Origin: Acidobacteriota bacterium
GTDB lineage: Bacteria > Acidobacteriota > Terriglobia > Acidiferrales > UBA7541
DNA length: 64,000 bases
NCBI GenBank assembly: GCA_003223245.1
Contig: QHYI01000124.1
Span: 1-64,000 of the forward strand
Direction: 5' to 3'
Position 1 is the stretch's first letter, and each line of letters starts with the position of its first letter. The notes under the pieces are model-generated. The model worked only from the letters and a program-made list of their open reading frames with translations, was not told the origin of the DNA and ran no database searches. This document shows positions 1 to 64,000 of this stretch, one piece after another. Made by a program: the position numbers and the translations under genes.

Positions 1-399
1 ATCGAGCTTGAGCCAGACCTTGCGGACGACTACGAGCAGCTTGGCGTGCTCTATTCGCGGATGCAAAAAGACGGAGACGCCGAGAAAGAATTCCGCGAAG
101 CACTGAAGAGGAATCCGAAGAGCGACGGAGCATACTTGGGCTTGGCCAAGCTTTATCACAAACAGAAAAAATTGCCGGAAGCGCTGAAAATGGCGGATGC
201 GGCGTTGCGGCTCGCACCGGAAATCCACGGTGGGCATTTTTTGCGCGGGAGAATTCTCTCGCAGTTGGGGCGGGAAAAAGAGGCGCAAGTGGAATTTGCG
301 GCGGCGCAGAAATCGATCGATGCGCATTTGAACAAGGAGCGCAACGAGTTGGAGCAGGAACCGGTTCCGAATCCGGAGCTGACGAAGCAACCGCAATAG
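1..399 (+). CDS. TPR-repeat protein, C-terminal fragment
   Basis: The reading frame is open from the first base, so the gene starts outside the window. The visible 132 residues contain tetratricopeptide-like helices (for example the stretch around YLGLAKLYHKQKKLPEAL and the preceding AEKEFREALKRNPKS), followed by a charged tail ending in ELTKQPQ. TPR arrays mediate protein-protein contacts; no catalytic domain is visible in the part present. The next gene is convergent, 20 bp away. It may be the end of a longer TPR protein like the one at 1980-5501, but the fragment cannot show that. Confidence 0.75.
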   Translation: MELEPDLADDYEQLGVLYSRMQKDGDAEKEFREALKRNPKSDGAYLGLAKLYHKQKKLPEALKMADAALRLAPEIHGGHFLRGRILSQLGREKEAQVEFAAAQKSIDAHLNKERNELEQEPVPNPELTKQPQ

Positions 400-419
400 G
401 TGTGGACAAAGATCAGAAA

Positions 420-1835
420 TTACATTCCCGTGGCCGGTGGGGCTGGCCAGGGGCCGCGGGATTGTTCCAGGGCTTCGGCAACGGCGAGAATTAGTTCTTC
501 TTCAAAAGGCCGGCCGATGATTTGCACGCCGATGGGGAGTCCTTCGTTCGAAAAGCCGATCGGAACCGAAGCGCCTGGGAAGCCGGCGAGGTTCAGCCAC
601 TGAGAAAAACGCATGGTGTCGAGGTAGCCGGTACCAGCCTGGTAGCTTCCTTCGCCGTGGCGGAACGCGGGCGCGGATGAGACGGGGGAAAGAAGGATGT
701 GTGCGTTGGCCATTTGGCGGAGGATTTTTTCACGGAGAACGTCTCGCTCGACGCAGGCTTGAAGGAATTGATCGAGTGAGAGGGGCTCTGGTGAAGTGGC
801 GTTGGAAAGATATTCGCGAAGCATGGGGCTGAGCTGCGATTCCTGGCCCGCGAGACTGGCGTTGAGCAGATGAGCGATCACGTGGCCAAAAAAGAACCAC
901 CAAAGTTCAAGAACACGATCGAGACCCAGCAATTCGAGCGGCTCAACCACGAAACCGCGGTCGCTGAGGAGCTTCGCGGCGCAGTCAACGGCGGCGCGCG
1001 TTTCCGAAGTGGCGTTGCCAAGCGCGGCGCTTTCGAGAGTTCCGATGCGCATCCCCCGCAATTCGTTTTCAGTGCAAGAACGAAGCGGAACGGGCGCGGA
1101 GTGCGCGTCGCCCACATCAGGGCCGGCCGTGACTTCGAAGAGGGTACGCACGTCCGCGATGGTGCGCGCCATGGGTCCAACGACGCCGATCCAGCCGAAC
1201 GCGCCTGCTCCGGAAGGAAAATGACCGGTGGAGGGAATGCGACCGGGCGTCGGCTTGAGTCCACAGATTCCGCAGAAATGCGCGGGGACGCGAATGGAAC
1301 CGCCGCCGTCGCTACCGACGCCGCCCATCGAGCAGCCTGAGGCGATGGCTGCGGCTTCTCCGCCGCTGGATCCGCCGGAAGAGCATTCGAGGTCCCAGGG
1401 GTTGCTGGTTCTTCCGCTGAGAAGATTGTTGGTTTCGTAGGCCATCAAAAATTCCGGTGTGTTGGTGTTACCGAGAAGAATCGCACCCGCAGCCTTCAGG
1501 CGCGCGACAAGAGGAGCGTCGGCGCGGGGGACGTAACCTTGGCGAAGGAGCGAGCCCGCCGGACAAGGCCAGCCAGCGACGTCGATGCAGCTTTTGACCG
1601 TGAGGGGAACGCCGTAAAGAGGGCCGAGCGGCTGGCCATGCGAGACGGCATTCTCGACAGCGCGGGCTTGCGCGCGGGCGCCGTCCGCGTCCAGGTGAAC
1701 GAAGGCGTTGAGTTTCCTTTGCAGGGAAGCGATGCGGCGGAGGTGAGATTCGGTAAGCTCTACGGGAGAAAGCTTTTTGGAGCGGATGCTTGCGCCGATT
1801 TCCGAGATACTGAAGAAGGGGAGCGAGGCGGCCAT
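420..1835 (-). CDS. Amidase (amidase signature family)
   Basis: 471 residues, the usual length for amidase-signature enzymes, which hydrolyse carboxamides with a Ser-cisSer-Lys triad. Lys81 lies in YGVPLTVKSCID. The Gly/Ser-rich signature GGSSGGEAAAIASG gives the cis-Ser at about 156-157, and Ser180 in GSDGGGSIRVPA is the expected nucleophile. GatA-like proteins share this fold, but no gatB or gatC lies nearby, so a stand-alone amidase is more likely; the substrate cannot be read from sequence. No signal peptide is evident. The gene stands alone, convergent with the upstream TPR gene and divergent from the next one. Confidence 0.9.
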   Translation of the reverse strand: MAASLPFFSISEIGASIRSKKLSPVELTESHLRRIASLQRKLNAFVHLDADGARAQARAVENAVSHGQPLGPLYGVPLTVKSCIDVAGWPCPAGSLLRQGYVPRADAPLVARLKAAGAILLGNTNTPEFLMAYETNNLLSGRTSNPWDLECSSGGSSGGEAAAIASGCSMGGVGSDGGGSIRVPAHFCGICGLKPTPGRIPSTGHFPSGAGAFGWIGVVGPMARTIADVRTLFEVTAGPDVGDAHSAPVPLRSCTENELRGMRIGTLESAALGNATSETRAAVDCAAKLLSDRGFVVEPLELLGLDRVLELWWFFFGHVIAHLLNASLAGQESQLSPMLREYLSNATSPEPLSLDQFLQACVERDVLREKILRQMANAHILLSPVSSAPAFRHGEGSYQAGTGYLDTMRFSQWLNLAGFPGASVPIGFSNEGLPIGVQIIGRPFEEELILAVAEALEQSRGPWPAPPATGM

Positions 1836-1979
1836 AGTCGGAAATTGCGAGAGTATGCGCCCTCGGAAGACAGGTCAAGCGGGAACGAGGCCGAGGTTTC
1901 GGCGGCAATAAAATAAGTTGACCTTGCGCGAGGCAGCCGGGAAAATTTCAAAGCCGTTTGGTGGGCCGATAGACATCCC

Positions 1980-4900
1980 ATGCGTTTGCGGCGTTCTTTG
2001 CGGATAGGAAGAGAAATCCTCATGCACTCGATGGTTCGGCGTGGAATTGTGATTGGAGCGGGTGTGCTGGCGTTTTTTTGCGCGGCGATTGGCATGCACG
2101 TGGCCGCGCGTGCGGGACAGAACAAAACAGCACGGGTGAAAAAGCTGGAGCGCAAGCCGAACGCCGCGGAAGCATACCGCCTCAACACGCTGGGCGCCGC
2201 GTATCTGAATCAGCAGCGGCCGGCGGACGCACAAAAATATTTCGAGCAAGCGCTGGAAGCCGATCCGAAGTTTGCGGTGGCGCGATTGAACCTGGGCGTC
2301 GCACTGCTGGCGCAGCAGAAGCTGGACGCCGCGCGCGCCGCCTTGATTGCGGCGACAGAGCAACTGCCGAACGATCCCTACGCCTGGTACAACCTCGGGC
2401 TGGCGTTGAAGGATTCCAGCGAGCCGGAAAAAGGGATAGCTGCGTTTCGCCGCGTAACGGAGATCAAACCTAATGAAGGAGACGCCTATTATTTTGTGGG
2501 CTACCTGAGCACGCAAATCCAAAAATATGACCATGCGATAGCGGCGTTCGAGAAAGGGTTGGCGCTGAATCCGGTGCACGCATCGGCGGAGTTCGGGTTG
2601 GCGCGAGCGTTGCAGCGCAAGGGCGATTCGAACGCGGCTCGGGAGCATCTCGCGCGGTTCCAGAAAATCACTGCGGAACATTTGGGGACGCCGTTTGGCG
2701 CGGGCTATGGGGATCAAGGGAAGTTTTCGACGGCGGAGCTCCCGCTGAGCACGGCGACGGAAGTGCCGCCTGCGATTCCCGTGCACTTCGTGCCGGTGGC
2801 GAATCCGTTGGTTTTGAAAAGTGGCGCTGCGAATCCGATCGCTATCGGAGCAAGTACCGGCGCGTGCTTTTTCGACTTTGATGACGATGGCAAGCCGGAT
2901 CTTTTCCTCGTGAGCGGGACGGCCGGTGGAGCAAGCCATTTGCTGCACAATCTGGGGAACGGGCGATTTGAAGATGTAACACAGGCGGCGGGCGTTCATC
3001 TTGCGGGCAGCGGATTGGGCTGTGCCGCAGGGGATTCTGACAATGATGGCAAGACCGATCTCGCGGTATGCCTGAGCGACGGCGTGCGGCTGCTGCGCAA
3101 CAAGGGCGAGGGCAAATTTGAAGATGTAACGGAGACAGTCGGAATGCGCAGGGAAAAAGGATGTGTCGGCGTGACGTTTGTGGATTACGACCACGACGGC
3201 GACCTGGATTTGTACGTCACGATGGCGGCGGATCCCGGATCTACCGCGGAAACGGCCGCGCACAATGTTTTGTGGCGCAACAATGGCAACAGCACATTCA
3301 CGGATGTTTCGGCGGAATCAGGGCTCGGCGTGGCGGCCACAGGGGCGGGCGTGGTTACGACGGACTTCAACAATGATCGCGCGATTGATTTTGTTCTCAC
3401 GGGCGGAGCGATGGGCGCTTCGATTCTTCTGAATCCGCGCGAGGGGAAATTCAAGCCGGTCGAAGGGATTGATTTTGCGAAAGAGAAATTGCCGCCCGCC
3501 GTGGGTGTGGTTGCATTTGACTTCGACAAAGATGGTTGGATGGACTTGGCGTTCACGCACGCGGGCGCGCCGGGAATCAGTTTGTGGCGAAACGCGGAAG
3601 GGAAGGGGCTCGAGCGTGTCGCGCTGCCGGATTTCGGCTGGCAAAAGGGATGGGGCATTGCGGCCATGGATTACGACAATGACGGCTGGCTCGATCTGAT
3701 GGCGGCAGGAGAGACGAGCAACGGAGCCGAATTGCGGCTGCTGCGCAATCTGGGAAACAAAGGTTGGAGCGACGTCACCAAGAGCGTCGCGCTCGATGCG
3801 ATCAAGCTGAATCAGCCGCGGGCGATTGCGGTGGCGGATATCGATGGAAATGGCGACGCGGACCTGGTCGTGACGCAACTTGGCGGCGCGCCGCTGGTGT
3901 TGCGCAACGAAGGCGGAAATCAGCACAGTTGGATGAGCATCGATTTGAAAGCGCTGAACGACAACAAGAGTGGCATCGGAACGAAGGTCGAGCTATACGC
4001 GGGGACGCTGTATCAGAAGTGGGAAGCAGTCGGTGCCTCGGGATACCTAGGGCAAAATGCCGCGCCAATCTTGGCGGGCCTCGGCTCCGAAACGAACGCG
4101 GAAGTGGTGCGGCTGCTCTGGCCAACGGGTGTTCCGCAGGACGAAGTGAATCTCGTGGCGAAGAAGGAGCACCCCATCGCGGAGCTGGACCGGCGCGGGA
4201 GTTCCTGCCCCATTCTGTTTTCCTGGAACGGACATGAATATGAATTCATTGCCGACATGATCGGGCCTGGTGTCGTGGGCCATTGGATCGCGCCGGGAGA
4301 GCGCGATGTTCCCGATCCCGACGAATACTTGAAAGTTTCCGCGCAGAGCGTGAAACCACGCGAGGGAATGCTCAGCTTCCGGTTCCTTGAGCCGATGGAA
4401 GAGACGGTGTATCTCGACCAGGTGCGGCTGCTGGCCATCGATCATCCTCCGGCCTATGAAGTTTTCCCGAATGAACGGTTTGTGAGCGCGCCGCCGTTTC
4501 CGGAATTTCGCGTGATTGCCAGCCGCGGTGCGCGTCCGCCGGTCGGCGCCTGGGACGATCGAGGACGTGACGTGCTTCCGCTGATTGCAAAAGCCGATCG
4601 CAAGTATGTCACGGGCTTCGACGACTTGCCGTTTGCGGGGTTTGCGAAACTGCACTGGCTGGAGCTCGATCTCGGCGCGTGGGATGCGCAGAAACCGCTG
4701 CGGCTCATCATCGATGGCTACACGGATTATTTCACGGCGACTTCGATGTATGCGGCCGACCAGGCGGGCATCAAGGTGATTGCACCGTATGTGGAAGCGC
4801 AGGACGCACAAGGTCAATGGGTGCGCATCGCGGAAGATATGGGTTTTCCGGCCGGCCTAGAGCGTACGATGATAGCCGATTTGACCGGCAAGCTTCCGCC

Positions 4901-5501
4901 GGGCACGCGGCGGATTCGCATTGTCACCAACCTGAAAATCTATTGGGACGCGATGCGGATCGATCAGACGCCTGATCCCAGGGATGTGCGCGTTTCAGCA
5001 GTTCCTTTGGCCCGCGCGGCGCTGGATTTTCTCGGGTATCCGAAGGAAATCCGCTTGCAGCCCGCGAGCGACACGACCTATTCCTATGCGCATCGAAGCA
5101 AAACGGGGCCCTACGCACGCGCAGCGGGGAATTACACCCGCTATGGCGATGTGCGCGATCTACTGCGAGCACCCGACGACCGATTCGTGATCTTCAGTTC
5201 TGGCGAAGGCGTGACGCTCGACTTCGATCCCGCGAGGCTTCCGGTGCTTCCTTCCGGCTGGGTGCGTGATTATTTCTTCTATGCCAATGGCTTCGAGAAA
5301 GATCTGGATTTCTACGCAGCCGATGCGTTTACCGTCGAACCGCTGCCGCGCCATTCGCCGCTGCCGTATCCGTATCCCGCGGGTAAAGACTACCCGAGCG
5401 ACATGGAACATTTGAAATATCAGCTCGAGCACAACACGCGCATGCGGTCTGACCGCATGCCGCCCAGCCTGCGCTACGAATACTCCAATTCGCCGCGCTA
5501 A
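1980..5501 (+). CDS. Secreted TPR / FG-GAP (VCBS) / ASPIC-UnbV repeat protein, CRTAC1-like
   Basis: 1173 residues. A basic N-terminus and hydrophobic stretch (about residues 19-40) look like a signal peptide; starts at 1980, 2022 or 2031 are all possible because no clear ribosome site is seen. TPR helices run from about 55 to 230. Calcium-binding-like FG-GAP/VCBS repeats of the DFDDDGKPDL and DYDHDGDLDL type fill about 285-640. An ASPIC/UnbV domain follows (about 645-725, with GIGTKVELYAG). The last 440 residues are a beta-rich region beginning near SCPILFSWNGHEYEF. FG-GAP blades usually build extracellular beta-propellers. Such TPR plus ASPIC fusions are common in acidobacteria, and their role is not established. 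Confidence 0.85.
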   Translation: MRLRRSLRIGREILMHSMVRRGIVIGAGVLAFFCAAIGMHVAARAGQNKTARVKKLERKPNAAEAYRLNTLGAAYLNQQRPADAQKYFEQALEADPKFAVARLNLGVALLAQQKLDAARAALIAATEQLPNDPYAWYNLGLALKDSSEPEKGIAAFRRVTEIKPNEGDAYYFVGYLSTQIQKYDHAIAAFEKGLALNPVHASAEFGLARALQRKGDSNAAREHLARFQKITAEHLGTPFGAGYGDQGKFSTAELPLSTATEVPPAIPVHFVPVANPLVLKSGAANPIAIGASTGACFFDFDDDGKPDLFLVSGTAGGASHLLHNLGNGRFEDVTQAAGVHLAGSGLGCAAGDSDNDGKTDLAVCLSDGVRLLRNKGEGKFEDVTETVGMRREKGCVGVTFVDYDHDGDLDLYVTMAADPGSTAETAAHNVLWRNNGNSTFTDVSAESGLGVAATGAGVVTTDFNNDRAIDFVLTGGAMGASILLNPREGKFKPVEGIDFAKEKLPPAVGVVAFDFDKDGWMDLAFTHAGAPGISLWRNAEGKGLERVALPDFGWQKGWGIAAMDYDNDGWLDLMAAGETSNGAELRLLRNLGNKGWSDVTKSVALDAIKLNQPRAIAVADIDGNGDADLVVTQLGGAPLVLRNEGGNQHSWMSIDLKALNDNKSGIGTKVELYAGTLYQKWEAVGASGYLGQNAAPILAGLGSETNAEVVRLLWPTGVPQDEVNLVAKKEHPIAELDRRGSSCPILFSWNGHEYEFIADMIGPGVVGHWIAPGERDVPDPDEYLKVSAQSVKPREGMLSFRFLEPMEETVYLDQVRLLAIDHPPAYEVFPNERFVSAPPFPEFRVIASRGARPPVGAWDDRGRDVLPLIAKADRKYVTGFDDLPFAGFAKLHWLELDLGAWDAQKPLRLIIDGYTDYFTATSMYAADQAGIKVIAPYVEAQDAQGQWVRIAEDMGFPAGLERTMIADLTGKLPPGTRRIRIVTNLKIYWDAMRIDQTPDPRDVRVSAVPLARAALDFLGYPKEIRLQPASDTTYSYAHRSKTGPYARAAGNYTRYGDVRDLLRAPDDRFVIFSSGEGVTLDFDPARLPVLPSGWVRDYFFYANGFEKDLDFYAADAFTVEPLPRHSPLPYPYPAGKDYPSDMEHLKYQLEHNTRMRSDRMPPSLRYEYSNSPR

Positions 5502-5709
5502 ACGAAGCTCGTAGACTGCAGGGGTACTCCAAACTCAGTGTCGCCTGTAGATTTACAAGTATGCATAGGGAGTTAGAACCAGGATTCCTCCGATGCTCTT
5601 ACGCAGGTAGGGCCCGAAGTGCTGAAGATCTCTTCTGCTGAGATGGGTTGCCCATATCAGATTATCGGAAATACAGGCAATTCACAGCTTGCAACCATGC
5701 TGGTAAACG

Positions 5710-6612
5710 TCAGTCTTTTTGGGCAAGCAGGGAAGAGCGGACGGCGGCGAGCTCCTTGCGTTTGGATTTTTCCACGTCAGGGAAGGCGAGGTTTAGACCG
5801 CTCAGAGCCTCGAGGATGGCGCTCGCTACGACGAGGCGCGTGAACCATTTGTTGTCGGCGGGAACGACGTACCAGGGCGCGTCCTTCGCGGCGGTTTGCG
5901 GAATCATCTCTTCGTAGGCTTCCTGATAATCCTTCCAGAAGCTGCGCTCCTGCACGTCAGCCATGGAAAACTTCCAATTCTTTTTGGAATCTTCGAGGCG
6001 TTCGAGGAAGCGCTTCTTTTGCTCTTCCTTGGAAACGTGGAGAAAGAATTTGCGGATGATGATGCCGTTGCGCGTGAGATAGCGCTCGAACGCGTTGATG
6101 TCTTCGTAGCGCTCCTCCCAGATGTGTTTGGTGACGAGCCTCTCGGGGAGTTTCTGCGCGCGGAGAAACGTGGGATGCACGCGCACGACAAGCACTTCTT
6201 CGTAGTAAGAGCGGTTGAAGATGCCGATCTTGCCTCGTTCGGGGGTAACTTTGTGGTTGCGCCAGAGATAGTCGTGGTTCAGTTCTTCGCTACTGGGTGA
6301 TTTGAAGGAGTAGACATCGCAGCCTTGCGGGTTCACACCGGACATGACGTGCTTAATGGCGCCGTCTTTGCCGGCGGCGTCCATGGCCTGAAAGATAAGC
6401 AGAAGCGCCCAGCGGTCCTGTGCGTACAGCATTTCCTGGAAGTGGCTGAGGCAGGCAATGCCATCTTCGAGCAGGCCTTGAGCGGCGCGCTTGTCCTTGA
6501 CGCCATTCGTGTCGGCGGGGTCGTGATCCTTGAGACGAAACTTTTCGCCTTTGGTGATGCAGTACGGCTCGATGATGCGCGAGGCTTCCTTAAGTAGTTT
6601 TTCGTGTTTCAT
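5710..6612 (-). CDS. ppk2: Polyphosphate kinase 2 family protein (polyphosphate:nucleotide phosphotransferase)
   Basis: 300 residues, a single PPK2 domain. The Walker A-like segment QAMDAAGKDGAIKHV (about 75-89) and the Walker B/lid segment IFNRSYYEEVLVVRVHP (about 131-147) are intact. PPK2 enzymes use polyphosphate to phosphorylate nucleoside mono- or diphosphates in the cytoplasm. A single-domain protein of this length fits the short PPK2 classes; which nucleotide it prefers cannot be told. It is transcribed alone, toward the TPR/FG-GAP gene. The 208-bp gap after it holds nothing recognisable. Confidence 0.88.
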   Translation of the reverse strand: MKHEKLLKEASRIIEPYCITKGEKFRLKDHDPADTNGVKDKRAAQGLLEDGIACLSHFQEMLYAQDRWALLLIFQAMDAAGKDGAIKHVMSGVNPQGCDVYSFKSPSSEELNHDYLWRNHKVTPERGKIGIFNRSYYEEVLVVRVHPTFLRAQKLPERLVTKHIWEERYEDINAFERYLTRNGIIIRKFFLHVSKEEQKKRFLERLEDSKKNWKFSMADVQERSFWKDYQEAYEEMIPQTAAKDAPWYVVPADNKWFTRLVVASAILEALSGLNLAFPDVEKSKRKELAAVRSSLLAQKD

Positions 6613-6670
6613 GATGGAGCGAGTTTAGTACAGGCATGAAGCTTAGAACAGGCGGCCCGAAAGAGCAGGC

Positions 6671-9238
6671 TCAGAACAGCGAGCCGAGTCCCCAGCCAAA
6701 AGCGCCTAAACGATTATGCGGATGCAGAAGGGATCTGCTGGAGAGAGGAATTACGCGGTCGAGACGAAGCACGTTGAGCGCGTAGTAAGAACGAAATGGA
6801 ACCTGGACGCCGGGGATGGTCCACTGGAGTTGCACGCCGGTCGAACCGTGCAGAATGCCGTTAGTGGCGCTGAGAAGTGTGGGCTTGGTTGGGCCGAGCC
6901 AGTTGGGAAGAAGCCAGCCGGAGCCAAGATCAAAAAAACCGGTGGCTTGCACGCTGTTGCGAAGCGGAACGCGATACTCCGCGTTAGCGGCGGTAATTAA
7001 ATTGGCGCCAGCATAGGAGGGCGAGGGAACAATTGTGCCGGAAGGCGCGGCGTGGTCCGTCATGGCGACGGGGCCAAGTTCGCCGTCGCGCAAGCCACGG
7101 ACGAATTGATCTCCAGCAAAGGAGCGGGAATAGAGAGGGGCGTTGCCGCGATAGCTGCCAACACCACTGAATGTGGCGCGAAACGCCCAGGCGTTTGAGG
7201 AGGAGAAGAGCGGATCGCGGCGAACACGGGCGTACTCACCGGAAGAACGGAGCGTGTTCTCGTCGCCGCCAAGAAAGCTGCCCGAAGCAGAAGCTGCCAA
7301 GGACACGTGTTCGTTGCCGGTGTCGCGCGTCCAGGAGGTTCCAAGCGAGCGACTGGAAGTGTGGGTGCGAAGATCGATGGGCGGCACGCTGTTCGTGCCT
7401 GTTGTGCTGGAGCTGCTGCCGAAAGTCTGATCGGACGTGGTGCGCGATAGAGCGTAGTTGACGCCGACGGAATCGGAGTCGGTGAGCGCGTAAGTCCACG
7501 GTACATTGATGCCTACACTGTGCGTATTGACGAACGGGCCTTGGACGCCATGCGTGAAGCGCGGGCGAATCACGTTATCAAAAATCGAAAATGCGAGTGA
7601 GCCGCGCGTGCCGAAGATTCCGTCCTTGGCAATGCCCAAGAGGAGTTGCAAAGTTTCCGGGCCACCTTCGAGCTTTGCGGGTAGCAACTCTTCCCCGTTG
7701 AACAGGTCGAACACCGTGTAGGCCAGGCCAAGCGTGCTGCCAAACTGAGCGCGTCCGCCGTCGAACGTGATGCGCTGCTGGCCAATTTCTTCGAGATGAA
7801 TCGTGACGTCTGCTGTGTGACGGGTGTCGTCAAGCTCTATGTGAATGTCCCCCTTGTGAATCGGTTTGAAATAGCCGATCCGCGCGAGTTTTGTGAGTCC
7901 GGTCTCTAAAGCGTGGTCGTCGAATGGGTCCCCTTCACGAATGGGAATGCGGCGGCGCACGAAACGATCGTTGAATTTGTGCAGACCCTGGAACTCCAGG
8001 CGATGGACGAGATAGGGAGGAGAGTCGCTGAGATTGAGCTTCAGGCGGACCGAATGCTTTTCGGGATCGAAGACAGGATTGGCATTGACGGACGGAAAGG
8101 GCGTTGAATCCGATTGGGAATGGTGTGAGCGAAGCCGCAGGGAACAAAAGCGGCGAAGCTTGTCGACTTCTTGCTGTGAAAATGGGCGCCCTTGGGATAC
8201 GGGAAGGGCGATAGGTTTGCCCGTCTGGTTTTCGACGGCTTGTTGAAGAGTCTGGCTTGCCTCGATGGATTCCAGCCGATAGAAAGGGCCTGCCTGCACG
8301 GGAACGGAAAGCCGAAGTCCAGGCCGAGTTGCATGGTGAGGAAAGGGAAGCCACCTGCGGGAACATACGGCGATTTTTTCTATCTGCGCATCGCCGATAC
8401 GCGCTTCAGGGTATCCGTGATCCACGTAATAGGTCAGGATGCGCTGACGGTCTTCTTCAAACGCCTCTCGCGTGTACGCATCTTTGCTGCGAAATGAGGC
8501 GAGCGGCTTCCACGGTGCGATGCTTTGCATTTGCGCGCGTAATAGCTTTTCCGGGACACCGGGAGCGCCTTCAAAGCGGAGTTGCCGGACGGGGAGGTGT
8601 GGACCGTCGTTAATCGCGAAGCGGATCCTTACGGTGGCGTTCTTTTGTAGTTGCCGATGCACCTGAACGGAAGCCTCGGGATGGCCCAGGACGTCGAGAG
8701 CCGATTGAATGGCCATTGCCATCCGTTGCAGTCGTGCGGGGTCCGCTGGTTCGCCAAGACCGGGCGGGAGCTTCTTTTCTTCCAGCAATCTTTCGATTTG
8801 ACTTCTGGTGAGCAATCGTGAGCCCGAATATTCGACGCCGGAGAGAATGGGCTCCTCCTCCAACTGAAAAATGAGTGCTATGCGTTGCCGCTGCGCGGAC
8901 ACCCCGGAGGTAAGCTCTGGTCGCGATTGTTCCTCCACGCGAATCGATAGAAACCAGCCGAGCCTGCCGAGCGCGTGGAGATCCTGTCGAAGCTTCGCCG
9001 TGTCAAAGCGATCGCCGGGGTGCAAAGAGACCTGACGGGCGACCGCCGCCGCAGAGATATGCCGCAAGCCGGTGAACTCGATGGAGTCAATGATGGGGCT
9101 TTCTTCCGTAAGTTGTGTTTGCGCGGCGGTTTCGGCTGCGCGAAAAGGTGTCTGGGCCGCAACAGAAACTGCACCTACAAATACGCCTACTAAGCCGCCG
9201 AAGACGAGGAGCCAACGCACGACCGTATCTCCTTGCAT
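6671..9238 (-). CDS. BamA/TamA-like outer-membrane assembly protein (Omp85 family)
   Basis: About 855 residues from ATG 9238, chosen because it directly precedes a signal sequence (MQGDTVVRWLLVFGGLVGVF). A longer frame exists only from a TTG at 9349. After the signal come about five POTRA-like modules (for instance IDSIEFTGLRHISAAAV, VRQLRFEGAPGVPEKLL and VHRLEFQGLHKFNDRFV). The C-terminal half is a beta-barrel with Omp85 surface-antigen character, ending in Phe as outer-membrane barrels usually do. The family inserts or exports outer-membrane proteins. No skp, lpxD or translocation partner adjoins it, so it may be a TamA-like accessory paralogue rather than the housekeeping BamA. Confidence 0.82.
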   Translation of the reverse strand: MQGDTVVRWLLVFGGLVGVFVGAVSVAAQTPFRAAETAAQTQLTEESPIIDSIEFTGLRHISAAAVARQVSLHPGDRFDTAKLRQDLHALGRLGWFLSIRVEEQSRPELTSGVSAQRQRIALIFQLEEEPILSGVEYSGSRLLTRSQIERLLEEKKLPPGLGEPADPARLQRMAMAIQSALDVLGHPEASVQVHRQLQKNATVRIRFAINDGPHLPVRQLRFEGAPGVPEKLLRAQMQSIAPWKPLASFRSKDAYTREAFEEDRQRILTYYVDHGYPEARIGDAQIEKIAVCSRRWLPFPHHATRPGLRLSVPVQAGPFYRLESIEASQTLQQAVENQTGKPIALPVSQGRPFSQQEVDKLRRFCSLRLRSHHSQSDSTPFPSVNANPVFDPEKHSVRLKLNLSDSPPYLVHRLEFQGLHKFNDRFVRRRIPIREGDPFDDHALETGLTKLARIGYFKPIHKGDIHIELDDTRHTADVTIHLEEIGQQRITFDGGRAQFGSTLGLAYTVFDLFNGEELLPAKLEGGPETLQLLLGIAKDGIFGTRGSLAFSIFDNVIRPRFTHGVQGPFVNTHSVGINVPWTYALTDSDSVGVNYALSRTTSDQTFGSSSSTTGTNSVPPIDLRTHTSSRSLGTSWTRDTGNEHVSLAASASGSFLGGDENTLRSSGEYARVRRDPLFSSSNAWAFRATFSGVGSYRGNAPLYSRSFAGDQFVRGLRDGELGPVAMTDHAAPSGTIVPSPSYAGANLITAANAEYRVPLRNSVQATGFFDLGSGWLLPNWLGPTKPTLLSATNGILHGSTGVQLQWTIPGVQVPFRSYYALNVLRLDRVIPLSSRSLLHPHNRLGAFGWGLGSLF

Positions 9239-9381
9239 CGAGGAGAACGATGGAAGAGATGAGTGTTGCAGCCGCCGGGTTGTCCGCAGCTCATGAACCG
9301 CTGAACTTTGCGTGCTTGCCTCGCCAATAGTTCTGGCATACGGGCTCAAGGTGTATAGAATCGGGGCGCTCGCGGAGGCCT

Positions 9382-10779
9382 ATGGCTACATTGGCGCGAC
9401 AACTTCGCTTGAGGGATTACTTTGCCTTGGCTTTTGGCACGATGGTTGGAGTCGGGTGGTTGGTGCTGATGGACGACTGGCTCGGGCGCGGCGGCCCGCT
9501 CGGCGCCATGCTGGGATTTTTGCTAGGCGGGGTTTTGCTGCTGCCCGTGGGTTATGTGTACGGGGAATGGGTGAAACGGCTGCCGGATGCGGCGGGCGAA
9601 GCAGCGTACACGGCTCAAGTGTTTCCGCCGATTGTGAGTTTCTTCACGGGCTGGATGATGCTGCTGGCGTACTTCATCGTGTGTCCGTGGGAGGCCGTCG
9701 CGCTAGGAAAGTTAGCGGCGTATGTATTTCCGTCGCTGAACTCGATGGAGCTGTACCGTGTGGCGGGGCAGCCGGTGTTCTTGCCACGGCTGGCGCTGGG
9801 CATAGCGCTCACGTTATTTCTCGCGATGTTGAACTATCGCGGCATTCGATTAAGCGCGAGTTTTCAGAATTGGACAGCGGCAACGGTGCTGCTCGTGTTC
9901 GTAACGTTGCTGTGGATTAGCGGCGCCCATGGAAAGCCTGCTAATTTCGAGCCCAGATTTCGCGATGCTCCGTTGGTTTCGATTTTGCTGACACTGCAGA
10001 TCGTGCCGTACTTCTTGACGGGATTTGAGTCCGTACCGAAAGTCGCGGAGGAGTCGCACACGGGATTTCGGTCGACGGAATTCTTTCGCGCAATTGTGAC
10101 GGCGCTGCTCGTGGGTGCGGGATTCTACGTTTTGGCGGTGGCTGCGGTGGCCTATGTGGCGCCGTGGCAAGGCTTGCTCGGGAAGCGCTTCGCAACCGCC
10201 ATTGCGTTTGAGCAGGCGCTAGGTGCGCGCTGGCCGGTCAGCCTCATTTTGGTCATGGCCATGTTCGGGCTGTTCCAATGTTTCAACGGGAATTTTGTGG
10301 CTTCGACCCGCATGCTTTTCGCCTTCGGAAGGCGACGGACGATTCCAGCGCGTTTCAGCGCCGTACATCAGGAATTTCTAACGCCGTCGGTTGCTGTGCT
10401 TGGCATCGCGGTAGGAACGCTTGGCGCTCAGTTGTTGGGTGATGCGCTGCTCGTGCCGGTGACGGAAGTGGGGTCGATGGCCTCAGCGCTAGGCTGGTTC
10501 GCGGCGTGCGTTTCGTTCTGGATGGTCGAAAAGCGCGCAGGAATGAGAACCGTAACCGCGGTGGGAATTCTTGTGGCCCTGATGCTCTTCCTAATGAAGG
10601 TTTTGCCAGTCTTTCCCGGACATTTTTCACCTGCAGAATGGATTGCGTTTGGAATCTGGGTGCTGTTGGGGGCGGCCTTACATTGTTCCTCAAGCTTAAT
10701 GGGGCGGCTTAGGTCGGGCGGTCAAACTAGTTCCCAGGTGGTTACGGGCGGGCCCAATCCGTCCAGGCAAGACCCTTGA
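9382..10779 (+). CDS. APC-superfamily amino acid permease
   Basis: 465 residues with about twelve hydrophobic segments. The N-terminal segment RLRDYFALAFGTMVGVGW corresponds to the unwound first helix motif (GxxxGxG-like) of APC transporters. The family imports amino acids or polyamines with protons or sodium across the inner membrane; the substrate is not predictable here. GGAGG lies at 9374-9378, only three bases before the ATG. It is divergent from the BamA-like gene and convergent with vapC. Confidence 0.85.
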   Translation: MATLARQLRLRDYFALAFGTMVGVGWLVLMDDWLGRGGPLGAMLGFLLGGVLLLPVGYVYGEWVKRLPDAAGEAAYTAQVFPPIVSFFTGWMMLLAYFIVCPWEAVALGKLAAYVFPSLNSMELYRVAGQPVFLPRLALGIALTLFLAMLNYRGIRLSASFQNWTAATVLLVFVTLLWISGAHGKPANFEPRFRDAPLVSILLTLQIVPYFLTGFESVPKVAEESHTGFRSTEFFRAIVTALLVGAGFYVLAVAAVAYVAPWQGLLGKRFATAIAFEQALGARWPVSLILVMAMFGLFQCFNGNFVASTRMLFAFGRRRTIPARFSAVHQEFLTPSVAVLGIAVGTLGAQLLGDALLVPVTEVGSMASALGWFAACVSFWMVEKRAGMRTVTAVGILVALMLFLMKVLPVFPGHFSPAEWIAFGIWVLLGAALHCSSSLMGRLRSGGQTSSQVVTGGPNPSRQDP

Positions 10780-11155
10780 CGCGATGGAATTCTCGGACGT
10801 TCGAGGTGACCAAGGTCATGCCATGCCGCAGCGCCTGCCCGGCAATCAATAGATCATAGCTGCCAATGGGCTTCCGCGCCTTTTCGAGTTTCGCCCTCCT
10901 AGAGCCTGCACTTCGCGCGTCCTCTTCCTCGAACGAGATAATGCCGCTCGCTCCGGCCAAGAAAGCATCCACAAGTTTGGCGTTGTCTTCCGGAGAAGCG
11001 CTTTTTGCCGCCACGTACCACAGTTCGAAAGATGCAATGCTGGACACGTAGACTCGCGCTCCCCCACGCATCGCTTCGCTAATCCGCTTGCGGATGAGCG
11101 GTGTCCGGTTCTTGATGGCGTCAACGCAGGCGCTTGTATCTAGCAGATAGTCCAT
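10742..11155 (-). CDS. vapC: PIN-domain ribonuclease toxin, VapC family
   Basis: 137 residues from ATG 11155, which overlaps the antitoxin stop by one base (TGATG), the usual coupling in vapBC. PIN acidic residues are visible: Asp6 in YLLDTSACVD, Glu in ASFELWYVA and Asp in GSYDLLIAGQA. The fourth position reads TSNVREF, with Asn where Asp is frequent, which is tolerated in many VapCs. VapC toxins cleave specific RNAs (often tRNA) and are neutralised by VapB. Its 3' end overlaps the 3' end of the convergent permease gene. Confidence 0.9.
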   Translation of the reverse strand: MDYLLDTSACVDAIKNRTPLIRKRISEAMRGGARVYVSSIASFELWYVAAKSASPEDNAKLVDAFLAGASGIISFEEEDARSAGSRRAKLEKARKPIGSYDLLIAGQALRHGMTLVTSNVREFHRVKGLAWTDWARP

Positions 11156-11400
11156 CAAAAAATCTTCCCTCGAGGGGGCTTTGGTTGTCTTCGTCCCCCC
11201 GCGAAGAACGAGTCATCCTTCCGGAGACGATCCAGTTCGGCAAACCAAGCCTCCGGATCGGTTGGCATAGGCTCGAGAAGCACGCCTTTTCCCATGCGGC
11301 GGATTCGCACGCGATCTCCTTCGAAACGAAATTCACGGGGCAACCGCACCGCTTGGCTGCGGCCGTTTTTGAAGAGCTTGGCCACCGTTCTTTTGGGCAT
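11155..11400 (-). CDS. vapB: VapB antitoxin, AbrB/SpoVT-type DNA-binding protein
   Basis: 81 residues. The N-terminus [21 protein letters not shown] is the swapped-hairpin AbrB/MazE-type domain; the C-terminal tail ([18 protein letters not shown]) is the segment that typically wraps VapC. AGGAGG at 11409-11414 sits eight bases before the ATG. The operator-like palindrome just upstream suggests autoregulation by the VapBC complex. Confidence 0.9.
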
Positions 11401-11418
11401 TTCCCCAACCTCCTAAAA

Positions 11419-11441
11419 AGTATATACCAATAGTATAGACT
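11419..11441 (-). promoter_or_regulatory. Probable vapBC operator overlapping its promoter
   Basis: An interrupted palindrome with arms AGTATATAC and GTATAGACT (8 of 9 complementary positions) around a 5-bp centre. On the minus strand it contains a TATACT -10-like hexamer with a weak TTGCGG about 18 bp upstream. Palindromes over the promoter are the usual VapB binding sites. Confidence 0.6.
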
Positions 11442-11509
11442 ACCGCAAGTGTTCCGGCATCCCTCCGTTACTCGTGTATACTCTCGAAGGGCGAACTGCT
11501 TCGCCAACG

Positions 11510-12322
11510 ATGATTCCCTTCCTCCATCTGGGGCCGCTCACAATTCCGACATTTGGGTTGATGGTCGCGACGGGCTTGCTCGTTGCAGCGTATGTTTTGC
11601 AAGCAGATTTTGACCGCCGGCGCGAAGGCTTTCTGAAACGCGGCTACTTGAAACCAAGTAAACAGGCAAGCCATCACGACGAAGGATTTTTGATCATCGG
11701 TATCGCAGGAATCTGCGGACTAGTGGGCGCGCGGCTGTATCACGTGCTGGAGAATCCGCGGGATTTGATGGCCGATCCGTCGTTGCTGATCAGCCGGTTT
11801 GGATTTGCGTGGTTCGGAGGATTTCTCGGCGGGTTTGTAGCGCTGATTTTTCTGGCGAGGCATTATGGAATTCCCGTGCTGGAATTCATGGATTTGTGCT
11901 CGGCCGCGGCGGCGGTGGGCTACGCGATTGGGCGAATTGGCTGCTTGCTCTCCGGCGATGGCGATTACGGTGTCCCCACGAAGCTGCCCTGGGGTATGAG
12001 CTTCCCGAATGGTGTGGTTCCGACGACCGAGCGTGTTCATCCAACGCCGATCTACGAGTTTCTGATCTGGATGCTCATTGCCGTGATTTTGTGGGGCATG
12101 GGGAAAAAAGCCTTGAATGGAGAAGCGCCGGGCAAGGTCTTTTCCAACTATTTGATTCTCACCGGCCTTGCGCGGTTCCTAATCGAATTCATCCGAATCA
12201 ACCCGAAGTCATTCTTCGGCATGTCGAATGCCCAGGCGGCCAGCCTCGCCTCCATCATTGTAGGAATTATTTTATTAATGCGAATCAGGCCGCCGCAGAG
12301 CAGGCAAGTGGAATCGCACTAA
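11510..12322 (+). CDS. lgt: Prolipoprotein diacylglyceryl transferase-like protein (Lgt family)
   Basis: 270 residues from ATG 11510; a GTG at 11474 would add 12 unlikely residues. Seven hydrophobic segments and family landmarks are present: [12 protein letters not shown], the arginine loop [12 protein letters not shown] and RFLIEFIRI. Lgt transfers diacylglyceryl from phosphatidylglycerol to the lipobox cysteine of prolipoproteins at the inner membrane. The signature after GRIG reads [10 protein letters not shown] rather than the common NFxNxE or CFxxGCCYG forms, so activity is likely but not certain. Its stop overlaps the acnA stop by 4 bp, tail to tail. Confidence 0.78.
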
Positions 12323-14985
12323 ACCATTTGGCGCAGGACGTACTGCAAGATGCCGCCATGGCGGTAATACGAAACTTCTTCGGGCGTGTCCACGCGCGCA
12401 ATGGCAGAAAAGGCCTTCGCCTTTCCGTCGTCGGACTTGGCATGAATGGTAATGACTTTTTTCGGCGATAGCGAAGCGACGCCTTCGGTGGAGAAAATCT
12501 CGTGGCCGGACAATCCCAGCGATTCGCGGTTCTCGCCCGGCTTAAATTCGAGCGGAAGGACCCCCATGCCGACAAGATTGCTGCGATGGATGCGCTCGTA
12601 GCTTTCCGCAAGGACCGCGCGCACCCCGAGCAATCGCGTCCCTTTGGCGGCCCAATCGCGCGAGGAGCCGGAGCCGTACTCCTTGCCGGCAATCACGACC
12701 AGTGGGACGCCTGCTTCGCGGTATTTCACGGCCGCATCGTAGATGGACATCTTTTCGCCGCCGGGCTGGAAGAGCGTCCAGCCGCCTTCGGTGCCGGGAG
12801 CCAGCTGGTTGCGCAGACGGATGTTCGCAAATGTGCCGCGCGTCATCACTTCGTGATTGCCCCGGCGCGCGCCATAGGAATTGAACTCATGCGGCTTGAC
12901 GCCGTTGGCGATCAAATATTTCCCCGCAGGCGAATCGACGGGAATCGAGCCTGCAGGAGAAATGTGATCGGTGGTGACGCTGTCGCCGAGAAGCGCCAGG
13001 ACGCGCGCGCCGCGAACATCGGTGAGCGGAGGCGGAGCCTTCGGCATGTTGTCGAAGTAGGGCGCCATTTTGATGTAGGTCGACTTGGGATCCCACTTGT
13101 ACGTGTCGCCCTTGGGAATGGACATGGACTTCCAATGCGCATCGCCTTCGAACACTTCTCCGTATTCCTTGCTGAACTGCGACGCGGAAACCGCTGTGCG
13201 GACGGTGCTTTCGATTTCTTGAGGCGATGGCCAGATGTCTTTCAGATAGACCGGTTTGCCAGCGGTGTCGTTGCCGAGCGGCTCGGTGGTGATGTCCATA
13301 TCCATGCGTCCCGCAAGGGCATAAGCAACCACGAGCGGCGGTGATGCGAGATAATTCGCGCGCACGAGCGGATGAATACGACCCTCGAAGTTGCGGTTCC
13401 CGCTCAGCACCGCGACGGCGACCAGATTGTTTTCCTTGATGGCCGCCCCAATCGGTTCGGGCAACGGGCCGCTGTTGCCGATGCACGTGGTGCAACCGTA
13501 GCCAACGAGTTGGAAATTCAATTCATTTAGATACGGTGTGAGACCGGCAGCTTGCAAGTAATCCGTGACCACTTTCGAGCCAGGCGCAAGGCTGGTCTTA
13601 ACCCAGGGTTTGACGTGCAAACCGCGCTCAACTGCCTTCTTGGCAAGCAGGCCTGCGCCGATCATGAGCGAAGGATTTGAAGTGTTCGTGCAACTCGTGA
13701 TGGCCGCGATGACCACAGAGCCATTCGATAGATCAAATGCGTCGCCATTGTTACGAACCGGAACGCGCTTTGCCGGCGCGCCTTCCACGACCTTCGTGAA
13801 CGACGACTTTGCTTGGCGCAGGGGTACACGATCCTGCGGGCGCTTGGGGCCTGCCACGGCGGGCTCCACACTGCCAAGGTCCAGCTCGAGCGTGTCGTTG
13901 AACAGCGGCGCAGGCGTTTCGTCGGCGCGGAAAAGCCCTTGTTCTTTGCAGTATGCTTCGACCAAAGCGATGTGTTCCGATTGACGGCCCGTGAATCGCA
14001 AGTAGACCAGTGTCTCCGAATCAACGGGGAAGAAGCCCATGGTCGCGCCATATTCGGGCGCCATGTTGGCGATGGTCGCGCGGTCGGGGACGCTCAAACT
14101 GGAGAGCCCGGAGCCATAGAATTCGACGAATTTTCCGACGACGCCTTTCTTGCGCAACATTTCGGTAACCGTCAGTACCAGGTCCGTGGCGGTGGCACCC
14201 TCGCGCAAACGGCCGTGCAGACGGAAACCGACGACTTCCGGAATGAGCATCGAAGAAGGTTGGCCGAGCATAGCGGCTTCCGCTTCAATACCACCGACGC
14301 CCCAGCCGAAAACGCCGAGCGCATTCACCATCGTCGTGTGCGAGTCCGTGCCCACCAGGGAATCGGGATAGGCTTCCCAGCGGTTGCCGTGCGGCATGGC
14401 GCAAACGACGCGCGCCAGATATTCGAGATTCACCTGATGGCAGATACCCGTGTCCGGCGGAACAACTTTGAAATTCTGGAAAGCGGTTTGTCCCCAGCGC
14501 AGAAAAGCGTAGCGCTCCACGTTGCGCTGAAATTCCAGCTCGGCATTCAAGGCGAAGGCGTTGACGTTGCCGAAATTGTCCACTTGGACGGAGTGGTCGA
14601 TGACTAACTCGGCGGGAAACAGCGGGTTGATGCGCTTGGCGTCGCCACCCATTTTCACAAAGGCCTCGCGCATGGTGGCCAGATCCACGATCGCGGGCAC
14701 TCCGGTAAAGTCCTGAAGCAGAACGCGCGCGGGCATGAAAGCAATCTCTTTTTCTGCGGCGCCCGCTTGCCAGCGCGCCAGGGCTTGAATATCCTCCGCG
14801 TGGACAAACCGGCCATCCTCGAAGCGAAGCAGATTCTCAAGAAGAATCCGGAGGGAGAAGGGAAGTTTGGCAAGATTCGTGACGCCCTGTTTTTCGAGGA
14901 GTTCCAGGCGATGCACTTCGAAGGTTTGGGCGCCGACGTTGAGTTTGTCGCGCGTGCGGAAGGAGTTTCCCGCGTTGATGGCCAT
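12319..14985 (-). CDS. acnA: Aconitate hydratase A
   Basis: 888 residues, the standard AcnA/IRP-type length. The 4Fe-4S cysteines are seen in SCTNTSNPS and [12 protein letters not shown], and the swivel domain motif [13 protein letters not shown] is present near the C-terminus. It isomerises citrate to isocitrate in the TCA cycle. It is a single gene, divergent from the radical SAM gene across 84 bp. Confidence 0.96.
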
Positions 14986-15031
14986 TCTGGCGATCCTTTC
15001 GCTGTCCTAGCAGCCTTCTATCATAACCGAA

Positions 15032-15060
15032 ATCACATCGGAGCGCCGCGCGCTTATACT
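15032..15060 (+). promoter_or_regulatory. Putative promoter of the radical SAM/ATP-grasp operon
   Basis: ATCACA (4/6 to the -35 consensus) is followed after 17 bp by TATACT (5/6 to the -10 consensus). A start site about seven bases downstream would fall only a few bases before GTG 15070, implying a nearly leaderless message. This fits the absence of a well-spaced Shine-Dalgarno site. Confidence 0.45.
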
Positions 15061-15069
15061 AGTAGGGAA

Positions 15070-16536
15070 GTGAATATTGTTTTGATATCGACGTACGAGC
15101 TGGGGCGCCAGCCCTTTGGGGTTGCGTCGCCGGCGGCATGGTTGCGAAAGGGGGGGTATCGTGTGGCCTCGCTCGACCTGTCGCGGCAGCCGCTCGATGA
15201 AGCCGCGGTCCGCGAAGCCGGGCTCATCGCGATGTATTTACCGATGCATACGGCGACGCGGTTGGCGACGCAACTCATTCCCGCACTTCGCAAGCTGAAT
15301 CCTACGGCGCATTTTTGCTGCTATGGCTTGTATGCACCGATGAACACGGATTATCTGCGCACATTGGGAGTCTCTACGATTCTGGGCGGCGAGTTTGAAC
15401 AGGGGCTGGCGCATTTGGCGGAGCGCCTCGGAGGGAATGGGAACGGCAATGGCGCTTTAAGCAGGTCTCAGCCCGAGCAGCAGCCTGAGCCCCTGATCTC
15501 GCTGGCTCGACAGAAATTCGTTCTGCCAGACCGGCAGGGACTTGCACCTCTCGCGAAGTACGCCCGCGTAATTCTTCCTTCGGGCGAACATCGCGTGGCG
15601 GGTTACACCGAAGCGAGCCGAGGGTGCAAGCATTTGTGCCGGCACTGCCCGATCGTGCCCGTCTACCAAGGTGTGTTCCGCGTAGTGGATCAAGAAGTTG
15701 TGCTCCAAGACATTCGTCAGCAGATCGCGGCTGGAGCGCAGCACATTACCTTCGGCGATCCCGATTTTTTCAACGGCATCGGCCACGCCATGGCCATTGT
15801 TGAAGCACTGCATCAAGAATTTCCCGCGCTTACTTACGACGTGACCATCAAGATCGAGCATTTGCTCAAACACAAGCAGCACCTTGCCAGGCTGCGCGAT
15901 ACGGGCTGCCTGTTTGTTACCAGTGCGGTGGAATCGGTGGACGACGAGCTGCTGTGCCGCCTCGCCAAAGGCCACACCCGCGCCGATTTTCTGGAAGTGA
16001 ACCGCATCTTTCGCGAGTTGGGCATGGTTTTGCACCCGACGTTTGTGCCCTTCACGCCCTGGACGACGCTGGAAACCTATTTGTACCTGCTGCGTGTTTT
16101 GCGCGAAAACGATTTGGTCGAAAATCTCGCGCCGGTCCAACTCGCTATCCGGTTGCTGATTCCTGCTGGCTCCCGATTGTTGGAGCTCGAAGAAGTGCGG
16201 CATCTCATCGGCGCGTTTGATCCTTCCGCGCTGGTTTATCCCTGGCGGAATCCCGACCCCCGTGTGGATGCTCTTGCCGAAGAGTTGGAAGCGACCGTCG
16301 CCATTTGCGAAAAACTCAGGCTCCCGCGGCGAGCCATCTTCGAGCGCATCTGGAAAGCCGCGCACCAAGCCGCAGGGGTGCACGCGAAGTTCTCCGCGCA
16401 GCCGATTCTCGCGGACCGCGCAACCATCCCGTACCTCAATGAGCCCTGGTACTGTTGAGCCGAGCCGACGGGGGACCAGTTGGCCCCCTTCGCTAAGGCC
16501 AAAGAATCTTTGCCACAGACGGAGTCATTCGTTTGA
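15070..16536 (+). CDS. CUAEP-tail radical SAM selenoprotein (UGA at 16456-16458 read as Sec)
   Basis: 488 residues if the in-frame UGA at 16456-16458 is decoded as selenocysteine 463. GTG 15070 is chosen because it begins the conserved-looking STYELGRQPFG segment. Residues 1-130 resemble a cobalamin-binding-type Rossmann fold without its His motif. The radical SAM cluster is C186-C190-C193 (GCKHLCRHCP). Conceptual translation ends EPWYC-UGA, then AEP, giving Cys-Sec-Ala-Glu-Pro. From memory, this is the defining tail of the CUAEP/CCAEP-tail radical SAM (seleno)protein family. Read-through adds 25 residues and stops at 16534-16536, overlapping the next gene's start. A hairpin 11 bases after the UGA matches bacterial SECIS geometry. 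If the UGA is a stop, the protein has 462 residues. The reaction is unknown. Confidence 0.85.
16470..16488 (+). promoter_or_regulatory. SECIS-like hairpin downstream of the Sec UGA
   Basis: The segment GGGGGACCAGTTGGCCCCC can fold as GGGGG/CCCCC plus CC/GG, with one bulged A and the loop AGTT. The stem base lies 11 nt after the UGA, and the loop G (16479) lies within the distance range described for bacterial SECIS elements. SelB would bind such an element to deliver Sec-tRNA. Confidence 0.65.
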
Positions 16537-17867
16537 ATCGAGAGTCCTTGTCATCGAAAGCGAATAACACGCCCAAGCGTTTGCTGCTCTTCACCGCGAA
16601 ACTGGGCTATCAGACGCGGAGTTTTGAAGATGCCGCACGCAAGCTGGACGTGCAACTTGTTTACGTCACGGATCGTTGTGAGCGGCTGGAAGATCCTTGG
16701 GGAGACTATGCCGTACCTGTTCATTTCGAATCTCCCGAGAAGGCTGCGCATGCGGTGGCAGAAAAACTGGGAGGCCAGGAAGTCGCGGGAGTTTTGGCTT
16801 TGGGTGATCGGCCCGCAGCAGCTGCCGCGTACACGGCACGCGCTCTTGGGATATCGTACAACCATCCAGCTGCCCTCGAGGCCTGCCGCAGCAAGTTGCG
16901 AATGCGTGAAGTGTTTCGTGATGCCGGGCTGCGCGTCCCCTGGTTTCGGAGTTTTCCGGTAACACCGGCTCCTGACCCTGCGCTTGCCGGCATTTCGTTT
17001 CCCTGTGTGCTGAAGCCGCTATCGCTTTCCGCCAGCCAGGGCGTGATGCGCGCCAATAATCGCAAAGAATTTCTAGCTGCGGCTGAGCGTCTTCGCCGGC
17101 TGCTGGAATCGGCGGAGATTCGCGCGACGCGCGAGCCAAATCTCGATCAGATGATTGTGGAAGGTTATATTCCTGGCACGGAGGTTGCCGTTGAAGGACT
17201 TCTCACCGACGGCGCTTTGCGAATCCTGGCGATTTTCGATAAGCCCGATCCCCTCGAAGGTCCGTATTTCGAAGAGACCGTCTACATCGTCCCGTCCCGG
17301 CTTCCGGAAGAAACCCAGCGCCAAATTAAAAAGTGCGTGAATGATGCAACCCGTGCGCTGGGCCTGACCCACGGACCCATTCACGGGGAATTTCGCATCA
17401 ACGAAGAAGGAGTATGGCCCATCGAACTTGCGGCGCGCCCCATTGGCGGTCTTTGCGCGCGAGCGCTCCGGTTTCGGGCGAGCGCTGCGCAGGAAGAGAT
17501 TGGCCTCGAAGAATTGCTGCTTCGCCACGCGCTCAGGATGCCCGGCAGCGATGCGCCTCGCGAAGCGCAAGCCTCAGGAGTCATGATGATTCCCATACCG
17601 CAGAGCGGCATTTTGGAGAGCGTTTCTGGAGTCGAGGCGGCTCGCGCCACGCACCGCGTCACCGAGCTGACCATCACCGCGAGGCTGCACGATTACATTG
17701 CCGCCTGGCCGGAAGGTTCGAGCTATTTGGGATTCCTCTTCGCGAAGGGAAGTACCGCAGAAGAAGTGGAGCTCGCCATCCGCGAGGCGCATCGAAAATT
17801 GCGTTTCACCATCAGCCCACGCCTGCCGGTCGAGCATCCGGTGACGCACCGGTTGCCGGTTAATTAG
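16533..17867 (+). CDS. ATP-grasp ligase-like protein paired with the CUAEP radical SAM protein
   Basis: 444 residues. The central ATP-grasp fold shows the nucleotide-binding lysine region [32 protein letters not shown] and the metal-binding segment [23 protein letters not shown]. It resembles carboxylase/amino-acid-ligase type enzymes that join a carboxylate to an amine via an acyl phosphate. The start is TTG 16533: GGAG at 16521-16524 is spaced eight bases, and the TTG overlaps the extended radical SAM stop as TTGA, indicating translational coupling. The C-terminal 150 residues resemble the LAL-type C-terminal domain. The substrate is unknown; the pairing suggests joint small-molecule or peptide modification. 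Confidence 0.82.
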
Positions 17868-18202
17868 CCCTTGGCCTTGGGCGGAACGTATCCTTCCGGC
17901 AGTTTCGCGCCTTCCCCGAAGAAAAACTGCTCCATCTGCTCCCCCATGATCTTTTGCGAGTTGGGATCCAGCGGATTCAAGCGGTACTCGTTCATGATCA
18001 TCTTCGAGTATTCGAGCCACAGCTTCCATGCGTCTTTCGAAACGCTTTCATAGACGCGTTTTCCCAACTCTCCTTGCCACGGGATGCGATCCAACCCCGG
18101 CAATTCCTTGCCGAGCTTGACGCATTTCACCATGCGCGTTCCCGGCTTCACCGGTTCGCTCTGTGCCGGCTCCGGCTTCGGATCGCAGGATTCGTTGGCC
18201 AT
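17864..18202 (-). CDS. YggX-like Fe(II)-trafficking / oxidative damage protection protein
   Basis: 112 residues. Residues about 24-100 match the YggX pattern: [19 protein letters not shown], then [19 protein letters not shown] and a C-terminal [20 protein letters not shown]. YggX helps protect Fe-S proteins from oxidation in enterics. Here a roughly 23-residue Pro/Glu-rich N-terminal extension precedes the domain. Its stop overlaps that of the ATP-grasp gene by 4 bp, tail to tail. Confidence 0.85.
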
Positions 18203-18369
18203 GCCTTTCTCCTGTTCGTTTCCGTCTTTTTACCTTACAGCAAGTTAGAGTAAAATCCTAGCCGCTCTGGCAAGATTTCGGCCCCCTCGGCGCAACGCTA
18301 CTTTGCTTAAAACTTGACCTCACCAAATCCGTGGTTGCTGCATCTAGGTAGAACCGGAGGCAAAGCGAC

Positions 18370-18981
18370 TTGCCCAAAATCACCACCCTGTTTTGGGACA
18401 TCGGCGGCGTCATCTTGACCAACGGTTGGGACCGCGAATCGCGGAAAGATGCGGCCGCCACGTTTCATTTGGATTGGGAAGAGTTTCAGGACCGGCACGA
18501 CCTCTCTTTTCCTGCTTTCGACAGCGGTCTTATCACGCTAAACGAATACCTGGACCGCACGCTGTTCTATCGTGCCCGTTCGTTCTCGCGCGAGGAATTC
18601 ACCGCTTTCATGTTTGCGCAGTCCAAAGAATATCCAGAAACCCGCGCAATTCTGGACAAGGTCACGAGTAAACAAAAATATTTTATCGGCGCCATCAACA
18701 ATGAGCCTTTGGAGCTTAATCAGTACCGCATCGAGGCCTTTCATCTTCGGCGAAATTTTCTGGTTTTCTTCAGCTCGTGCTACGTGCGCTCGCGCAAGCC
18801 GGAGGAAACGATTTATCGCATTGCGCTGGAAGTGACGCAAAGACCGCCCGAGCAATGCCTGTTCATTGACGACCGCCCGTTGAATTTAGAAAGCCCGCGC
18901 AAGCTTGGCATGAATACGATTCACCACCAAAGTCCCGAGCAATTGTGTTTAGAACTTGGAACGTATGAGGTTGAGGTATAG
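18370..18981 (+). CDS. HAD-superfamily hydrolase
   Basis: 203 residues starting at TTG 18370, supported by GGAGG at 18356-18360. Motif I is FWDIGGVIL: the first Asp (nucleophile) is present, but the second Asp of DxD is Gly, as in some YihX-like members. Motif IV is LFIDDRPLN. The fold fits a sugar-phosphate or related phosphatase. It lies directly upstream of zwf and glk on the same strand, so a role in sugar-phosphate metabolism is plausible but inferred. Confidence 0.75.
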
Positions 18982-19034
18982 TCTCAAGCGCCGCGTTATC
19001 CGGGGAAACGTGCCGCAAAATCGAGGGAGAAACG

Positions 19035-20555
19035 ATGGTTGGGGAGACAGGTCGTTGCGGGTCGGTGTACGGCGGAGTGGCCGAACCCTGCACGGTCATT
19101 TTGTTTGGCGCTTCCGGAGACCTCGCCAAGCGCAAAGTCATTCCCGCGATGTACGACCTGGCGGCGCACAATGCTCTGGGGCCGCGCTACGCAATCGTCG
19201 GGTTCGCCCGCACGGCCATGACCGAGGATGCTTTTCGCGCGAGCCTTGGCGAAGCCGCCAAAACGATTTCTGAAGTCGGACCCATTGATCCGAAAAAGTG
19301 GGATGAATTCGCGTCCAACCTTTATTACTGCCCCGGGGATTACGGCAACCAGGAAGCTTATGCGCAACTGGCCAAGCGGCTGGCCGAGTTGGAGGCGTCC
19401 AAAAATCTGGGTAGCAACCGCCTGTTTTATCTTTCTACCCCGCCTGAGGTTTATTCGGACATTGTCGAACAGCTTGGGCGCGCGGGGCTTGCGCGCCCTT
19501 CTTCGCCAGAGTCTTGGGTCCGCATCATTATTGAGAAGCCGTTTGGACGAGATTTAGCGAGCGCGAAGGAACTGAACAAAATCGTCCTCAACGTGTTCGA
19601 CGAGAAGCAGGTCTACCGTATCGATCATTACTTGGGAAAAGATACGGTCCAGAATCTTTTGGTTCTCCGCTTTGGCAATGGAATTTTTGAGCCGCTTTGG
19701 AACCGGAATTATGTAGATCACGTCCAGATTACCGCGGCCGAAACTCTCGGTGTGGAGCGGCGCGGCGGTTTTTACGAAACAGCTGGCGCGCTGCGCGACA
19801 TGATTCAGAGCCATGTCCTGCAACTGACTTCTCTTGTCGCCGTGGAACCCCCGGCTGCCTTTGACGCTACCGCAGTGCGAAACGAGAAATTGAAGGTCCT
19901 GCAATCCATTCGGCCATTCAATCTGGAAATGGTGGCGCAGTCGATTGTCCGGGGACAATACGCGCCTGGGAAAATTGGCGAGCCTGTCCCCGGCTACCGC
20001 GATGAGCCGGGCGTAAATCCTGCCTCGAAAACCGAAACTTTTGTCGCAGGGAAATTGCTGATCGACAATTGGCGCTGGGCCGGCGTTCCTTTTTATATCC
20101 GAACCGGCAAGCGCCTCGCTAAACGCAGCACCGTAATTATGATTCAGTTCCATTGCGCGCCGCATATCGTGTTTCGAGAGCGCGAGGTGGAACCCAATCG
20201 TCTGGTGCTGAACATCCAGCCCGACGAAGGCATTTCCATCAGCTTTGGCGCGAAGCGGCCCGGAACGGAAATGAGCATTGGCAATGTCACCATGGATTTT
20301 AGCTACCGGGAAGGGTTCGGAGACACTACGCGCAGTGCTTATGCCACGCTGCTGAACGACTGTGTGCGCGGCGACGCCACGCTTTTCGATCGCGGCGATA
20401 GCGTCGAAGCCGCGTGGGCGCTCGTAGACCCCATCTTGGACGTGTGGAGCGCCACGCGGACCGCCAAAGTGCCGCAATACCCGGCCGGTAGCTGGGGACC
20501 GCGGGAATCCGATCTTCTGCTCGAACGCGAAGGTCGACAGTGGTATAACCCATAG
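19035..20555 (+). CDS. zwf: Glucose-6-phosphate 1-dehydrogenase
   Basis: 506 residues. The NADP-binding [10 protein letters not shown] is near the N-terminus, and the active-site signature RIDHYLGK spans 195-202 with His198. It oxidises glucose 6-phosphate to 6-phosphogluconolactone, feeding the pentose phosphate or Entner-Doudoroff route. A GGAG-rich stretch precedes the ATG. It is followed at 51 bp by glk, and gntK lies further downstream. Confidence 0.96.
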
Positions 20556-20605
20556 TTGCATCATTTTTTCAACCGATTTAAAAGAGGGGATTAGAAGGGG
20601 GATCG

Positions 20606-21589
20606 GTGATCCTTGCGGGAGACGTCGGCGGCACCAAATGTAACCTGGCCCTGTTTTCCGAAAAGGATGGCAACCTCGCGCCGGTTTTCCGTCACCGCTT
20701 TGCCAGCAAAGAATTTGCGCAGTTCGATTTGATCGTCAAGGAATTCTCCCGCCAAGCCAACGAGCACCTCGGCGGCGAACGAATTAATGCCGCCGGCTTT
20801 GGCATCGCGGGCCCGGTCATCAACGGCCGCGTGCGCGCCACGAATCTCCCCTGGATCGTGGAAACCGAGACGCTCATTAAGGAGCTCAACGTTCCGCACG
20901 TGGTCTTGCTGAATGACCTTGGCGCGTGGGGCCACAGTCTCGAACATCTTGCTCCCGAGGATTTCTGCGTCCTGAATCCAGGCAAGCCCGAACCAGGCGG
21001 CACACGCGCGCTGCTCGCGGCGGGTACGGGCTTGGGGGAATCCATCCTCTTTTGGGATACCGGCCGATACCACGTAGTGCCTTCCGAAGGCGGGCATTCC
21101 GATTTTGCTCCCCATACAGAGCAGCAGATTGAGCTGCTCCGCTTTATGCGCCGCCGTTATCCGCAAGTGAGTTGGGAGCTGATTCTTTCCGGCCGCGGCT
21201 TCCGCACCATTCACGAATTCCTGGCACCGAAAGTTTTGCACGCTTCTTTTGAAGATCCCGACGCGGACCCCGCTCCTGAAATTACCCGGCGGGGTTTGGA
21301 TAAGTCTTGCCGCGTCTGTTCGGACACTCTTGATTTGTGGACCGCCATTTACGGCGCTGAGGCGGGAAATCTCGCGCTGAAGGTTCTGGCGCTCGGCGGC
21401 GTATATGTGGCTGGCGGCATCGCCATCAAAATCCTCGAAAAAATGAAGGATGGTTCGTTTTTTCACGCCTTCAAGGATAAGTGGAAATTCGAAGGCCTTC
21501 TCAGCAATATCCCCGTCTCCATCATCCTGAATGAGTCTGCGCCCTTGCTCGGCGCGGCCTACGAAGCGCTGGCGGCAGTCGATCGATAG
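20606..21589 (+). CDS. glk: Glucokinase (Glk family)
   Basis: 327 residues from GTG 20606 with a purine-rich AAGGGGG site just upstream. The phosphate-binding loop ILAGDVGGTKCNLALF and the NDLGAWGHS segment carrying the catalytic Asp are intact, with AAGTGLGES further on. It phosphorylates glucose for the adjacent zwf enzyme. The length and motifs match the bacterial Glk group rather than ROK kinases. Confidence 0.92.
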   Translation: MILAGDVGGTKCNLALFSEKDGNLAPVFRHRFASKEFAQFDLIVKEFSRQANEHLGGERINAAGFGIAGPVINGRVRATNLPWIVETETLIKELNVPHVVLLNDLGAWGHSLEHLAPEDFCVLNPGKPEPGGTRALLAAGTGLGESILFWDTGRYHVVPSEGGHSDFAPHTEQQIELLRFMRRRYPQVSWELILSGRGFRTIHEFLAPKVLHASFEDPDADPAPEITRRGLDKSCRVCSDTLDLWTAIYGAEAGNLALKVLALGGVYVAGGIAIKILEKMKDGSFFHAFKDKWKFEGLLSNIPVSIILNESAPLLGAAYEALAAVDR

Positions 21590-21681
21590 CCGTCAAGCTT
21601 CGGCTTCTGCCATCGAAACAGGAATCCTCAACCTTCTTTCAGGCTTTCAGGCGGTGACGCGCGCTTGTTACGCTTGAGGAA

Positions 21682-22230
21682 ATGGCCTTCCGGGAAGACA
21701 GTTTGGGCGAATGGAAGCCCGTTTCGCGCGGGGTGGGCATTGCTTGGCTGTTCGCTTATTCGCTTTTTCTTCTTTACGCTTGGGCGGACCGCTCCGGATT
21801 CCTTTTTCTCGATTACGTCAACCTCATCATCCATGAAGGCGGACATTTTTTCTTCAGTTGGTTCGGTGAAACCATGCACATTGTTGGCGGCACGCTTGGA
21901 GAGTTGATCGTGCCAACGCTCTGCGCTGCTTATTTTTTCTGGCAACGAGAGACTACCGGTTTTGCTTTCTCTTGTTTCTGGTTCTTTGAAAATTTTCCGT
22001 ATATCGGCACCTACATGGCGGATGCGCGGGCACAGGCTTTGCCTTTGGTGGGATCCGACACAGGCGACTGGACGATTCTCTTCGGCCAATGGGGATTGCT
22101 TCTTCAAGATCGGAAAATCGGGGGCTCCCTGCGCGCCCTGGGTTGGTTCGGTATGATTGCGGTTGTTGCATGGCTGGCGTATCGCGTGGTCCAGGACTCC
22201 AGGCCCAAGCTCCACGCGCTTTCCGAATAA
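21682..22230 (+). CDS. Small integral membrane protein with HEGGH metal-site motif
   Basis: 182 residues with about four to five hydrophobic helices. HEGGH at 51-55, inside NLIIHEGGHFFFSWFGE, has the HExxH spacing of membrane zinc metalloproteases such as M50/S2P. Further conserved-looking acidic/aromatic stretches are GDWTILFGQWGLL (near 133) and WFFENFPYIGTYMADAR. The usual NPxxxxDG third-ligand motif of S2P is not seen, so protease activity is uncertain. It sits between glk and mmsA on the same strand. Only the fold-level suggestion is supported. Confidence 0.7.
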   Translation: MAFREDSLGEWKPVSRGVGIAWLFAYSLFLLYAWADRSGFLFLDYVNLIIHEGGHFFFSWFGETMHIVGGTLGELIVPTLCAAYFFWQRETTGFAFSCFWFFENFPYIGTYMADARAQALPLVGSDTGDWTILFGQWGLLLQDRKIGGSLRALGWFGMIAVVAWLAYRVVQDSRPKLHALSE

Positions 22231-22367
22231 TTGATCCCATTTTTAATTTTGCTTTGTCATGCAAGCGCCACCCCCACTATTCTTTGGTAAGCTAGACGAC
22301 GCGGTTCCTCAAAGAACGGCCTTGCCGGACGTCTCCCCGATTTCAGACACAGGCCAAGGAGTAGACC

Positions 22368-23861
22368 ATGGGCAGCGCAGTAACCACTCAAGTTCTCGAA
22401 CTGGAAAACTACGTGAACGGCGCCTGGCGGCGCGCCAATGCCTCCGAATTCGCCGATGTTACGAATCCCGCGACCGCGGAACTGCTGGCGCGCACGCCCC
22501 TTTCCTCACCGGCCGATGTGGACGCCGCCGTTCAAGCCGCTGCCGCGGCGTTTCCCGCGTGGCGCCGCACGCCTCCCGGCGAACGTATTCGATATCTTTT
22601 CAAACTGAGAAATCTTCTCGAAGACAATATCGATGAACTCTCACGCATCATCACCACCGAAAATGGCAAGACCTTTGCCGAAGCCAAAGCGGAGATGCGT
22701 CGTGCAATCGAGAATGTCGAAGTCGCCTGCGGCATCCCCACGATGATGCAGGGCTACAACCTGGAAGACGTAACGCCCGGTGTTGACGAGATGCAAATCC
22801 GCCAGCCGCTCGGCGTGGTTGCGGCCATCACGCCCTTCAACTTCCCGGCGATGGTCCCTTACTGGTTTTTGCCTTACGCGATTGCCTGCGGCAACACCTT
22901 CATCCTCAAACCCTCGGAGCGCGTCCCGCTCTCCATGCGCCGCGCTTTCGAGTTGCTTGAAAAGGCAGGTCTGCCTAAGGGCGTCGTCAACCTCGTCAAC
23001 GGTGGCCGCGAGGTCGTCAACGCGCTTTGCGATCATCCGCAAGTGCGCGCCATCAGTTTTGTCGGCTCGACGCCGGTAGCCAAACACGTGTACGCGCGCT
23101 CTGCGGCCAGCGGCAAGCGCATGCAGTGCCAGGGCGGGGCAAAAAATCACGTCATCGTTCTGCCCGATGCGGAGATGGACATGGCCACACAAATCATCAG
23201 CGACAGCGCCTTCGGCTGCGCCGGGCAGCGCTGCCTGGCAGTTTCCGTCGCGGTCACTATCGGCGAAGCCCAAAAAACGTTTCGCGATTCCATCGCGCAA
23301 GCCGCTTCCAAGATTCATGTCGGGAACGGCCTCGATGCGGGCGTGCAAATGGGGCCGGTCATCACCAAGGAAAGCAAACGGCGCATCGAGACCTTAATTA
23401 ACGCTGGTGTTGGCGAAGGCGCGAAGCCTATTCTGGACGGACGCGGCACGAAGATTCCGAAATACGAGGCTGGGAATTTCGTGACGCCCACGATTCTGGA
23501 TGGTCTCCCCCCCACGAGCCAGCTCGCGCATACGGAAATCTTTGGTCCGGTCCTAAGCCTGGTTCACGCCGATTCCATTGACGACGCCATGGAATTCCTT
23601 CGCCGCAGCCCCTACGGAAATCAGGCCTCCCTGTTTACCAGTAGCGGTTCGGCCGCGCGCAAGTTCCGCTATGAAGCTCCCGCGGGTAACATTGGCATTA
23701 ACATCGGCGTCGCCGCGCCGATGGCTTATTTCCCCTTCAGCGGCTGGAAGGAGAGCTTTTTCGGCATTTTGCACGGACAAGGGCGCGACGCCGTGGAATT
23801 CTTCACCGAATCAAAAATTGTCATCGAGCGCTGGTCGCGCCAGGAAACCCGCAAATTCTGA
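22368..23861 (+). CDS. mmsA: CoA-acylating methylmalonate-semialdehyde dehydrogenase
   Basis: 497 residues of the aldehyde dehydrogenase superfamily. The catalytic Cys289 is in AGQRCLAVS. Features such as [27 protein letters not shown] and the C-terminal [12 protein letters not shown] are typical of MmsA/IolA. These enzymes convert methylmalonate or malonate semialdehyde to propionyl- or acetyl-CoA in valine or inositol breakdown. AAGGAG lies six bases before ATG 22368. No other inositol or valine genes adjoin it. Confidence 0.92.
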
Positions 23862-23947
23862 GAGTTTATGACCAAGCCTAGTGCGACGATCCGGGTTCCT
23901 TCAGAGCCCGCCTGCGCCGTCGTCCCGAATGAAGTGCGCTATTTGCC

Positions 23948-24439
23948 GTGATCGTACTCTTAATGGGCCCCGCCGGGTCGGGAAAAACCACTGTCGGAAA
24001 GCTGCTTGCCTCACAGCTTTCCTGGGGATTTGCTGATGGTGATGATTTTCATCCGTCGGCAAACGTCGCGAAAATGTCGCGTGGCATCCCGCTGACGGAT
24101 GAAGACCGCCTTCCCTGGCTCCAAGCCATCCGGGACGCCATGAAACAATGGCTAGCGCAGGGGCAAAATGTCGTTCTCGCCTGCTCTGCCCTGAAGCGCA
24201 GTTATCGCGACTTACTGGGAATCGGTTCGAATGCAAAAGACATCAAGCTGGTCTATCTGAGGGGCAGCTATGACCTCCTGCTCGAGCGGCTGCATTTGCG
24301 CAAAGGCCACTACATGAAAGAGCAGATGCTCACCAGCCAACTCGCGGACCTCGAAGAGCCAACCGATGCCCTGCCGATCGACGTGTCAAAGCCGCCTGAA
24401 GAAATCGCCTCCGAAATCCGTCAACATCTTGGCTTGTGA
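23948..24439 (+). CDS. gntK: Gluconokinase
   Basis: 163 residues from GTG 23948. The P-loop MGPAGSGKTTVGKLL is followed by the GntK hallmark ADGDDFHPSANVAKMSRGIPL and later ACSALKRSYRDLL. It phosphorylates gluconate to 6-phosphogluconate, joining the pathway fed by zwf and glk upstream. The 140 bp that follow show no gene. Confidence 0.93.
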   Translation: MIVLLMGPAGSGKTTVGKLLASQLSWGFADGDDFHPSANVAKMSRGIPLTDEDRLPWLQAIRDAMKQWLAQGQNVVLACSALKRSYRDLLGIGSNAKDIKLVYLRGSYDLLLERLHLRKGHYMKEQMLTSQLADLEEPTDALPIDVSKPPEEIASEIRQHLGL

Positions 24440-24580
24440 AGGTGCGCTACCAGGCGCACAACTTGTCATTCCGGGCGAACGAAGGCTTTTGCAGAAGGTA
24501 TATTTCGAGAAATCCTCAGCGCAAGACTCATCCGCCACGGTGGCAACAGCGTCCCCTTTCTTACTCAGAACTAAAAACTC

Positions 24581-25201
24581 TTACGGCTTTGCTGGAGCCG
24601 GTGCCGGCTGCGAACTTGGCGCTGCCGGAGTGCTCCCAAAATTCACCTTGGGCGCTTGCCGGGCGCCTTCTTCTGTTTTGAAGTACGCGTTGTTACGCGT
24701 GAAACCGCCCAGGCTTGCCACAAGGCTGTTGGGGAAAGTCGCTATAAATGTGTTGTAGTCCTGTACGGCTTCGTTGTAGCGGCGGCGCTCGACGGCGATG
24801 CGGTTTTCTGTACCGGCAAGTTCGTCTTGCAGGCGAAGAAAGTTCTCATTGGATCTGAGCTGCGGATAGTTTTCTGCCAGCGCCAGAAATTTGACCATCG
24901 CCCCGTCCACTTGGTCGTTGGCGGCAATTTTTTCCGCTGGTGTTTTTGCGCTCAGATAAGCCGCCCGGGCCCTGGCAATTTCTCCGAAGACGGTCTGCTC
25001 TTGCGTCGCATAGCCCTTGACCGTCTCCACGAGATTCGGAATCAAATCCGCACGCCGCTGCAGCACTACGTCCACCTGCGACCACGCCGCATTCACCGCT
25101 TCGCGCTTTATCGCCATCTGGTTCCTGCGGCTGATGAACGAGCCGGCAAAAATCAGCGCGATGATCACCAGGACCGCCAAAACAGTCAGAGAATTCTTCA
25201 T
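24581..25201 (-). CDS. LemA family membrane protein
   Basis: 206 residues. One N-terminal transmembrane helix (VLAVLVIIALIFAGSFI) precedes the helical LemA domain (RREAVNAAW-like, RRADLIPNLVETVKGYA, YNEAVQDYNTFIATFP). The C-terminus is Pro/Ala-rich. ATG 25201 is preferred to GTG 25207 because GAGGTGG lies just upstream. LemA proteins often travel with TPM-domain proteins; this one is the last gene of a three-gene set with the nucleotidyltransferase and TPM genes. The function is not established. Confidence 0.9.
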   Translation of the reverse strand: MKNSLTVLAVLVIIALIFAGSFISRRNQMAIKREAVNAAWSQVDVVLQRRADLIPNLVETVKGYATQEQTVFGEIARARAAYLSAKTPAEKIAANDQVDGAMVKFLALAENYPQLRSNENFLRLQDELAGTENRIAVERRRYNEAVQDYNTFIATFPNSLVASLGGFTRNNAYFKTEEGARQAPKVNFGSTPAAPSSQPAPAPAKP

Positions 25202-25222
25202 ATCCACCTCTGTCTTTCGATT

Positions 25223-25975
25223 TCAGTTGCCTGTTTTTTTCACGCGCTGCCATTCCCGCTTCGGAAGATGATGGTCAAGCGCTTGCAAAACTTTCTCCAA
25301 CGCCTTTAGATACGCGCCGTACACCGGGACAATTTCTCCATGAAACTCACCGTTTTCCCGTAGGTGCAAAAGCGCCTCGAAAGCCGACGCATCCGTACCC
25401 GTCAGCGCCGCGGCTCTTGCGACGATTTCGCGCGCGTGCACCGGCGGCTGCTCCCCATACGCAATCACCGTGTGGCGAAGCAGCGTCAGCACTCCGGAAA
25501 AGGATTTTCGCAACACCGGCGCGAGTTCGTGAGTGTTTCCCGGCGCTCGGAGATAATGCTGCCGCAGCTTTAAAAGAAGCGTCCGCAGGTCATGTTCAAT
25601 TTGCAGGCGATGCAAATTCATGGGCACTTCGATTTTGGCTACGAGATCGTCTCCATACAGCACGCGGCGTCCTTGTTTCATGTCTAAAATTTCGATCGCG
25701 AACACGTCCGCGGCCTGCCGCAATTCTTCGTGCGTAAAGAAAAGCGGCGCGGGCTCCTTCTGGTCAACGCACCACCATTTCACCACGCCCGCCAGGCGGC
25801 CAAGTTCCTCGACGGTCAGCGAACGCAGAATGCAGACGACATTGAGGTCGGAGTGCCCTTCGTGAAAATCCCCGCGCGCCCCCGAGCCGAACAAGATCAC
25901 GCACTCCAGGTTGCTAGCCGCAAATTCCTTTAACCGTTTCACGAGTTCCGCCAATTTTGCATCGGTTGAAAGCAT
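25223..25975 (-). CDS. Nucleotidyltransferase-domain protein (MNT type)
   Basis: About 250 residues. The nucleotidyltransferase motif ILFGSGARGDFHEGHSDLNVV (GSx10-12DxD-like) is near residue 33. The rest is helical, resembling HEPN or substrate-binding helices (LRTLLLKLRQHYL). ATG 25975 is preferred over TTG 25993 because a GAGGCGG stretch precedes it. It is sandwiched between TPM and LemA genes with gaps of 33 and 21 bp, so it is probably co-transcribed. The substrate is unknown; it does not look like a CD-NTase. Confidence 0.78.
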   Translation of the reverse strand: MLSTDAKLAELVKRLKEFAASNLECVILFGSGARGDFHEGHSDLNVVCILRSLTVEELGRLAGVVKWWCVDQKEPAPLFFTHEELRQAADVFAIEILDMKQGRRVLYGDDLVAKIEVPMNLHRLQIEHDLRTLLLKLRQHYLRAPGNTHELAPVLRKSFSGVLTLLRHTVIAYGEQPPVHAREIVARAAALTGTDASAFEALLHLRENGEFHGEIVPVYGAYLKALEKVLQALDHHLPKREWQRVKKTGN

Positions 25976-26008
25976 TTCCGCCTCATTCCGCAAGCCGCAA
26001 ACTTTGTT

Positions 26009-26830
26009 TTACCATCCGCCTGATGCTCCCCCGCCCCCGCTGCTCCCGCCGCCGAATCCGCCAAATCCTCCTCCGCCGCCCCAGCCACCCGATCCCCCGC
26101 CAAATCCTCCTCCGCCCCAACTGCCTCGCGATCCCCGGCCAGAATTGGCCATCATCCCAAGCAAAAACCACAGCAGGCCGCTTCCACCTGACCCGCCAAA
26201 GCGTCCTCCGGAGGCGCGTCCGAGGAATGAAAATAGAATAATCAACCCGACGAAAAGCCAGAACAGCCCGATTCCGCCGCCATCGTTTCTGTGCCGGATC
26301 CGCCGCACGGACGGCTCGCCGCTCAGCGTAACGTTCGAATCATCGGCGATGTACTTTGCCAATTGCCATGCGGCGATTTCCACCGCGTCGCCGTAATCGC
26401 CCTGACGCAGAAACGGCACCATCGCGCGACCTGTGTCTCCCGCGCGCGCATCGTTGATGACCGGTTCGAGGCCGTAGCCGACCTCGATGCGGTATTTGCG
26501 GTCATTGGGCGCCAGCAACAAAAGTACGCCGCGATCGTCCTTCTTGCTTCCGATGCCGAGCCGCTTGAAAAGATCGGCCGCATAATACTCGATGATTTCT
26601 CCATCCAGCGAGCGGACCGTCACGATGGCCATTTGCGCGCCCGTTTTCTGCTCGAGTTCGGTGCACAACGCTTCTAGATTGCCTTTTTTCTCCGCGCCGA
26701 TCACCCCGGCTAGGTCTGTCACATAACCCGTGGGATGAATGCTCTTGATGTCTTCGGCGCAAGCGCGGCCCGCAGCGAAAAACAGGGTGCACAGCAAGAC
26801 GGCATTTCGAAAAGCATGAGCAGTACGCAT
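26009..26830 (-). CDS. TPM-domain protein with glycine-rich tail (YgcG-like)
   Basis: 273 residues from ATG 26830, which starts a good signal peptide (FRNAVLLCTLFFAAGRACA); a GTG at 26884 would only add a poorly supported leader. The TPM domain covers about 30-160 (GYVTDLAGVI, RSLDGEIIEYYAADLFKRLGIG, DDRGVLLLLAPNDRKYRIEVGYGLE). A transmembrane helix (GIGLFWLFVGLIILFSFL) and a tail of Gly/Ser/Trp repeats follow. TPM proteins act at the envelope, and some have phosphatase activity. It is the first gene of the TPM-nucleotidyltransferase-LemA set. Confidence 0.85.
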   Translation of the reverse strand: MRTAHAFRNAVLLCTLFFAAGRACAEDIKSIHPTGYVTDLAGVIGAEKKGNLEALCTELEQKTGAQMAIVTVRSLDGEIIEYYAADLFKRLGIGSKKDDRGVLLLLAPNDRKYRIEVGYGLEPVINDARAGDTGRAMVPFLRQGDYGDAVEIAAWQLAKYIADDSNVTLSGEPSVRRIRHRNDGGGIGLFWLFVGLIILFSFLGRASGGRFGGSGGSGLLWFLLGMMANSGRGSRGSWGGGGFGGGSGGWGGGGGFGGFGGGSSGGGGASGGW

Positions 26831-27254
26831 TGGGGGATTTGGACCTGTCCGTTGCCTTCCTCTATTGCTACGTCCGCCAACCACGAAAATATCACTATTC
26901 CGCTTACCCTTTTATACTGAATCGCTGCTGAAGGAACGGTGATTCCGGTCACAAAACTGCATGATGAACGAGCCGTCGAATTCTCTCCAGCTTATAGGGA
27001 AAATTCACGCAAGCGGTTTTTGCCGCATTAAGCTTTCGCTCACCGCAAACGAGTTATATTTTTCCATCGCCTCTTTCTCGCTGGCCGCGTGATTGCTCGC
27101 AACCCCCGGGGGGATTCCAGAAAAGGAGAGCAGTGTGACCAGGCGACGGATTTGCCTCGTGTCCCGCAAACCGCGCCGAGGTGCATTCCATCACCAAGGC
27201 AGGTGACACCTACACTCTTTCCTCGTAACGAGAATCCCCAAGATGGAGAATTCT
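26831..27254. other. Intergenic region upstream of TPM and Hsp20 genes
   Basis: About 420 bp between divergent genes. I looked for a CIRCE-type inverted repeat and for a clearly spaced promoter before the Hsp20 gene and found neither. No coding frame with a credible start or composition is visible. It presumably carries promoters for both flanking genes. Confidence 0.5.
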
Positions 27255-27767
27255 ATGAAAGAGTCAATCATTGAGAGGACCATGAAGCCCCTTCCGGTGC
27301 CCTTCGAGGAGTTTGAGGAGTTTTCCACGCCGATGCAGGAATTCTTTGACCTGATCGCGCGCCGCCCCTTCGAACTGCTCGGCGCCACGCCGCGGTTCTT
27401 CGCCCGCGAGCTGGAGAGCTTTTTCAAGACGGAGCCGGAAGTGTTCCGCCCGGTCAACCTGAAACTCTTTGAGACCGAGGAAGCGCTGATCGTGCGCGCC
27501 GAAGTGCCCGGCTTCACGGAGAAGGAGCTGGACATCAACGCGGAGCCCTGGAGGCTCGTCATCACGGCCAAGAAGGAGTTCAAGGAAGAGAAGAAAGATG
27601 TACCCGTATACAGGGAGAAGCTCAACCAGATCTATCGCACGGTGAAGTTCCCGGCCGAGATTCGTCCGGAAGAGGTCAAGGCCATCCTGAAAAACGGCGT
27701 GCTCGAACTCACTCTTCCGAAGGCGAAAGTGGTGAAGAAGATTCATGTGGAAGTGAAGCCACTCTGA
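27255..27767 (+). CDS. Hsp20/alpha-crystallin family small heat shock protein
   Basis: 170 residues from ATG 27255, chosen because GGAG at 27246-27249 is well spaced for it; the upstream ATG 27243 would bury that site. The alpha-crystallin domain spans about 70-168, with VRAEVPGFTEKELDI and the C-terminal GVLELTLPKA strand motif. The N-terminus is rich in Phe/Glu/Pro. It is an ATP-independent holdase that binds unfolding proteins. A strong intrinsic terminator follows. Confidence 0.92.
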   Translation: MKESIIERTMKPLPVPFEEFEEFSTPMQEFFDLIARRPFELLGATPRFFARELESFFKTEPEVFRPVNLKLFETEEALIVRAEVPGFTEKELDINAEPWRLVITAKKEFKEEKKDVPVYREKLNQIYRTVKFPAEIRPEEVKAILKNGVLELTLPKAKVVKKIHVEVKPL

Positions 27768-27790
27768 AAAAGAGAAATTGCCAGAGTAGA

Positions 27791-27830
27791 GGCGGGCGCG
27801 CACGCGAGCGCGCCCGTCCTGTTTTCTTAT
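27791..27830 (+). terminator. Intrinsic terminator after the Hsp20 gene
   Basis: An 11-bp G+C-rich stem (27791-27801 with 27808-27818, one G-U pair) and a six-base loop, followed by CTGTTTTCTTATTT. Confidence 0.85.
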
Positions 27831-27937
27831 TTCCTAAATCATCGTATGCTTGGGAGACACGGAATTTTTCCCGCACTTTCTGAAAGGGCTGTTCGCGTTG
27901 CAGGGAGCGAGTGCGTGCGGCCCAAGGTCACTACAAC

Positions 27938-29332
27938 ATGAACGATGGCAAGCCAGCCCGGCCCGTCTGGAAACCTGCCGGCAAAGTGCACACCGGCGAG
28001 CAGCCGTTCAAATATCCTCTCGAGCGCGAATTTGCGGAGCCGGATTGGCGCCGGTTTCCCGGCTACAAGGATGTCACCGCCGCGGAGTGGGAAACGGCTC
28101 TCTGGCAGCGTCGCCATACGGTCAAGAACCTGAAAGAACTTCAAGCTGTTTTTGGCTCACTGCTGCCGCAAAGCCTGCTCGCGAGCATGGAGCGCGACAT
28201 TCAGGAACGCGCCACCATGTCTATCCTCATTCCTCCCCAGATGCTCAATACCATGGACGAGAAGGATCTGTGGAATGATCCCGTCCGCCGCTACATGCTC
28301 CCTGCCTTTGACGATCGCAATCCGGACTGGCCGAGCCATCCTAAATCCAGCCGCGACAGCTTGCACGAATCCGACATGTGGGCCGTCGAAGGGCTCACGC
28401 ATCGCTACCCCACGAAAGTTCTCGCGGAAATGCTTTCCACCTGCCCGCAGTATTGCGGTCACTGTACGCGGATGGATCTCGTGGGCAATGACGTGCCGCA
28501 AGTCGTCAAGCTGCGCTTTCAGCTTCTGCAAAAAGACCGCTACGAGCAGATGCTCGACTATCTCCGCAAAACGCCTTCGGTGCGCGACGTGGTCGTTTCC
28601 GGCGGCGACATTGCCAACATGCCCATCGCCCAGCTCGAACCGTTCGTCTCCGCGCTCATGGACATTCCCAATATCAAGGACATCCGCCTCGCCACCAAAG
28701 GGCTCATGGGCATCCCGCAACACTTCCTGCAGGACGAAGTCCTGAAGGGATTCGAGCGCTTGGCGAAAAAAGCGCGCGAGCGCAATGTGGATTTAGCGCT
28801 GCACACGCATGTGAACAACGCGAGCCAGGTCACGCCGCTGGTGGCCAAAGCAACCAAGAAAATCTTAGAGGTCGGTTTCCGCGACGTTCGCAATCAAGGT
28901 GTGCTGTTGCGCGGAGTGAACACCAACGCCAAAGACTTGCTCGAGCTGTGCTTCACTTTGCTCGATCGCGCCAAAATCATGCCGTACTACTTCTACATGT
29001 GCGACATGATTCCCAATTCTGAGCACTGGCGCCTGGCCATCCACGAAGCCCAGCAGTTGCAGCACGATATCATGGGCTACTTGCCGGGCTTTGCCACGCC
29101 GCGAATGATTTGCGACGTGCCTTTCGTCGGTAAGCGCTGGGTGCATCAAATCAAGGAATACGATCGCGAGAAGGGCATCTCCTACTGGACCAAGAATTAC
29201 CGCACCGGCATCGAAGCTGGCGATCCCGACGCTCTTAATCGCCTCTATGAGTATTACGACCCCGTTTACACCCTGCCTGCCTCGGGCCAGCAATGGTGGC
29301 GCCGCCAAACGCCCGTCTTGGCCGAACGCTAG
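27938..29332 (+). CDS. KamA-family radical SAM aminomutase-like protein
   Basis: 464 residues from ATG 27938, with AAGG about ten bases upstream; a GTG at 27911 is possible. The radical SAM cysteines are in STCPQYCGHCTRMD, and SGGDIANMP and HTHVNNASQVTP follow as in lysine 2,3-aminomutases. Those enzymes use PLP and a 5'-deoxyadenosyl radical to shift an amino group. The segment where KamA has its PLP-lysine loop (GGGGK) reads DVPFVGKRW here, so the lysine is kept but the Gly-rich loop is not. It may therefore act on another amino acid or lack aminomutase activity. Confidence 0.82.
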   Translation: MNDGKPARPVWKPAGKVHTGEQPFKYPLEREFAEPDWRRFPGYKDVTAAEWETALWQRRHTVKNLKELQAVFGSLLPQSLLASMERDIQERATMSILIPPQMLNTMDEKDLWNDPVRRYMLPAFDDRNPDWPSHPKSSRDSLHESDMWAVEGLTHRYPTKVLAEMLSTCPQYCGHCTRMDLVGNDVPQVVKLRFQLLQKDRYEQMLDYLRKTPSVRDVVVSGGDIANMPIAQLEPFVSALMDIPNIKDIRLATKGLMGIPQHFLQDEVLKGFERLAKKARERNVDLALHTHVNNASQVTPLVAKATKKILEVGFRDVRNQGVLLRGVNTNAKDLLELCFTLLDRAKIMPYYFYMCDMIPNSEHWRLAIHEAQQLQHDIMGYLPGFATPRMICDVPFVGKRWVHQIKEYDREKGISYWTKNYRTGIEAGDPDALNRLYEYYDPVYTLPASGQQWWRRQTPVLAER

Positions 29333-29444
29333 CCCGTTGGACTCTCATGGTCCTAATGCGTATATCATTGCAGGGCTGGTTCGGCGTCGTTTGCGCGGCC
29401 GATCCGCAACTTTTTTCTTCACCTTTGCGGCGTTGGTTCTGGGG

Positions 29445-31220
29445 TTAGTTCGCCGGCACGTGCCGCACTTTCGTCGCCTGCGATCCCGGCCCCGGTTCCG
29501 GCACGGGCTTGGGCATTTCCGAATCTTTGAATCGCGGCACCATCTGGTCGGCCATCGCGGTCGCATAAGCCGCCGACGCAATTTCCACCGCGCCTTCTCG
29601 CACGTCCTCTTCATAGATTCGTTCGTACGTGTCGAGGTTCGTATGATGTGTGAACGAGCCGTAGTCAAACGGGTCCTGCGCCAATCCAATTCCCGGTAAG
29701 CCCGCATTGTTGAACGACGTGCTGTCGGTCCCGCCGGTTCTGCGGCTGTCGGTCGCCGTCACTCCGACAAAACCCCAATCCGCAAATGGCATCAGCATTT
29801 CGCGCACCATGTCCGCCGCAGCCGGCGGCCCAAAAACTCCCGCGCCCCGCGGTTTTCCCGTGCCTGAATCAATGTTGAAGTACGCATCGAGCTTAGCGTA
29901 GTCCGGCTTCTGGTTCTCAAAACTTCCAAAATGCTGCTGGACATAAGCGAGCGAGCCGAGCAAGCCTTCTTCCTCGCCGCTCCACAGCGCGATGCGAATC
30001 GTGCGCCGCGGCCTTATGTGCAACGCCGCCAGAATCCGGGCCGCTTCCAGCATCATCGACGAGCCGATGCCGTTGTCCGTTGCGCCCGTCGCGTCGTGCC
30101 AGGAATCGTAATGTCCGCCGAGCATCACGATCTCATCCTTTTTGTTCGTGCCCGGAATTTCCCCAATCGCGTTATACGCCGTGGTCCCTTCTGGATACTC
30201 TTTGTTTTGAATATTGATCTTCAGCGTCACCGGCGTGCCATCGGCCATGATGCGCGTAATGCGCCCATAATCTTCATTGCGCATCACCAGAGTCGGCACC
30301 GCGCGCGTCCAGTCATACGTGCCATTCTGTTGCGCGATGATGATGCCGTGCGCGCGGCCCGCGTCATTCACGCGCACCAGCGCGCCGTTGTCCACCAGGA
30401 ATTGATCAACCTGCCGTGAAACTTCCTGCCGGGTCAATTGTCCCTCGGGCAATTTCGGCTGCTCGGGGAAGCCAAACGGCTTTGCGTTCGGACCGAATCG
30501 CGTCTTCCATTCGTCTTCGCTTCGCCGCATTGGCAAAGGATTCATGTCTTCCGGCACTTCCACATGCTTCCCGACAAACACTATCGCTCCATGCACTTTG
30601 TCTCTCGCCGAATTCAGATACGCATCGAGCTCTGCTTGCGTCGGCTGCTGGGGTTCTTCGGATTTCTCTGCAGGCGGCATCGGCGGCGCAGCCCACTTCG
30701 GCTCCGGCGGTGGCGTCGGCCCTCCGAAAAAGTTGAATCCGCCTCCTCTCGGCGGGGCCAGCCCCGGCGGATCGAGCAGCACCACTTTCGCCGTCACCGC
30801 TCCCTTGGTGCTCGGCGTCCACGCCAGCGGCTTCACCATCAGTTGTCCATGAAACGGCGCGACCGCCTCTGCTAGCAACTCCATGTTTTCCCACCCCGGC
30901 ACCGGCGTCGCCGCGCTTGGCGGCTGAAACGTCCACGGCTCGAGATGGGTGTTCACCAGGCCCCACGAAGCCATCGTTTTCACCGCCCAATCGTCGGCCT
31001 CCTTCAGATTGGGCGAGCCTGTCACGCGCGGCCCGCACACGTCCGCCACTTCGTGAATGATCCACATAATCTTCGAGTCCTTCGTTTCTTCCGCCCGAAT
31101 CTGCGCGTACACATCGGCAACGCCCGACGCCTGCGCCGTCGCCAGCGTCCCCGCAAGCAACATTGCCATCGCAACTGCCAGCGCTGCCGCAAGCATTGCC
31201 GCCACACAAATGACTCGCAT
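29445..31220 (-). CDS. Exported M28-family metallopeptidase
   Basis: 591 residues from ATG 31220, with GGAG nine bases upstream, followed by a signal peptide (ICVAAMLAAALAVAMAMLLAG). A PA-like region with a Pro-rich insert comes before the peptidase domain. Zinc ligands are visible: GGHYDSWHD, ATDNGIGSS, SGEEEGLLGS, FNIDSGTG and the final HHTNLDTYE. M28 enzymes are di-zinc aminopeptidases or carboxypeptidases that act outside the cytoplasm. Confidence 0.9.
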   Translation of the reverse strand: MRVICVAAMLAAALAVAMAMLLAGTLATAQASGVADVYAQIRAEETKDSKIMWIIHEVADVCGPRVTGSPNLKEADDWAVKTMASWGLVNTHLEPWTFQPPSAATPVPGWENMELLAEAVAPFHGQLMVKPLAWTPSTKGAVTAKVVLLDPPGLAPPRGGGFNFFGGPTPPPEPKWAAPPMPPAEKSEEPQQPTQAELDAYLNSARDKVHGAIVFVGKHVEVPEDMNPLPMRRSEDEWKTRFGPNAKPFGFPEQPKLPEGQLTRQEVSRQVDQFLVDNGALVRVNDAGRAHGIIIAQQNGTYDWTRAVPTLVMRNEDYGRITRIMADGTPVTLKINIQNKEYPEGTTAYNAIGEIPGTNKKDEIVMLGGHYDSWHDATGATDNGIGSSMMLEAARILAALHIRPRRTIRIALWSGEEEGLLGSLAYVQQHFGSFENQKPDYAKLDAYFNIDSGTGKPRGAGVFGPPAAADMVREMLMPFADWGFVGVTATDSRRTGGTDSTSFNNAGLPGIGLAQDPFDYGSFTHHTNLDTYERIYEEDVREGAVEIASAAYATAMADQMVPRFKDSEMPKPVPEPGPGSQATKVRHVPAN

Positions 31221-31738
31221 AACATTTTTCTCCAAGCGGATGGTTGTCTTCACCGAGCCGCGACAGAATATATAACAAATTCAAGCGGATCGTCCGGCCT
31301 CGCGAGGTTATTGAAGCGCGCAAAATGCTGGGAGGTCGTTGTAGCGCAGGGGACTAGCCTTGCGGGTTTTGCTTGCTTCGGTGTTACTAATTTTTACGAA
31401 CCTTGAAGAAAGGATCGGTTTGGAGGTCAACGGTGGGGTAAAGGCGAAAAAGATCAGAGTCGTTCCGAGCTCCGGCAACCTCTTTTGTGATCTTGGTAGG
31501 TCTCTTAAAGGTTTGAGCGCAGAATGTGGCTCGGTCAACGTTGACCAAAGGTAAGCGCAACGCCTCCAAAAACGGTGACTCGTAAATTACCTCTCACGGG
31601 TACTTGCGCACGCAGCCTTCAGAAAAGTATGATTACGTCGGTTGGTCGAACGTGATGGAGCTCCCAGGCCGATTTTATCTGGCTTTTGACAATTGGGTGT
31701 GAATAGTGCGAGCTGCTAACTGTCGACTGTGAACGATC
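31221..31738. other. Gene-free stretch upstream of the M28 peptidase
   Basis: About 520 bp. Short frames on both strands have no ribosome sites and no recognisable composition. I see no repeat, tRNA or clear terminator. It should contain the M28 gene promoter. Confidence 0.5.
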
Positions 31739-31996
31739 ATGGCCCTTGTTCCCATCAAAACGGCGTCGGAAACCGGCTACTGCGACTGCATCTGTGGGTG
31801 CTATGAGCTGGCTAGCCTGCGCGACGAAGACACCGGCAAAGGCTACTGCCCCGCCTGCGGGAAAGATCATTTGGAGTTGAATGCCGGCATCGGCCTGCCC
31901 AATCCTGCACCCGTCAAAGTCTCGCCTAACGCGCCAGGAAACGGCAGGTCTGCCTCCATGCCCGCTCCCGCCGACCCTCCCGGGCGTTTGCGGTAA
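31739..31996 (+). CDS. Small Cys-rich hypothetical protein
   Basis: 85 residues. Residues 14-45 hold clustered cysteines (GYCDCICGCYEL, then YCPACGKDH), a possible zinc ribbon. The C-terminal half is rich in Pro, Ala and Gly and looks disordered. No good ribosome site precedes ATG 31739, so the start, and even coding status, is only moderately supported. Confidence 0.45.
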   Translation: MALVPIKTASETGYCDCICGCYELASLRDEDTGKGYCPACGKDHLELNAGIGLPNPAPVKVSPNAPGNGRSASMPAPADPPGRLR

Positions 31997-32120
31997 ATTA
32001 TAATAGAGGTTCGCACGAGTACCCCGAAGGTCGCCTGTCTGACTCGCCGCTGCTCAAGTTCAGAAACAAGCATATCCAAATTCCATATCGCGGACACCAA
32101 GCATCGGCCTGCCCGAACAA

Positions 32121-32157
32121 AAAGTGGGAAGCCATTTTTTTGATGGCTTCCCACTTT
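32121..32157 (-). terminator. Long perfect hairpin, terminator of the receptor relic
   Basis: A 15-bp perfect stem (32121-32135 with 32143-32157) around a seven-base T-rich loop. On the minus strand it is followed by a T-rich tail, as expected for an intrinsic terminator placed after the degraded receptor gene. Confidence 0.75.
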
Positions 32158-32177
32158 AAATTGGCGAAGCTGGTCTT

Positions 32178-32350
32178 CTAGAAGAAGAACTTTCCGTACA
32201 TGCGAACCGTCCGCCCGCCATTGGAGAGAACCAGGGAGGTTGTTGAAATCCGGATTAATCAGCGTATAGCTCGGACTCGTTCCGACACCGTTGATTCCAA
32301 GATTCCCGTGGTTGAAGAGAACTGAATGGTCCGCTGGAGCGACATGTTCC
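32178..32350 (-). pseudogene. Relic of a TonB-dependent receptor C-terminus
   Basis: On the minus strand, fragments in two or three frames resemble the end of an Oar-like receptor: NMSLQRTIQF near the 5' side, then LFNHGNLGINGVG and LINPDFNN, and after a one-base shift NGGRTVRMYGKFFF before a TAG at 32178-32180. Receptors of this group typically end in such an aromatic strand. At least two frameshifts and the absence of the upstream 1,000 or so codons mark it as decayed. The gene boundary on the 5' side is the end of the aminotransferase gene. Confidence 0.6.
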
Positions 32351-32357
32351 AGAGGAT

Positions 32358-33518
32358 TTACTTAAAGCTCGTCACAGTCCGAGCGAAGCCCTCAAACAAG
32401 TCACGTTCTTTGGTGATGAGGCTCACAACGAGAAATCCATCGCGCGGAAAATCGAAGAAGTGGCCGGGATGAACGTAGACTCCCTTTTCCTTCAGCAGCG
32501 CAAGGGCCAGTTCTTCATCCGGGCGCGTTGCGGGCACGCGCAGCACCGCGTACCAGCCACCTTCCATTTCGAGCCTGCTGCAAACTTTCTGTGAAGCGAG
32601 TTGGCGGTCGAGTTCAGCCAAATTTCGGCCAACGCGCGCCATCAATTGCTCTTGAAATGCCCGGCGCTGCGAGAGGAACGACGGCAGAGCCAGTTGCACC
32701 GGCGCATTCATCGAGAGAAAAGTGTCGGCGATCACTTCGAGCCGCGCGAGCGCCTCTTTTTTCATCACTTGCGGCCCGCTCGTCGCGAGCCACGCCGCTT
32801 TCATTTGCGGCAACCCGCAAATTTTCGACAAGCCGCTCGTCGTGAAGGTCAACGCGCCTTGATTCCCGGCATAGCTCGACGGCGGTTCCGTGCTCAGAAA
32901 AAAATCAAGAAATACTTCGTCCGCAATCAGTGCCAGCTGGCGCGCGGCACAGATGGCGTTCAACTCCTCCGCTTCTGCACGCTTCGTAAAATGCCCGGTC
33001 GGATTATTGGGATGCACGACGATGACCCCGCGCGTCCGCGGCGTGATCGCCTGCTCCAGTGCGTGAAAATCAATCTGCCAGCCATGGTCATAAACCAGCG
33101 GGTACCGCACCAGCTTCACGTCCTGGATGTCCGCCAGAAAATCAAAGAGCGGATAACTCGGCGCAGGAGTGAGAATTTCGTCGCCGGGATTGCACAACAG
33201 GCGAAACACATACGAATAAGCTTCACTAGTGCTGGTGGTGAGAATAATGTCGTCCACGCCGACGGCAGTGCCCCGTTTCGCGTAGTATTCGCACACGGCT
33301 TGCCGTGCCGAAACGAGGCCCCTTGGCGTTGGCTCGTACTTGAGCGCCTGAGAATTGCGGAGTGCGTCCAGGATTGCACGTTCGTCATAGGCGAAACCGC
33401 ATTCCGTTGGATTCGACATGGTCAAATCCACGAGCGGCTTCCCCGCTGCGCGATGTTGCGCCAGCGCTTCGCTCAAGCGGTTCGGCGTCAAATCCCACTT
33501 TGTGCGGTCAGCAAACAT
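32358..33518 (-). CDS. PLP-dependent class I/II aminotransferase
   Basis: 386 residues of the fold-type I aminotransferase family. VHPNNPTGHF and the Schiff-base lysine region TTSGLSKICGLPQMKAAW are present, preceded by IADEVFLDF. It belongs to the AspC/alanine-aminotransferase-like group; the amino acid substrate cannot be assigned. It is divergent from the DegT-type gene across about 135 bp. Confidence 0.85.
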   Translation of the reverse strand: MFADRTKWDLTPNRLSEALAQHRAAGKPLVDLTMSNPTECGFAYDERAILDALRNSQALKYEPTPRGLVSARQAVCEYYAKRGTAVGVDDIILTTSTSEAYSYVFRLLCNPGDEILTPAPSYPLFDFLADIQDVKLVRYPLVYDHGWQIDFHALEQAITPRTRGVIVVHPNNPTGHFTKRAEAEELNAICAARQLALIADEVFLDFFLSTEPPSSYAGNQGALTFTTSGLSKICGLPQMKAAWLATSGPQVMKKEALARLEVIADTFLSMNAPVQLALPSFLSQRRAFQEQLMARVGRNLAELDRQLASQKVCSRLEMEGGWYAVLRVPATRPDEELALALLKEKGVYVHPGHFFDFPRDGFLVVSLITKERDLFEGFARTVTSFK

Positions 33519-33653
33519 GTTCTATTCAATGATGGCGCAGGCTGCTTTACGAAAGGCAAGCGCGCCTGCAGTAGGCAGGCATTATGGCTATCGCGCCGCA
33601 AAGCCACAGAACCTATGCTCGGCTATCGTATACTGAATGGCGCCTAAACCAAG

Positions 33654-34796
33654 GTGATGAGCACACATGCACAACTGAATTCTGCGCTCGAGCCAATTCC
33701 GCAATTTGATCTTTCCGCGCAATACGCGGCCATTGGCGCCGAGATTCGCGCGGCCATCGAGCGCGTGCTCTCTTCTCAGCAGTTTATCCTCGGGCGCGAG
33801 GGCGCGGCTCTCGAAGAAGAAATCGCCTCGCTTTGTGGTGTGGCTTACGGAGTCGGAGTCGCTTCCGGCACCGATGCGTTGATTCTGGCTCTGCGGGCCT
33901 GTGGCGTGCGCGCAGGCGATGAAGTGCTTCTGCCGACGTCCACGTTCGTGGCTACCGGCAGCGCTGTCAGTGCGCTAGGAGCCAAGCCAGTCTTTGCTGA
34001 CATCCGCCCGGAAACTTATACACTCGATCCCTCTGAATTGGAACGCCGCGTCACGCTGCGCACGCGCGCCGTTATCGTCGTGCATCTGTACGGCCTCGCA
34101 GCGGACATGGATCCCATCGTGGCCTTCGCGAAGTCGCGCAAGCTGCCGCTGATTGAAGACTGTGCGCAGGCGATTGGCGCGGGATATAAAGGACGCCGCG
34201 TGGGCTCCATCGGCGACACGGGTTGCTTTAGTTTCTACCCGACAAAAAATCTCGGCGCCTACGGCGACGGCGGAATGATCGTCACCAACTCCGCAGAAGT
34301 CGCCGCGCGCCTTCGTACGCTGCGCAATCACGGTCAGACCACCAAATATATAAGCAGCGAGCCCGGCTGGAACAGCCGCCTCGACGAAATTCAAGCGGCG
34401 ATTTTGCGCGTCAAGCTTCGCCACCTTGCAGACTGGCAGAGCGCGCGGCGTTCGAATGCGGCGGAGTATACGCGCCTGCTCGAGCGGGTCCCGGGAATCA
34501 TGCCGCCCTACGAGGGGGAAGGTTTCGAACACGTCTACCACCAATACACCATTCGAACCGAGCAGCGCGACGCTCTCCAGCACCATTTAGCTGCGCGAAA
34601 GATCGACAGCACCGTTTATTACCCTCATCCTTTGCATCTGCAGCCGCTGTACGCCTCGCTAGGCGATAAGCGAGGTGATTTCCCCCACGCGGAGCGCGCC
34701 GCGCAAGAAGTTCTCTCTCTGCCGATGTACCCTGAATTGCGCAAGGGTCAAATCGCGCGCGTGGTGGACGCCGTCGCCAATTTTCTGAAGTGTTAG
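33654..34796 (+). CDS. DegT/DnrJ/EryC1/StrS-family aminotransferase
   Basis: 380 residues; GTG 33654 and ATG 33657 are adjacent possible starts. Family landmarks are present: GTDALILALRACG, the active-site lysine loop SFYPTKNLGAYGDGGM and the NSRLDEIQAAIL segment. These enzymes transaminate keto-sugars for cell-surface or antibiotic sugars. No nucleotide-sugar genes adjoin it, so the pathway is unknown. Confidence 0.9.
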   Translation: MMSTHAQLNSALEPIPQFDLSAQYAAIGAEIRAAIERVLSSQQFILGREGAALEEEIASLCGVAYGVGVASGTDALILALRACGVRAGDEVLLPTSTFVATGSAVSALGAKPVFADIRPETYTLDPSELERRVTLRTRAVIVVHLYGLAADMDPIVAFAKSRKLPLIEDCAQAIGAGYKGRRVGSIGDTGCFSFYPTKNLGAYGDGGMIVTNSAEVAARLRTLRNHGQTTKYISSEPGWNSRLDEIQAAILRVKLRHLADWQSARRSNAAEYTRLLERVPGIMPPYEGEGFEHVYHQYTIRTEQRDALQHHLAARKIDSTVYYPHPLHLQPLYASLGDKRGDFPHAERAAQEVLSLPMYPELRKGQIARVVDAVANFLKC

Positions 34797-34815
34797 GCTC
34801 CGTGCCGGTTTCGCC

Positions 34816-35493
34816 TTACCTACTCAGATAGAGAAGCGCGAAAAGGAAGATCCACAGCCCGTCCATGAAGTGCCAGTAATACGAGGTGATTTCCGCGGCC
34901 AGCGACCTCGAGATTTGCGACTTTTCAAAATTCCGCAGTAGCACAAAAAGCAGCGCTACCACGCCGCCCAGCAAATGTACGCCGTGCGCTCCGGTGAAAA
35001 TGTAAAAGAAGCTGCTGGCCTGGTTGCTCGCAACGTACACGCCTTGGTTCACCAGTTCGCGCCAAGCGACCAGCTGTCCGGTGACAAAGAGCAGTCCCAT
35101 CACCGTAGTAACGAACCACAACTTGCGAAAGCCGGAAACATCTCCCTGAGAGAGCCGCAACCGTGCCCGCTCGAGCGTGAAGCTGCTTCCGAGGAGCACG
35201 GCGGTATTGGCCCAGAGAATCCGCGGCAGCCGCACGGCGACCCACACTCGGCTGCTGTGATGAAGCAGAAGAAACGCGCTGGCCAGCGCCATGAAAAACA
35301 TCAGAATGGAGAGCATGCCGATGGCGATACCCGTGGAAAATCGTCTCGGTGAAGGACGCCGGTCGGGCTGGTGCTTGCCACGCTCGCCATCATCACCGTC
35401 ATCGCCGCCGCCCGGTGGCCGTATTCCGCCGCCACCGCCGTGGGAGTCTTCGATGATGAGTTCGATGTCTGGAGTTGCCGTTGCGCCCGGCAT
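34816..35493 (-). CDS. Heme-copper oxidase subunit III-like protein
   Basis: 225 residues. The N-terminal 45 residues are Gly/Asp/Pro-rich and charged, then five hydrophobic helices follow. FTGAHGVHLLGGVVALL and YYWHFMDGLWIFLF match subunit III. In oxidases subunit III stabilises the core and binds lipid. It lies 39 bp downstream of the subunit I-like gene. No subunit II with a CuA site is present, so it is not a complete oxidase locus. Confidence 0.85.
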   Translation of the reverse strand: MPGATATPDIELIIEDSHGGGGGIRPPGGGDDGDDGERGKHQPDRRPSPRRFSTGIAIGMLSILMFFMALASAFLLLHHSSRVWVAVRLPRILWANTAVLLGSSFTLERARLRLSQGDVSGFRKLWFVTTVMGLLFVTGQLVAWRELVNQGVYVASNQASSFFYIFTGAHGVHLLGGVVALLFVLLRNFEKSQISRSLAAEITSYYWHFMDGLWIFLFALLYLSR

Positions 35494-35532
35494 ACAAATC
35501 TAGATCGCTCGCTTCCTTTTTATTCCCATTCT

Positions 35533-37221
35533 CTAGTTTGCCTTGACCACGCGATCCGGGGCAACGTTCTGAGGAATAAAATCTTCGGCTAGGCCGGGCA
35601 GGCCGAATTCATACGCCCCGCGATAAACAACCGCCTCCCAAGCACCAAGCTTATCAGCTGGCGGTGGCGAACTCACGCTCCATTCGAGTGTCGTGGCGCG
35701 CCAGGGGTTGCATTCTTCCACTTTTTCGCCGCGAAAAACGCTCCACAGAAAATTGATCAAGAAAATCCCCTGCGCAAAAACGGTGAGGACGATGCCCACG
35801 GTGATAAACGAGCGCGTGGGTCCAACCCACGCCGCGATCGCGGCCAGGCTCGCGCCGCGACTCTTGGCCAAATGCGAGACCAGCCCGAGCCAGTGCATGG
35901 GCATAAACACGACATAAACTCCGGCGAACGTCAGCCAGAAATGGAGCTTGCCCAAGAACTCATTCAAGCGGCGCCCGAACAGTTTCGGAAACCAGAAAAA
36001 CAGTGCCGCGAGAATGGCGAACGTTGCGGCCACGCCCATCACCAGGTGGAAATGACCGGTAACAAAATCCTCCGTGACCGCCCCGGAACCAAGATCGTGC
36101 CGCGCAAGAAAAATTCCGGAGAGCCCACCGGAGAGAAACAGGGAAATAAAACCAAGGGCAAAGAGCAAGGAAGTATTGAATCGGATGCGCGCGTCCCAAA
36201 GAGTAACGAACCAACTGATAAGAAGAATGCTTGCCGGTAAACCCAGCGACGACGCGAGCACGGAAAATACCATCGGCGAGAAAGGATTCATGCCGCTCGA
36301 AAACATGTGCTGGCCCCACACGCAGAACCCCACCAGCCCCACCCCGCAAAGCGCAAGAACCACAAGACGCTCTTTCCAAACCGGCTTGCGAGAAAATGTG
36401 GCAATGAGATGCGAAACAATTCCGAAACACGGCAGCATCGCAAGGTAGACTTCCGCCTGGGCGAAAAACCAGAACAGGCGTTGCCAAAGGGCCGGCAAAG
36501 CATCGGGCGCAGCGCTGGCAGGTTGCGAGGCAAGAAAATCGACCGCGGAAAAGAAGTGTGTGCTAAAAAACCGATCCGAAAGCAGGCAAAGACAAGCAGC
36601 CAGCAGGATGCTGAAAACGAGCATGCCCAGAATGGCGTTGAGGAACCACGCCCACACGGTTAGCGGCAGTCGGGGAAGTGTCATCCCCTTCGTGCGCAAG
36701 TCGATGGTCGTGACCGCAAAATTGAGAGCGCTACAAAGTGCCGCAGCACAAAAAATCGACACGCCGGCAATCCAAAGTGTAATTCCTTTTTGCGGAGCCA
36801 TCAAAAACGCGCCGGTCATGCCAAAAACAGAAGCCACCGTGGCCCAAAACGAAAAAAGATTTAGCTTTGGAAACGCCATTTCGCGCGCGCCGATTTGCAA
36901 GGGAAGAAAATAGTTCCCGAAGCCTGCTTGCGGCGCCGCGGTCAAAACCAAAAAAACCATCAGCGAGCCGTGCAGCAGCCGCAGCAACGCATAGCCCTCC
37001 GGCGTATTGCCAAGAGCGGAAAAGAAGGGCAGGTGCGCGCCCGGCCAAACCAGATGGATACGCATAACCAGAGACATCATCATTCCCAGAAAAACGCTGA
37101 AAAGCGCCAGCCAGAGATACTGTAAGCCGATGGTTTTGTGGTCTGTGCTAAAGAGGTATCGTGAAAAGAAGCCCTTTCGCGGAATTTCCGAGTGATTTTC
37201 GCCGCTATCGTAGGTGACCAT
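35533..37221 (-). CDS. Cytochrome oxidase subunit I-like protein lacking CuB ligands
   Basis: 562 residues from ATG 37221, placed just before the conserved FSTDHKTIG. About twelve transmembrane helices align along the whole length with subunit I. Heme ligands are kept: His84 (LLHGSLMVF) and His390/His392 (GHFHLVMG). The CuB site is not. GHPEVY reads AQAEVY (Gln255 for His), and the HH pair reads QH (Gln304, His305). The K-channel lysine is Leu333 (PASILLISW) and the D-channel Asp is Glu114 (GAREMAF). It probably binds heme but should not reduce oxygen like a normal oxidase. It is likely co-transcribed with the subunit III-like gene. Confidence 0.85.
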   Translation of the reverse strand: MVTYDSGENHSEIPRKGFFSRYLFSTDHKTIGLQYLWLALFSVFLGMMMSLVMRIHLVWPGAHLPFFSALGNTPEGYALLRLLHGSLMVFLVLTAAPQAGFGNYFLPLQIGAREMAFPKLNLFSFWATVASVFGMTGAFLMAPQKGITLWIAGVSIFCAAALCSALNFAVTTIDLRTKGMTLPRLPLTVWAWFLNAILGMLVFSILLAACLCLLSDRFFSTHFFSAVDFLASQPASAAPDALPALWQRLFWFFAQAEVYLAMLPCFGIVSHLIATFSRKPVWKERLVVLALCGVGLVGFCVWGQHMFSSGMNPFSPMVFSVLASSLGLPASILLISWFVTLWDARIRFNTSLLFALGFISLFLSGGLSGIFLARHDLGSGAVTEDFVTGHFHLVMGVAATFAILAALFFWFPKLFGRRLNEFLGKLHFWLTFAGVYVVFMPMHWLGLVSHLAKSRGASLAAIAAWVGPTRSFITVGIVLTVFAQGIFLINFLWSVFRGEKVEECNPWRATTLEWSVSSPPPADKLGAWEAVVYRGAYEFGLPGLAEDFIPQNVAPDRVVKAN

Positions 37222-37438
37222 GCTTGGCTTGGAATCGCCCAAACCTCTGCCCTTGTGGAACAAGCCGAAGCTTTGGGGAAGACAAATAGAATACATCGGA
37301 TGGAAAAACACAAGGGGCGCACTTTGCGGCGGGCCGGCAACCGCTTGGGTTTGTCAGGCCCCCCTTCACGCCCGTCAGGCGCAAAATTGAGTCGATTCGT
37401 GATACAACACCCCTATAAGCCATGGTGGAGCGTGCTGT

Positions 37439-37795
37439 ATGATGACTTTCCATGTATGGTTCTTCCCCTTTTTCCATTTCCATCCTTTTTTCATGCTTGT
37501 GTCTTTGTTCCTGTACTTTCTGCCCGCCTTCCTGGCGCGCAACAAGTCCAACTTCACAGCAGTTCTGCTCGTGGATCTGTTTCTCGGTTGGACGTTCATC
37601 GGCTGGATCGTTGCGCTGATTATGGCGCTCTCCTCGGACCCGCCGAGGCAGATCGCCGCTCCGATGCCATCTGCGGCACCCCCTCCACAACCGGCCGCCA
37701 CAACCTTTTTCTGCACCGCTTGCGGGAAACCTTGCGTAGTCAACGCGCGCTTTTGCAGTTCTTGCGGTGCAGCCCTGCCCGCCACACAACGCTGA
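37439..37795 (+). CDS. Superinfection-immunity-like membrane protein with C-terminal zinc ribbon
   Basis: 118 residues. Two membrane helices resemble the superinfection immunity protein family: FLYFLPAFLARNKSNFTA and LFLGWTFIGWIVALIMAL. After a Pro/Ala linker the C-terminus has CTACGKPC and FCSSCGA, a zinc ribbon. In phage T4 the Imm protein blocks DNA entry of superinfecting phage; for chromosomal homologues the role is unproven. It sits beside a Cap15-like gene on the same strand. Confidence 0.75.
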   Translation: MMTFHVWFFPFFHFHPFFMLVSLFLYFLPAFLARNKSNFTAVLLVDLFLGWTFIGWIVALIMALSSDPPRQIAAPMPSAAPPPQPAATTFFCTACGKPCVVNARFCSSCGAALPATQR

Positions 37796-38165
37796 ATGCG
37801 CCTTTTCAGTGACGGCCTCTGTTGGTTTGAAGCCAGCAACTCCCTGCGCACGTGCCCGGAGGGTTGACGGCAACGCAGCTATCATATCCACAAAGGTACT
37901 AGGGTCGATTTGGTGCCTTTCTCTCGCCCGGCGTAGGCCACCAAACCAAGGGATCTCTCCGTCTAATTGAGGAAATAGCCCAGTCATGGGAGTTGTGGGG
38001 AGGTGTAACTCAGAAGGAAAGTAGTCGAGAAACACGGGTGGGACCCTCTTCAGGAAGCCATTCACCAAACGAATCCCCACTCTCCCCGTTTCCCAGCCGC
38101 AATGCACTAGCGATTGGCTGGAAAGACCGTTTTGGGAGGCCGCGCATGCCGAGCGGGTAAGGATC
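37796..38165. other. Gene-free stretch between the Imm-like and Cap15-like genes
   Basis: 370 bp. Minus-strand frames run through it but also cross the Imm-like gene and have no domain signature. I see no convincing repeat, RNA gene or promoter. Confidence 0.45.
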
Positions 38166-38792
38166 ATGCACAGCTACAGCACAGACTCCGACGAGAGGAG
38201 ATTTGTCCCTCTCATCCTGGCGGCACTGGCGATTGTGCTGGCCTGGGGCTCGTCCCAGTTTCTTGCGGCAGTGCACGTGTCCCTCCCCTGGTGGATGGAA
38301 GCTCCTTCCACACTCGGCCTCTACGGCTCCCTCTACACCCTTTTTGACAAGCATCTTTGGAAGACAAGCTCCGCGCGTAAACTAGGCCTATCCAAGGTTC
38401 CCAATCTGGAGGGGCGGTGGAAGGGTTTCCTGGTCACTTCCTTTGACGATTTTGATAAGCAGCGCGACGTGATGCTGCAAATCTTTCAGAGCTGGACGCA
38501 GATTTCCATCTACGTTACAACCGCCACTTCCATATCGAGAAGCTGTGTGGCCGTCATTCAAGTTTCGGACTTGAATGGCGCCGGCCTCGTTTACCAATAC
38601 CAATGCCAGCCGCTTGCCAATGCGCGAAAGTCCATGCACATGCACTATGGCACGGGCATGCTAAGGATGTTCAAGGACGACACCAGCCATTTGATCGGCG
38701 AATATTATGCCGGGCGCGACCGCGGAACGTTTGGTCAGATTTGTTTCTGGAAGGTCACGCCGACCGGAAAAGCCGAGGAGCCGACAGATTAG
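38166..38792 (+). CDS. Cap15-like protein (two transmembrane helices plus beta-barrel cyclic-nucleotide receptor domain)
   Basis: 208 residues. Two N-terminal helices (about 13-36 and 41-60) are followed by a beta-rich domain starting VPNLEGRWKGFLVTSFDD (78 on), with QSWTQISIYVTTATSIS, HMHYGTGMLRMF and LIGEYYAGRDRGTFGQI. This layout and these motifs match CD-NTase-associated protein 15, a CBASS effector whose beta-barrel binds cyclic nucleotides and whose helices disrupt the membrane during phage infection. No CD-NTase gene is visible in the window, so this copy is an orphan. Identification is by recalled motifs. Confidence 0.72.
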   Translation: MHSYSTDSDERRFVPLILAALAIVLAWGSSQFLAAVHVSLPWWMEAPSTLGLYGSLYTLFDKHLWKTSSARKLGLSKVPNLEGRWKGFLVTSFDDFDKQRDVMLQIFQSWTQISIYVTTATSISRSCVAVIQVSDLNGAGLVYQYQCQPLANARKSMHMHYGTGMLRMFKDDTSHLIGEYYAGRDRGTFGQICFWKVTPTGKAEEPTD

Positions 38793-38857
38793 ATGAATTG
38801 TCCAGGGTCTTGGAACCCGTTTCCGCTTTAGGAGGATTTCACTGGCAGCCACACGAG

Positions 38858-39835
38858 CTATTGGCTCGCGAGGCGCGGTATGATGAAATGGAAGAAAGCG
38901 TCGGGATTTGAATCGAGGCAAACCTGTGCGTTCGGGGACGGCCCAGGGTCGGGACGAGTAAATCCTTTTTCGTCCACGCGAATGTGCAGAGCCTCGACCG
39001 GACAGAGGCTCGGCTCCACGATATAAGCGATAGTCATGGGATCGAACAGCGTCGGAGTTTCCTTCCCCCACTCTTGATAGAGCAAATTCAGCGCATCCGT
39101 CAGCCGAGTGCCCTGGAGGAACAGGAATTCCCGTTTCGCTGCATCCATTTTCAATTGCGTGGAATCCAGCGGCATCACGAACAGCGGCACGCCTGCGGCA
39201 AACAATTTCCGCGCGGAAGGAATGTCATTCTTAATGTTCCACTCGGGCTCAGGGCCGTGCGGCGGCCCGGGACCAATGTCACCGTATCCGCGATAAATCG
39301 ACCCGCCCATCAAAACAACGCGTTTGAGCTTGCGAAACATAGCAGGATCCTTCTCGATGGCGGCCCCCACATTCACGAGCGGGCCGATGGCTATGAGCGT
39401 GATCTCCCCGGGGTTATGCCGGATTTGGTCCAACAAAAAGGTGATCGCGTCCGGGTGCGACGGTTTTGCGAAGTGCCCGCCTTCGGCATACTTCAACTGG
39501 GTAAAGGCGGTCTTAGGCAGCGTAGGCGGGCCCGCGGCCACCGGAATATCTGCGCGGCCCACTTCCCCGAGCAAGCGGTCGAGCAGCTTGGCGCGCATCT
39601 CCGTGTCGCCGAAGGTCGTGGCGATGCCCAGGATTTGCAGTTCCGGACTGCGTAAGGCCAGAGCTACGGCAAACGCGTCGTCAATATCGTCGCCGATGTC
39701 CGTATCAATAATGACTTTTTCCGTGGGAGCAGGCTGAGGGGTTGCAGATTCGGAATTCTGCGCGAAGCATTGCCCAGAAATCGCAAGCGTCAGACTGATC
39801 AGTTGAAAGGTGAGGATCCTGCGCGGCTTGAGCAT
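38858..39835 (-). CDS. Exported nucleoside hydrolase
   Basis: 325 residues with a signal peptide (LTFQLISLTLAISGQCFA). The calcium-binding signature DTDIGDDIDDAFAVALAL is intact, as are GGSI and the DPMTIAYI segment near the C-terminus. Family members cleave the N-glycosidic bond of ribonucleosides. Export suggests salvage of nucleosides in the periplasm. A second, more divergent paralogue lies at 49571-50743. Confidence 0.9.
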   Translation of the reverse strand: MLKPRRILTFQLISLTLAISGQCFAQNSESATPQPAPTEKVIIDTDIGDDIDDAFAVALALRSPELQILGIATTFGDTEMRAKLLDRLLGEVGRADIPVAAGPPTLPKTAFTQLKYAEGGHFAKPSHPDAITFLLDQIRHNPGEITLIAIGPLVNVGAAIEKDPAMFRKLKRVVLMGGSIYRGYGDIGPGPPHGPEPEWNIKNDIPSARKLFAAGVPLFVMPLDSTQLKMDAAKREFLFLQGTRLTDALNLLYQEWGKETPTLFDPMTIAYIVEPSLCPVEALHIRVDEKGFTRPDPGPSPNAQVCLDSNPDAFFHFIIPRLASQ

Positions 39836-39912
39836 GGTTAGCTCCTGGTCTCGTGTGCAACACTCTCTAAGCGCATGCTACAACCAGAAAGGCTGAACTC
39901 TGTTGGAGATTA

Positions 39913-39999
39913 TGGTGCGGTAGAGAGGACTCGAACCTCCACGGTATTGCTACCGCCAGCCCCTCAAGCTGGTGCGTCTGCCAGTTCCGCCACTACCGC
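39913..39999 (-). tRNA. tRNA-Leu(GAG)
   Basis: 87 nt with encoded CCA. The acceptor pairs GCGGTAG with CTACCGC; the T arm contains GGTTCGAGTCC; the long variable arm is typical of class II tRNA. The anticodon loop reads TTGAGGG, anticodon GAG. Confidence 0.95.
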
Positions 40000-40201
40000 A
40001 CAGTCGGAGATAAGTCATTTTAGCTGCCGGACGCGAGAGCCGCAACCGGAAAGAGGGTTTGTGTTAGTGAGCAGCTCGGCTCAGTGAATAGAGAAGAGAG
40101 CCGAAATCAGAGGCCAGTTTTTTGGTCATCGTTTTGCAGTTCCACCGGCGCCGGGTCCTCTTACTCCTGATCTCTGTTCTCTCTGATCTCAGGTCTGTGC
40201 G

Positions 40202-40792
40202 CTACGGCTTTTTCGTTGGCGCAGAGGCAGGGGGCGTAGTCGCCGGAGTCGCCGGCTTCGAAGTGGCCGGCGCGGAAGACGAAGCCGGCGGAGCCTGTGC
40301 TGGCTTGGAAGTTGCTGGTGCGGGCTGCGAAGTTGCCGGAGCCTGCGAAGTGGGTTGCTGGCTGCCAGGCAGCTGGCCAGTCGGCAGCGGGTTATGGGTA
40401 GGCTGCTGCGCAGCCGGAGTCGTGGCGGGGGCCGGTTTCGGCGCGGGCTTGGAAACCTTTTGCAGGACCGAGCCGCTTTCCGCGACCGCCTTATCCGTGC
40501 GAAGGGTCATAGCCAAGGAACAAACCATGAACATGATGGCGCACCAAGTGGTAGCTTTGGAAAGAACGTTGGCCGCGCCGCGCGGACCAAAAGCCGTCTG
40601 ACTGCCTGCGCCGCCAAAAGCGCCCGCGAGGTCGGCAGCCTTGCCACTCTGCAGCAGCACTACAATCACAAGAACAAGGCAGTTCGCAATAAAGAACGGC
40701 TTCAAGAGCCAGGCACCGGGAAGGCGAGAACCAATCCCTATGATCGCTAATCCGATGGCCAATGCGATGGCCCATTTCATCCAAGCAGGCAT
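40202..40792 (-). CDS. secG: Preprotein translocase subunit SecG with long low-complexity tail
   Basis: 196 residues. The core VIVVLLQSGKAADLAGAFGGAGSQTAFGPRG and the following helix are diagnostic of SecG, which assists SecYE in inner-membrane translocation. Two features are unusual: an extra N-terminal hydrophobic helix (WAIALAIGLAIIGIG) before the first SecG helix, and about 90 residues of Pro/Ala/Thr/Ser/Gln-rich sequence at the C-terminus. It lies next to tRNA-Leu. Confidence 0.9.
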   Translation of the reverse strand: MPAWMKWAIALAIGLAIIGIGSRLPGAWLLKPFFIANCLVLVIVVLLQSGKAADLAGAFGGAGSQTAFGPRGAANVLSKATTWCAIMFMVCSLAMTLRTDKAVAESGSVLQKVSKPAPKPAPATTPAAQQPTHNPLPTGQLPGSQQPTSQAPATSQPAPATSKPAQAPPASSSAPATSKPATPATTPPASAPTKKP

Positions 40793-41015
40793 TCCTAACT
40801 CCTAATCAGTTCCGAAGAAAATGCTCTCCTTAGATTTTCTTAGAATATCGAGTTGGGCGCAAGTTTATTTCCGCTTGTCTTTTAGCGGCTTTGCTGCCCT
40901 TCTTCTCGACAATTTTTCCCTGAGTTTCTGGCGAGCACCGGCCACCGCTTCGCGGTGGTTGTGTGACCCTGAAACGTCGGACGCCACTGGTTGCTGGCCA
41001 CCTAGTGGCCTCCCG

Positions 41016-41092
41016 ACCTGCAGACAACCTGCAGACACGACCCACACGACCCACAGACGTCCCACAGACGTTGATGTCCCACAGACGTTGAT
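41016..41092. repeat. Ladder of short tandem duplications upstream of the his promoter
   Basis: Three successive perfect tandem pairs: ACCTGCAGACA twice (41016-41037), CGACCCACA twice (41038-41055), and GTCCCACAGACGTTGAT twice (41059-41092). The last pair touches the TTGACA box. A GGCCAC/GTGGCC inverted repeat lies just before, at 40996-41010. Confidence 0.85.
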
Positions 41093-41120
41093 TGACAGAT
41101 GAGGCGTTTTCCTTTATTTT
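41092..41120 (+). promoter_or_regulatory. Probable his operon promoter
   Basis: A perfect TTGACA (41092-41097), a 17-bp spacer and TATTTT (41115-41120). Predicted initiation near 41127 is only a few bases before the leader-peptide ATG. Confidence 0.75.
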
Positions 41121-41131
41121 TAGATTTCTGT

Positions 41132-41209
41132 ATGGAACGCACGCACACAACCCGGGCGCATGGTCATCACCATTACGGAAACATGCCGTGCCCGCTGAGG
41201 TGTGCATAG
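41132..41209 (+). CDS. hisL: his operon leader peptide
   Basis: A 25-codon frame from ATG 41132 to TAG 41207. It encodes five His among its first 14 residues (positions 5, 10, 12, 13 and 14; core AHGHHHYG). It lies between a strong promoter and an intrinsic terminator upstream of hisI. This is the arrangement of histidine attenuator leaders: ribosome stalling at the His codons when charged tRNA-His is scarce would alter RNA folding. ATGGT/ACCAT around the His codons can form a pause-type hairpin. No Shine-Dalgarno site is seen, and the predicted mRNA 5' end is very close, so translation may be leaderless. Confidence 0.75.
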   Translation: MERTHTTRAHGHHHYGNMPCPLRCA

Positions 41210-41236
41210 CAATCCGCTAAACAAAGCACTCTTCGG

Positions 41237-41276
41237 CCCGCCGGCGTAACAAAGCCTGGCGGGTTTTTTGTTTTTT
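41237..41276 (+). terminator. his attenuator terminator
   Basis: The stem CCCGCCGG (41237-41244) pairs with CTGGCGGG (41256-41263), with one G-U pair, followed by TTTTTTGTTTTTTG. CCCGC at 41191-41195 could alternatively pair with the right arm, a possible antiterminator; that pairing is an inference. Confidence 0.8.
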
Positions 41277-41304
41277 GTGCCGTGAAATTCCGGAGGCAAG
41301 GGCA

Positions 41305-41694
41305 ATGACAATCGACTTTCAAAAAGGCGGCGGGCTCGTACCCGCCATTATCCAGGACGAAAGAAGCGGCGACGTGCTGATGCTCGGCTTCATGAATGCC
41401 GAGTCGTTGAGTGAGACACAACGTTGCGGAGAAGTGGTCTTTTTTAGCCGCTCGCGAAACAAGCTGTGGAAGAAGGGCGAATCCAGCGGGCACGTTTTGC
41501 GGGTGCGCGAAATTCGCGTGGATTGCGACGCCGACGCTTTGCTGGTGCGAGTGGAAGCCGTTGGGCCGGGCGTTTGCCACGAAGGTTATCGGAGCTGCTT
41601 CTTCCGCGCCATCGAATCTAGTGGGGATGCCAAAGTCATTGCGGAGCGCACCTATTCACCGGAAGCGGTTTACGGATCGGAGAAACGGCGATGA
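41305..41694 (+). CDS. hisI: Phosphoribosyl-AMP cyclohydrolase
   Basis: 129 residues from ATG 41305, with GGAGG at 41292-41296. [12 protein letters not shown], the WKKGESSGH segment and the zinc site near VDCDADALL, with the C-terminal [10 protein letters not shown], are all present. It catalyses the third step of histidine synthesis. It is monofunctional: no HisE (phosphoribosyl-ATP pyrophosphatase) domain is fused. It is the first structural gene after the attenuator; its stop overlaps hisG (ATGA). Confidence 0.95.
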
Positions 41695-42563
41695 GGGTGC
41701 TGAAGCTGGGGATACCGAAAGGCAGCTTGCAAGAAGCCACGCTCGACCTGTTTGCGCGGGCGGGCTGGAAAATCACGCTAAGTTCGCGAAGCTACGTGCC
41801 TACCATCGATGATCCAGAGATCGAATGTTTGATGGTGCGCGCACAGGAAATGGCGCGTTATGTGGAAACGGGAACGCTGGACGCCGGGATCACAGGACAT
41901 GATTGGGTAGTGGAGACTGAAGCGGATGTCGAAGAGCTCTCCGAGTTGGTCTATGCCAAGCAGAGGCTGGCGCGAGTGCGTTGGGTGCTGGCGGTGCCGG
42001 AAGATTCGGCGATCCGCGGTCCGCGCGACCTGGAAGGCAAGGTGATCGCCACCGAGGTCGTGCAAATCACCCAAAAATATCTCGCTAAGCACGGCGTAAA
42101 AGCTCGAGTGGAGTTTTCCTGGGGCGCCACGGAAGTGAAAGTGCCGCAACTCGCGGACGCCATTGTCGAAGTGACGGAGACTGGCTCCTCGTTGCGCGCC
42201 AATCGCCTACGTATCGTGGATACGGTGCTCGAATCGGCGACCGTTTTCATCATGAATCGTCCCGCGGCGGCCGACTGCTGGAAACGCGAGAAAGCGGAGA
42301 ATCTGATTTTGATGCTGCAAGGGGCGATCGCAGCGGCCAGCAAAGTCGGACTGCTCCTCAACGTGCACCGCGATGATTTGCCAGGAGTTCTGGGTGTGCT
42401 GCCGGCCCTTAAGAAGCCAACGATCTCCGCTTTGAGCGATCCGGAGTGGGTGGCCGTGAACACGATCATCGAAGAAGCGGTAGTCCGGCAGATTCTACCC
42501 AAACTGAAAGCCGCCAAAGCTCAGGGAATTGTCGAATATCCCCTGAACAAGATCGTGCTGTGA
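41691..42563 (+). CDS. hisG: ATP phosphoribosyltransferase, long form
   Basis: 290 residues, the length of the long, self-sufficient HisG with a C-terminal regulatory ACT-like domain, so no HisZ is needed. [26 protein letters not shown] and [14 protein letters not shown] mark the catalytic domain. It commits ATP and PRPP to histidine and is normally inhibited by histidine. It is coupled to hisI by a 4-bp overlap and shares one base with hisD. Confidence 0.95.
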
Positions 42564-43813
42564 TGCGAATCCTGAAGCTCACACCGCAAACGGAACAGTG
42601 GCTGCTAGCGCGCCGCGCGCAGCAAGATGCGCAGGCCTCGAACGCTGCAGCGGAAATCGTCGCGGACGTGCGCAAACGCGGGGATGCGGCGCTTTTTGCA
42701 TACACAAAGAAGTTCGATAACACGGATCTGGCCAAATCTGGGGCGTGGATCGCGAAGGAGGAAATCAGAGCCGCTCAAAAAGCAGCGAGCACAAAGTTTC
42801 GAAAGGCCATCGAGAAAGCTGCAGAGAATGTTCGACGCGTGGCCGAAAAACAACTTCCCCGTCCCTGGTCCGTTGAGCCAACGCCAGGCGTGAAAATCCA
42901 TCAAATGGTCAGGCCCATCGAAACGATCGGCTGCTACATTCCTGGTGGCCGCTTCTCGCTTGTCTCGACGCTGGTCATGACCCTTGTTCCGGCAAAAGTT
43001 GCCGGCGTGCCGAAGATCGTGGTTGTTTGCCCTAAGCCGAATACTGAGCTGCTTGCGGCAGCGGGAATTCTTGGCGTCGAGCGAATCGCGCGAATCGGCG
43101 GAGCACAAGCCATCGCCGCGCTGGCTTATGGCACAGATAGTGTGACCCGGGTGGACAAGATTTTTGGTCCGGGGAACAGGTACGTGACCGCCGCTAAGCA
43201 GCTTGTAAGCGACCAATGCGCGATTGACTTGCCCGCAGGCCCGACGGAGGCGATGGTTTTTGCGGAAAACGGAAACTCGCAATGGATCGCCGCTGACCTT
43301 CTGGCTCAGGCGGAACACGCTAAGGATGCCGCAAGCCTGTTTGTTACAACTTCGCGTAGCCTGGCTTCTGAGGTTCAACAGGATGTCCACAAACAGCTTG
43401 CAAAGCTGCCAGGAAGCATGGCCCACTGCTCGACAAGGGATTCCGGGACCATCCTTCTGGCGGAATCGGTAGACCAAGCTTGCGAATTCATCAACCGTTT
43501 CGCTCCTGAACATCTCAGCCTCCCTGAAAATGGAGAGAAACTTCTTCCGAAAATTCGCGCAGCGGGTACCGTTTTTCTCGGCCCTTGGGGAGCGCAGCCG
43601 CTTGGCGATTACGCCACGGGAAGCAACCATGTCTTGCCTACCGGCGGTTGGGCGGGGCGGCGCGGCGGACTTTCGACGGCCGACTTTGTAAAATGCATCA
43701 GCGTGCAAACCATCACAAACGCTGGATTCCTACGCCTCGCCGATGCCGTGGAAACCCTGGCGGAGTCCGAAGGCTTGTTGGCACATCGCAACGCTGTGAG
43801 AGTGCGTCGATGA
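42563..43813 (+). CDS. hisD: Histidinol dehydrogenase
   Basis: 416 residues from ATG 42563, which overlaps the hisG stop by one base; a longer upstream frame is rejected. YIPGGRFSLVSTLVM, KIFGPGNRYVTAAKQLV, AGPTEAMVF and LTAQAEH-like DLLAQAEHAKD with zinc-site His residues, and FAPEHLSL, are conserved. It performs the last two oxidations to histidine with NAD. Confidence 0.96.
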   Translation: MRILKLTPQTEQWLLARRAQQDAQASNAAAEIVADVRKRGDAALFAYTKKFDNTDLAKSGAWIAKEEIRAAQKAASTKFRKAIEKAAENVRRVAEKQLPRPWSVEPTPGVKIHQMVRPIETIGCYIPGGRFSLVSTLVMTLVPAKVAGVPKIVVVCPKPNTELLAAAGILGVERIARIGGAQAIAALAYGTDSVTRVDKIFGPGNRYVTAAKQLVSDQCAIDLPAGPTEAMVFAENGNSQWIAADLLAQAEHAKDAASLFVTTSRSLASEVQQDVHKQLAKLPGSMAHCSTRDSGTILLAESVDQACEFINRFAPEHLSLPENGEKLLPKIRAAGTVFLGPWGAQPLGDYATGSNHVLPTGGWAGRRGGLSTADFVKCISVQTITNAGFLRLADAVETLAESEGLLAHRNAVRVRR

Positions 43814-44901
43814 AAGTACAGTTGCCAGTGCGCCAGGCAATCATGGATCGCCGCACATACGAGGCGCCTGCCGAAGGGCGCTCGGGCAAGGTGCGTTTGG
43901 ACTTTAATGAGAATACTTCCGGCTGTTCGCCTGGAGTGCGACGCGCCCTGGCGAAGCTCACCGCCAAGCAACTGGCGATGTATCCGGAATATCAAAAGCC
44001 AACTGAGCGGCTGGCGCGCTATTTCGGCGTCCGCCCCGAAGAGTTGTTGCTCACCAATGGCGGCGACGACGCGCTGCGTGTTTTCTTTGATACGTTTGTC
44101 GAGCCGGACAGCGGCATTCTCATTTGCGAGCCGACTTTCCCCATGTACCGCTATTACGCGGAGATCGCGGGAGCGCGAGTTTGCCCCGCCCGTTACGGCG
44201 CGAACATGGAATTCCCATTGGAAGAGGTAATCGCAGGTTTGCGCGAGAACCCGCGCGTCGTGTTTATCGCCAATCCGAATAATCCAACCGGTACGCTGAT
44301 CGGTGAAAAGGAACTGCTGCGCATTCTGCAAGCGGCAACGCAGACCGTTGTCGTGATGGACGAAGCTTATTCGGAGTTCTCCGATTTCACCGCGCTGCCG
44401 TGGATTCACAAATATCCGCAACTGTTTGTCGCACGAACGTTTTCTAAAGTTGCTGGACTTGCGGCATTGCGCCTGGGCGCTGTGATTGGATGTGCTGAGT
44501 CGCTCGCTCTTGTGCGACGCGCGATGCCGCCGTATCCCGTCAATCTGGCCGCGCTCGTTGCAGCAGAGGCAGCGGCCAGCGACCCTGCGAGGATGCGCGG
44601 GTACGTGGCCGAGGTAAAGCGGCTGCGCGCGTGGGTTGCCAAGGAATTGTGCGGACTAGGCGTCAAGACTTTTCCGAGCGCGGGGAATTTTTTGTTGGCG
44701 GATTTTGGTCCTAGCGGACCGGCGCTGTTTCGCAAGCTCGAGACACTCGGAATTCTGGTCCGCGATCGCAGCAAGGACATGGGCAGCGGCTTCGTGCGCA
44801 TCACCATGGGAACTTCCGCCGAAATGCGGCGGCTACTCAAGGCCATTCGAGAAGAATGGAAGCCGGCAGCGAGGACCGGCGACGTTCGCAAAGCGACTTG
44901 A
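43810..44901 (+). CDS. hisC: Histidinol-phosphate aminotransferase
   Basis: 363 residues from ATG 43810, overlapping the hisD stop as ATGA. LDFNENTSG at the N-terminus, ANPNNPTGTL, MDEAYSEFSD and the PLP-lysine segment RTFSKVAGLAALRLG are intact. It transaminates imidazole-acetol phosphate. The length and motifs fit HisC, in agreement with its place in the operon. Confidence 0.95.
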   Translation: MKVQLPVRQAIMDRRTYEAPAEGRSGKVRLDFNENTSGCSPGVRRALAKLTAKQLAMYPEYQKPTERLARYFGVRPEELLLTNGGDDALRVFFDTFVEPDSGILICEPTFPMYRYYAEIAGARVCPARYGANMEFPLEEVIAGLRENPRVVFIANPNNPTGTLIGEKELLRILQAATQTVVVMDEAYSEFSDFTALPWIHKYPQLFVARTFSKVAGLAALRLGAVIGCAESLALVRRAMPPYPVNLAALVAAEAAASDPARMRGYVAEVKRLRAWVAKELCGLGVKTFPSAGNFLLADFGPSGPALFRKLETLGILVRDRSKDMGSGFVRITMGTSAEMRRLLKAIREEWKPAARTGDVRKAT

Positions 44902-44904
44902 CCA

Positions 44905-45495
44905 ATGGCTCGCACGGCGACAATTCATCGAAAGACAAACGAGACGGACATCCGGCTGCAACTCAATCTGGATGGGCGCGGAAAAGCCCGCATCGCCACG
45001 GGGATTCGTTTCTTTGACCACATGCTGGACTTGCTTGCGCGCCATGGCGCGTTTGACCTGGGAGTGAATGCGCGTGGCGATCTTGACGTGGACCAGCATC
45101 ACACCGTCGAAGACGTCGGAATTACTCTTGGCGAAGCGGTGCAAAAGGCACTGGGGTCGAAACGCGGTATCCTGCGCGCGGGTTATTTTCTGATGCCCAT
45201 GGACGAAACGCTCGCTGCTGCCGCCGTTGATTTAAGCGGCAGGCCGTGTTGCGTGGTGACTGCGAAGATAGGCGCAGCGCGCGTCGGTGATTTCCAGGTG
45301 GAGCTGATGGAAGATTTTTTTCAAGGCTTTTCACAAGCTGCAAGAGCCAATGTGCATCTGCGCGTGTTGTATGGACGCTCTTCGCATCATCAAGTGGAAG
45401 CCGTGTTCAAGGCCTTTGCGCGCGCGCTGCGCTTTGCGGTCTCGAGGGACAAACGCCTGCGAAAAGTTTTGCCCAGCACCAAGGGGCTGCTATGA
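44905..45495 (+). CDS. hisB: Imidazoleglycerol-phosphate dehydratase
   Basis: 196 residues, the monofunctional HisB without a phosphatase domain. The duplicated metal motifs are [13 protein letters not shown] and [11 protein letters not shown] in the first half and [13 protein letters not shown] and [14 protein letters not shown] in the second. Histidinol-phosphate phosphatase must be supplied elsewhere. The gap from hisC is 3 bp, and its stop overlaps hisH. Confidence 0.95.
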
Positions 45496-46097
45496 AAGTT
45501 ACGATCATCGATTACGGCGCGGGGAACGTGCCTTCCGTCGAGCGCGCGCTCGAGCGGCTTGGCGCTGAATCGGAACGAACCAGTTCGCCCGAGGATATTT
45601 CGAGAGCGCAGGCACTGCTGCTGCCCGGCGTGGGGCACTACTCCGCTTTGGCGCGCGCGCTCGACGAACAAAACCTGCGTGCGCCTCTCGTAGAAGCCCT
45701 TCGACGCGGTGTGCCCTTTCTTGGAATCTGCCTAGGACTGCAGGTGCTCTTCGAATCGAGCGCGGAGTCGCCCGAAATGCACGGCTTGAGTCTTCTCGCG
45801 GGAAAAGTATGCGCTTTGCCTTCAAACGTCAAACTTCCGCACATGGGATGGAACCAGATTGCCATGAATCGCGAATCACAGTTGCTTGCGGGCATCGATC
45901 CCAGCGTCTACTTTTATTTTGCGCACTCCTACGCCGCACCCGATTCGAATGGATCAACCAGCGCAACGTGCTTTCACGGAACAAGCTTTGCAGCTGTCGT
46001 GGAAGAGCGGAATATTTATGGCGTGCAATTCCATCCCGAGAAAAGTGGCGAAGCCGGCTCGCGTCTGCTGCACAACTTCCTGAGGTTGGCTGCATGA
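45492..46097 (+). CDS. hisH: Imidazole glycerol phosphate synthase, glutaminase subunit
   Basis: 201 residues. The class I glutamine amidotransferase triad is visible: Cys in [13 protein letters not shown], and His and Glu in [24 protein letters not shown] starts the protein. It delivers ammonia to HisF. It is coupled by overlaps to hisB and hisF. Confidence 0.95.
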
Positions 46098-46858
46098 GCC
46101 TTGCGCATCGCATCATTCCTTGCTTGGACACGGATGGCACGCGCGTTGTGAAGGGCGTGAATTTTGTCGGTTTGCGCGACGCAGGCGATCCCCGGGCTCT
46201 CGCCGCGCGGTACAACAAAGAAGGTGCGGATGAACTTGTAGTTCTCGATATCGCGGCTTCGCGCGACCGGCGTCCTACTTTTCTGGAAACCATCCGGCGC
46301 GTTGCGGCAGAGCTGTCCATCCCCCTCACGGCGGGCGGCGGCATCCAAACATTAGAAGACGGCCGCGCTGTGGTACGTGCCGGCGCAGACAAAGTCACAG
46401 TCAACACCGCCGCGGTGGCCCGCCCCGAATTGATCTCTGAACTCTCTCGTGAGTTTGGCGCGCAGGCGGTCGTTTTAGCGATTGATGCAAAACGTAATGG
46501 CCGTCACTGGGACGTTATGGTTCGGGGTGGCCGTGAGTCCGCGTCTCGCGATGTTGTCGAGTGGGCACGCGAAGGCGTTTCTCTAGGAGCCGGCGAGATT
46601 CTGCTCACTTCCGTTGACCGCGATGGAACGCAGATAGGTTTCGATACGGAACTGACGCGCGAGATCTCCGAAGCCGTAACTGTTCCGGTGATCGCTTCGG
46701 GTGGCGCCAAATTGCCGAAACATTTTGTCGACATTTTCAAAGAAGGAGCTGCCGATGCAGCGCTCGCCGCTTCGATCTTTCACGATGGCGTCCAGCCGAT
46801 CCGCGCGCTGAAGGAGTTTCTTTTCAAGAACGGCGTCGAGGTTCGCTGGCCATGCTGA
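46094..46858 (+). CDS. hisF: Imidazole glycerol phosphate synthase, cyclase subunit
   Basis: 254 residues from ATG 46094 (ATGA overlap with hisH; a longer frame upstream is rejected). The N-terminus [19 protein letters not shown] and the [24 protein letters not shown] and [11 protein letters not shown] phosphate-site loops are typical of the HisF TIM barrel. It closes the imidazole ring and releases AICAR. Confidence 0.96.
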
Positions 46859-47541
46859 TTCCCTGCATCGATCTCCAAGATGGGCAGGCCGTTCAACTGG
46901 TTCACGGGCGTACGCGCGAACTTGCCGTGGCCGACGTCTTTGGCCTACTGCACAAATTCAAAAGGCATCCGTGGCTTCATGTCATTGATCTTGACGCCGC
47001 CATGGGCAAGGGACTGAACGACGAGCTTGTCCGCGCGCTCTGCGCGCAAGCACGCTCGAAATTCGCAATGAGGGTACGCGTGGGCGGAGGCGTTCGCACG
47101 GTTCCTCGCGCCGCAAAGATTGCCGCCTGGGGAGCGAATCAAATCGTTGTGGGAAGCGCCGTTTTTCGCGATGGGAAGGTAAACGCGCGGTTCTTGCGGC
47201 AGCTCACGCGCGCCGTGAACCGCAAACGCATCATCATTGCGCTGGACACCCTGCACGGACGAATTGCCATCCACGGCTGGCGCAGGCGCGTCCCGCTTCA
47301 AGCAGAAAAGGTCATGGCCGAACTCGAACCTTTTTGCGCGGGCTTTCTCTGCACCGACGTCGACCGAGAAGGAACCATGAGCGGCGCGAATTTGAAATGG
47401 TTTAAAAAACTTCGGGCCGCGACCAATCATCCCATCATCGCAGCGGGCGGCATTCGAACGATGCGCGAAATTGCGGCGCTCGAAAAACTTGGCATGGACG
47501 CGGCGGTCGGAATGGCACTCTACAAAAACTGCCTTCGCTGA
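46852..47541 (+). CDS. hisA: HisA-like ProFAR isomerase
   Basis: 229 residues. [17 protein letters not shown] at the N-terminus, RVGGGVRTV, FLCTDVDREGTMSG and IAAGGIRTM are HisA TIM-barrel loops. It is 10-15 residues shorter than many HisA proteins and Arg/Lys-rich in the middle (GWRRRVPLQ). It overlaps hisF by 7 bp and ends the operon, converging on the glucan phosphorylase gene after 42 bp. Confidence 0.9.
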   Translation: MLIPCIDLQDGQAVQLVHGRTRELAVADVFGLLHKFKRHPWLHVIDLDAAMGKGLNDELVRALCAQARSKFAMRVRVGGGVRTVPRAAKIAAWGANQIVVGSAVFRDGKVNARFLRQLTRAVNRKRIIIALDTLHGRIAIHGWRRRVPLQAEKVMAELEPFCAGFLCTDVDREGTMSGANLKWFKKLRAATNHPIIAAGGIRTMREIAALEKLGMDAAVGMALYKNCLR

Positions 47542-47583
47542 GTCCGTCCACGGAGCGACCTCCCAAATGCAGCCTGAGACTTT

Positions 47584-49407
47584 TTAGCGCAAGTACGCGT
47601 CCGTGATGTACTGCTGCACCATGCGTTGGGTGTTGAAGAAAGAACCGTTGATGGCAATGGTGTGCTGCATCACTTCGAGGAATTTGTGGCGCTCGCCGTA
47701 ATACAAAGGAAGAATGATGCTCTCCAGTTTGGAATAGAGCGATTCCGCCTCCGCCTGATTGTCGATTGCCGTACCGTTCCGCGACCCGCGATGCGGCTCA
47801 CCGATCGACCAACCGGTCACTCCTTCGATGTGGCCCTCGACCCACCAGCCGTCCAAAATGCTCAGGCTTGGCACGCCATTGAGCGCGGCCTTCATGCCGC
47901 TCGTGCCGGAAGCCTCGAGGGGGAATTGCGGCGTGTTGAGCCAGAGGTCCACGCCGGCAGTCATCTTTCCACCAAGTTCGAGGTTGTAGTCATCCAGAAA
48001 CACAATGGGGACGTTTTTCCGCAGCGCTTTTTTTGCCCGGAAAATGCGACGAACGATTTCCTTGCCGCCCTCGTCGTTAGGATGAGCTTTACCGGCATAA
48101 ATAATCTGGAAATGGCCGGCATCCTTGGCAATCTGTCGCAGGCGATCGAGATCCGACAGGATAAGATCGGCGCGCTTGTATCCTGTCGCGCGGCGCGCAA
48201 AACCGACCGTAAACACTTCAGAATCCAACTGCAGACCTGTTTTGGTTCGAACGACTTCGAGCAATTCGTGCTTGGCAATAAGATGAGCGGCCCAGACATC
48301 CTCGGAAGGCAAGCCGAGCGCGCTTCTTAAACTGAAATTGTCCTCGCGCCAGGAAGGGATATAGCGGTCGAAAAGCTGCTGAAACGCCGGGGAAGTCCAC
48401 GTACCGGCATGCACGCCGTTGGTTATCGCTTCGATGGGCACTTCGGGAAACATTTGGCGCGAGGTTTCTCCGTGCTGCTTGGCAACTCCGTTGACGTACG
48501 TGCTCAGGCTCAGAGCAAGCTGAGTCATGTTCACGGAAGCGCCGCGGCGCGCCGCTTCGAGCAAGCCAGGAACGCTTTGCTCCGCTTGCAAAATGCGCTT
48601 CACCAGGTCGGCGGCAGGAGCGTCGTTCAAGTCGAAAAAGTTGACTTGGTTGGGGAACACGCGTGTCAGATACTCCATGGGGAAGCGGTCGTGCCCCGCA
48701 GGAACAGGAGTGTGCGTGGTGAAAACGCATTTTCCGCGAACTCTTTCGATGTCCTCGCCTCGAATGGAAGTTCGACCCGCTTTTTGCGCCTCTTCTCCAA
48801 GCAATTCCAAAGACAGAAGAGCGGCGTGCCCTTCGTTCATGTGAAACCGCGTGAGGTCGTTGTATCCCAGCGCGCGCAACATGCGCACTCCGCCGATGCC
48901 GAGCACGACTTCTTGGCAAAGGCGATAGTAGGAGTCCCCGCCATACAACGTGCCGGTAAGATTGCGATCAAACTCGGAATTGGAAGGAAGATCCGCATCC
49001 AGAAAATACACCGGCACCTCAAATCCGCGAACGCCCTTCACCGAATATCGCCAGCAGCGAAGTTCGAGGCGGCGATCCTCAATCGAAACGCGCGCGCGGG
49101 CGGGTTCTTCTTTCAGGAAATCCTCCACTCGCCATTCAACAGGTTCTTCGGTTTGCGAGCCGTCTTCAGAAAGGCGCTGCGTGAAATAGCCCTTGCGGTA
49201 AAGGAGCGATACGGCCACCATCGGCAGCCGCAAATCAGCCGCCGCCCGGATGGTATCGCCAGCTAGCACACCAAGCCCGCCGCTGTAGCTGGGCATGGCG
49301 TTTTCCAGCGCAATCTCCATCGAAAAGTAAGCGATGAATCGTTTTACCGAGTTGGGCTGCGTGGACATCTCTCGCAATTCTCCGCTGCGTACGGCGACGG
49401 GCAGCAT
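47584..49407 (-). CDS. glgP: Alpha-glucan phosphorylase
   Basis: 607 residues; ATG 49368 (MSTQPNSVKRF) is an equally good start with GGAG about 11 bases upstream. FSMEIALENAMPSYSGGLGVLAGD begins the domain; THTPVPAGHDRF, EAITNGVHAGTW and the PLP-lysine motif EASGTSGMKAALNG are present. It releases glucose 1-phosphate from glycogen or maltodextrins. It lacks the N-terminal DUF3417 extension of larger family members. Confidence 0.92.
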   Translation of the reverse strand: MLPVAVRSGELREMSTQPNSVKRFIAYFSMEIALENAMPSYSGGLGVLAGDTIRAAADLRLPMVAVSLLYRKGYFTQRLSEDGSQTEEPVEWRVEDFLKEEPARARVSIEDRRLELRCWRYSVKGVRGFEVPVYFLDADLPSNSEFDRNLTGTLYGGDSYYRLCQEVVLGIGGVRMLRALGYNDLTRFHMNEGHAALLSLELLGEEAQKAGRTSIRGEDIERVRGKCVFTTHTPVPAGHDRFPMEYLTRVFPNQVNFFDLNDAPAADLVKRILQAEQSVPGLLEAARRGASVNMTQLALSLSTYVNGVAKQHGETSRQMFPEVPIEAITNGVHAGTWTSPAFQQLFDRYIPSWREDNFSLRSALGLPSEDVWAAHLIAKHELLEVVRTKTGLQLDSEVFTVGFARRATGYKRADLILSDLDRLRQIAKDAGHFQIIYAGKAHPNDEGGKEIVRRIFRAKKALRKNVPIVFLDDYNLELGGKMTAGVDLWLNTPQFPLEASGTSGMKAALNGVPSLSILDGWWVEGHIEGVTGWSIGEPHRGSRNGTAIDNQAEAESLYSKLESIILPLYYGERHKFLEVMQHTIAINGSFFNTQRMVQQYITDAYLR

Positions 49408-49570
49408 GCGGAAAAGTTAGGCTACGTTAAACCATCCATTTTCGGGGAAACGAAAATGCCAAGCAAGCGGTAGGAAAGCGCGTGTTGCTATGCGGATTTC
49501 CAGCCAGTGCCAAATTTGCGAGCACAAAAACCGTGGTCTGATTCCGCAAGCCGGTGGTGGCTTCTAGCCC

Positions 49571-50743
49571 TCATTCCCGTTTGGTTGACGAGGGATGCGC
49601 TGAAGGCGTCGGCCGGCTCATCAACTCTACAAATTCTTGGTAAAATTTCTCCCTATCAAGATCCTGTTGAACCTCAACAAACGATTCGCCCATCCCCGGT
49701 TGCTGGCCGAGAGCCCACGCGTGCGTATCGCCGTACGATGCCCCGTGATCCACTTCGACGTCGACATAGAGTTTCTGCCACTTAGTAATGATGCGGGGGT
49801 CAAGCCACGCGGTGGCCGCAAGCTCATCCCAGAGGATGTTGGCTTCTGCGTACTTGGCAACGTACTGCGCCGCTGGTGTTGAGCTCTTGGCAATCTGCTC
49901 GATGAGTGCCTTTTCCATTCTTGTCTTCACGGAAATGTCCACGGTCGTGAGAACGAATCGCGGCCAATGCGCGTGAAGCACTGCGTGAGAAGCTTCCGGG
50001 TCCATCCAAAAATTAAATTCGCGGCGGGGAGACAATGCGAATTCCGGATTGTCACTCACGGGATTAATGCTGCCACCCATGACGATCAGCTCTTTCGTCA
50101 TTTCCGGAAAATGAGGATCAAGCACAATGGCTAGCGCGAGATCAGTCATTGGGCCGGCCGCGTAGATAGTCACTTCATGAGGATATTGATGAACTATGCG
50201 GACCATGAAGTGTGCCGCATCCTCCGCAGAAGGTTTTGTCGTGGGACCGCCTTCGGGCAGCGGCGGAATTTCATACGGCCCGTGAACCGGGTGGCGCCGC
50301 GCAAAATTCCATGCACCCTGGTACAGCACTTTGCCGTAAAGCGTTTCCCACTTGGCGATGTACTCTTTCGAATTGACGAGTGGAAACACCGCACCGGGAA
50401 CCACCGGGATGTCCGTGCGGCCAATGATTTCCATGAGGCGCAACGTGTGCTGCACTTCTTCGTCGCGCCAGTCATCCCCGGTAAGGACGGTGATGCCGAG
50501 AACCTCGGTCTCCGGTGAGTTGACAATCGCCAGAATCGCTTGCATGTCGGTGCCGCCCGGCCCCGCGGCGTCTTGGTCGATGATGACTTTACGCTTGGAT
50601 TGCGCATGAAGCGGCAGAAGGCAAACCGCAAACAACAGCAACACGAACGCGCGGCAGAAAAGTAAGTCCCTTGCTTTCAGCGAAACGACATTCCTTTTCC
50701 CAGCCTCGCTTGCAACGTGGTTAGTTCTGGTTGGTTCATCCAA
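49571..50743 (-). CDS. Divergent exported nucleoside hydrolase-like protein
   Basis: 390 residues with a membrane/signal segment at about 26-47 (CRAFVLLLFAVCLLPLHAQ) after a charged start. The N-terminal metal motif reads IDQDAAGPGGTDMQAI: the DxD is present but the usual DD pair is replaced by a Gly-rich insertion. GPMTDLALAI, MGGSINPVSD and a His/Asp-rich C-terminus (GDTHAWALG) still indicate the nucleoside hydrolase fold. It begins 24 bp after the Oar-like receptor stop and is likely co-transcribed with it, which suggests the receptor imports a related ligand. The substrate is uncertain. Confidence 0.8.
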   Translation of the reverse strand: MDEPTRTNHVASEAGKRNVVSLKARDLLFCRAFVLLLFAVCLLPLHAQSKRKVIIDQDAAGPGGTDMQAILAIVNSPETEVLGITVLTGDDWRDEEVQHTLRLMEIIGRTDIPVVPGAVFPLVNSKEYIAKWETLYGKVLYQGAWNFARRHPVHGPYEIPPLPEGGPTTKPSAEDAAHFMVRIVHQYPHEVTIYAAGPMTDLALAIVLDPHFPEMTKELIVMGGSINPVSDNPEFALSPRREFNFWMDPEASHAVLHAHWPRFVLTTVDISVKTRMEKALIEQIAKSSTPAAQYVAKYAEANILWDELAATAWLDPRIITKWQKLYVDVEVDHGASYGDTHAWALGQQPGMGESFVEVQQDLDREKFYQEFVELMSRPTPSAHPSSTKRE

Positions 50744-50767
50744 AATACGGAGTCCTCTCCAAGCACT

Positions 50768-53700
50768 CTAGAACGTCAGCTTCAGTCCAAATTGCACAAG
50801 CCGTGGATTGTTCACCGTGGCGCTGATGGAGCCGAAGCCAGCCCCCGCGAAATCCGGCGTCGCGAGGCTGCTGGTGCTGTTGGGCGTGGCAAACTGGGTG
50901 TGGTTGAAGAGGTTGAAAAATTCCGCGCGAAAATTCAGTCCCATGTTCTCCCAAGGCAGCTTGAACTGCTTGATAAGCGAAAAGTCGGTGTTGACGAAGT
51001 CGGGCCCTGTAATTGGCGCGCGTGAAGCGTTACCGAGTTCGCCTGCCGCGGGCTGAGCAAAGCAGGCGGTGTTGAACCACTCGGTGATCATGTGGGGGCC
51101 GGCATTTGGGTTGCAACCGTTAACCAAGTCGGGGCGAATCAGGCTGTTGAAGTTGCCGTTCAAGAAACCGAGACCGCCAACACCAGCGGCGAAAACATTG
51201 CTGTCGACAACAAACACAGGGAACCCCGAGGTAATGTGTTCGATGATGGTCATCTGCCAATTGCCCAAGAGCGTGTTGACGGGATTGCTCCACTGCGAGC
51301 CGAAACGCCTGCCAGTACCGAAAGGCAAGTCGTAAACCATGCTCGCGGTGAAGTTGTTGTTGAGATTGATGCCCGAGAGCGCCCAATCCAGTTTTTGCCA
51401 GTTGGGAAGCGGAAAATAAGTGGCGCCGAAGTTCGTGCCAAGGCCGTCGGCAAAACCGGTGTCGTAGGTGCGGGAATAGGTGTAGCCAATCAGAGCGTAG
51501 ATGCCGTGGCGGGCGCTTTTGGTTTCCCCTTTAATCTCCAGGCCGTTGTAATGGGCCCGGCCCACATCCATGGTCGCCGCCACATCAGAGAAGGGAAAAT
51601 AAGTGGTCGGGTTCGCAGGGTTCAGGTAGGGGCTCGTATATACCGAGCCATTCGCCCCGCAGCCGATTGTGTAGCCGGTGACTCTCCCGCAAGCCGCAGG
51701 CGAGGTCAAATTGATGTTGTTGCCGTCCACCAAAATATGGGAGGTGCGGGAGCCGACATAGCCCACGGTAAGCACGATTTGACCGGGGATCTCGTGCTCG
51801 ACGTTCACGTTGAACTGCTGGACCATGCCAAGCTTGAAATTCGTGTTCTGTGCCAAGATCGTCCCCGTAAAGTCGGTAAAATTGGGCGCACTGGGAGGAC
51901 CGGTGATAATCGGGAATCCTCCCGCACCTCCGGAGAGAGCAGTCGGAAAGATACTGATCGCGGTGGGCGTGCCGCCAGCCTTTGCGCAAGCAGCATTCAC
52001 GAAGGTGCAGGTGCCGCCAAACGCGAAGGCGTCTGATTCATCGTAGTATGGTGGATTCTGCCACAGGCCCTGTGCGCCCTGGTTCCACGAAGAGTCGTGG
52101 AAAATCCCATAACCGGCGCGAACCGCAGTTTTTTCGCTTCCGCGTGGCTTCCAGGCTAGGCCAATGCGGGGCTCGAGAGCCGTCTTGTCAAATTGAATGC
52201 CCGCCCACTTGCCGACGCCGTTGACGCCAGGCACGAGAAATTTGCCAGTGGCTGGATCGAAATCAGCCATGCGGTTGTCCACTTCAGAGATCGGCGTGGT
52301 TAGGTTCCAGGCCAGACCAAGATTGAAGGTAATGTCTTTGCTGAAGCGCCAATCGTCTTGAACATAAGGACGGAAAATCTTCCAGCGGCGGCCGGTCGTA
52401 GGGCCTTTAAAGGTCTGATCGTGGATGGCCAAGCTGGACAATCCGAGAAGAAGATCCGCTTCTGGATTGCCGCTCCACGCGCCCGTGTACTCGTAGTAGC
52501 CATCCTGGAATCCTTCGGTTTTCACATTCATCTGGTTGGCGCGGACGCCTATGCCGACCTTGACGTCGTGCTTACCGCGAATCATGTCGAGCGAGTCACC
52601 GATGGAAAATATGTTGGTGCCGCCGATAAATGGCGAGAAGCCGCGATCGCCAATGGAGAAGAAGTTTCCAACCAGCTGGTTAATCGTCAGGCCACAGCTA
52701 ACGCCGGAAGGGGCGCATTGATTGCTGGCGTTGCAGTCCAGATTTGCCCCGGGAATTCCGAGTTTGGCTGCCTCACAGGTCCCTGTGCCCTGCGAAGTGA
52801 TGTAGTCGAAGATTCGGTTGTAACCGCCGTTGACCTGATTGACAGTCGTCGGAGAAAAAACGTGCGTCTCCGAAAGTGCAATGTTGCGGCCGTGGTTGAT
52901 GATGCCCTGATTGCTCGCAAAAAAATTGGATTCCGTGAAATTGCCGATGCCTCCGCCTCCCGGAACATAAGAAGTCGCCTGATCGTAGCTGACTCGTGCA
53001 AAGCCATTGTCGGAGGCAGAGAAATTGTGATCCAGACGGATGTCAAATTTTGTTTCGTATAACGAGCGCACCGGCTCGCTGATGAAGTTGGTGAGTGTGC
53101 CGGGATTGTTGGCGTTGGGCTCTGGATAAAAGGCAACCAGCTTGGCAGCCAGTGGATTGATTAATCCTGCGGGAATCTTGTTACAAGGTGTGGCGGACAG
53201 TTGGCTGCCATCTCCGGCAGGATTTGCTGGCGTAGCGCCATTGAGGGGCATGGGATTGCCGGCGGCATCGCACTGGAAAGGCGCTCCACCCACATTCGGA
53301 TTGGCTATTACGAGGCTGGTGTTCGTGGCCCCAAAGGGGTCTTTCGAGAAGTCCCCCGCCTTCATGGCATCGGTGGGTACCAAGCCTGTGAAAGTGACGC
53401 CATGAAGCTGATCCTTCTGTTCTCCGTCCGCAAAAAAGAAAGTCTTGTTTTTTCGAATCGGTCCGCCGATCGAGCCGCCAAACTGATTCAAATTGAATTT
53501 TTCTGCCGTCGTCGCGAAAAAGCTTTTTGCGTCAAGGGAGGTGTTGCGCAAGAACTCGAAAAGCGATCCGTGGAAATTGTTGCTCCCGGACTTCGTGGTC
53601 ACCAGCACCGTCGGTCCCGCGCGCGTGCCATACTCCGCGGAATAGTTGTAGGTAAGGACCTTAAATTCCTGGACGTCGTCGATCGACGAAAAAATCCCAA

Positions 53701-54343
53701 TTCCGCCGGCGGTAAGCTCATTGTTGTCGTTGCCGTCCAAAAGCCAATCCGTGCTGTTCGCGCGTGAGCCGCCGACCGAAAGAGAGTAAGTGCCGCGCGC
53801 AGAAACTTCGCTGCTGGGCGCGCCGTTAAAAAAGCTATTGGTGTTGGTCTCCTGGACGGTGCCGGGAGTTAGCGTGGCAAGCTGCACGAAATCACGTCCG
53901 TTCAGAGGGAGCTGCTGCACTTCTTGGGAAGTAATGACTTGCCCCAGCGAAGGATTGGTCGTCTCCACCGCGACAGCAGACGCGGATACTTCCACTTGAG
54001 CGGTGACGGTCGAGGGGGCGAGCGTAAAGTTCAGCTCACGCGCCTCGTCGACCTGCAAGCGGATGCCCTTGCTCTCGACAGTTTGAAAGCCCGTGAATTC
54101 GACGCGAAGTGTGTAGATCGCTGCAGGGAGAAGCGGAACGAGATAGTGGCCCGAATCGTCGGTCTTGGCCTGCCGCGAAACGCCGGTGCCTTCATTGATC
54201 ACACTAACCGTCGCGCCCGAGACAGGTGATCCGGATTTGTCAACCACCGTGCCGGAGAAACTGCCAATCGCCTGGCCCCAAGCGCTCGCGGCAAAGTACA
54301 CACCAAGCGCCTGCACAATGCAGGTACACAATATTTTTTTCAT
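50768..54343 (-). CDS. Oar-like TonB-dependent receptor
   Basis: 1191 residues from ATG 54343, the start of a clear signal peptide (KKILCTCIVQALGVYFAASAWG); GAGGGAG is just upstream. A carboxypeptidase-regulatory-like beta domain (about 27-110, GTVVDKSGSPVSGATVSV) leads into a plug domain (QEVQQLPLNGRDFVQL) and a large beta-barrel ending NPRLVQFGLKLTF. Such receptors take up oligomers or siderophores through the outer membrane with TonB energy. The paired nucleoside hydrolase gene follows after 24 bp. Confidence 0.93.
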   Translation of the reverse strand: MKKILCTCIVQALGVYFAASAWGQAIGSFSGTVVDKSGSPVSGATVSVINEGTGVSRQAKTDDSGHYLVPLLPAAIYTLRVEFTGFQTVESKGIRLQVDEARELNFTLAPSTVTAQVEVSASAVAVETTNPSLGQVITSQEVQQLPLNGRDFVQLATLTPGTVQETNTNSFFNGAPSSEVSARGTYSLSVGGSRANSTDWLLDGNDNNELTAGGIGIFSSIDDVQEFKVLTYNYSAEYGTRAGPTVLVTTKSGSNNFHGSLFEFLRNTSLDAKSFFATTAEKFNLNQFGGSIGGPIRKNKTFFFADGEQKDQLHGVTFTGLVPTDAMKAGDFSKDPFGATNTSLVIANPNVGGAPFQCDAAGNPMPLNGATPANPAGDGSQLSATPCNKIPAGLINPLAAKLVAFYPEPNANNPGTLTNFISEPVRSLYETKFDIRLDHNFSASDNGFARVSYDQATSYVPGGGGIGNFTESNFFASNQGIINHGRNIALSETHVFSPTTVNQVNGGYNRIFDYITSQGTGTCEAAKLGIPGANLDCNASNQCAPSGVSCGLTINQLVGNFFSIGDRGFSPFIGGTNIFSIGDSLDMIRGKHDVKVGIGVRANQMNVKTEGFQDGYYEYTGAWSGNPEADLLLGLSSLAIHDQTFKGPTTGRRWKIFRPYVQDDWRFSKDITFNLGLAWNLTTPISEVDNRMADFDPATGKFLVPGVNGVGKWAGIQFDKTALEPRIGLAWKPRGSEKTAVRAGYGIFHDSSWNQGAQGLWQNPPYYDESDAFAFGGTCTFVNAACAKAGGTPTAISIFPTALSGGAGGFPIITGPPSAPNFTDFTGTILAQNTNFKLGMVQQFNVNVEHEIPGQIVLTVGYVGSRTSHILVDGNNINLTSPAACGRVTGYTIGCGANGSVYTSPYLNPANPTTYFPFSDVAATMDVGRAHYNGLEIKGETKSARHGIYALIGYTYSRTYDTGFADGLGTNFGATYFPLPNWQKLDWALSGINLNNNFTASMVYDLPFGTGRRFGSQWSNPVNTLLGNWQMTIIEHITSGFPVFVVDSNVFAAGVGGLGFLNGNFNSLIRPDLVNGCNPNAGPHMITEWFNTACFAQPAAGELGNASRAPITGPDFVNTDFSLIKQFKLPWENMGLNFRAEFFNLFNHTQFATPNSTSSLATPDFAGAGFGSISATVNNPRLVQFGLKLTF

Positions 54344-54694
54344 CTTTCTCTCCCTCAGACTGCACACCCCGTTCTCGCACGCCAAGGAAGTTCTCTCAGG
54401 TAGAGGTGGCTCACGAAAACATTGTAGGCAGAGAGTGTAGGCTGACTTCGTCTGAAAACACAAGGGGAGCGCTGGTAGAGCGCTTGTGGAAAGCTCGACA
54501 GCGTTGTCAAATTGGGATATTTACCGTTAGTTTATCCGTTTGTTTCGGTGCGCTGCCCACCTTTCGGGTCATTTCGGGTTTTCCCGCTGGCCATTTTTTG
54601 GTGTAATAGATGGCGTGTCAGTATCTCGATTGGTACTTGCGCGGCGCTCGCTTCCTTGAGATAGTGCCGTGCTGATCCTTCATTAGGGAGAGGG
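54344..54694. other. Intergenic region between the receptor operon and a small gene
   Basis: About 350 bp between divergent genes. No coding frame, repeat or convincing promoter spacing could be singled out. It should contain the receptor operon promoter. Confidence 0.45.
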
Positions 54695-54910
54695 ATGCTT
54701 AAAGTGACAAAAGACGCTTCCGACAAAGACAAAGATCCATTTAGCAGGGATCGCCGGCGCAAACACCACCATTGGCTCGTCAGTGTTTACTATGCCGACG
54801 GCGAGAAGTTCGGCCGGGTGTACACGGATAAGGAGAAAGCCACGCGCTTTGCCGAACGCCAGCGCCGGTCTCCGGTGGTAAAAACGGCTCGGGTTACTCA
54901 AGTTTCCTGA
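54695..54910 (+). CDS. Small basic hypothetical protein
   Basis: 71 residues with the purine-rich AGGGAGAGGG immediately before ATG 54695. A charged N-terminus precedes HHHWLVSVYYADGEKFGRVYTDKEKATRFAERQRRS, which has a plausible alpha/beta pattern and ends in VTQVS. I do not recognise a named family. It lies directly upstream of tRNA-Gly. Confidence 0.6.
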   Translation: MLKVTKDASDKDKDPFSRDRRRKHHHWLVSVYYADGEKFGRVYTDKEKATRFAERQRRSPVVKTARVTQVS

Positions 54911-55001
54911 TCCTTCAGCTTCTGACGGTGGCGGATGGAGCTCCGCAGCACAGTGGGCTTGTTGCTGCTTTTGAAGCATGTTATAAAAAGAAGGTACTTA
55001 A

Positions 55002-55075
55002 GCGGCCTTAGTATAGTGGTAGTACGGAACCTTGCCAAGGTTCAGGTGTCGGTTCGATTCCGATAGGCCGCTCCA
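55002..55075 (+). tRNA. tRNA-Gly(GCC), also the attachment site of an insertion
   Basis: 74 nt with encoded CCA. The acceptor GCGGCCT pairs with AGGCCGC; the anticodon loop TTGCCAA gives GCC (55034-55036); the T loop is GGTTCGATTCC. Its 3' half is duplicated 1.18 kb downstream. Confidence 0.96.
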
Positions 55076-55093
55076 TTAAATCAATCACTTACG
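55031..55093 (+). repeat. Attachment-site repeat, copy 1 (inside tRNA-Gly)
   Basis: 63 bp from the anticodon loop through the CCA end and 18 bp beyond. It matches copy 2 (56211-56273) at 61 of 63 positions; the two mismatches follow CTCCAT. Confidence 0.9.
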
Positions 55094-55386
55094 CTACCTC
55101 GCCACTTTCCTGACATAAAGGTCGTTGGAATCACACTTCTCTCCATTGCCTCGGTCGTGGTCCTACTCGGGCTGGTGTTGCCCGTGCTCGTGACCCGCGT
55201 CTTGGGACTCGGCATTGACGTCTGTTTGCTTGAATGAAGAGACAAGCGAGGCCATACTAAATCCGGCCCATGAAGGAGATTGAGCGTCCCGGGTTTGCGC
55301 TCTCCTCAAGTCCGCCGCGACGTGCTCAGCGTTGAGGCGAGTTTCCAATCAACAGTTGATTCCGAGAGCACTCTCTCCTAAAAAGC
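55076..55386. other. Left non-coding part of the island
   Basis: About 310 bp. A hydrophobic plus-strand stretch (SIASVVVLLGLVLPVLVTRVLG) ends in a stop but has no start codon in frame. A 61-residue minus-strand frame at 55163-55348 has no recognisable features. Neither is called as a gene. Confidence 0.4.
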
Positions 55387-55762
55387 TTATCGCAGGAGAG
55401 GAAGCCTTCTAATCCTGGCTCCGTTCTCAGTCACTGAGATCATAGCTCCTTGGACCAGATCGTCCTTGCAAACCTTCAGCACGTTAACCAGTAAAGTGGC
55501 AAGCCCCTCTGCCCGTTGACCTTCAATCCGAATTCGAACCACGGATGGGCTCGTCGCCCCAGAGAGCGCCAACAGAGCATGGAAGTCTGCATCCAAAGTC
55601 ACAACGATCCAACCGCCCTGGCGCGCAAAGTCGATAATCTGCTCATCGCTCGCAGTGGCGAGTCCTTTTTCCCCTACGTGGGCGGACTCAGCCCCGGCGG
55701 CATCGAGATGGTGGATGGTGGATTGTGGAACGCGGGAGGCCCTGATCGATCAGCAGCCTCAT
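55387..55762 (-). pseudogene. DUF5615 (PIN-like) toxin-type gene, frameshifted by a 7-bp duplication
   Basis: From ATG 55762, which overlaps the DUF433 stop (ATGA), the frame reads RLLIDQGLPRSTIHH and then shifts and stops. The downstream frame continues AAGAESAHVGEKGLATASDE, then WIVVTLDADFHALLALSG, to a stop at 55387. Removing one copy of the 7-bp tandem repeat at 55707-55720 restores a 122-residue protein of normal DUF5615 length. DUF5615 proteins are PIN-like and pair with DUF433. As sequenced, no full-length toxin can be made. Confidence 0.82.
55707..55723. repeat. 7-bp tandem repeat causing the DUF5615 frameshift
   Basis: GATGGTG occurs twice in tandem (55707-55720), followed by a partial third GAT. 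One unit is extra relative to the intact reading frame. Confidence 0.85.
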
Positions 55763-55992
55763 CGGGCGTGGAGAAGAGGCAAGACCTTGTCGTCAACCAA
55801 GGCCGCCGCGAAGGCCAGCGCTTGCCGGATATCTTCGTCCTCTAGCTCTGGGTATTCGCGCTTCAGTTCGGCACGGTCAGGATAGATGGCGAGTGCTTCA
55901 AGCACTCGGCGGACGGTAAGACGGAGGTCCCGTATACCGGGCTCGCCGTTCATGCGAGCAGGATCAGTCGTGATTCGATCGAGTTTCTCCAT
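55759..55992 (-). CDS. DUF433 antitoxin-like protein
   Basis: 77 residues from ATG 55992, the usual DUF433 length; a longer frame to 56106 is not supported. ITTDPARMNGEPGIRDLRLTV and VLEALAIYPDRAELKREYP, with a winged-helix-like end EDIRQALAFAAAL, are typical. It is coupled to the DUF5615 gene by a 4-bp overlap. DUF433/DUF5615 pairs are regarded as toxin-antitoxin-like, with DUF433 as the DNA-binding antitoxin. Confidence 0.85.
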   Translation of the reverse strand: MEKLDRITTDPARMNGEPGIRDLRLTVRRVLEALAIYPDRAELKREYPELEDEDIRQALAFAAALVDDKVLPLLHAR

Positions 55993-56210
55993 CTGTTTTT
56001 CGCCTATTCTAGACAGGTGCCAGCGAGTGTTTGATAAGCTCCCCGCGTGATGTGCTGTCTCTTTGAGAATACCCGAACTAGGTCTCGAGAGCATCGATTT
56101 TGACAATTGAGGGAGCTACGCGCTTTTGTTTTCTATCATTTTCCAATTAAGGCCCGGCCACAGAATGCTAAGTGCCGCCGTTCCAGCCCGTTAGATTTAG
56201 CTACGCGAAG

Positions 56211-56273
56211 CTTGCCAAGGTTCAGGTGTCGGTTCGATTCCGATAGGCCGCTCCATAGAATCAATCACTTACG
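56211..56273 (+). repeat. Attachment-site repeat, copy 2
   Basis: A 63-bp duplicate of the tRNA-Gly 3' half and flank. The sequence before it does not form the 5' half of a tRNA, so this copy is not a functional tRNA gene. Confidence 0.9.
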
Positions 56274-56387
56274 GCCACTGGTTCTTCGGCGGGTGACCAC
56301 CAAGGAGCATTTGCTGTTTGTGCAGCTGGCTGAATCAGCTCAAGCAACTTTAGATGGGCGGCTCGCTTTGCCGGAGTTCAAACCACT

Positions 56388-56657
56388 TCAAGCCCAGAGA
56401 TTGCCGGGCAGGAGGTTCGGGGCGGAATACAGGCCATCCGCATTTGTGGTCAACTCTCGTATGTCGCTTGTGGCCAAGTTTTTGATGGACACCTTCGCGC
56501 TGGCGACGGCGGACCCTGATGCATCGGACACCACGCCTGAAAGCGTTGCTCCAGCTAACTGGGCGTTTGTTCGAGTGCCCAACAATGAGGCAATCAGTAA
56601 GAAACAGCAAGCAGCTACTGCGATTCCCAAACTCCTCAGGCAATGGTTTTCCCTCAT
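56388..56657 (-). pseudogene. Truncated TonB-dependent receptor, N-terminal fragment
   Basis: 89 residues from ATG 56657, preceded by a purine-rich AAAGGGGGGACA. A signal peptide (RSLGIAVAACCFLLIASLLGTRTNA) leads into a carboxypeptidase-regulatory-like domain (LSGVVSDASGSAVASAKVSI, GLYSAPNLLPG), which breaks off at a stop where a normal receptor would continue for about 1,000 residues. It begins 38 bp after the deacetylase gene on the same strand and ends about 115 bp from attachment copy 2. Confidence 0.75.
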
Positions 56658-56695
56658 TGTCCCCCCTTTAGACGTTAAGTCTGAGGATATCCTCG

Positions 56696-57658
56696 TCACT
56701 TGGAATTCGGATGCAGGTAATCCGCGATTTGCTGACCCGTGGCGAACCACACACCCGGCTTTGACTTCATGTAAGCGATGAGCTTGTCGAGATAGACGAT
56801 TCTTGAGCGATGCCCCGAGACCATCGGATGCATCGTCAGCATGAACATAGTGCCTTCTTTATACGCACCGTCGAATTCATCCTGATACACCTTGAAAATG
56901 AGTTCGGGCGACGGGAGCGAGCCGCTGGAAATGAAGTACGGGTAATCGTCAAGGATCCAATCGACCGGCAACTCGACCATCCCCGTGGGCCGGCCGTTCG
57001 AAAGCAGTTCGTAGGGCTCGTCCATCGCCATGGCGCTGCTGTCATACTGAAATCCCGCTTTGCGAATGAGATCGAGCGTGTATTTGCTAAATGCCCAGGA
57101 AGGCGCTCTGTATCCCACCGGTTTCTTGCCGAGTGCGTTCGTCCAAAACTCGATCGCTTTATTCAGGAGCCGTTCTTCTTCCGGCTGGTCGTCGAGGTCC
57201 GGAAGCCTCTCGTGAATCCAGCCATGTATTCCGATCTCATGTTGCGGGCGCTTCTTGAACTCTTGAATCATTTCCGGATAAAGGACGCCGGTCACCGCAG
57301 GAATGTAGAACGAACCGGGAATGTCGTACTTGTCGTAGAGCGCCATAATTCTGGGCAACCCTTCGGTGAAGCCGTACTCGCCTTGCGACAGGAGCACCGG
57401 CGCGCTGTTTCCTGCAGCGATGTCAAAGGTTTCGTTGTCCATGTCCCAACTGAGGCAAACCGCGACCTTCGCGCCGTTGGGCCAACTTTTGGGTGTTAAC
57501 TTTCGCCCCGCGCGCATCGGAGCAACCCACTGTTTGAGTTGCTCCTCCGTGAGTTTGGTCCCCGGTTGCGGCCTCTTCTCTTGCTGTGCTTGCAGAACCA
57601 TAGGGACGGCGCTCAGCAGAAAAGCGACGAGCATCGACTTCTTTGATTTTCGCTTCAT
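56696..57658 (-). CDS. Exported polysaccharide deacetylase-like protein
   Basis: 320 residues with a signal peptide (KSMLVAFLLSAVPMVLQAQ). The NodB-type motifs are visible: the Asp motif in SWDMDNETF, HEIGIHGWIHERL, and GYRAPSWAFS, with a C-terminal LTMHPMVSGHRSR. The family removes acyl groups from chitin, peptidoglycan or related substrates; the PuuE/allantoinase-like branch is another possibility. It lies 18 bp downstream of the penicillin acylase gene. Confidence 0.87.
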   Translation of the reverse strand: MKRKSKKSMLVAFLLSAVPMVLQAQQEKRPQPGTKLTEEQLKQWVAPMRAGRKLTPKSWPNGAKVAVCLSWDMDNETFDIAAGNSAPVLLSQGEYGFTEGLPRIMALYDKYDIPGSFYIPAVTGVLYPEMIQEFKKRPQHEIGIHGWIHERLPDLDDQPEEERLLNKAIEFWTNALGKKPVGYRAPSWAFSKYTLDLIRKAGFQYDSSAMAMDEPYELLSNGRPTGMVELPVDWILDDYPYFISSGSLPSPELIFKVYQDEFDGAYKEGTMFMLTMHPMVSGHRSRIVYLDKLIAYMKSKPGVWFATGQQIADYLHPNSK

Positions 57659-57676
57659 GATCCTCTCCTGTTCTGA

Positions 57677-60091
57677 CTACTCCTCGGGCACCAACACCAA
57701 GGTGGCTTCCGCGTTCGCGTTCACCGTGGAATCGCTATAGGGCAGCGGGAAGTAACGCTCGTCGCCCCATAATTTCGCGAGATCGGAGAAGTGGGGGCTG
57801 CCCGGTTGTCCCGACTGGCCGGGTGCGCTCGTCGCGACCGACTTGTCCCAATCGCTAACGTCTATAATCTCGCGAAACGTGGCGCCTGCCATCTGTGAGA
57901 ATCCCCTGCCGCCGGTTGCGAATGGAGTCAAGCCGTAGCCAGCGCGGGAGATCGGGCCGACATTGAGGATCGAAGCCATCTGGGCATTGACTGCCAAAGG
58001 ATGCTGGAACGTGGCGCTGTGCAGGGAGCCCCAGGTCCATTGCGACATGTCATTCCCGCATTCCTGTTTAAGTTCTTTCACCGCGGCTGCGAGCGCGGCA
58101 ATGAGAAGTGCGTCCCGCTCCTTGGCGGCATTTTGGGGAAACCACGGAGGGCCGGGGCGGGTCAGCGCCGGGACAAGAACTTCGCCGCCACGCCGGGCAT
58201 ATTCTGCCGCAAGCGCGCCAGGGATCTTGCTGCCGACGAGCAACTGCAGGGCCTTCTGCTCCCAAACGAAATATATGGTTGCGGCTGTGCTGGAGCGGAG
58301 CATGTCCTTATCCCAACCAACTAGCTGTCGACGCGCGCGCTCGACGTCTGTATCATCCGATTTGAGGCGCGTCAGTAACGGAACCAGCTGTTCGGCGTTC
58401 CAGGCGACGGCATCGTGTTGTAGCTTTTCAAAATCACTAACACCGAACTTTTTGCTCGATGTAAGCACTTCGCGGATGCGGTTGATCCGTGCCGGGTTCG
58501 CCCAGTCATAGCCTATGGGCCGTCTTTCACCGGGCGGCAGCACATCATTGTTCGCAGTCGCAAGAAATCCACTCTTTGGGTTGAATGCGTGCGGCAAGTC
58601 GTCCAGCGAGAACCAGCCCCTCCACTCATACTCACCAGTCGATCCTGGCACAGGTAGGAGCCCGGGCCAGTTTGGACGAACCGGCGACAACCCTGCAGCT
58701 TGGTACCCGATGTTGCCGTCTACATCTGCGTAGATGAAGTTCTCTGCCGGCATCTTGTGGCGGGCGAGCGCGTCGCGGAACTCCTCCCAATTGTGTGCGC
58801 GGTCGATGGATAAATCGCCCAGGTACCCGACTGTTCCAGGCTCCGCGCCTGTCCAGCGCAAGACCACGGCCTCGTGTCTCTTGGCATCGGTTGTGATCAC
58901 AGGTCCGTGAACGGTGTATTGGTATTCCACGTCAACCGGGTCGCGCCCTTTCACCGCGATTCGGTCGTTTTGGGTTTGCAAGTCAATCCATTTGCCGCGG
59001 TATTCGTACTGCTTTGGATTATCCGGATTGAGCTTCTCGATGTACAGATCCTGTGCATCCGTCAGAAATACAGTAAGACCCCAGGCGATGCGCTCATTGT
59101 GGCCCACAGACACGCCTGGCAAGTACGGCTGCACGGCCCCGATGACATTCCATCCCGGGGCATTCAGGTGCACCAGATAACGCAGCGAAGGATGATCCAG
59201 TTGTCGATGGGGATCATTGGCCAGCAGTGGTCTTCCGGTTTCCGATTTTCGTCCGGCAACCACCCAGTTGTTGCTGCCTTCAAAACGACTCGGGCCGGCA
59301 TCCAGCAGAGCGGCCTGCTTTTGCAGTTCGCTGAATCTCGATCCTGCGCCGATCGTCTGCAATTGCGCTTCGAGATGATCGTCGATGATGCTCAGATCCA
59401 CTTCGGGCGGTACTTTCACCGGAACCGCAGGCTCGGGAGGGAGTAACTGCACGGCCAGCCGCGGACCGACCAGCGCCGTGAGCCGCGCGCGGAATACTTC
59501 TCTCAGCGCGTTGCCTTCCATGGTGAATCCTTCCGCGCGACTCAGAATGTCTTCAGGTTTCCAAAGCTCGGGCTCATATCCGGCGTAGGTGAACTCGATT
59601 GGGGGATTTTTTCGAGCGATGGTGACCCAGGCATTTATGCCTTTAACGAATTGTTCGACGATTGGTTTCGCATCAGGTGCGTAGCTTCTCCACTCGGTTT
59701 CCACGTCGCCGCGGTAATGCATGAGGCGCGCCAGACGATCGCGTTCCACGAAATCAGGTCCAAGAATTTCCGCCAGCCGCCCCTGTACGGAACGCCGCCA
59801 CAAATCGATCTGGAATAAACGGTCCTGCGCCTGTACAAATCCTTGAGCCACGAACAGGTCGTCCACATTGTTCGCGTAGATGTGGGGAATGCCGGAGTGG
59901 TCCCGAACGACCCGCACTTGGTCCTTGAGGCCATGTACCTTGATGGTTCCGCTGGTTTGCGCCAGACGCTCGAACCACGTCTCAGGCACACGATCGGCAG
60001 TCACTCCCACGGACGAGGATTTGCGGCATGCCGCGGTTCCAAGCGAAACAAGGACTACGCAGATTACCGGCACGCGCGTCATTCGCCTCAT
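57677..60091 (-). CDS. Penicillin acylase family N-terminal-nucleophile hydrolase
   Basis: 804 residues from ATG 60091, with AGGAG six bases upstream. The N-terminus (VPVICVVLVSLGTAACRKS) looks like a lipoprotein signal with a weak lipobox. The precursor cleavage site and nucleophile are Ser273 in FEGSNNWVVAG, followed by LLANDPHRQL. Maturation would give alpha and beta chains. Family members hydrolyse acyl amides such as beta-lactam side chains or acyl-homoserine lactones. It is the first gene of a set with the deacetylase. Confidence 0.92.
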   Translation of the reverse strand: MRRMTRVPVICVVLVSLGTAACRKSSSVGVTADRVPETWFERLAQTSGTIKVHGLKDQVRVVRDHSGIPHIYANNVDDLFVAQGFVQAQDRLFQIDLWRRSVQGRLAEILGPDFVERDRLARLMHYRGDVETEWRSYAPDAKPIVEQFVKGINAWVTIARKNPPIEFTYAGYEPELWKPEDILSRAEGFTMEGNALREVFRARLTALVGPRLAVQLLPPEPAVPVKVPPEVDLSIIDDHLEAQLQTIGAGSRFSELQKQAALLDAGPSRFEGSNNWVVAGRKSETGRPLLANDPHRQLDHPSLRYLVHLNAPGWNVIGAVQPYLPGVSVGHNERIAWGLTVFLTDAQDLYIEKLNPDNPKQYEYRGKWIDLQTQNDRIAVKGRDPVDVEYQYTVHGPVITTDAKRHEAVVLRWTGAEPGTVGYLGDLSIDRAHNWEEFRDALARHKMPAENFIYADVDGNIGYQAAGLSPVRPNWPGLLPVPGSTGEYEWRGWFSLDDLPHAFNPKSGFLATANNDVLPPGERRPIGYDWANPARINRIREVLTSSKKFGVSDFEKLQHDAVAWNAEQLVPLLTRLKSDDTDVERARRQLVGWDKDMLRSSTAATIYFVWEQKALQLLVGSKIPGALAAEYARRGGEVLVPALTRPGPPWFPQNAAKERDALLIAALAAAVKELKQECGNDMSQWTWGSLHSATFQHPLAVNAQMASILNVGPISRAGYGLTPFATGGRGFSQMAGATFREIIDVSDWDKSVATSAPGQSGQPGSPHFSDLAKLWGDERYFPLPYSDSTVNANAEATLVLVPEE

Positions 60092-60434
60092 GAGGATCTC
60101 CTCATTGCTTTACAACGCGAAATTCCACGAATGCTATCTCAGTGCCGAAGGAAACTGTATCGGAAATCGAGCGCGGACGGCAGCTACTCTATTGCAGAAT
60201 CTCACGAACGCCGGCCCGCATTGCTGGAGTGGTCCGGCATCGGAGTGCGGTTCTACTTAGCAGCCGGCGAAATTCCAGGGACGAAGAGCGCCACGGCAAA
60301 GTCCTGTGGCTATGGCCATTCCTTCCTTTGTGGTGTTTGCCGCGATCGCTCATTGCCACGGCTCATTGCTTTGACTACCATCTACCGGTCTTCGTGCGCC
60401 TTTCGCATCCAGCAACTTCCGTACCTTCAAAGGA
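60092..60434. other. Divergent intergenic region between acylase and S9 peptidase genes
   Basis: 343 bp. Plus-strand frames that cross it continue the antisense of the acylase gene. No repeat or distinct regulatory motif was found. Confidence 0.45.
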
Positions 60435-62789
60435 ATGAACATGCTCTTGAAAACTACGGATCATCTTCTGCGGCGCTTGACCTTGTTTGTGGTCTTCATG
60501 AGTTTGAGTGCCTACACGGCCGCTCAGCCGCAGGAAGCGGCTTCCCGACACGCGATCGCTTCTGCGGAGTACGCCCATGCGGAGAAATTCATGGCGTATA
60601 ACACGAACCCGCTCGTCTACCACGCGGTGCACCCTGTGTGGACCGCGGACGAGCGCCTGTGGTACCGCGATCTTGACGCTGACGGACCCAAGTTCGTGCT
60701 GTTCGATCCGGAGAAACTTACCAAGGAGCCGGCGTTCAACCACGCCAAGCTTGCCGCCGCTCTTTCGGCAGCCTCCGGGAAAACGTACGGGGCCAACACG
60801 CTTCCGTTTCGCGAAATCGAACTATCGAAGGACGGGCAGTTCGTTTCTTTTAAGATCGGCAAGCGGCAGTTTCAGTGTGACCGGCAGGGCCGCAAGTGCG
60901 TGGTGGTAAGCGGGGGCGTGGAGAACAGCGTGGCTTCTCCTGACAACGAGAAGCGCGCCTTTGTGCGCGATTACAACTTATGGGTGCGCGACGTGGCGAG
61001 CGGCAAGGAGACGCAGCTCACGGCGGACGGCGTCAAAGACGACTCCTATGCGTTGGACAATGCCGGGTGGATCAAGAGCGACAATCCCATTCTGCTGTGG
61101 TCGCCGGATTCCAAAAAGATAGCCACTTTCAAACAAGACCAGCGCAACGTGGGGGAGATGTACCTGGTGGAAACGAACGTTGGCCACCCGGCGTTGCAAG
61201 CCTGGAAGTATCCACTGCCCGGGGACGACGTGGTGTCGATGATTGAGAGAGTGATCATCGACGTGGATACGGCGAAGTTGATTCGGCTCGAAATGCCGCC
61301 GGACCAGCATCGCTCGACGCTGTGCGACCACGTCATTTGCCGCGGAAGCCAATGGGAGGACGTCGAGTGGAGCCCGGATTCGAGCACCTTGGCGTTTGTC
61401 TCCACGTCGAGGGACCACAAACAGGAGACGCTACGCATCGCGGATGCTGCGACCGGAGCGGTTCGCGACGTGATGGAAGAACGCGTGGCTACGCAGTACG
61501 AATCGGGCCAGGGCAGAGTGAACTGGCGCTATCTTCCCGCTTCGAACGAATTCATTTGGTATTCCGAGCGCGCCAATTGGGGGCACCTCTATCTTTATGA
61601 CCTGGGAACAGGAAAGCTGAAAAATCAAATCACCAAGGGCGAATTTGTGGTGACGGAATTGTTGCGAGTTGATGAGAAGGCGCGGACGCTGTGTTTCTTG
61701 GCCAATGAGAAAGAAACGGGCAATCCCTATTTCACGCATTTTTACAGCATCGCTTTTGATGGTAGTGGGCTGAAGCTGTTGACGCCCGAGGATGCTAGTC
61801 ACGATGTGACGGTATCGGTTTCGGGGCGATATTTTGTGGACAACTATTCGAAACCGGATGCGCCGCCGGTAAGCGTGCTGCGTGATTCGAGCGGGAAGAT
61901 GCTGGCCACGCTGGAAAGAGCGGACATTTCAAAGCTCGTTACAGCGGGATGGAAGCCGCCGGAGCCCATCACGGTGAAGGGGCGCGACGGCACAAGCGAT
62001 CTTTATGGGTTGTTGTTCAAGCCCACGAATCTTGATCCGAAAAAGAAATACCCCATCGTCAACCGCATTTATCCAGGACCACAGGGCGGGAGCGTTGGGA
62101 GCTGGTCATTCCTCCCGGCACGAGGGGACACCCAAGCACTCGCCGAATTGGGATTCATCGTGGTCGAGATTGAGGGTATGGGCAATCCCAAGCGATCGAA
62201 GAAATTCCACGATACGTATTATGGCAACATGGGCGACAACACCTTGCCGGACCAAGTCACCGGAATGAAGCAACTGGCCCAAAGGTATTCGTGGATTGAT
62301 CTCGATAAAGCGGGAATTTATGGCCACTCGGGCGGAGGTTACGCCGCGGCGGACGCCATGTTTCGGTATCCGGACTTTTTTAAGGTGGGAATCTCCGAGG
62401 CGGGTAATCATGATAACCGCGAATACGAAGACGACTGGGGCGAGCGGTATCAGGGACTGCTCGAGCGCAAACCGGACGGAACCACGAACTACGACGACCA
62501 GGCCAACCAGAACATCGCCAAGAATTTGAAGGGCCACCTGCTGTTGGCGCATGGCACGCTGGACGACAATGTGCCGCCCTATAACACACTGCTGGTGGTT
62601 GACGCACTCATCAAAGCGAACAAGGATTTTGACTTGCTCTTGCTGCCGAATCGCCGGCATGGCTTCGGCGATGAACCCTATATGGTGCGAAGACGATGGG
62701 ACTATTTTGTCCGCTACCTGATGGGTGCGGAGCCGCCAAGAGAATACGAGTTGAAGCCGCCGCCGAATCCGCTTGCGGCCGGGATGTAA
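60435..62789 (+). CDS. Exported S9 family (DPP IV-like) peptidase
   Basis: 784 residues with an N-terminal signal segment (LLRRLTLFVVFMSLSAYTAAQ). A DPP IV-type propeller covers about 90-500 (VWTADERLWYRD, WSPDSKKIATFKQDQRNV, WSPDSSTLAFVSTS). The alpha/beta-hydrolase domain has Ser632 in GHSGGG, Asp710/711 in GTLDDNVPP and His742 in RRHGF. It trims dipeptides from peptides outside the cytoplasm. Confidence 0.93.
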   Translation: MNMLLKTTDHLLRRLTLFVVFMSLSAYTAAQPQEAASRHAIASAEYAHAEKFMAYNTNPLVYHAVHPVWTADERLWYRDLDADGPKFVLFDPEKLTKEPAFNHAKLAAALSAASGKTYGANTLPFREIELSKDGQFVSFKIGKRQFQCDRQGRKCVVVSGGVENSVASPDNEKRAFVRDYNLWVRDVASGKETQLTADGVKDDSYALDNAGWIKSDNPILLWSPDSKKIATFKQDQRNVGEMYLVETNVGHPALQAWKYPLPGDDVVSMIERVIIDVDTAKLIRLEMPPDQHRSTLCDHVICRGSQWEDVEWSPDSSTLAFVSTSRDHKQETLRIADAATGAVRDVMEERVATQYESGQGRVNWRYLPASNEFIWYSERANWGHLYLYDLGTGKLKNQITKGEFVVTELLRVDEKARTLCFLANEKETGNPYFTHFYSIAFDGSGLKLLTPEDASHDVTVSVSGRYFVDNYSKPDAPPVSVLRDSSGKMLATLERADISKLVTAGWKPPEPITVKGRDGTSDLYGLLFKPTNLDPKKKYPIVNRIYPGPQGGSVGSWSFLPARGDTQALAELGFIVVEIEGMGNPKRSKKFHDTYYGNMGDNTLPDQVTGMKQLAQRYSWIDLDKAGIYGHSGGGYAAADAMFRYPDFFKVGISEAGNHDNREYEDDWGERYQGLLERKPDGTTNYDDQANQNIAKNLKGHLLLAHGTLDDNVPPYNTLLVVDALIKANKDFDLLLLPNRRHGFGDEPYMVRRRWDYFVRYLMGAEPPREYELKPPPNPLAAGM

Positions 62790-63013
62790 TCCGTTTTTTT
62801 GAAGAGCTTCTTTATTTCCTTTTGAGCCCAAACGGATTCTTGCAGAGCGTTTCCCCAAGAGCTGGACAATCCATCTGCTCGTCACCGGTCCTCATTTTGG
62901 AAAAGTTTGTCGCGTTTGTCGCTATGATATCAACCGGGCAAAAGTACGGAGCGCTAGTAACCCCCGCCTAGGGGCACTCCATGTCCCGCCCGCTTGTGTT
63001 CTCAGCTACACCG

Positions 63014-64000
63014 ATGAAAGCAAACGCCACGCGCGAGACAGACTGCACAAGATCGGCAATGTCGCGGAGAAAATTCTTGCGGACATCGGCGCTGGGAGGA
63101 CTGGCAAGCGCTGGTTTCTTGAGGCCTGCCGGCCTTCTATGGCAAAAGAACTACGAGCGGAGGGGCCCGGGTTGCCTGGTTTTGCCTTTGGATCAAGAGT
63201 GGCTATTCGGGGGAAAATTCGATCTTCGCGCTGCGGAGCCACATTATTCTGATGGGGCCTTTTCGCGAGTTACCCTCCCTAACTGTGTAGCCAAGCTTTC
63301 CTGGCAAAACTGGGATGCGGCAGCTTGGGAGGACGTGTGGATCTATCGCCGGCATTTCGCGTTGCCAGAAGAATTCCATGGTCTACGGGTTTTCTTGGAG
63401 TTTGACGGTGTGATGGTCGGTGCGACTCCCGTGATCAACGGACATGAACTGCAGCAACACTTGGGAGGCTACCTGCCGTTTCGTTACGAAATTACCAGGT
63501 GGCTTCGCAAAGACGAGAATGTGCTGGCAGTAGAGGTGGACTCCCGATGGAGCGATGTCCCGCCGGAAGGGGCACCCGGCGGACCAGGGAAGATCGATTA
63601 TCTCGAGCCTGGAGGCATCTATCGTTCGGCGCGTTTGGAGGCAGTCCCCTCCATATTTCTCCGCGATGTTTTTGCGAAGCCAGCGCGCGTGCTCGAGGAA
63701 AACCGCCGGGTTGAAGTGTTTTGCATTTTGGATTCCGCCGGAGCCAGCAGCGATCCGTTAGAGATCCAGGCGGAGTTGAAGGACGGAGAGCGAGTAGTCT
63801 CGCGAGCCAGCGAGACTTTACGCATCGAAAAAGCCGGGGAAATTAAGGTTCCGCTCACGTTATCCAATCTTGGAAACATCACTCTCTGGGACCTGGACAA
63901 GCCACACCTCTACGAAGTCGTGAGCACACTCTCGAGCAAAGGAAAGCCCGTACAGGGCTACGCAGTCCGGATAGGGTTCCGTGACGCGCGCTTCGAGCTG
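63014..64000 (+). CDS. Glycoside hydrolase family 2-like protein with Tat signal, N-terminal part
   Basis: Open from ATG 63014 to the end of the window (329 codons); ATG 63059 is an alternative start right before the Tat motif SRRKFLRTSALGGLASAGF. The visible part fits the GH2 jelly-roll sugar-binding domain (WQNWDAAAWEDVWIYRRHF, VFLEFDGVMVGATPVINGHEL, YEITRWLRKDENVLAVEVDS, DYLEPGGIYRSARLE) and the start of the immunoglobulin-like domain. The catalytic barrel lies beyond the window, so beta-galactosidase-type activity is only suggested. A Tat signal implies a folded exported enzyme. Confidence 0.82.
   Translation, partial: MKANATRETDCTRSAMSRRKFLRTSALGGLASAGFLRPAGLLWQKNYERRGPGCLVLPLDQEWLFGGKFDLRAAEPHYSDGAFSRVTLPNCVAKLSWQNWDAAAWEDVWIYRRHFALPEEFHGLRVFLEFDGVMVGATPVINGHELQQHLGGYLPFRYEITRWLRKDENVLAVEVDSRWSDVPPEGAPGGPGKIDYLEPGGIYRSARLEAVPSIFLRDVFAKPARVLEENRRVEVFCILDSAGASSDPLEIQAELKDGERVVSRASETLRIEKAGEIKVPLTLSNLGNITLWDLDKPHLYEVVSTLSSKGKPVQGYAVRIGFRDARFEL

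Follow-up and report, generated by a model that had tools for sequence, protein, structure and literature searches.

A UGA codon at 16456–16458 of the window, the 64,000-nucleotide stretch of acidobacterial DNA analyzed here, is very probably read as selenocysteine (Sec) on the evidence of sequence comparisons, and the predicted product is a member of the CUAEP-tail radical SAM family. This degree of confidence covers decoding and family membership and excludes the chemistry of the enzyme. The first-pass annotation had proposed that this in-frame UGA encodes Sec in a CUAEP-tail radical SAM protein, and the proposal is strongly supported by the family match, the selenium machinery of the genome, the TGA and Cys codons of homologues, a SECIS-like hairpin, selection on the tail, Sec/Cys exchanges, and the occurrence of SelB in genomes with Sec forms. 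The family is already recognized as a selenoprotein family, because the name of its NCBI model already says “(seleno)protein”; judged by sequence, the window gene adds one more member to a catalogued family. What is new is a near-constant partner, an ATP-grasp protein resembling peptide ligases, and not the Sec site.

The selenoprotein gene (15070–16536, + strand) runs from a GTG start at 15070 to a TGA stop at 16534–16536 with one in-frame UGA, and its Sec-read product, counted from the GTG, has the 488 residues predicted for the extended translation. An upstream in-frame TTG (14767) is likewise open but falls inside a divergent aconitase gene (12319–14985), making GTG 15070 the sensible start. 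The codons at 16453–16467 specify Cys (TGT), UGA, Ala, Glu, and Pro, that is, the C-[U/C]-A-E-P motif with Sec at position 463, so the EPWYC, UGA, and AEP of the first-pass annotation can be read directly in the sequence. Exactly 25 sense codons (16459–16533) separate the UGA from the TGA; this stop and the TTG at 16533 that starts the downstream ATP-grasp open reading frame overlap, again as described. An annotation halting at the UGA drops the motif that gives the family its name. Further upstream, 15625–15648 encode a CX3CX2C radical SAM motif (C186, C190, and C193), the expected [4Fe-4S]/SAM site; these three cysteines are invariant in 65 aligned homologues and common to three ArsL-type proteins.

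The read-through protein matches the NCBIfam model NF040546, “CUAEP/CCAEP-tail radical SAM (seleno)protein,” with 644.6 bits against a cut-off of 500. The match extends over profile positions 1–467 of 468 and residues 3–472 of the protein and therefore spans both sides of the UGA. This match above the curated cut-off shows the family name given in the first-pass annotation to be right. Two other members score similarly: L181, a Sec form found in a Methylomirabilis record, at 653.9 bits, and L095, a Cys form belonging to the phylum of the window, at 600.9 bits. The next family is NF040542 (ArsL), at 276.7 bits and below its cut-off of 450. Together with the three cysteines, PF04055 (Radical_SAM) is found at 46.6 bits (cut-off 29.5); the B12-binding Pfam match of the window protein stays under its cut-off (17.1 versus 32.1 bits). 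Like other members of NF040546, the window protein combines a full-length match, the CUAEP tail, and Sec or Cys at the same place. Nothing distinctive sets it apart from them, its 25-codon tail after Sec being found in 26 of 104 Sec forms (an 11-codon tail occurs in 40 of the 104).

Modeled with AlphaFold, the window protein reaches a mean pLDDT of 92.6 and a pTM of 0.91, with residues 482–488 as the sole stretch below 50; the tail residues lie below the core, with block means of 86 and 77. The closest solved fold is that of AprD4 (Z 26.1, 3.6 Å, 399 aligned residues), followed by MgmA (Z 24.6, 3.0 Å, 351 aligned), OxsB (Z 24.3, 3.7 Å, 421 aligned), and TsrM (Z 22.9, 3.5 Å, 398 aligned). All four are radical SAM enzymes sharing 16–17% identity with the window protein, and the likeness in fold says nothing on function.

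Homologous tails were collected from two sources. A search of 396 genomes of the phylum of the window found CUAEP above the cut-off in 61. The 141 loci compared comprise the window, 59 further CUAEP places in the phylum, one below-cut-off fragment, and 80 loci taken from genomes of named species (the best 80 of the 559 relatives); of the 61 places, the window counts as the 60th, and the truncated place in G128 is not among the stretches fetched. Tails are readable in 137 of the 141 loci, window included (L071, L132, and L160 reach contig ends, and L110 has no recognizable motif). The codon at the UGA position is TGA in 104, TGC in 26, and TGT in 7, and neither TAA nor TAG occurs there in any of the 137. 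Cys thus stands at the UGA position in 33 tails, as the first-pass annotation had suggested looking for, and these Cys forms run on with the same CCAEP motif; close homologues ending with other stops and lacking the AEP tail, named there as grounds for rejection, did not turn up. The 104 Sec-form genes use all three stops at their true ends (TGA 60, TAA 22, TAG 22), and drawing 104 TGA codons from that mixture has a probability of about 1.4e-25, under an assumption of independent rows that does not hold here.

By protein identity, the closest relatives (up to 82%) come from Acidobacteria bacterium gp2 records. The nearest Sec relatives (L114–L119 and L122, 68–82% identity) keep the TGA and a 25-codon tail with the same end point, terminated by TGA, TAA, or TAG, and in two others (L120 and L121, 65–69% identity), Cys takes the place of the UGA and the tail is slightly longer. 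Across 65 aligned homologues, used of 93 diverse sequences picked, the pair of Cys followed by Sec or Cys is invariant. On a FastTree phylogeny from which the Sec position and the tail were excluded (133 rows kept, 4 of 137 left out), about 10 exchanges between Sec and Cys are placed, at least 7 of them forced by well-supported branches.

By sequence comparison, the codons past the UGA are under protein-level constraint. Among the eight closest Sec forms, pN/pS in the tail is 0.26 in frame versus 1.23 and 2.37 in the shifted frames, and 0.28 in the 25 codons before the UGA. The same holds for the full set of 26 Sec forms whose tail has 25 codons, for which the ratio is 0.36 after and 0.45 before the UGA and 1.14 and 2.00 in the shifted frames.

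A SECIS-like hairpin (16463–16494, + strand; core stem 16470–16488, apical loop AGUU at 16478–16481) lies directly behind the UGA. Its position and loop are in keeping with bacterial SECIS elements. The 45 bases from the UGA (16456–16500) fold with a minimum free energy of −23.1 kcal/mol (z −2.59), and 4 of 200 shuffles are as stable. RNA comparison indicates that Sec forms have the hairpin behind their UGA and that most Cys forms have lost it. It is found at the same place across Sec homologues, where bases 23–26 counted from the U of UGA, which form the loop in the window, are AGTT in 67 and AGGT in 30 of 104; at least 6 of 7 stem pairs, taking the best of three registers, are made by 93 of the 104 Sec forms and by 5 of the 33 Cys forms. 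Folding scores give a weaker contrast than the stem count, with a mean z of −1.29 for 103 Sec rows (one of the 104 was left out) versus −0.32 for 33 Cys rows in one of six folded segments.

Compensatory change was counted in the 40 Sec forms with an 11-codon tail, a set that excludes the tail class of the window itself. Pairing cells amount to 91.4% versus 78.8% in shuffles, and changes on both sides of a pair occur in 38 cells versus 12.1 in shuffles, with 0 of 500 shuffles as high and slid controls at 14 or fewer. The number of stem pairs with a change on both sides shows no excess in these 40 (4 versus 3.3, 210 of 500 as high). In the 26 Sec forms that make up the tail class of the window, most of the stem does not vary and exchanges are fewer, the clearest being at one pair that is GC in 11 and CG in 6. 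One stem place carries an A–C mismatch in 11 of these 26, the window included, and RNAfold leaves the mismatched A bulged in the window hairpin.

The source genome (G000; 6.31 Mb, 95.8% complete) carries the machinery that the first-pass annotation had asked for, and a genome lacking sel genes, which would have counted against Sec, is not what was found. selA (563.8 bits), selB (356.9 bits), and selD (345.5 bits) each score above their cut-offs, and a tRNA-Sec is detected at 64.4 bits (cut-off 47) and called SeC by ARAGORN, with anticodon tca. The SelD match itself has one in-frame TGA; therefore, a second selenoprotein is likely in this genome. With a search threshold of E 1e-65, chosen to shut out paralogues, SelB is found in 46 of 49 Sec-form genomes versus 5 of 10 Cys-form genomes (Fisher p 0.0022) and in 208 of 347 genomes not counted as Sec-form (p 7e-7 against the Sec-form genomes). 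The 59 genomes of the Sec/Cys table include G000 and the below-cut-off G080 among the 49 and leave aside G188, G128, and G001, whose tails were unreadable or not fetched. The three Sec-form genomes with no SelB match at this threshold are G110 (95% complete), G287, and G080 (75% each).

In the proposed decoding, the ribosome would reach UGA463, where the hairpin directly behind would bring SelB with Sec-tRNA. Sec would be inserted at 463, and translation would continue for 25 more codons to the stop overlapping the start of the ATP-grasp gene. Read-through without Sec insertion, by Trp or Cys suppression or under a reassigned code, appears very improbable: the genome has a complete Sec machinery, UGA terminates this very gene and 60 of the 104 Sec-form genes, orthologues without UGA at this position have Cys every time (33 of 33), and the hairpin is SECIS-like. 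It is scarcely credible that the UGA is an ordinary stop, with the protein ending at Cys462 and the open frame beyond it arising by chance or as a leader of the next gene; 25 open codons are few, and the other two frames are open across 24 codons in 19 and 17 of 26 relatives, but TAA and TAG are absent from the position in 137 tails, protein-level constraint is confined to this frame, the hairpin carries compensatory changes, and Cys orthologues carry on with the same AEP tail.

The likely partner of the selenoprotein is encoded immediately downstream (16533–17867, + strand, TTG start) and resembles L-amino acid ligases of the ATP-grasp family, harboring the Pfam domains ATP-grasp_4 (125.5 bits) and LAL_C2 (51.9 bits), both above cut-off. 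The alignment of this family uses 29 of 30 sequences picked, out of 105 loci with a match, 81 of which have a complete open reading frame. Among PDB entries, the family profile best matches BL00235, an L-amino acid ligase (E 1.7e-71, positions 30–427), and next BacD, at about 3e-31. Both of these and the partner are ATP-grasp proteins with a LAL_C2 C-terminal domain, and a ligase activity is predicted for the partner by homology. Neither BL00235 nor BacD is known to be paired with a radical SAM enzyme.

An ATP-grasp gene of this kind lies within 3.5 kb of CUAEP in 105 of 141 loci, downstream and on the same strand in 88. Among the 396 genomes of the phylum, and with a threshold of E 1e-70 chosen to shut out paralogues, it is present in 60 of the 61 genomes with CUAEP and in 8 of the other 335 (Fisher 5.6e-61, a p-value inflated, like all those for co-occurrence here, by the relatedness of the genomes). 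Three of the eight other genomes hold fragments of CUAEP. Four genomes with fragmentary CUAEP genes (G367, G213, G080, and G099) are scored as absent in this count; scored as present, they give 63 of 65 versus 5 of 331. The ligase gene was also found in 17 of 20 genomes reached via named loci, including NC10/Methylomirabilota, Tectomicrobia, and Chloroflexi records, 14 of the 20 having been picked because the ATP-grasp gene was not adjacent to CUAEP. The three in which it was not found are Nonomuraea candida and two NC10 genomes, and the annotation around the Thermomicrobium CUAEP gene shows none out to 6 kb. As a pattern of gene content, the presence of the ligase gene in all but one of 61 CUAEP genomes, with its placement varying, is hard to explain without a shared function.

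A lead to the chemistry comes from the ArsL/RCCLKC type (NF040542) of arsinothricin biosynthesis, whose members share 33–34% identity and the CX3CX2C motif with the window protein. In an alignment of five CUAEP and three ArsL-type proteins along their length, the Cys–Cys of the terminal RCCLKC of ArsL aligns with the Cys–Sec of CUAEP, across a gap where ArsL lacks a stretch of at least some 35 residues before its Cys–Cys. ArsL ends exactly in RCCLKC, whereas the window tail reads YCUAEP followed by 22 more residues. ArsL is proposed to move the 3-amino-3-carboxypropyl group of SAM to arsenite, a prediction given in PMC8552651, in the accessible portion of which the word selenocysteine does not appear. 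An ATP-grasp gene is present in all four ArsL-type plasmid clusters examined (Alicyclobacillus, two Priestia, and Pantoea) of the 16 RCCLKC/ArsL records listed. These proteins are distant homologues of the CUAEP partner (25% identity, hhalign probability 99.0). LAL_C2 is below cut-off in two of the three scanned and missing from the Pantoea one.

By analogy with ArsL, the CUAEP enzyme may perform ArsL-like chemistry on its Cys–Sec tail, with the product then ligated by the ATP-grasp partner; we hold this as a working proposal, with a probability somewhat short of even. The [4Fe-4S] cluster on C186, C190, and C193 would cleave SAM, and the C-terminal Cys–Sec pair would hold or reduce the atom or intermediate under attack, with Sec in place of Cys offering a softer, more reducing ligand or nucleophile. 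The product would be an unusual amino acid, possibly formed through an ArsL-like 3-amino-3-carboxypropyl transfer, which the partner ligase would couple to another amino acid.

Alternatively, the pair could serve as a redox shuttle that re-reduces the active site or an intermediate via a selenenylsulfide and is not itself a substrate ligand. An adjacent Cys–Sec pair on a C-terminal tail resembles that of thioredoxin reductase, and the lower pLDDT of the tail is as expected for a mobile segment, both of which favor such a shuttle. The pair is, however, invariant among the homologues and aligned with the Cys–Cys of ArsL, which fits ligand binding equally well, and the shuttle is therefore a tentative option that we consider rather unlikely.

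More doubtful still is that the CUAEP enzyme forms organoarsenicals from arsenite as proposed for ArsL, even though ArsL is the nearest named family and an ATP-grasp gene pairs with both. The window protein scores well under the ArsL cut-off (276.7 against 450 bits), and queries from arsenic clusters have no match in the CUAEP loci: ArsM, ArsR, ArsN1, AhpD/CMD, MFS, CobW-like, aquaporin, and arsenic-transporter proteins were found in 0 of 141, the window included (tblastn, E 1e-6; one query protein each and two for CMD, many loci ending early at contig ends). An arsenic pathway was accordingly tried and set aside as the context of CUAEP, only the radical SAM and ATP-grasp genes of the Alicyclobacillus, Priestia, and Pantoea clusters being matched in these loci. 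Because the tested arsenic-cluster genes have no match there, CUAEP is not filed as an arsenic enzyme.

The surroundings of the CUAEP gene are frequently concerned with iron. In the window, a gene for a YggX/Iron_traffic (Fe2+ trafficking) protein (17864–18202, − strand; PF04362, 122.6 bits) follows the ligase gene and is a recurrent neighbor, and the gene for aconitase, an Fe–S enzyme, lies divergently upstream (12319–14985, − strand); both are candidate pathway members only. In 108 of the 141 loci, at least one of YggX, Nfu/NfuA, IscA, Mrp, NadA, or MoaA is encoded no more than 3.5 kb away, with several gene orders represented. Counted singly, with Pfam support for representatives, YggX is found in 79 loci, Nfu/NfuA in 29, an IscA-like protein in 11 (a count that overlaps a fused Fe-S_biosyn/NifU protein and is not independent of that for Nfu), and the others in 2 to 3. 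YggX is downstream on the other strand in 71, co-directional upstream in 5, and co-directional downstream in 3, and Nfu is upstream in 22 and downstream in 7. The aconitase gene occurs in one arrangement only (40 of 141 loci, all divergent), and a POT-family peptide transporter is encoded upstream in 18.

As a co-inherited component, YggX was rejected, being present in 33 of the 61 genomes with CUAEP and in 139 of the other 335 (p 0.07). In four genomes (G121, G073, G054, and G325), YggX lies near an ATP-grasp gene that is on another contig than CUAEP or in a genome without CUAEP. The iron-gene neighbors could be a lead, and only that; inherited gene order could account for them, and the counts come with no background rate for neighbors.

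No match to the window protein was found among phage records at E 1e-8. Open-access papers, to which the search was confined, include none found with the word CUAEP, with RCCLKC, or with arsinothricin together with ATP-grasp; subscription papers fall outside this scope. Other radical SAM selenoproteins are listed in a 2026 prokaryotic selenoproteome review (PMC13188914), the accessible portion of which carries neither the NF040546 accession nor the tail name.

CUAEP and the ligase occur together in 60 of the 396 sampled genomes of the phylum of the window, and the near-constant peptide-ligase-like partner points to a selenium-dependent pathway. It is conceivable, if on present gene-content evidence still unlikely, that the two enzymes form a selenium-dependent biosynthetic pathway to a small peptide-like molecule serving iron or Fe–S handling. 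If such a pathway is true, the Cys–Sec tail would be the selenium counterpart of the Cys–Cys tail of ArsL. For the family as a whole, the near one-to-one pairing of a Sec-containing radical SAM enzyme with a peptide-ligase-like protein provides a testable two-enzyme function.

The source genome of the window carries a match to SelD at positions 53356-54318 of its contig C232 (locus L021), and this match contains one in-frame TGA. Judging from this codon, SelD of this organism is probably a selenoprotein too.

In two selenocysteine (Sec) forms of the radical SAM protein CUAEP, those of loci L104 and L106, the tail stops five codons past the UGA (C-U-S-E-P-L-stop). A GC-rich inverted repeat is discernible by eye 3′ of this stop codon; thus, the SECIS, the hairpin following the UGA for Sec insertion, might sit partly outside the coding sequence. 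The CUAEP gene of locus L070 (genome G295) harbors an additional in-frame TAG, 64 codons 5′ of the Sec codon, which represents either a decayed gene copy or a sequencing error.

A DUF169 gene is located at most 3.5 kb downstream at six of the 141 CUAEP loci counted; at L147, L163, L171, and L183, such a gene separates CUAEP from its partner ATP-grasp gene. In the window itself, two overlapping small ORFs of 138 and 81 aa (10742-11400, − strand) resemble, by eye, a VapBC-like pair of PIN-domain toxin and AbrB-type antitoxin.

In the open literature searched, no paper was found that treats arsinothricin together with an ATP-grasp enzyme. Of the 16 listed plasmid-borne arsinothricin-type clusters, whose radical SAM protein has the RCCLKC tail, four were examined (L194, L195, L197, and L198), and all four encode both an ATP-grasp enzyme and a GTP-binding protein, the latter being CobW-type by Pfam in L194 and taken from the record annotation in the other three. 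The co-occurrence of these genes suggests that the organoarsenical of the RCCLKC-tail plasmid clusters has a peptide form.
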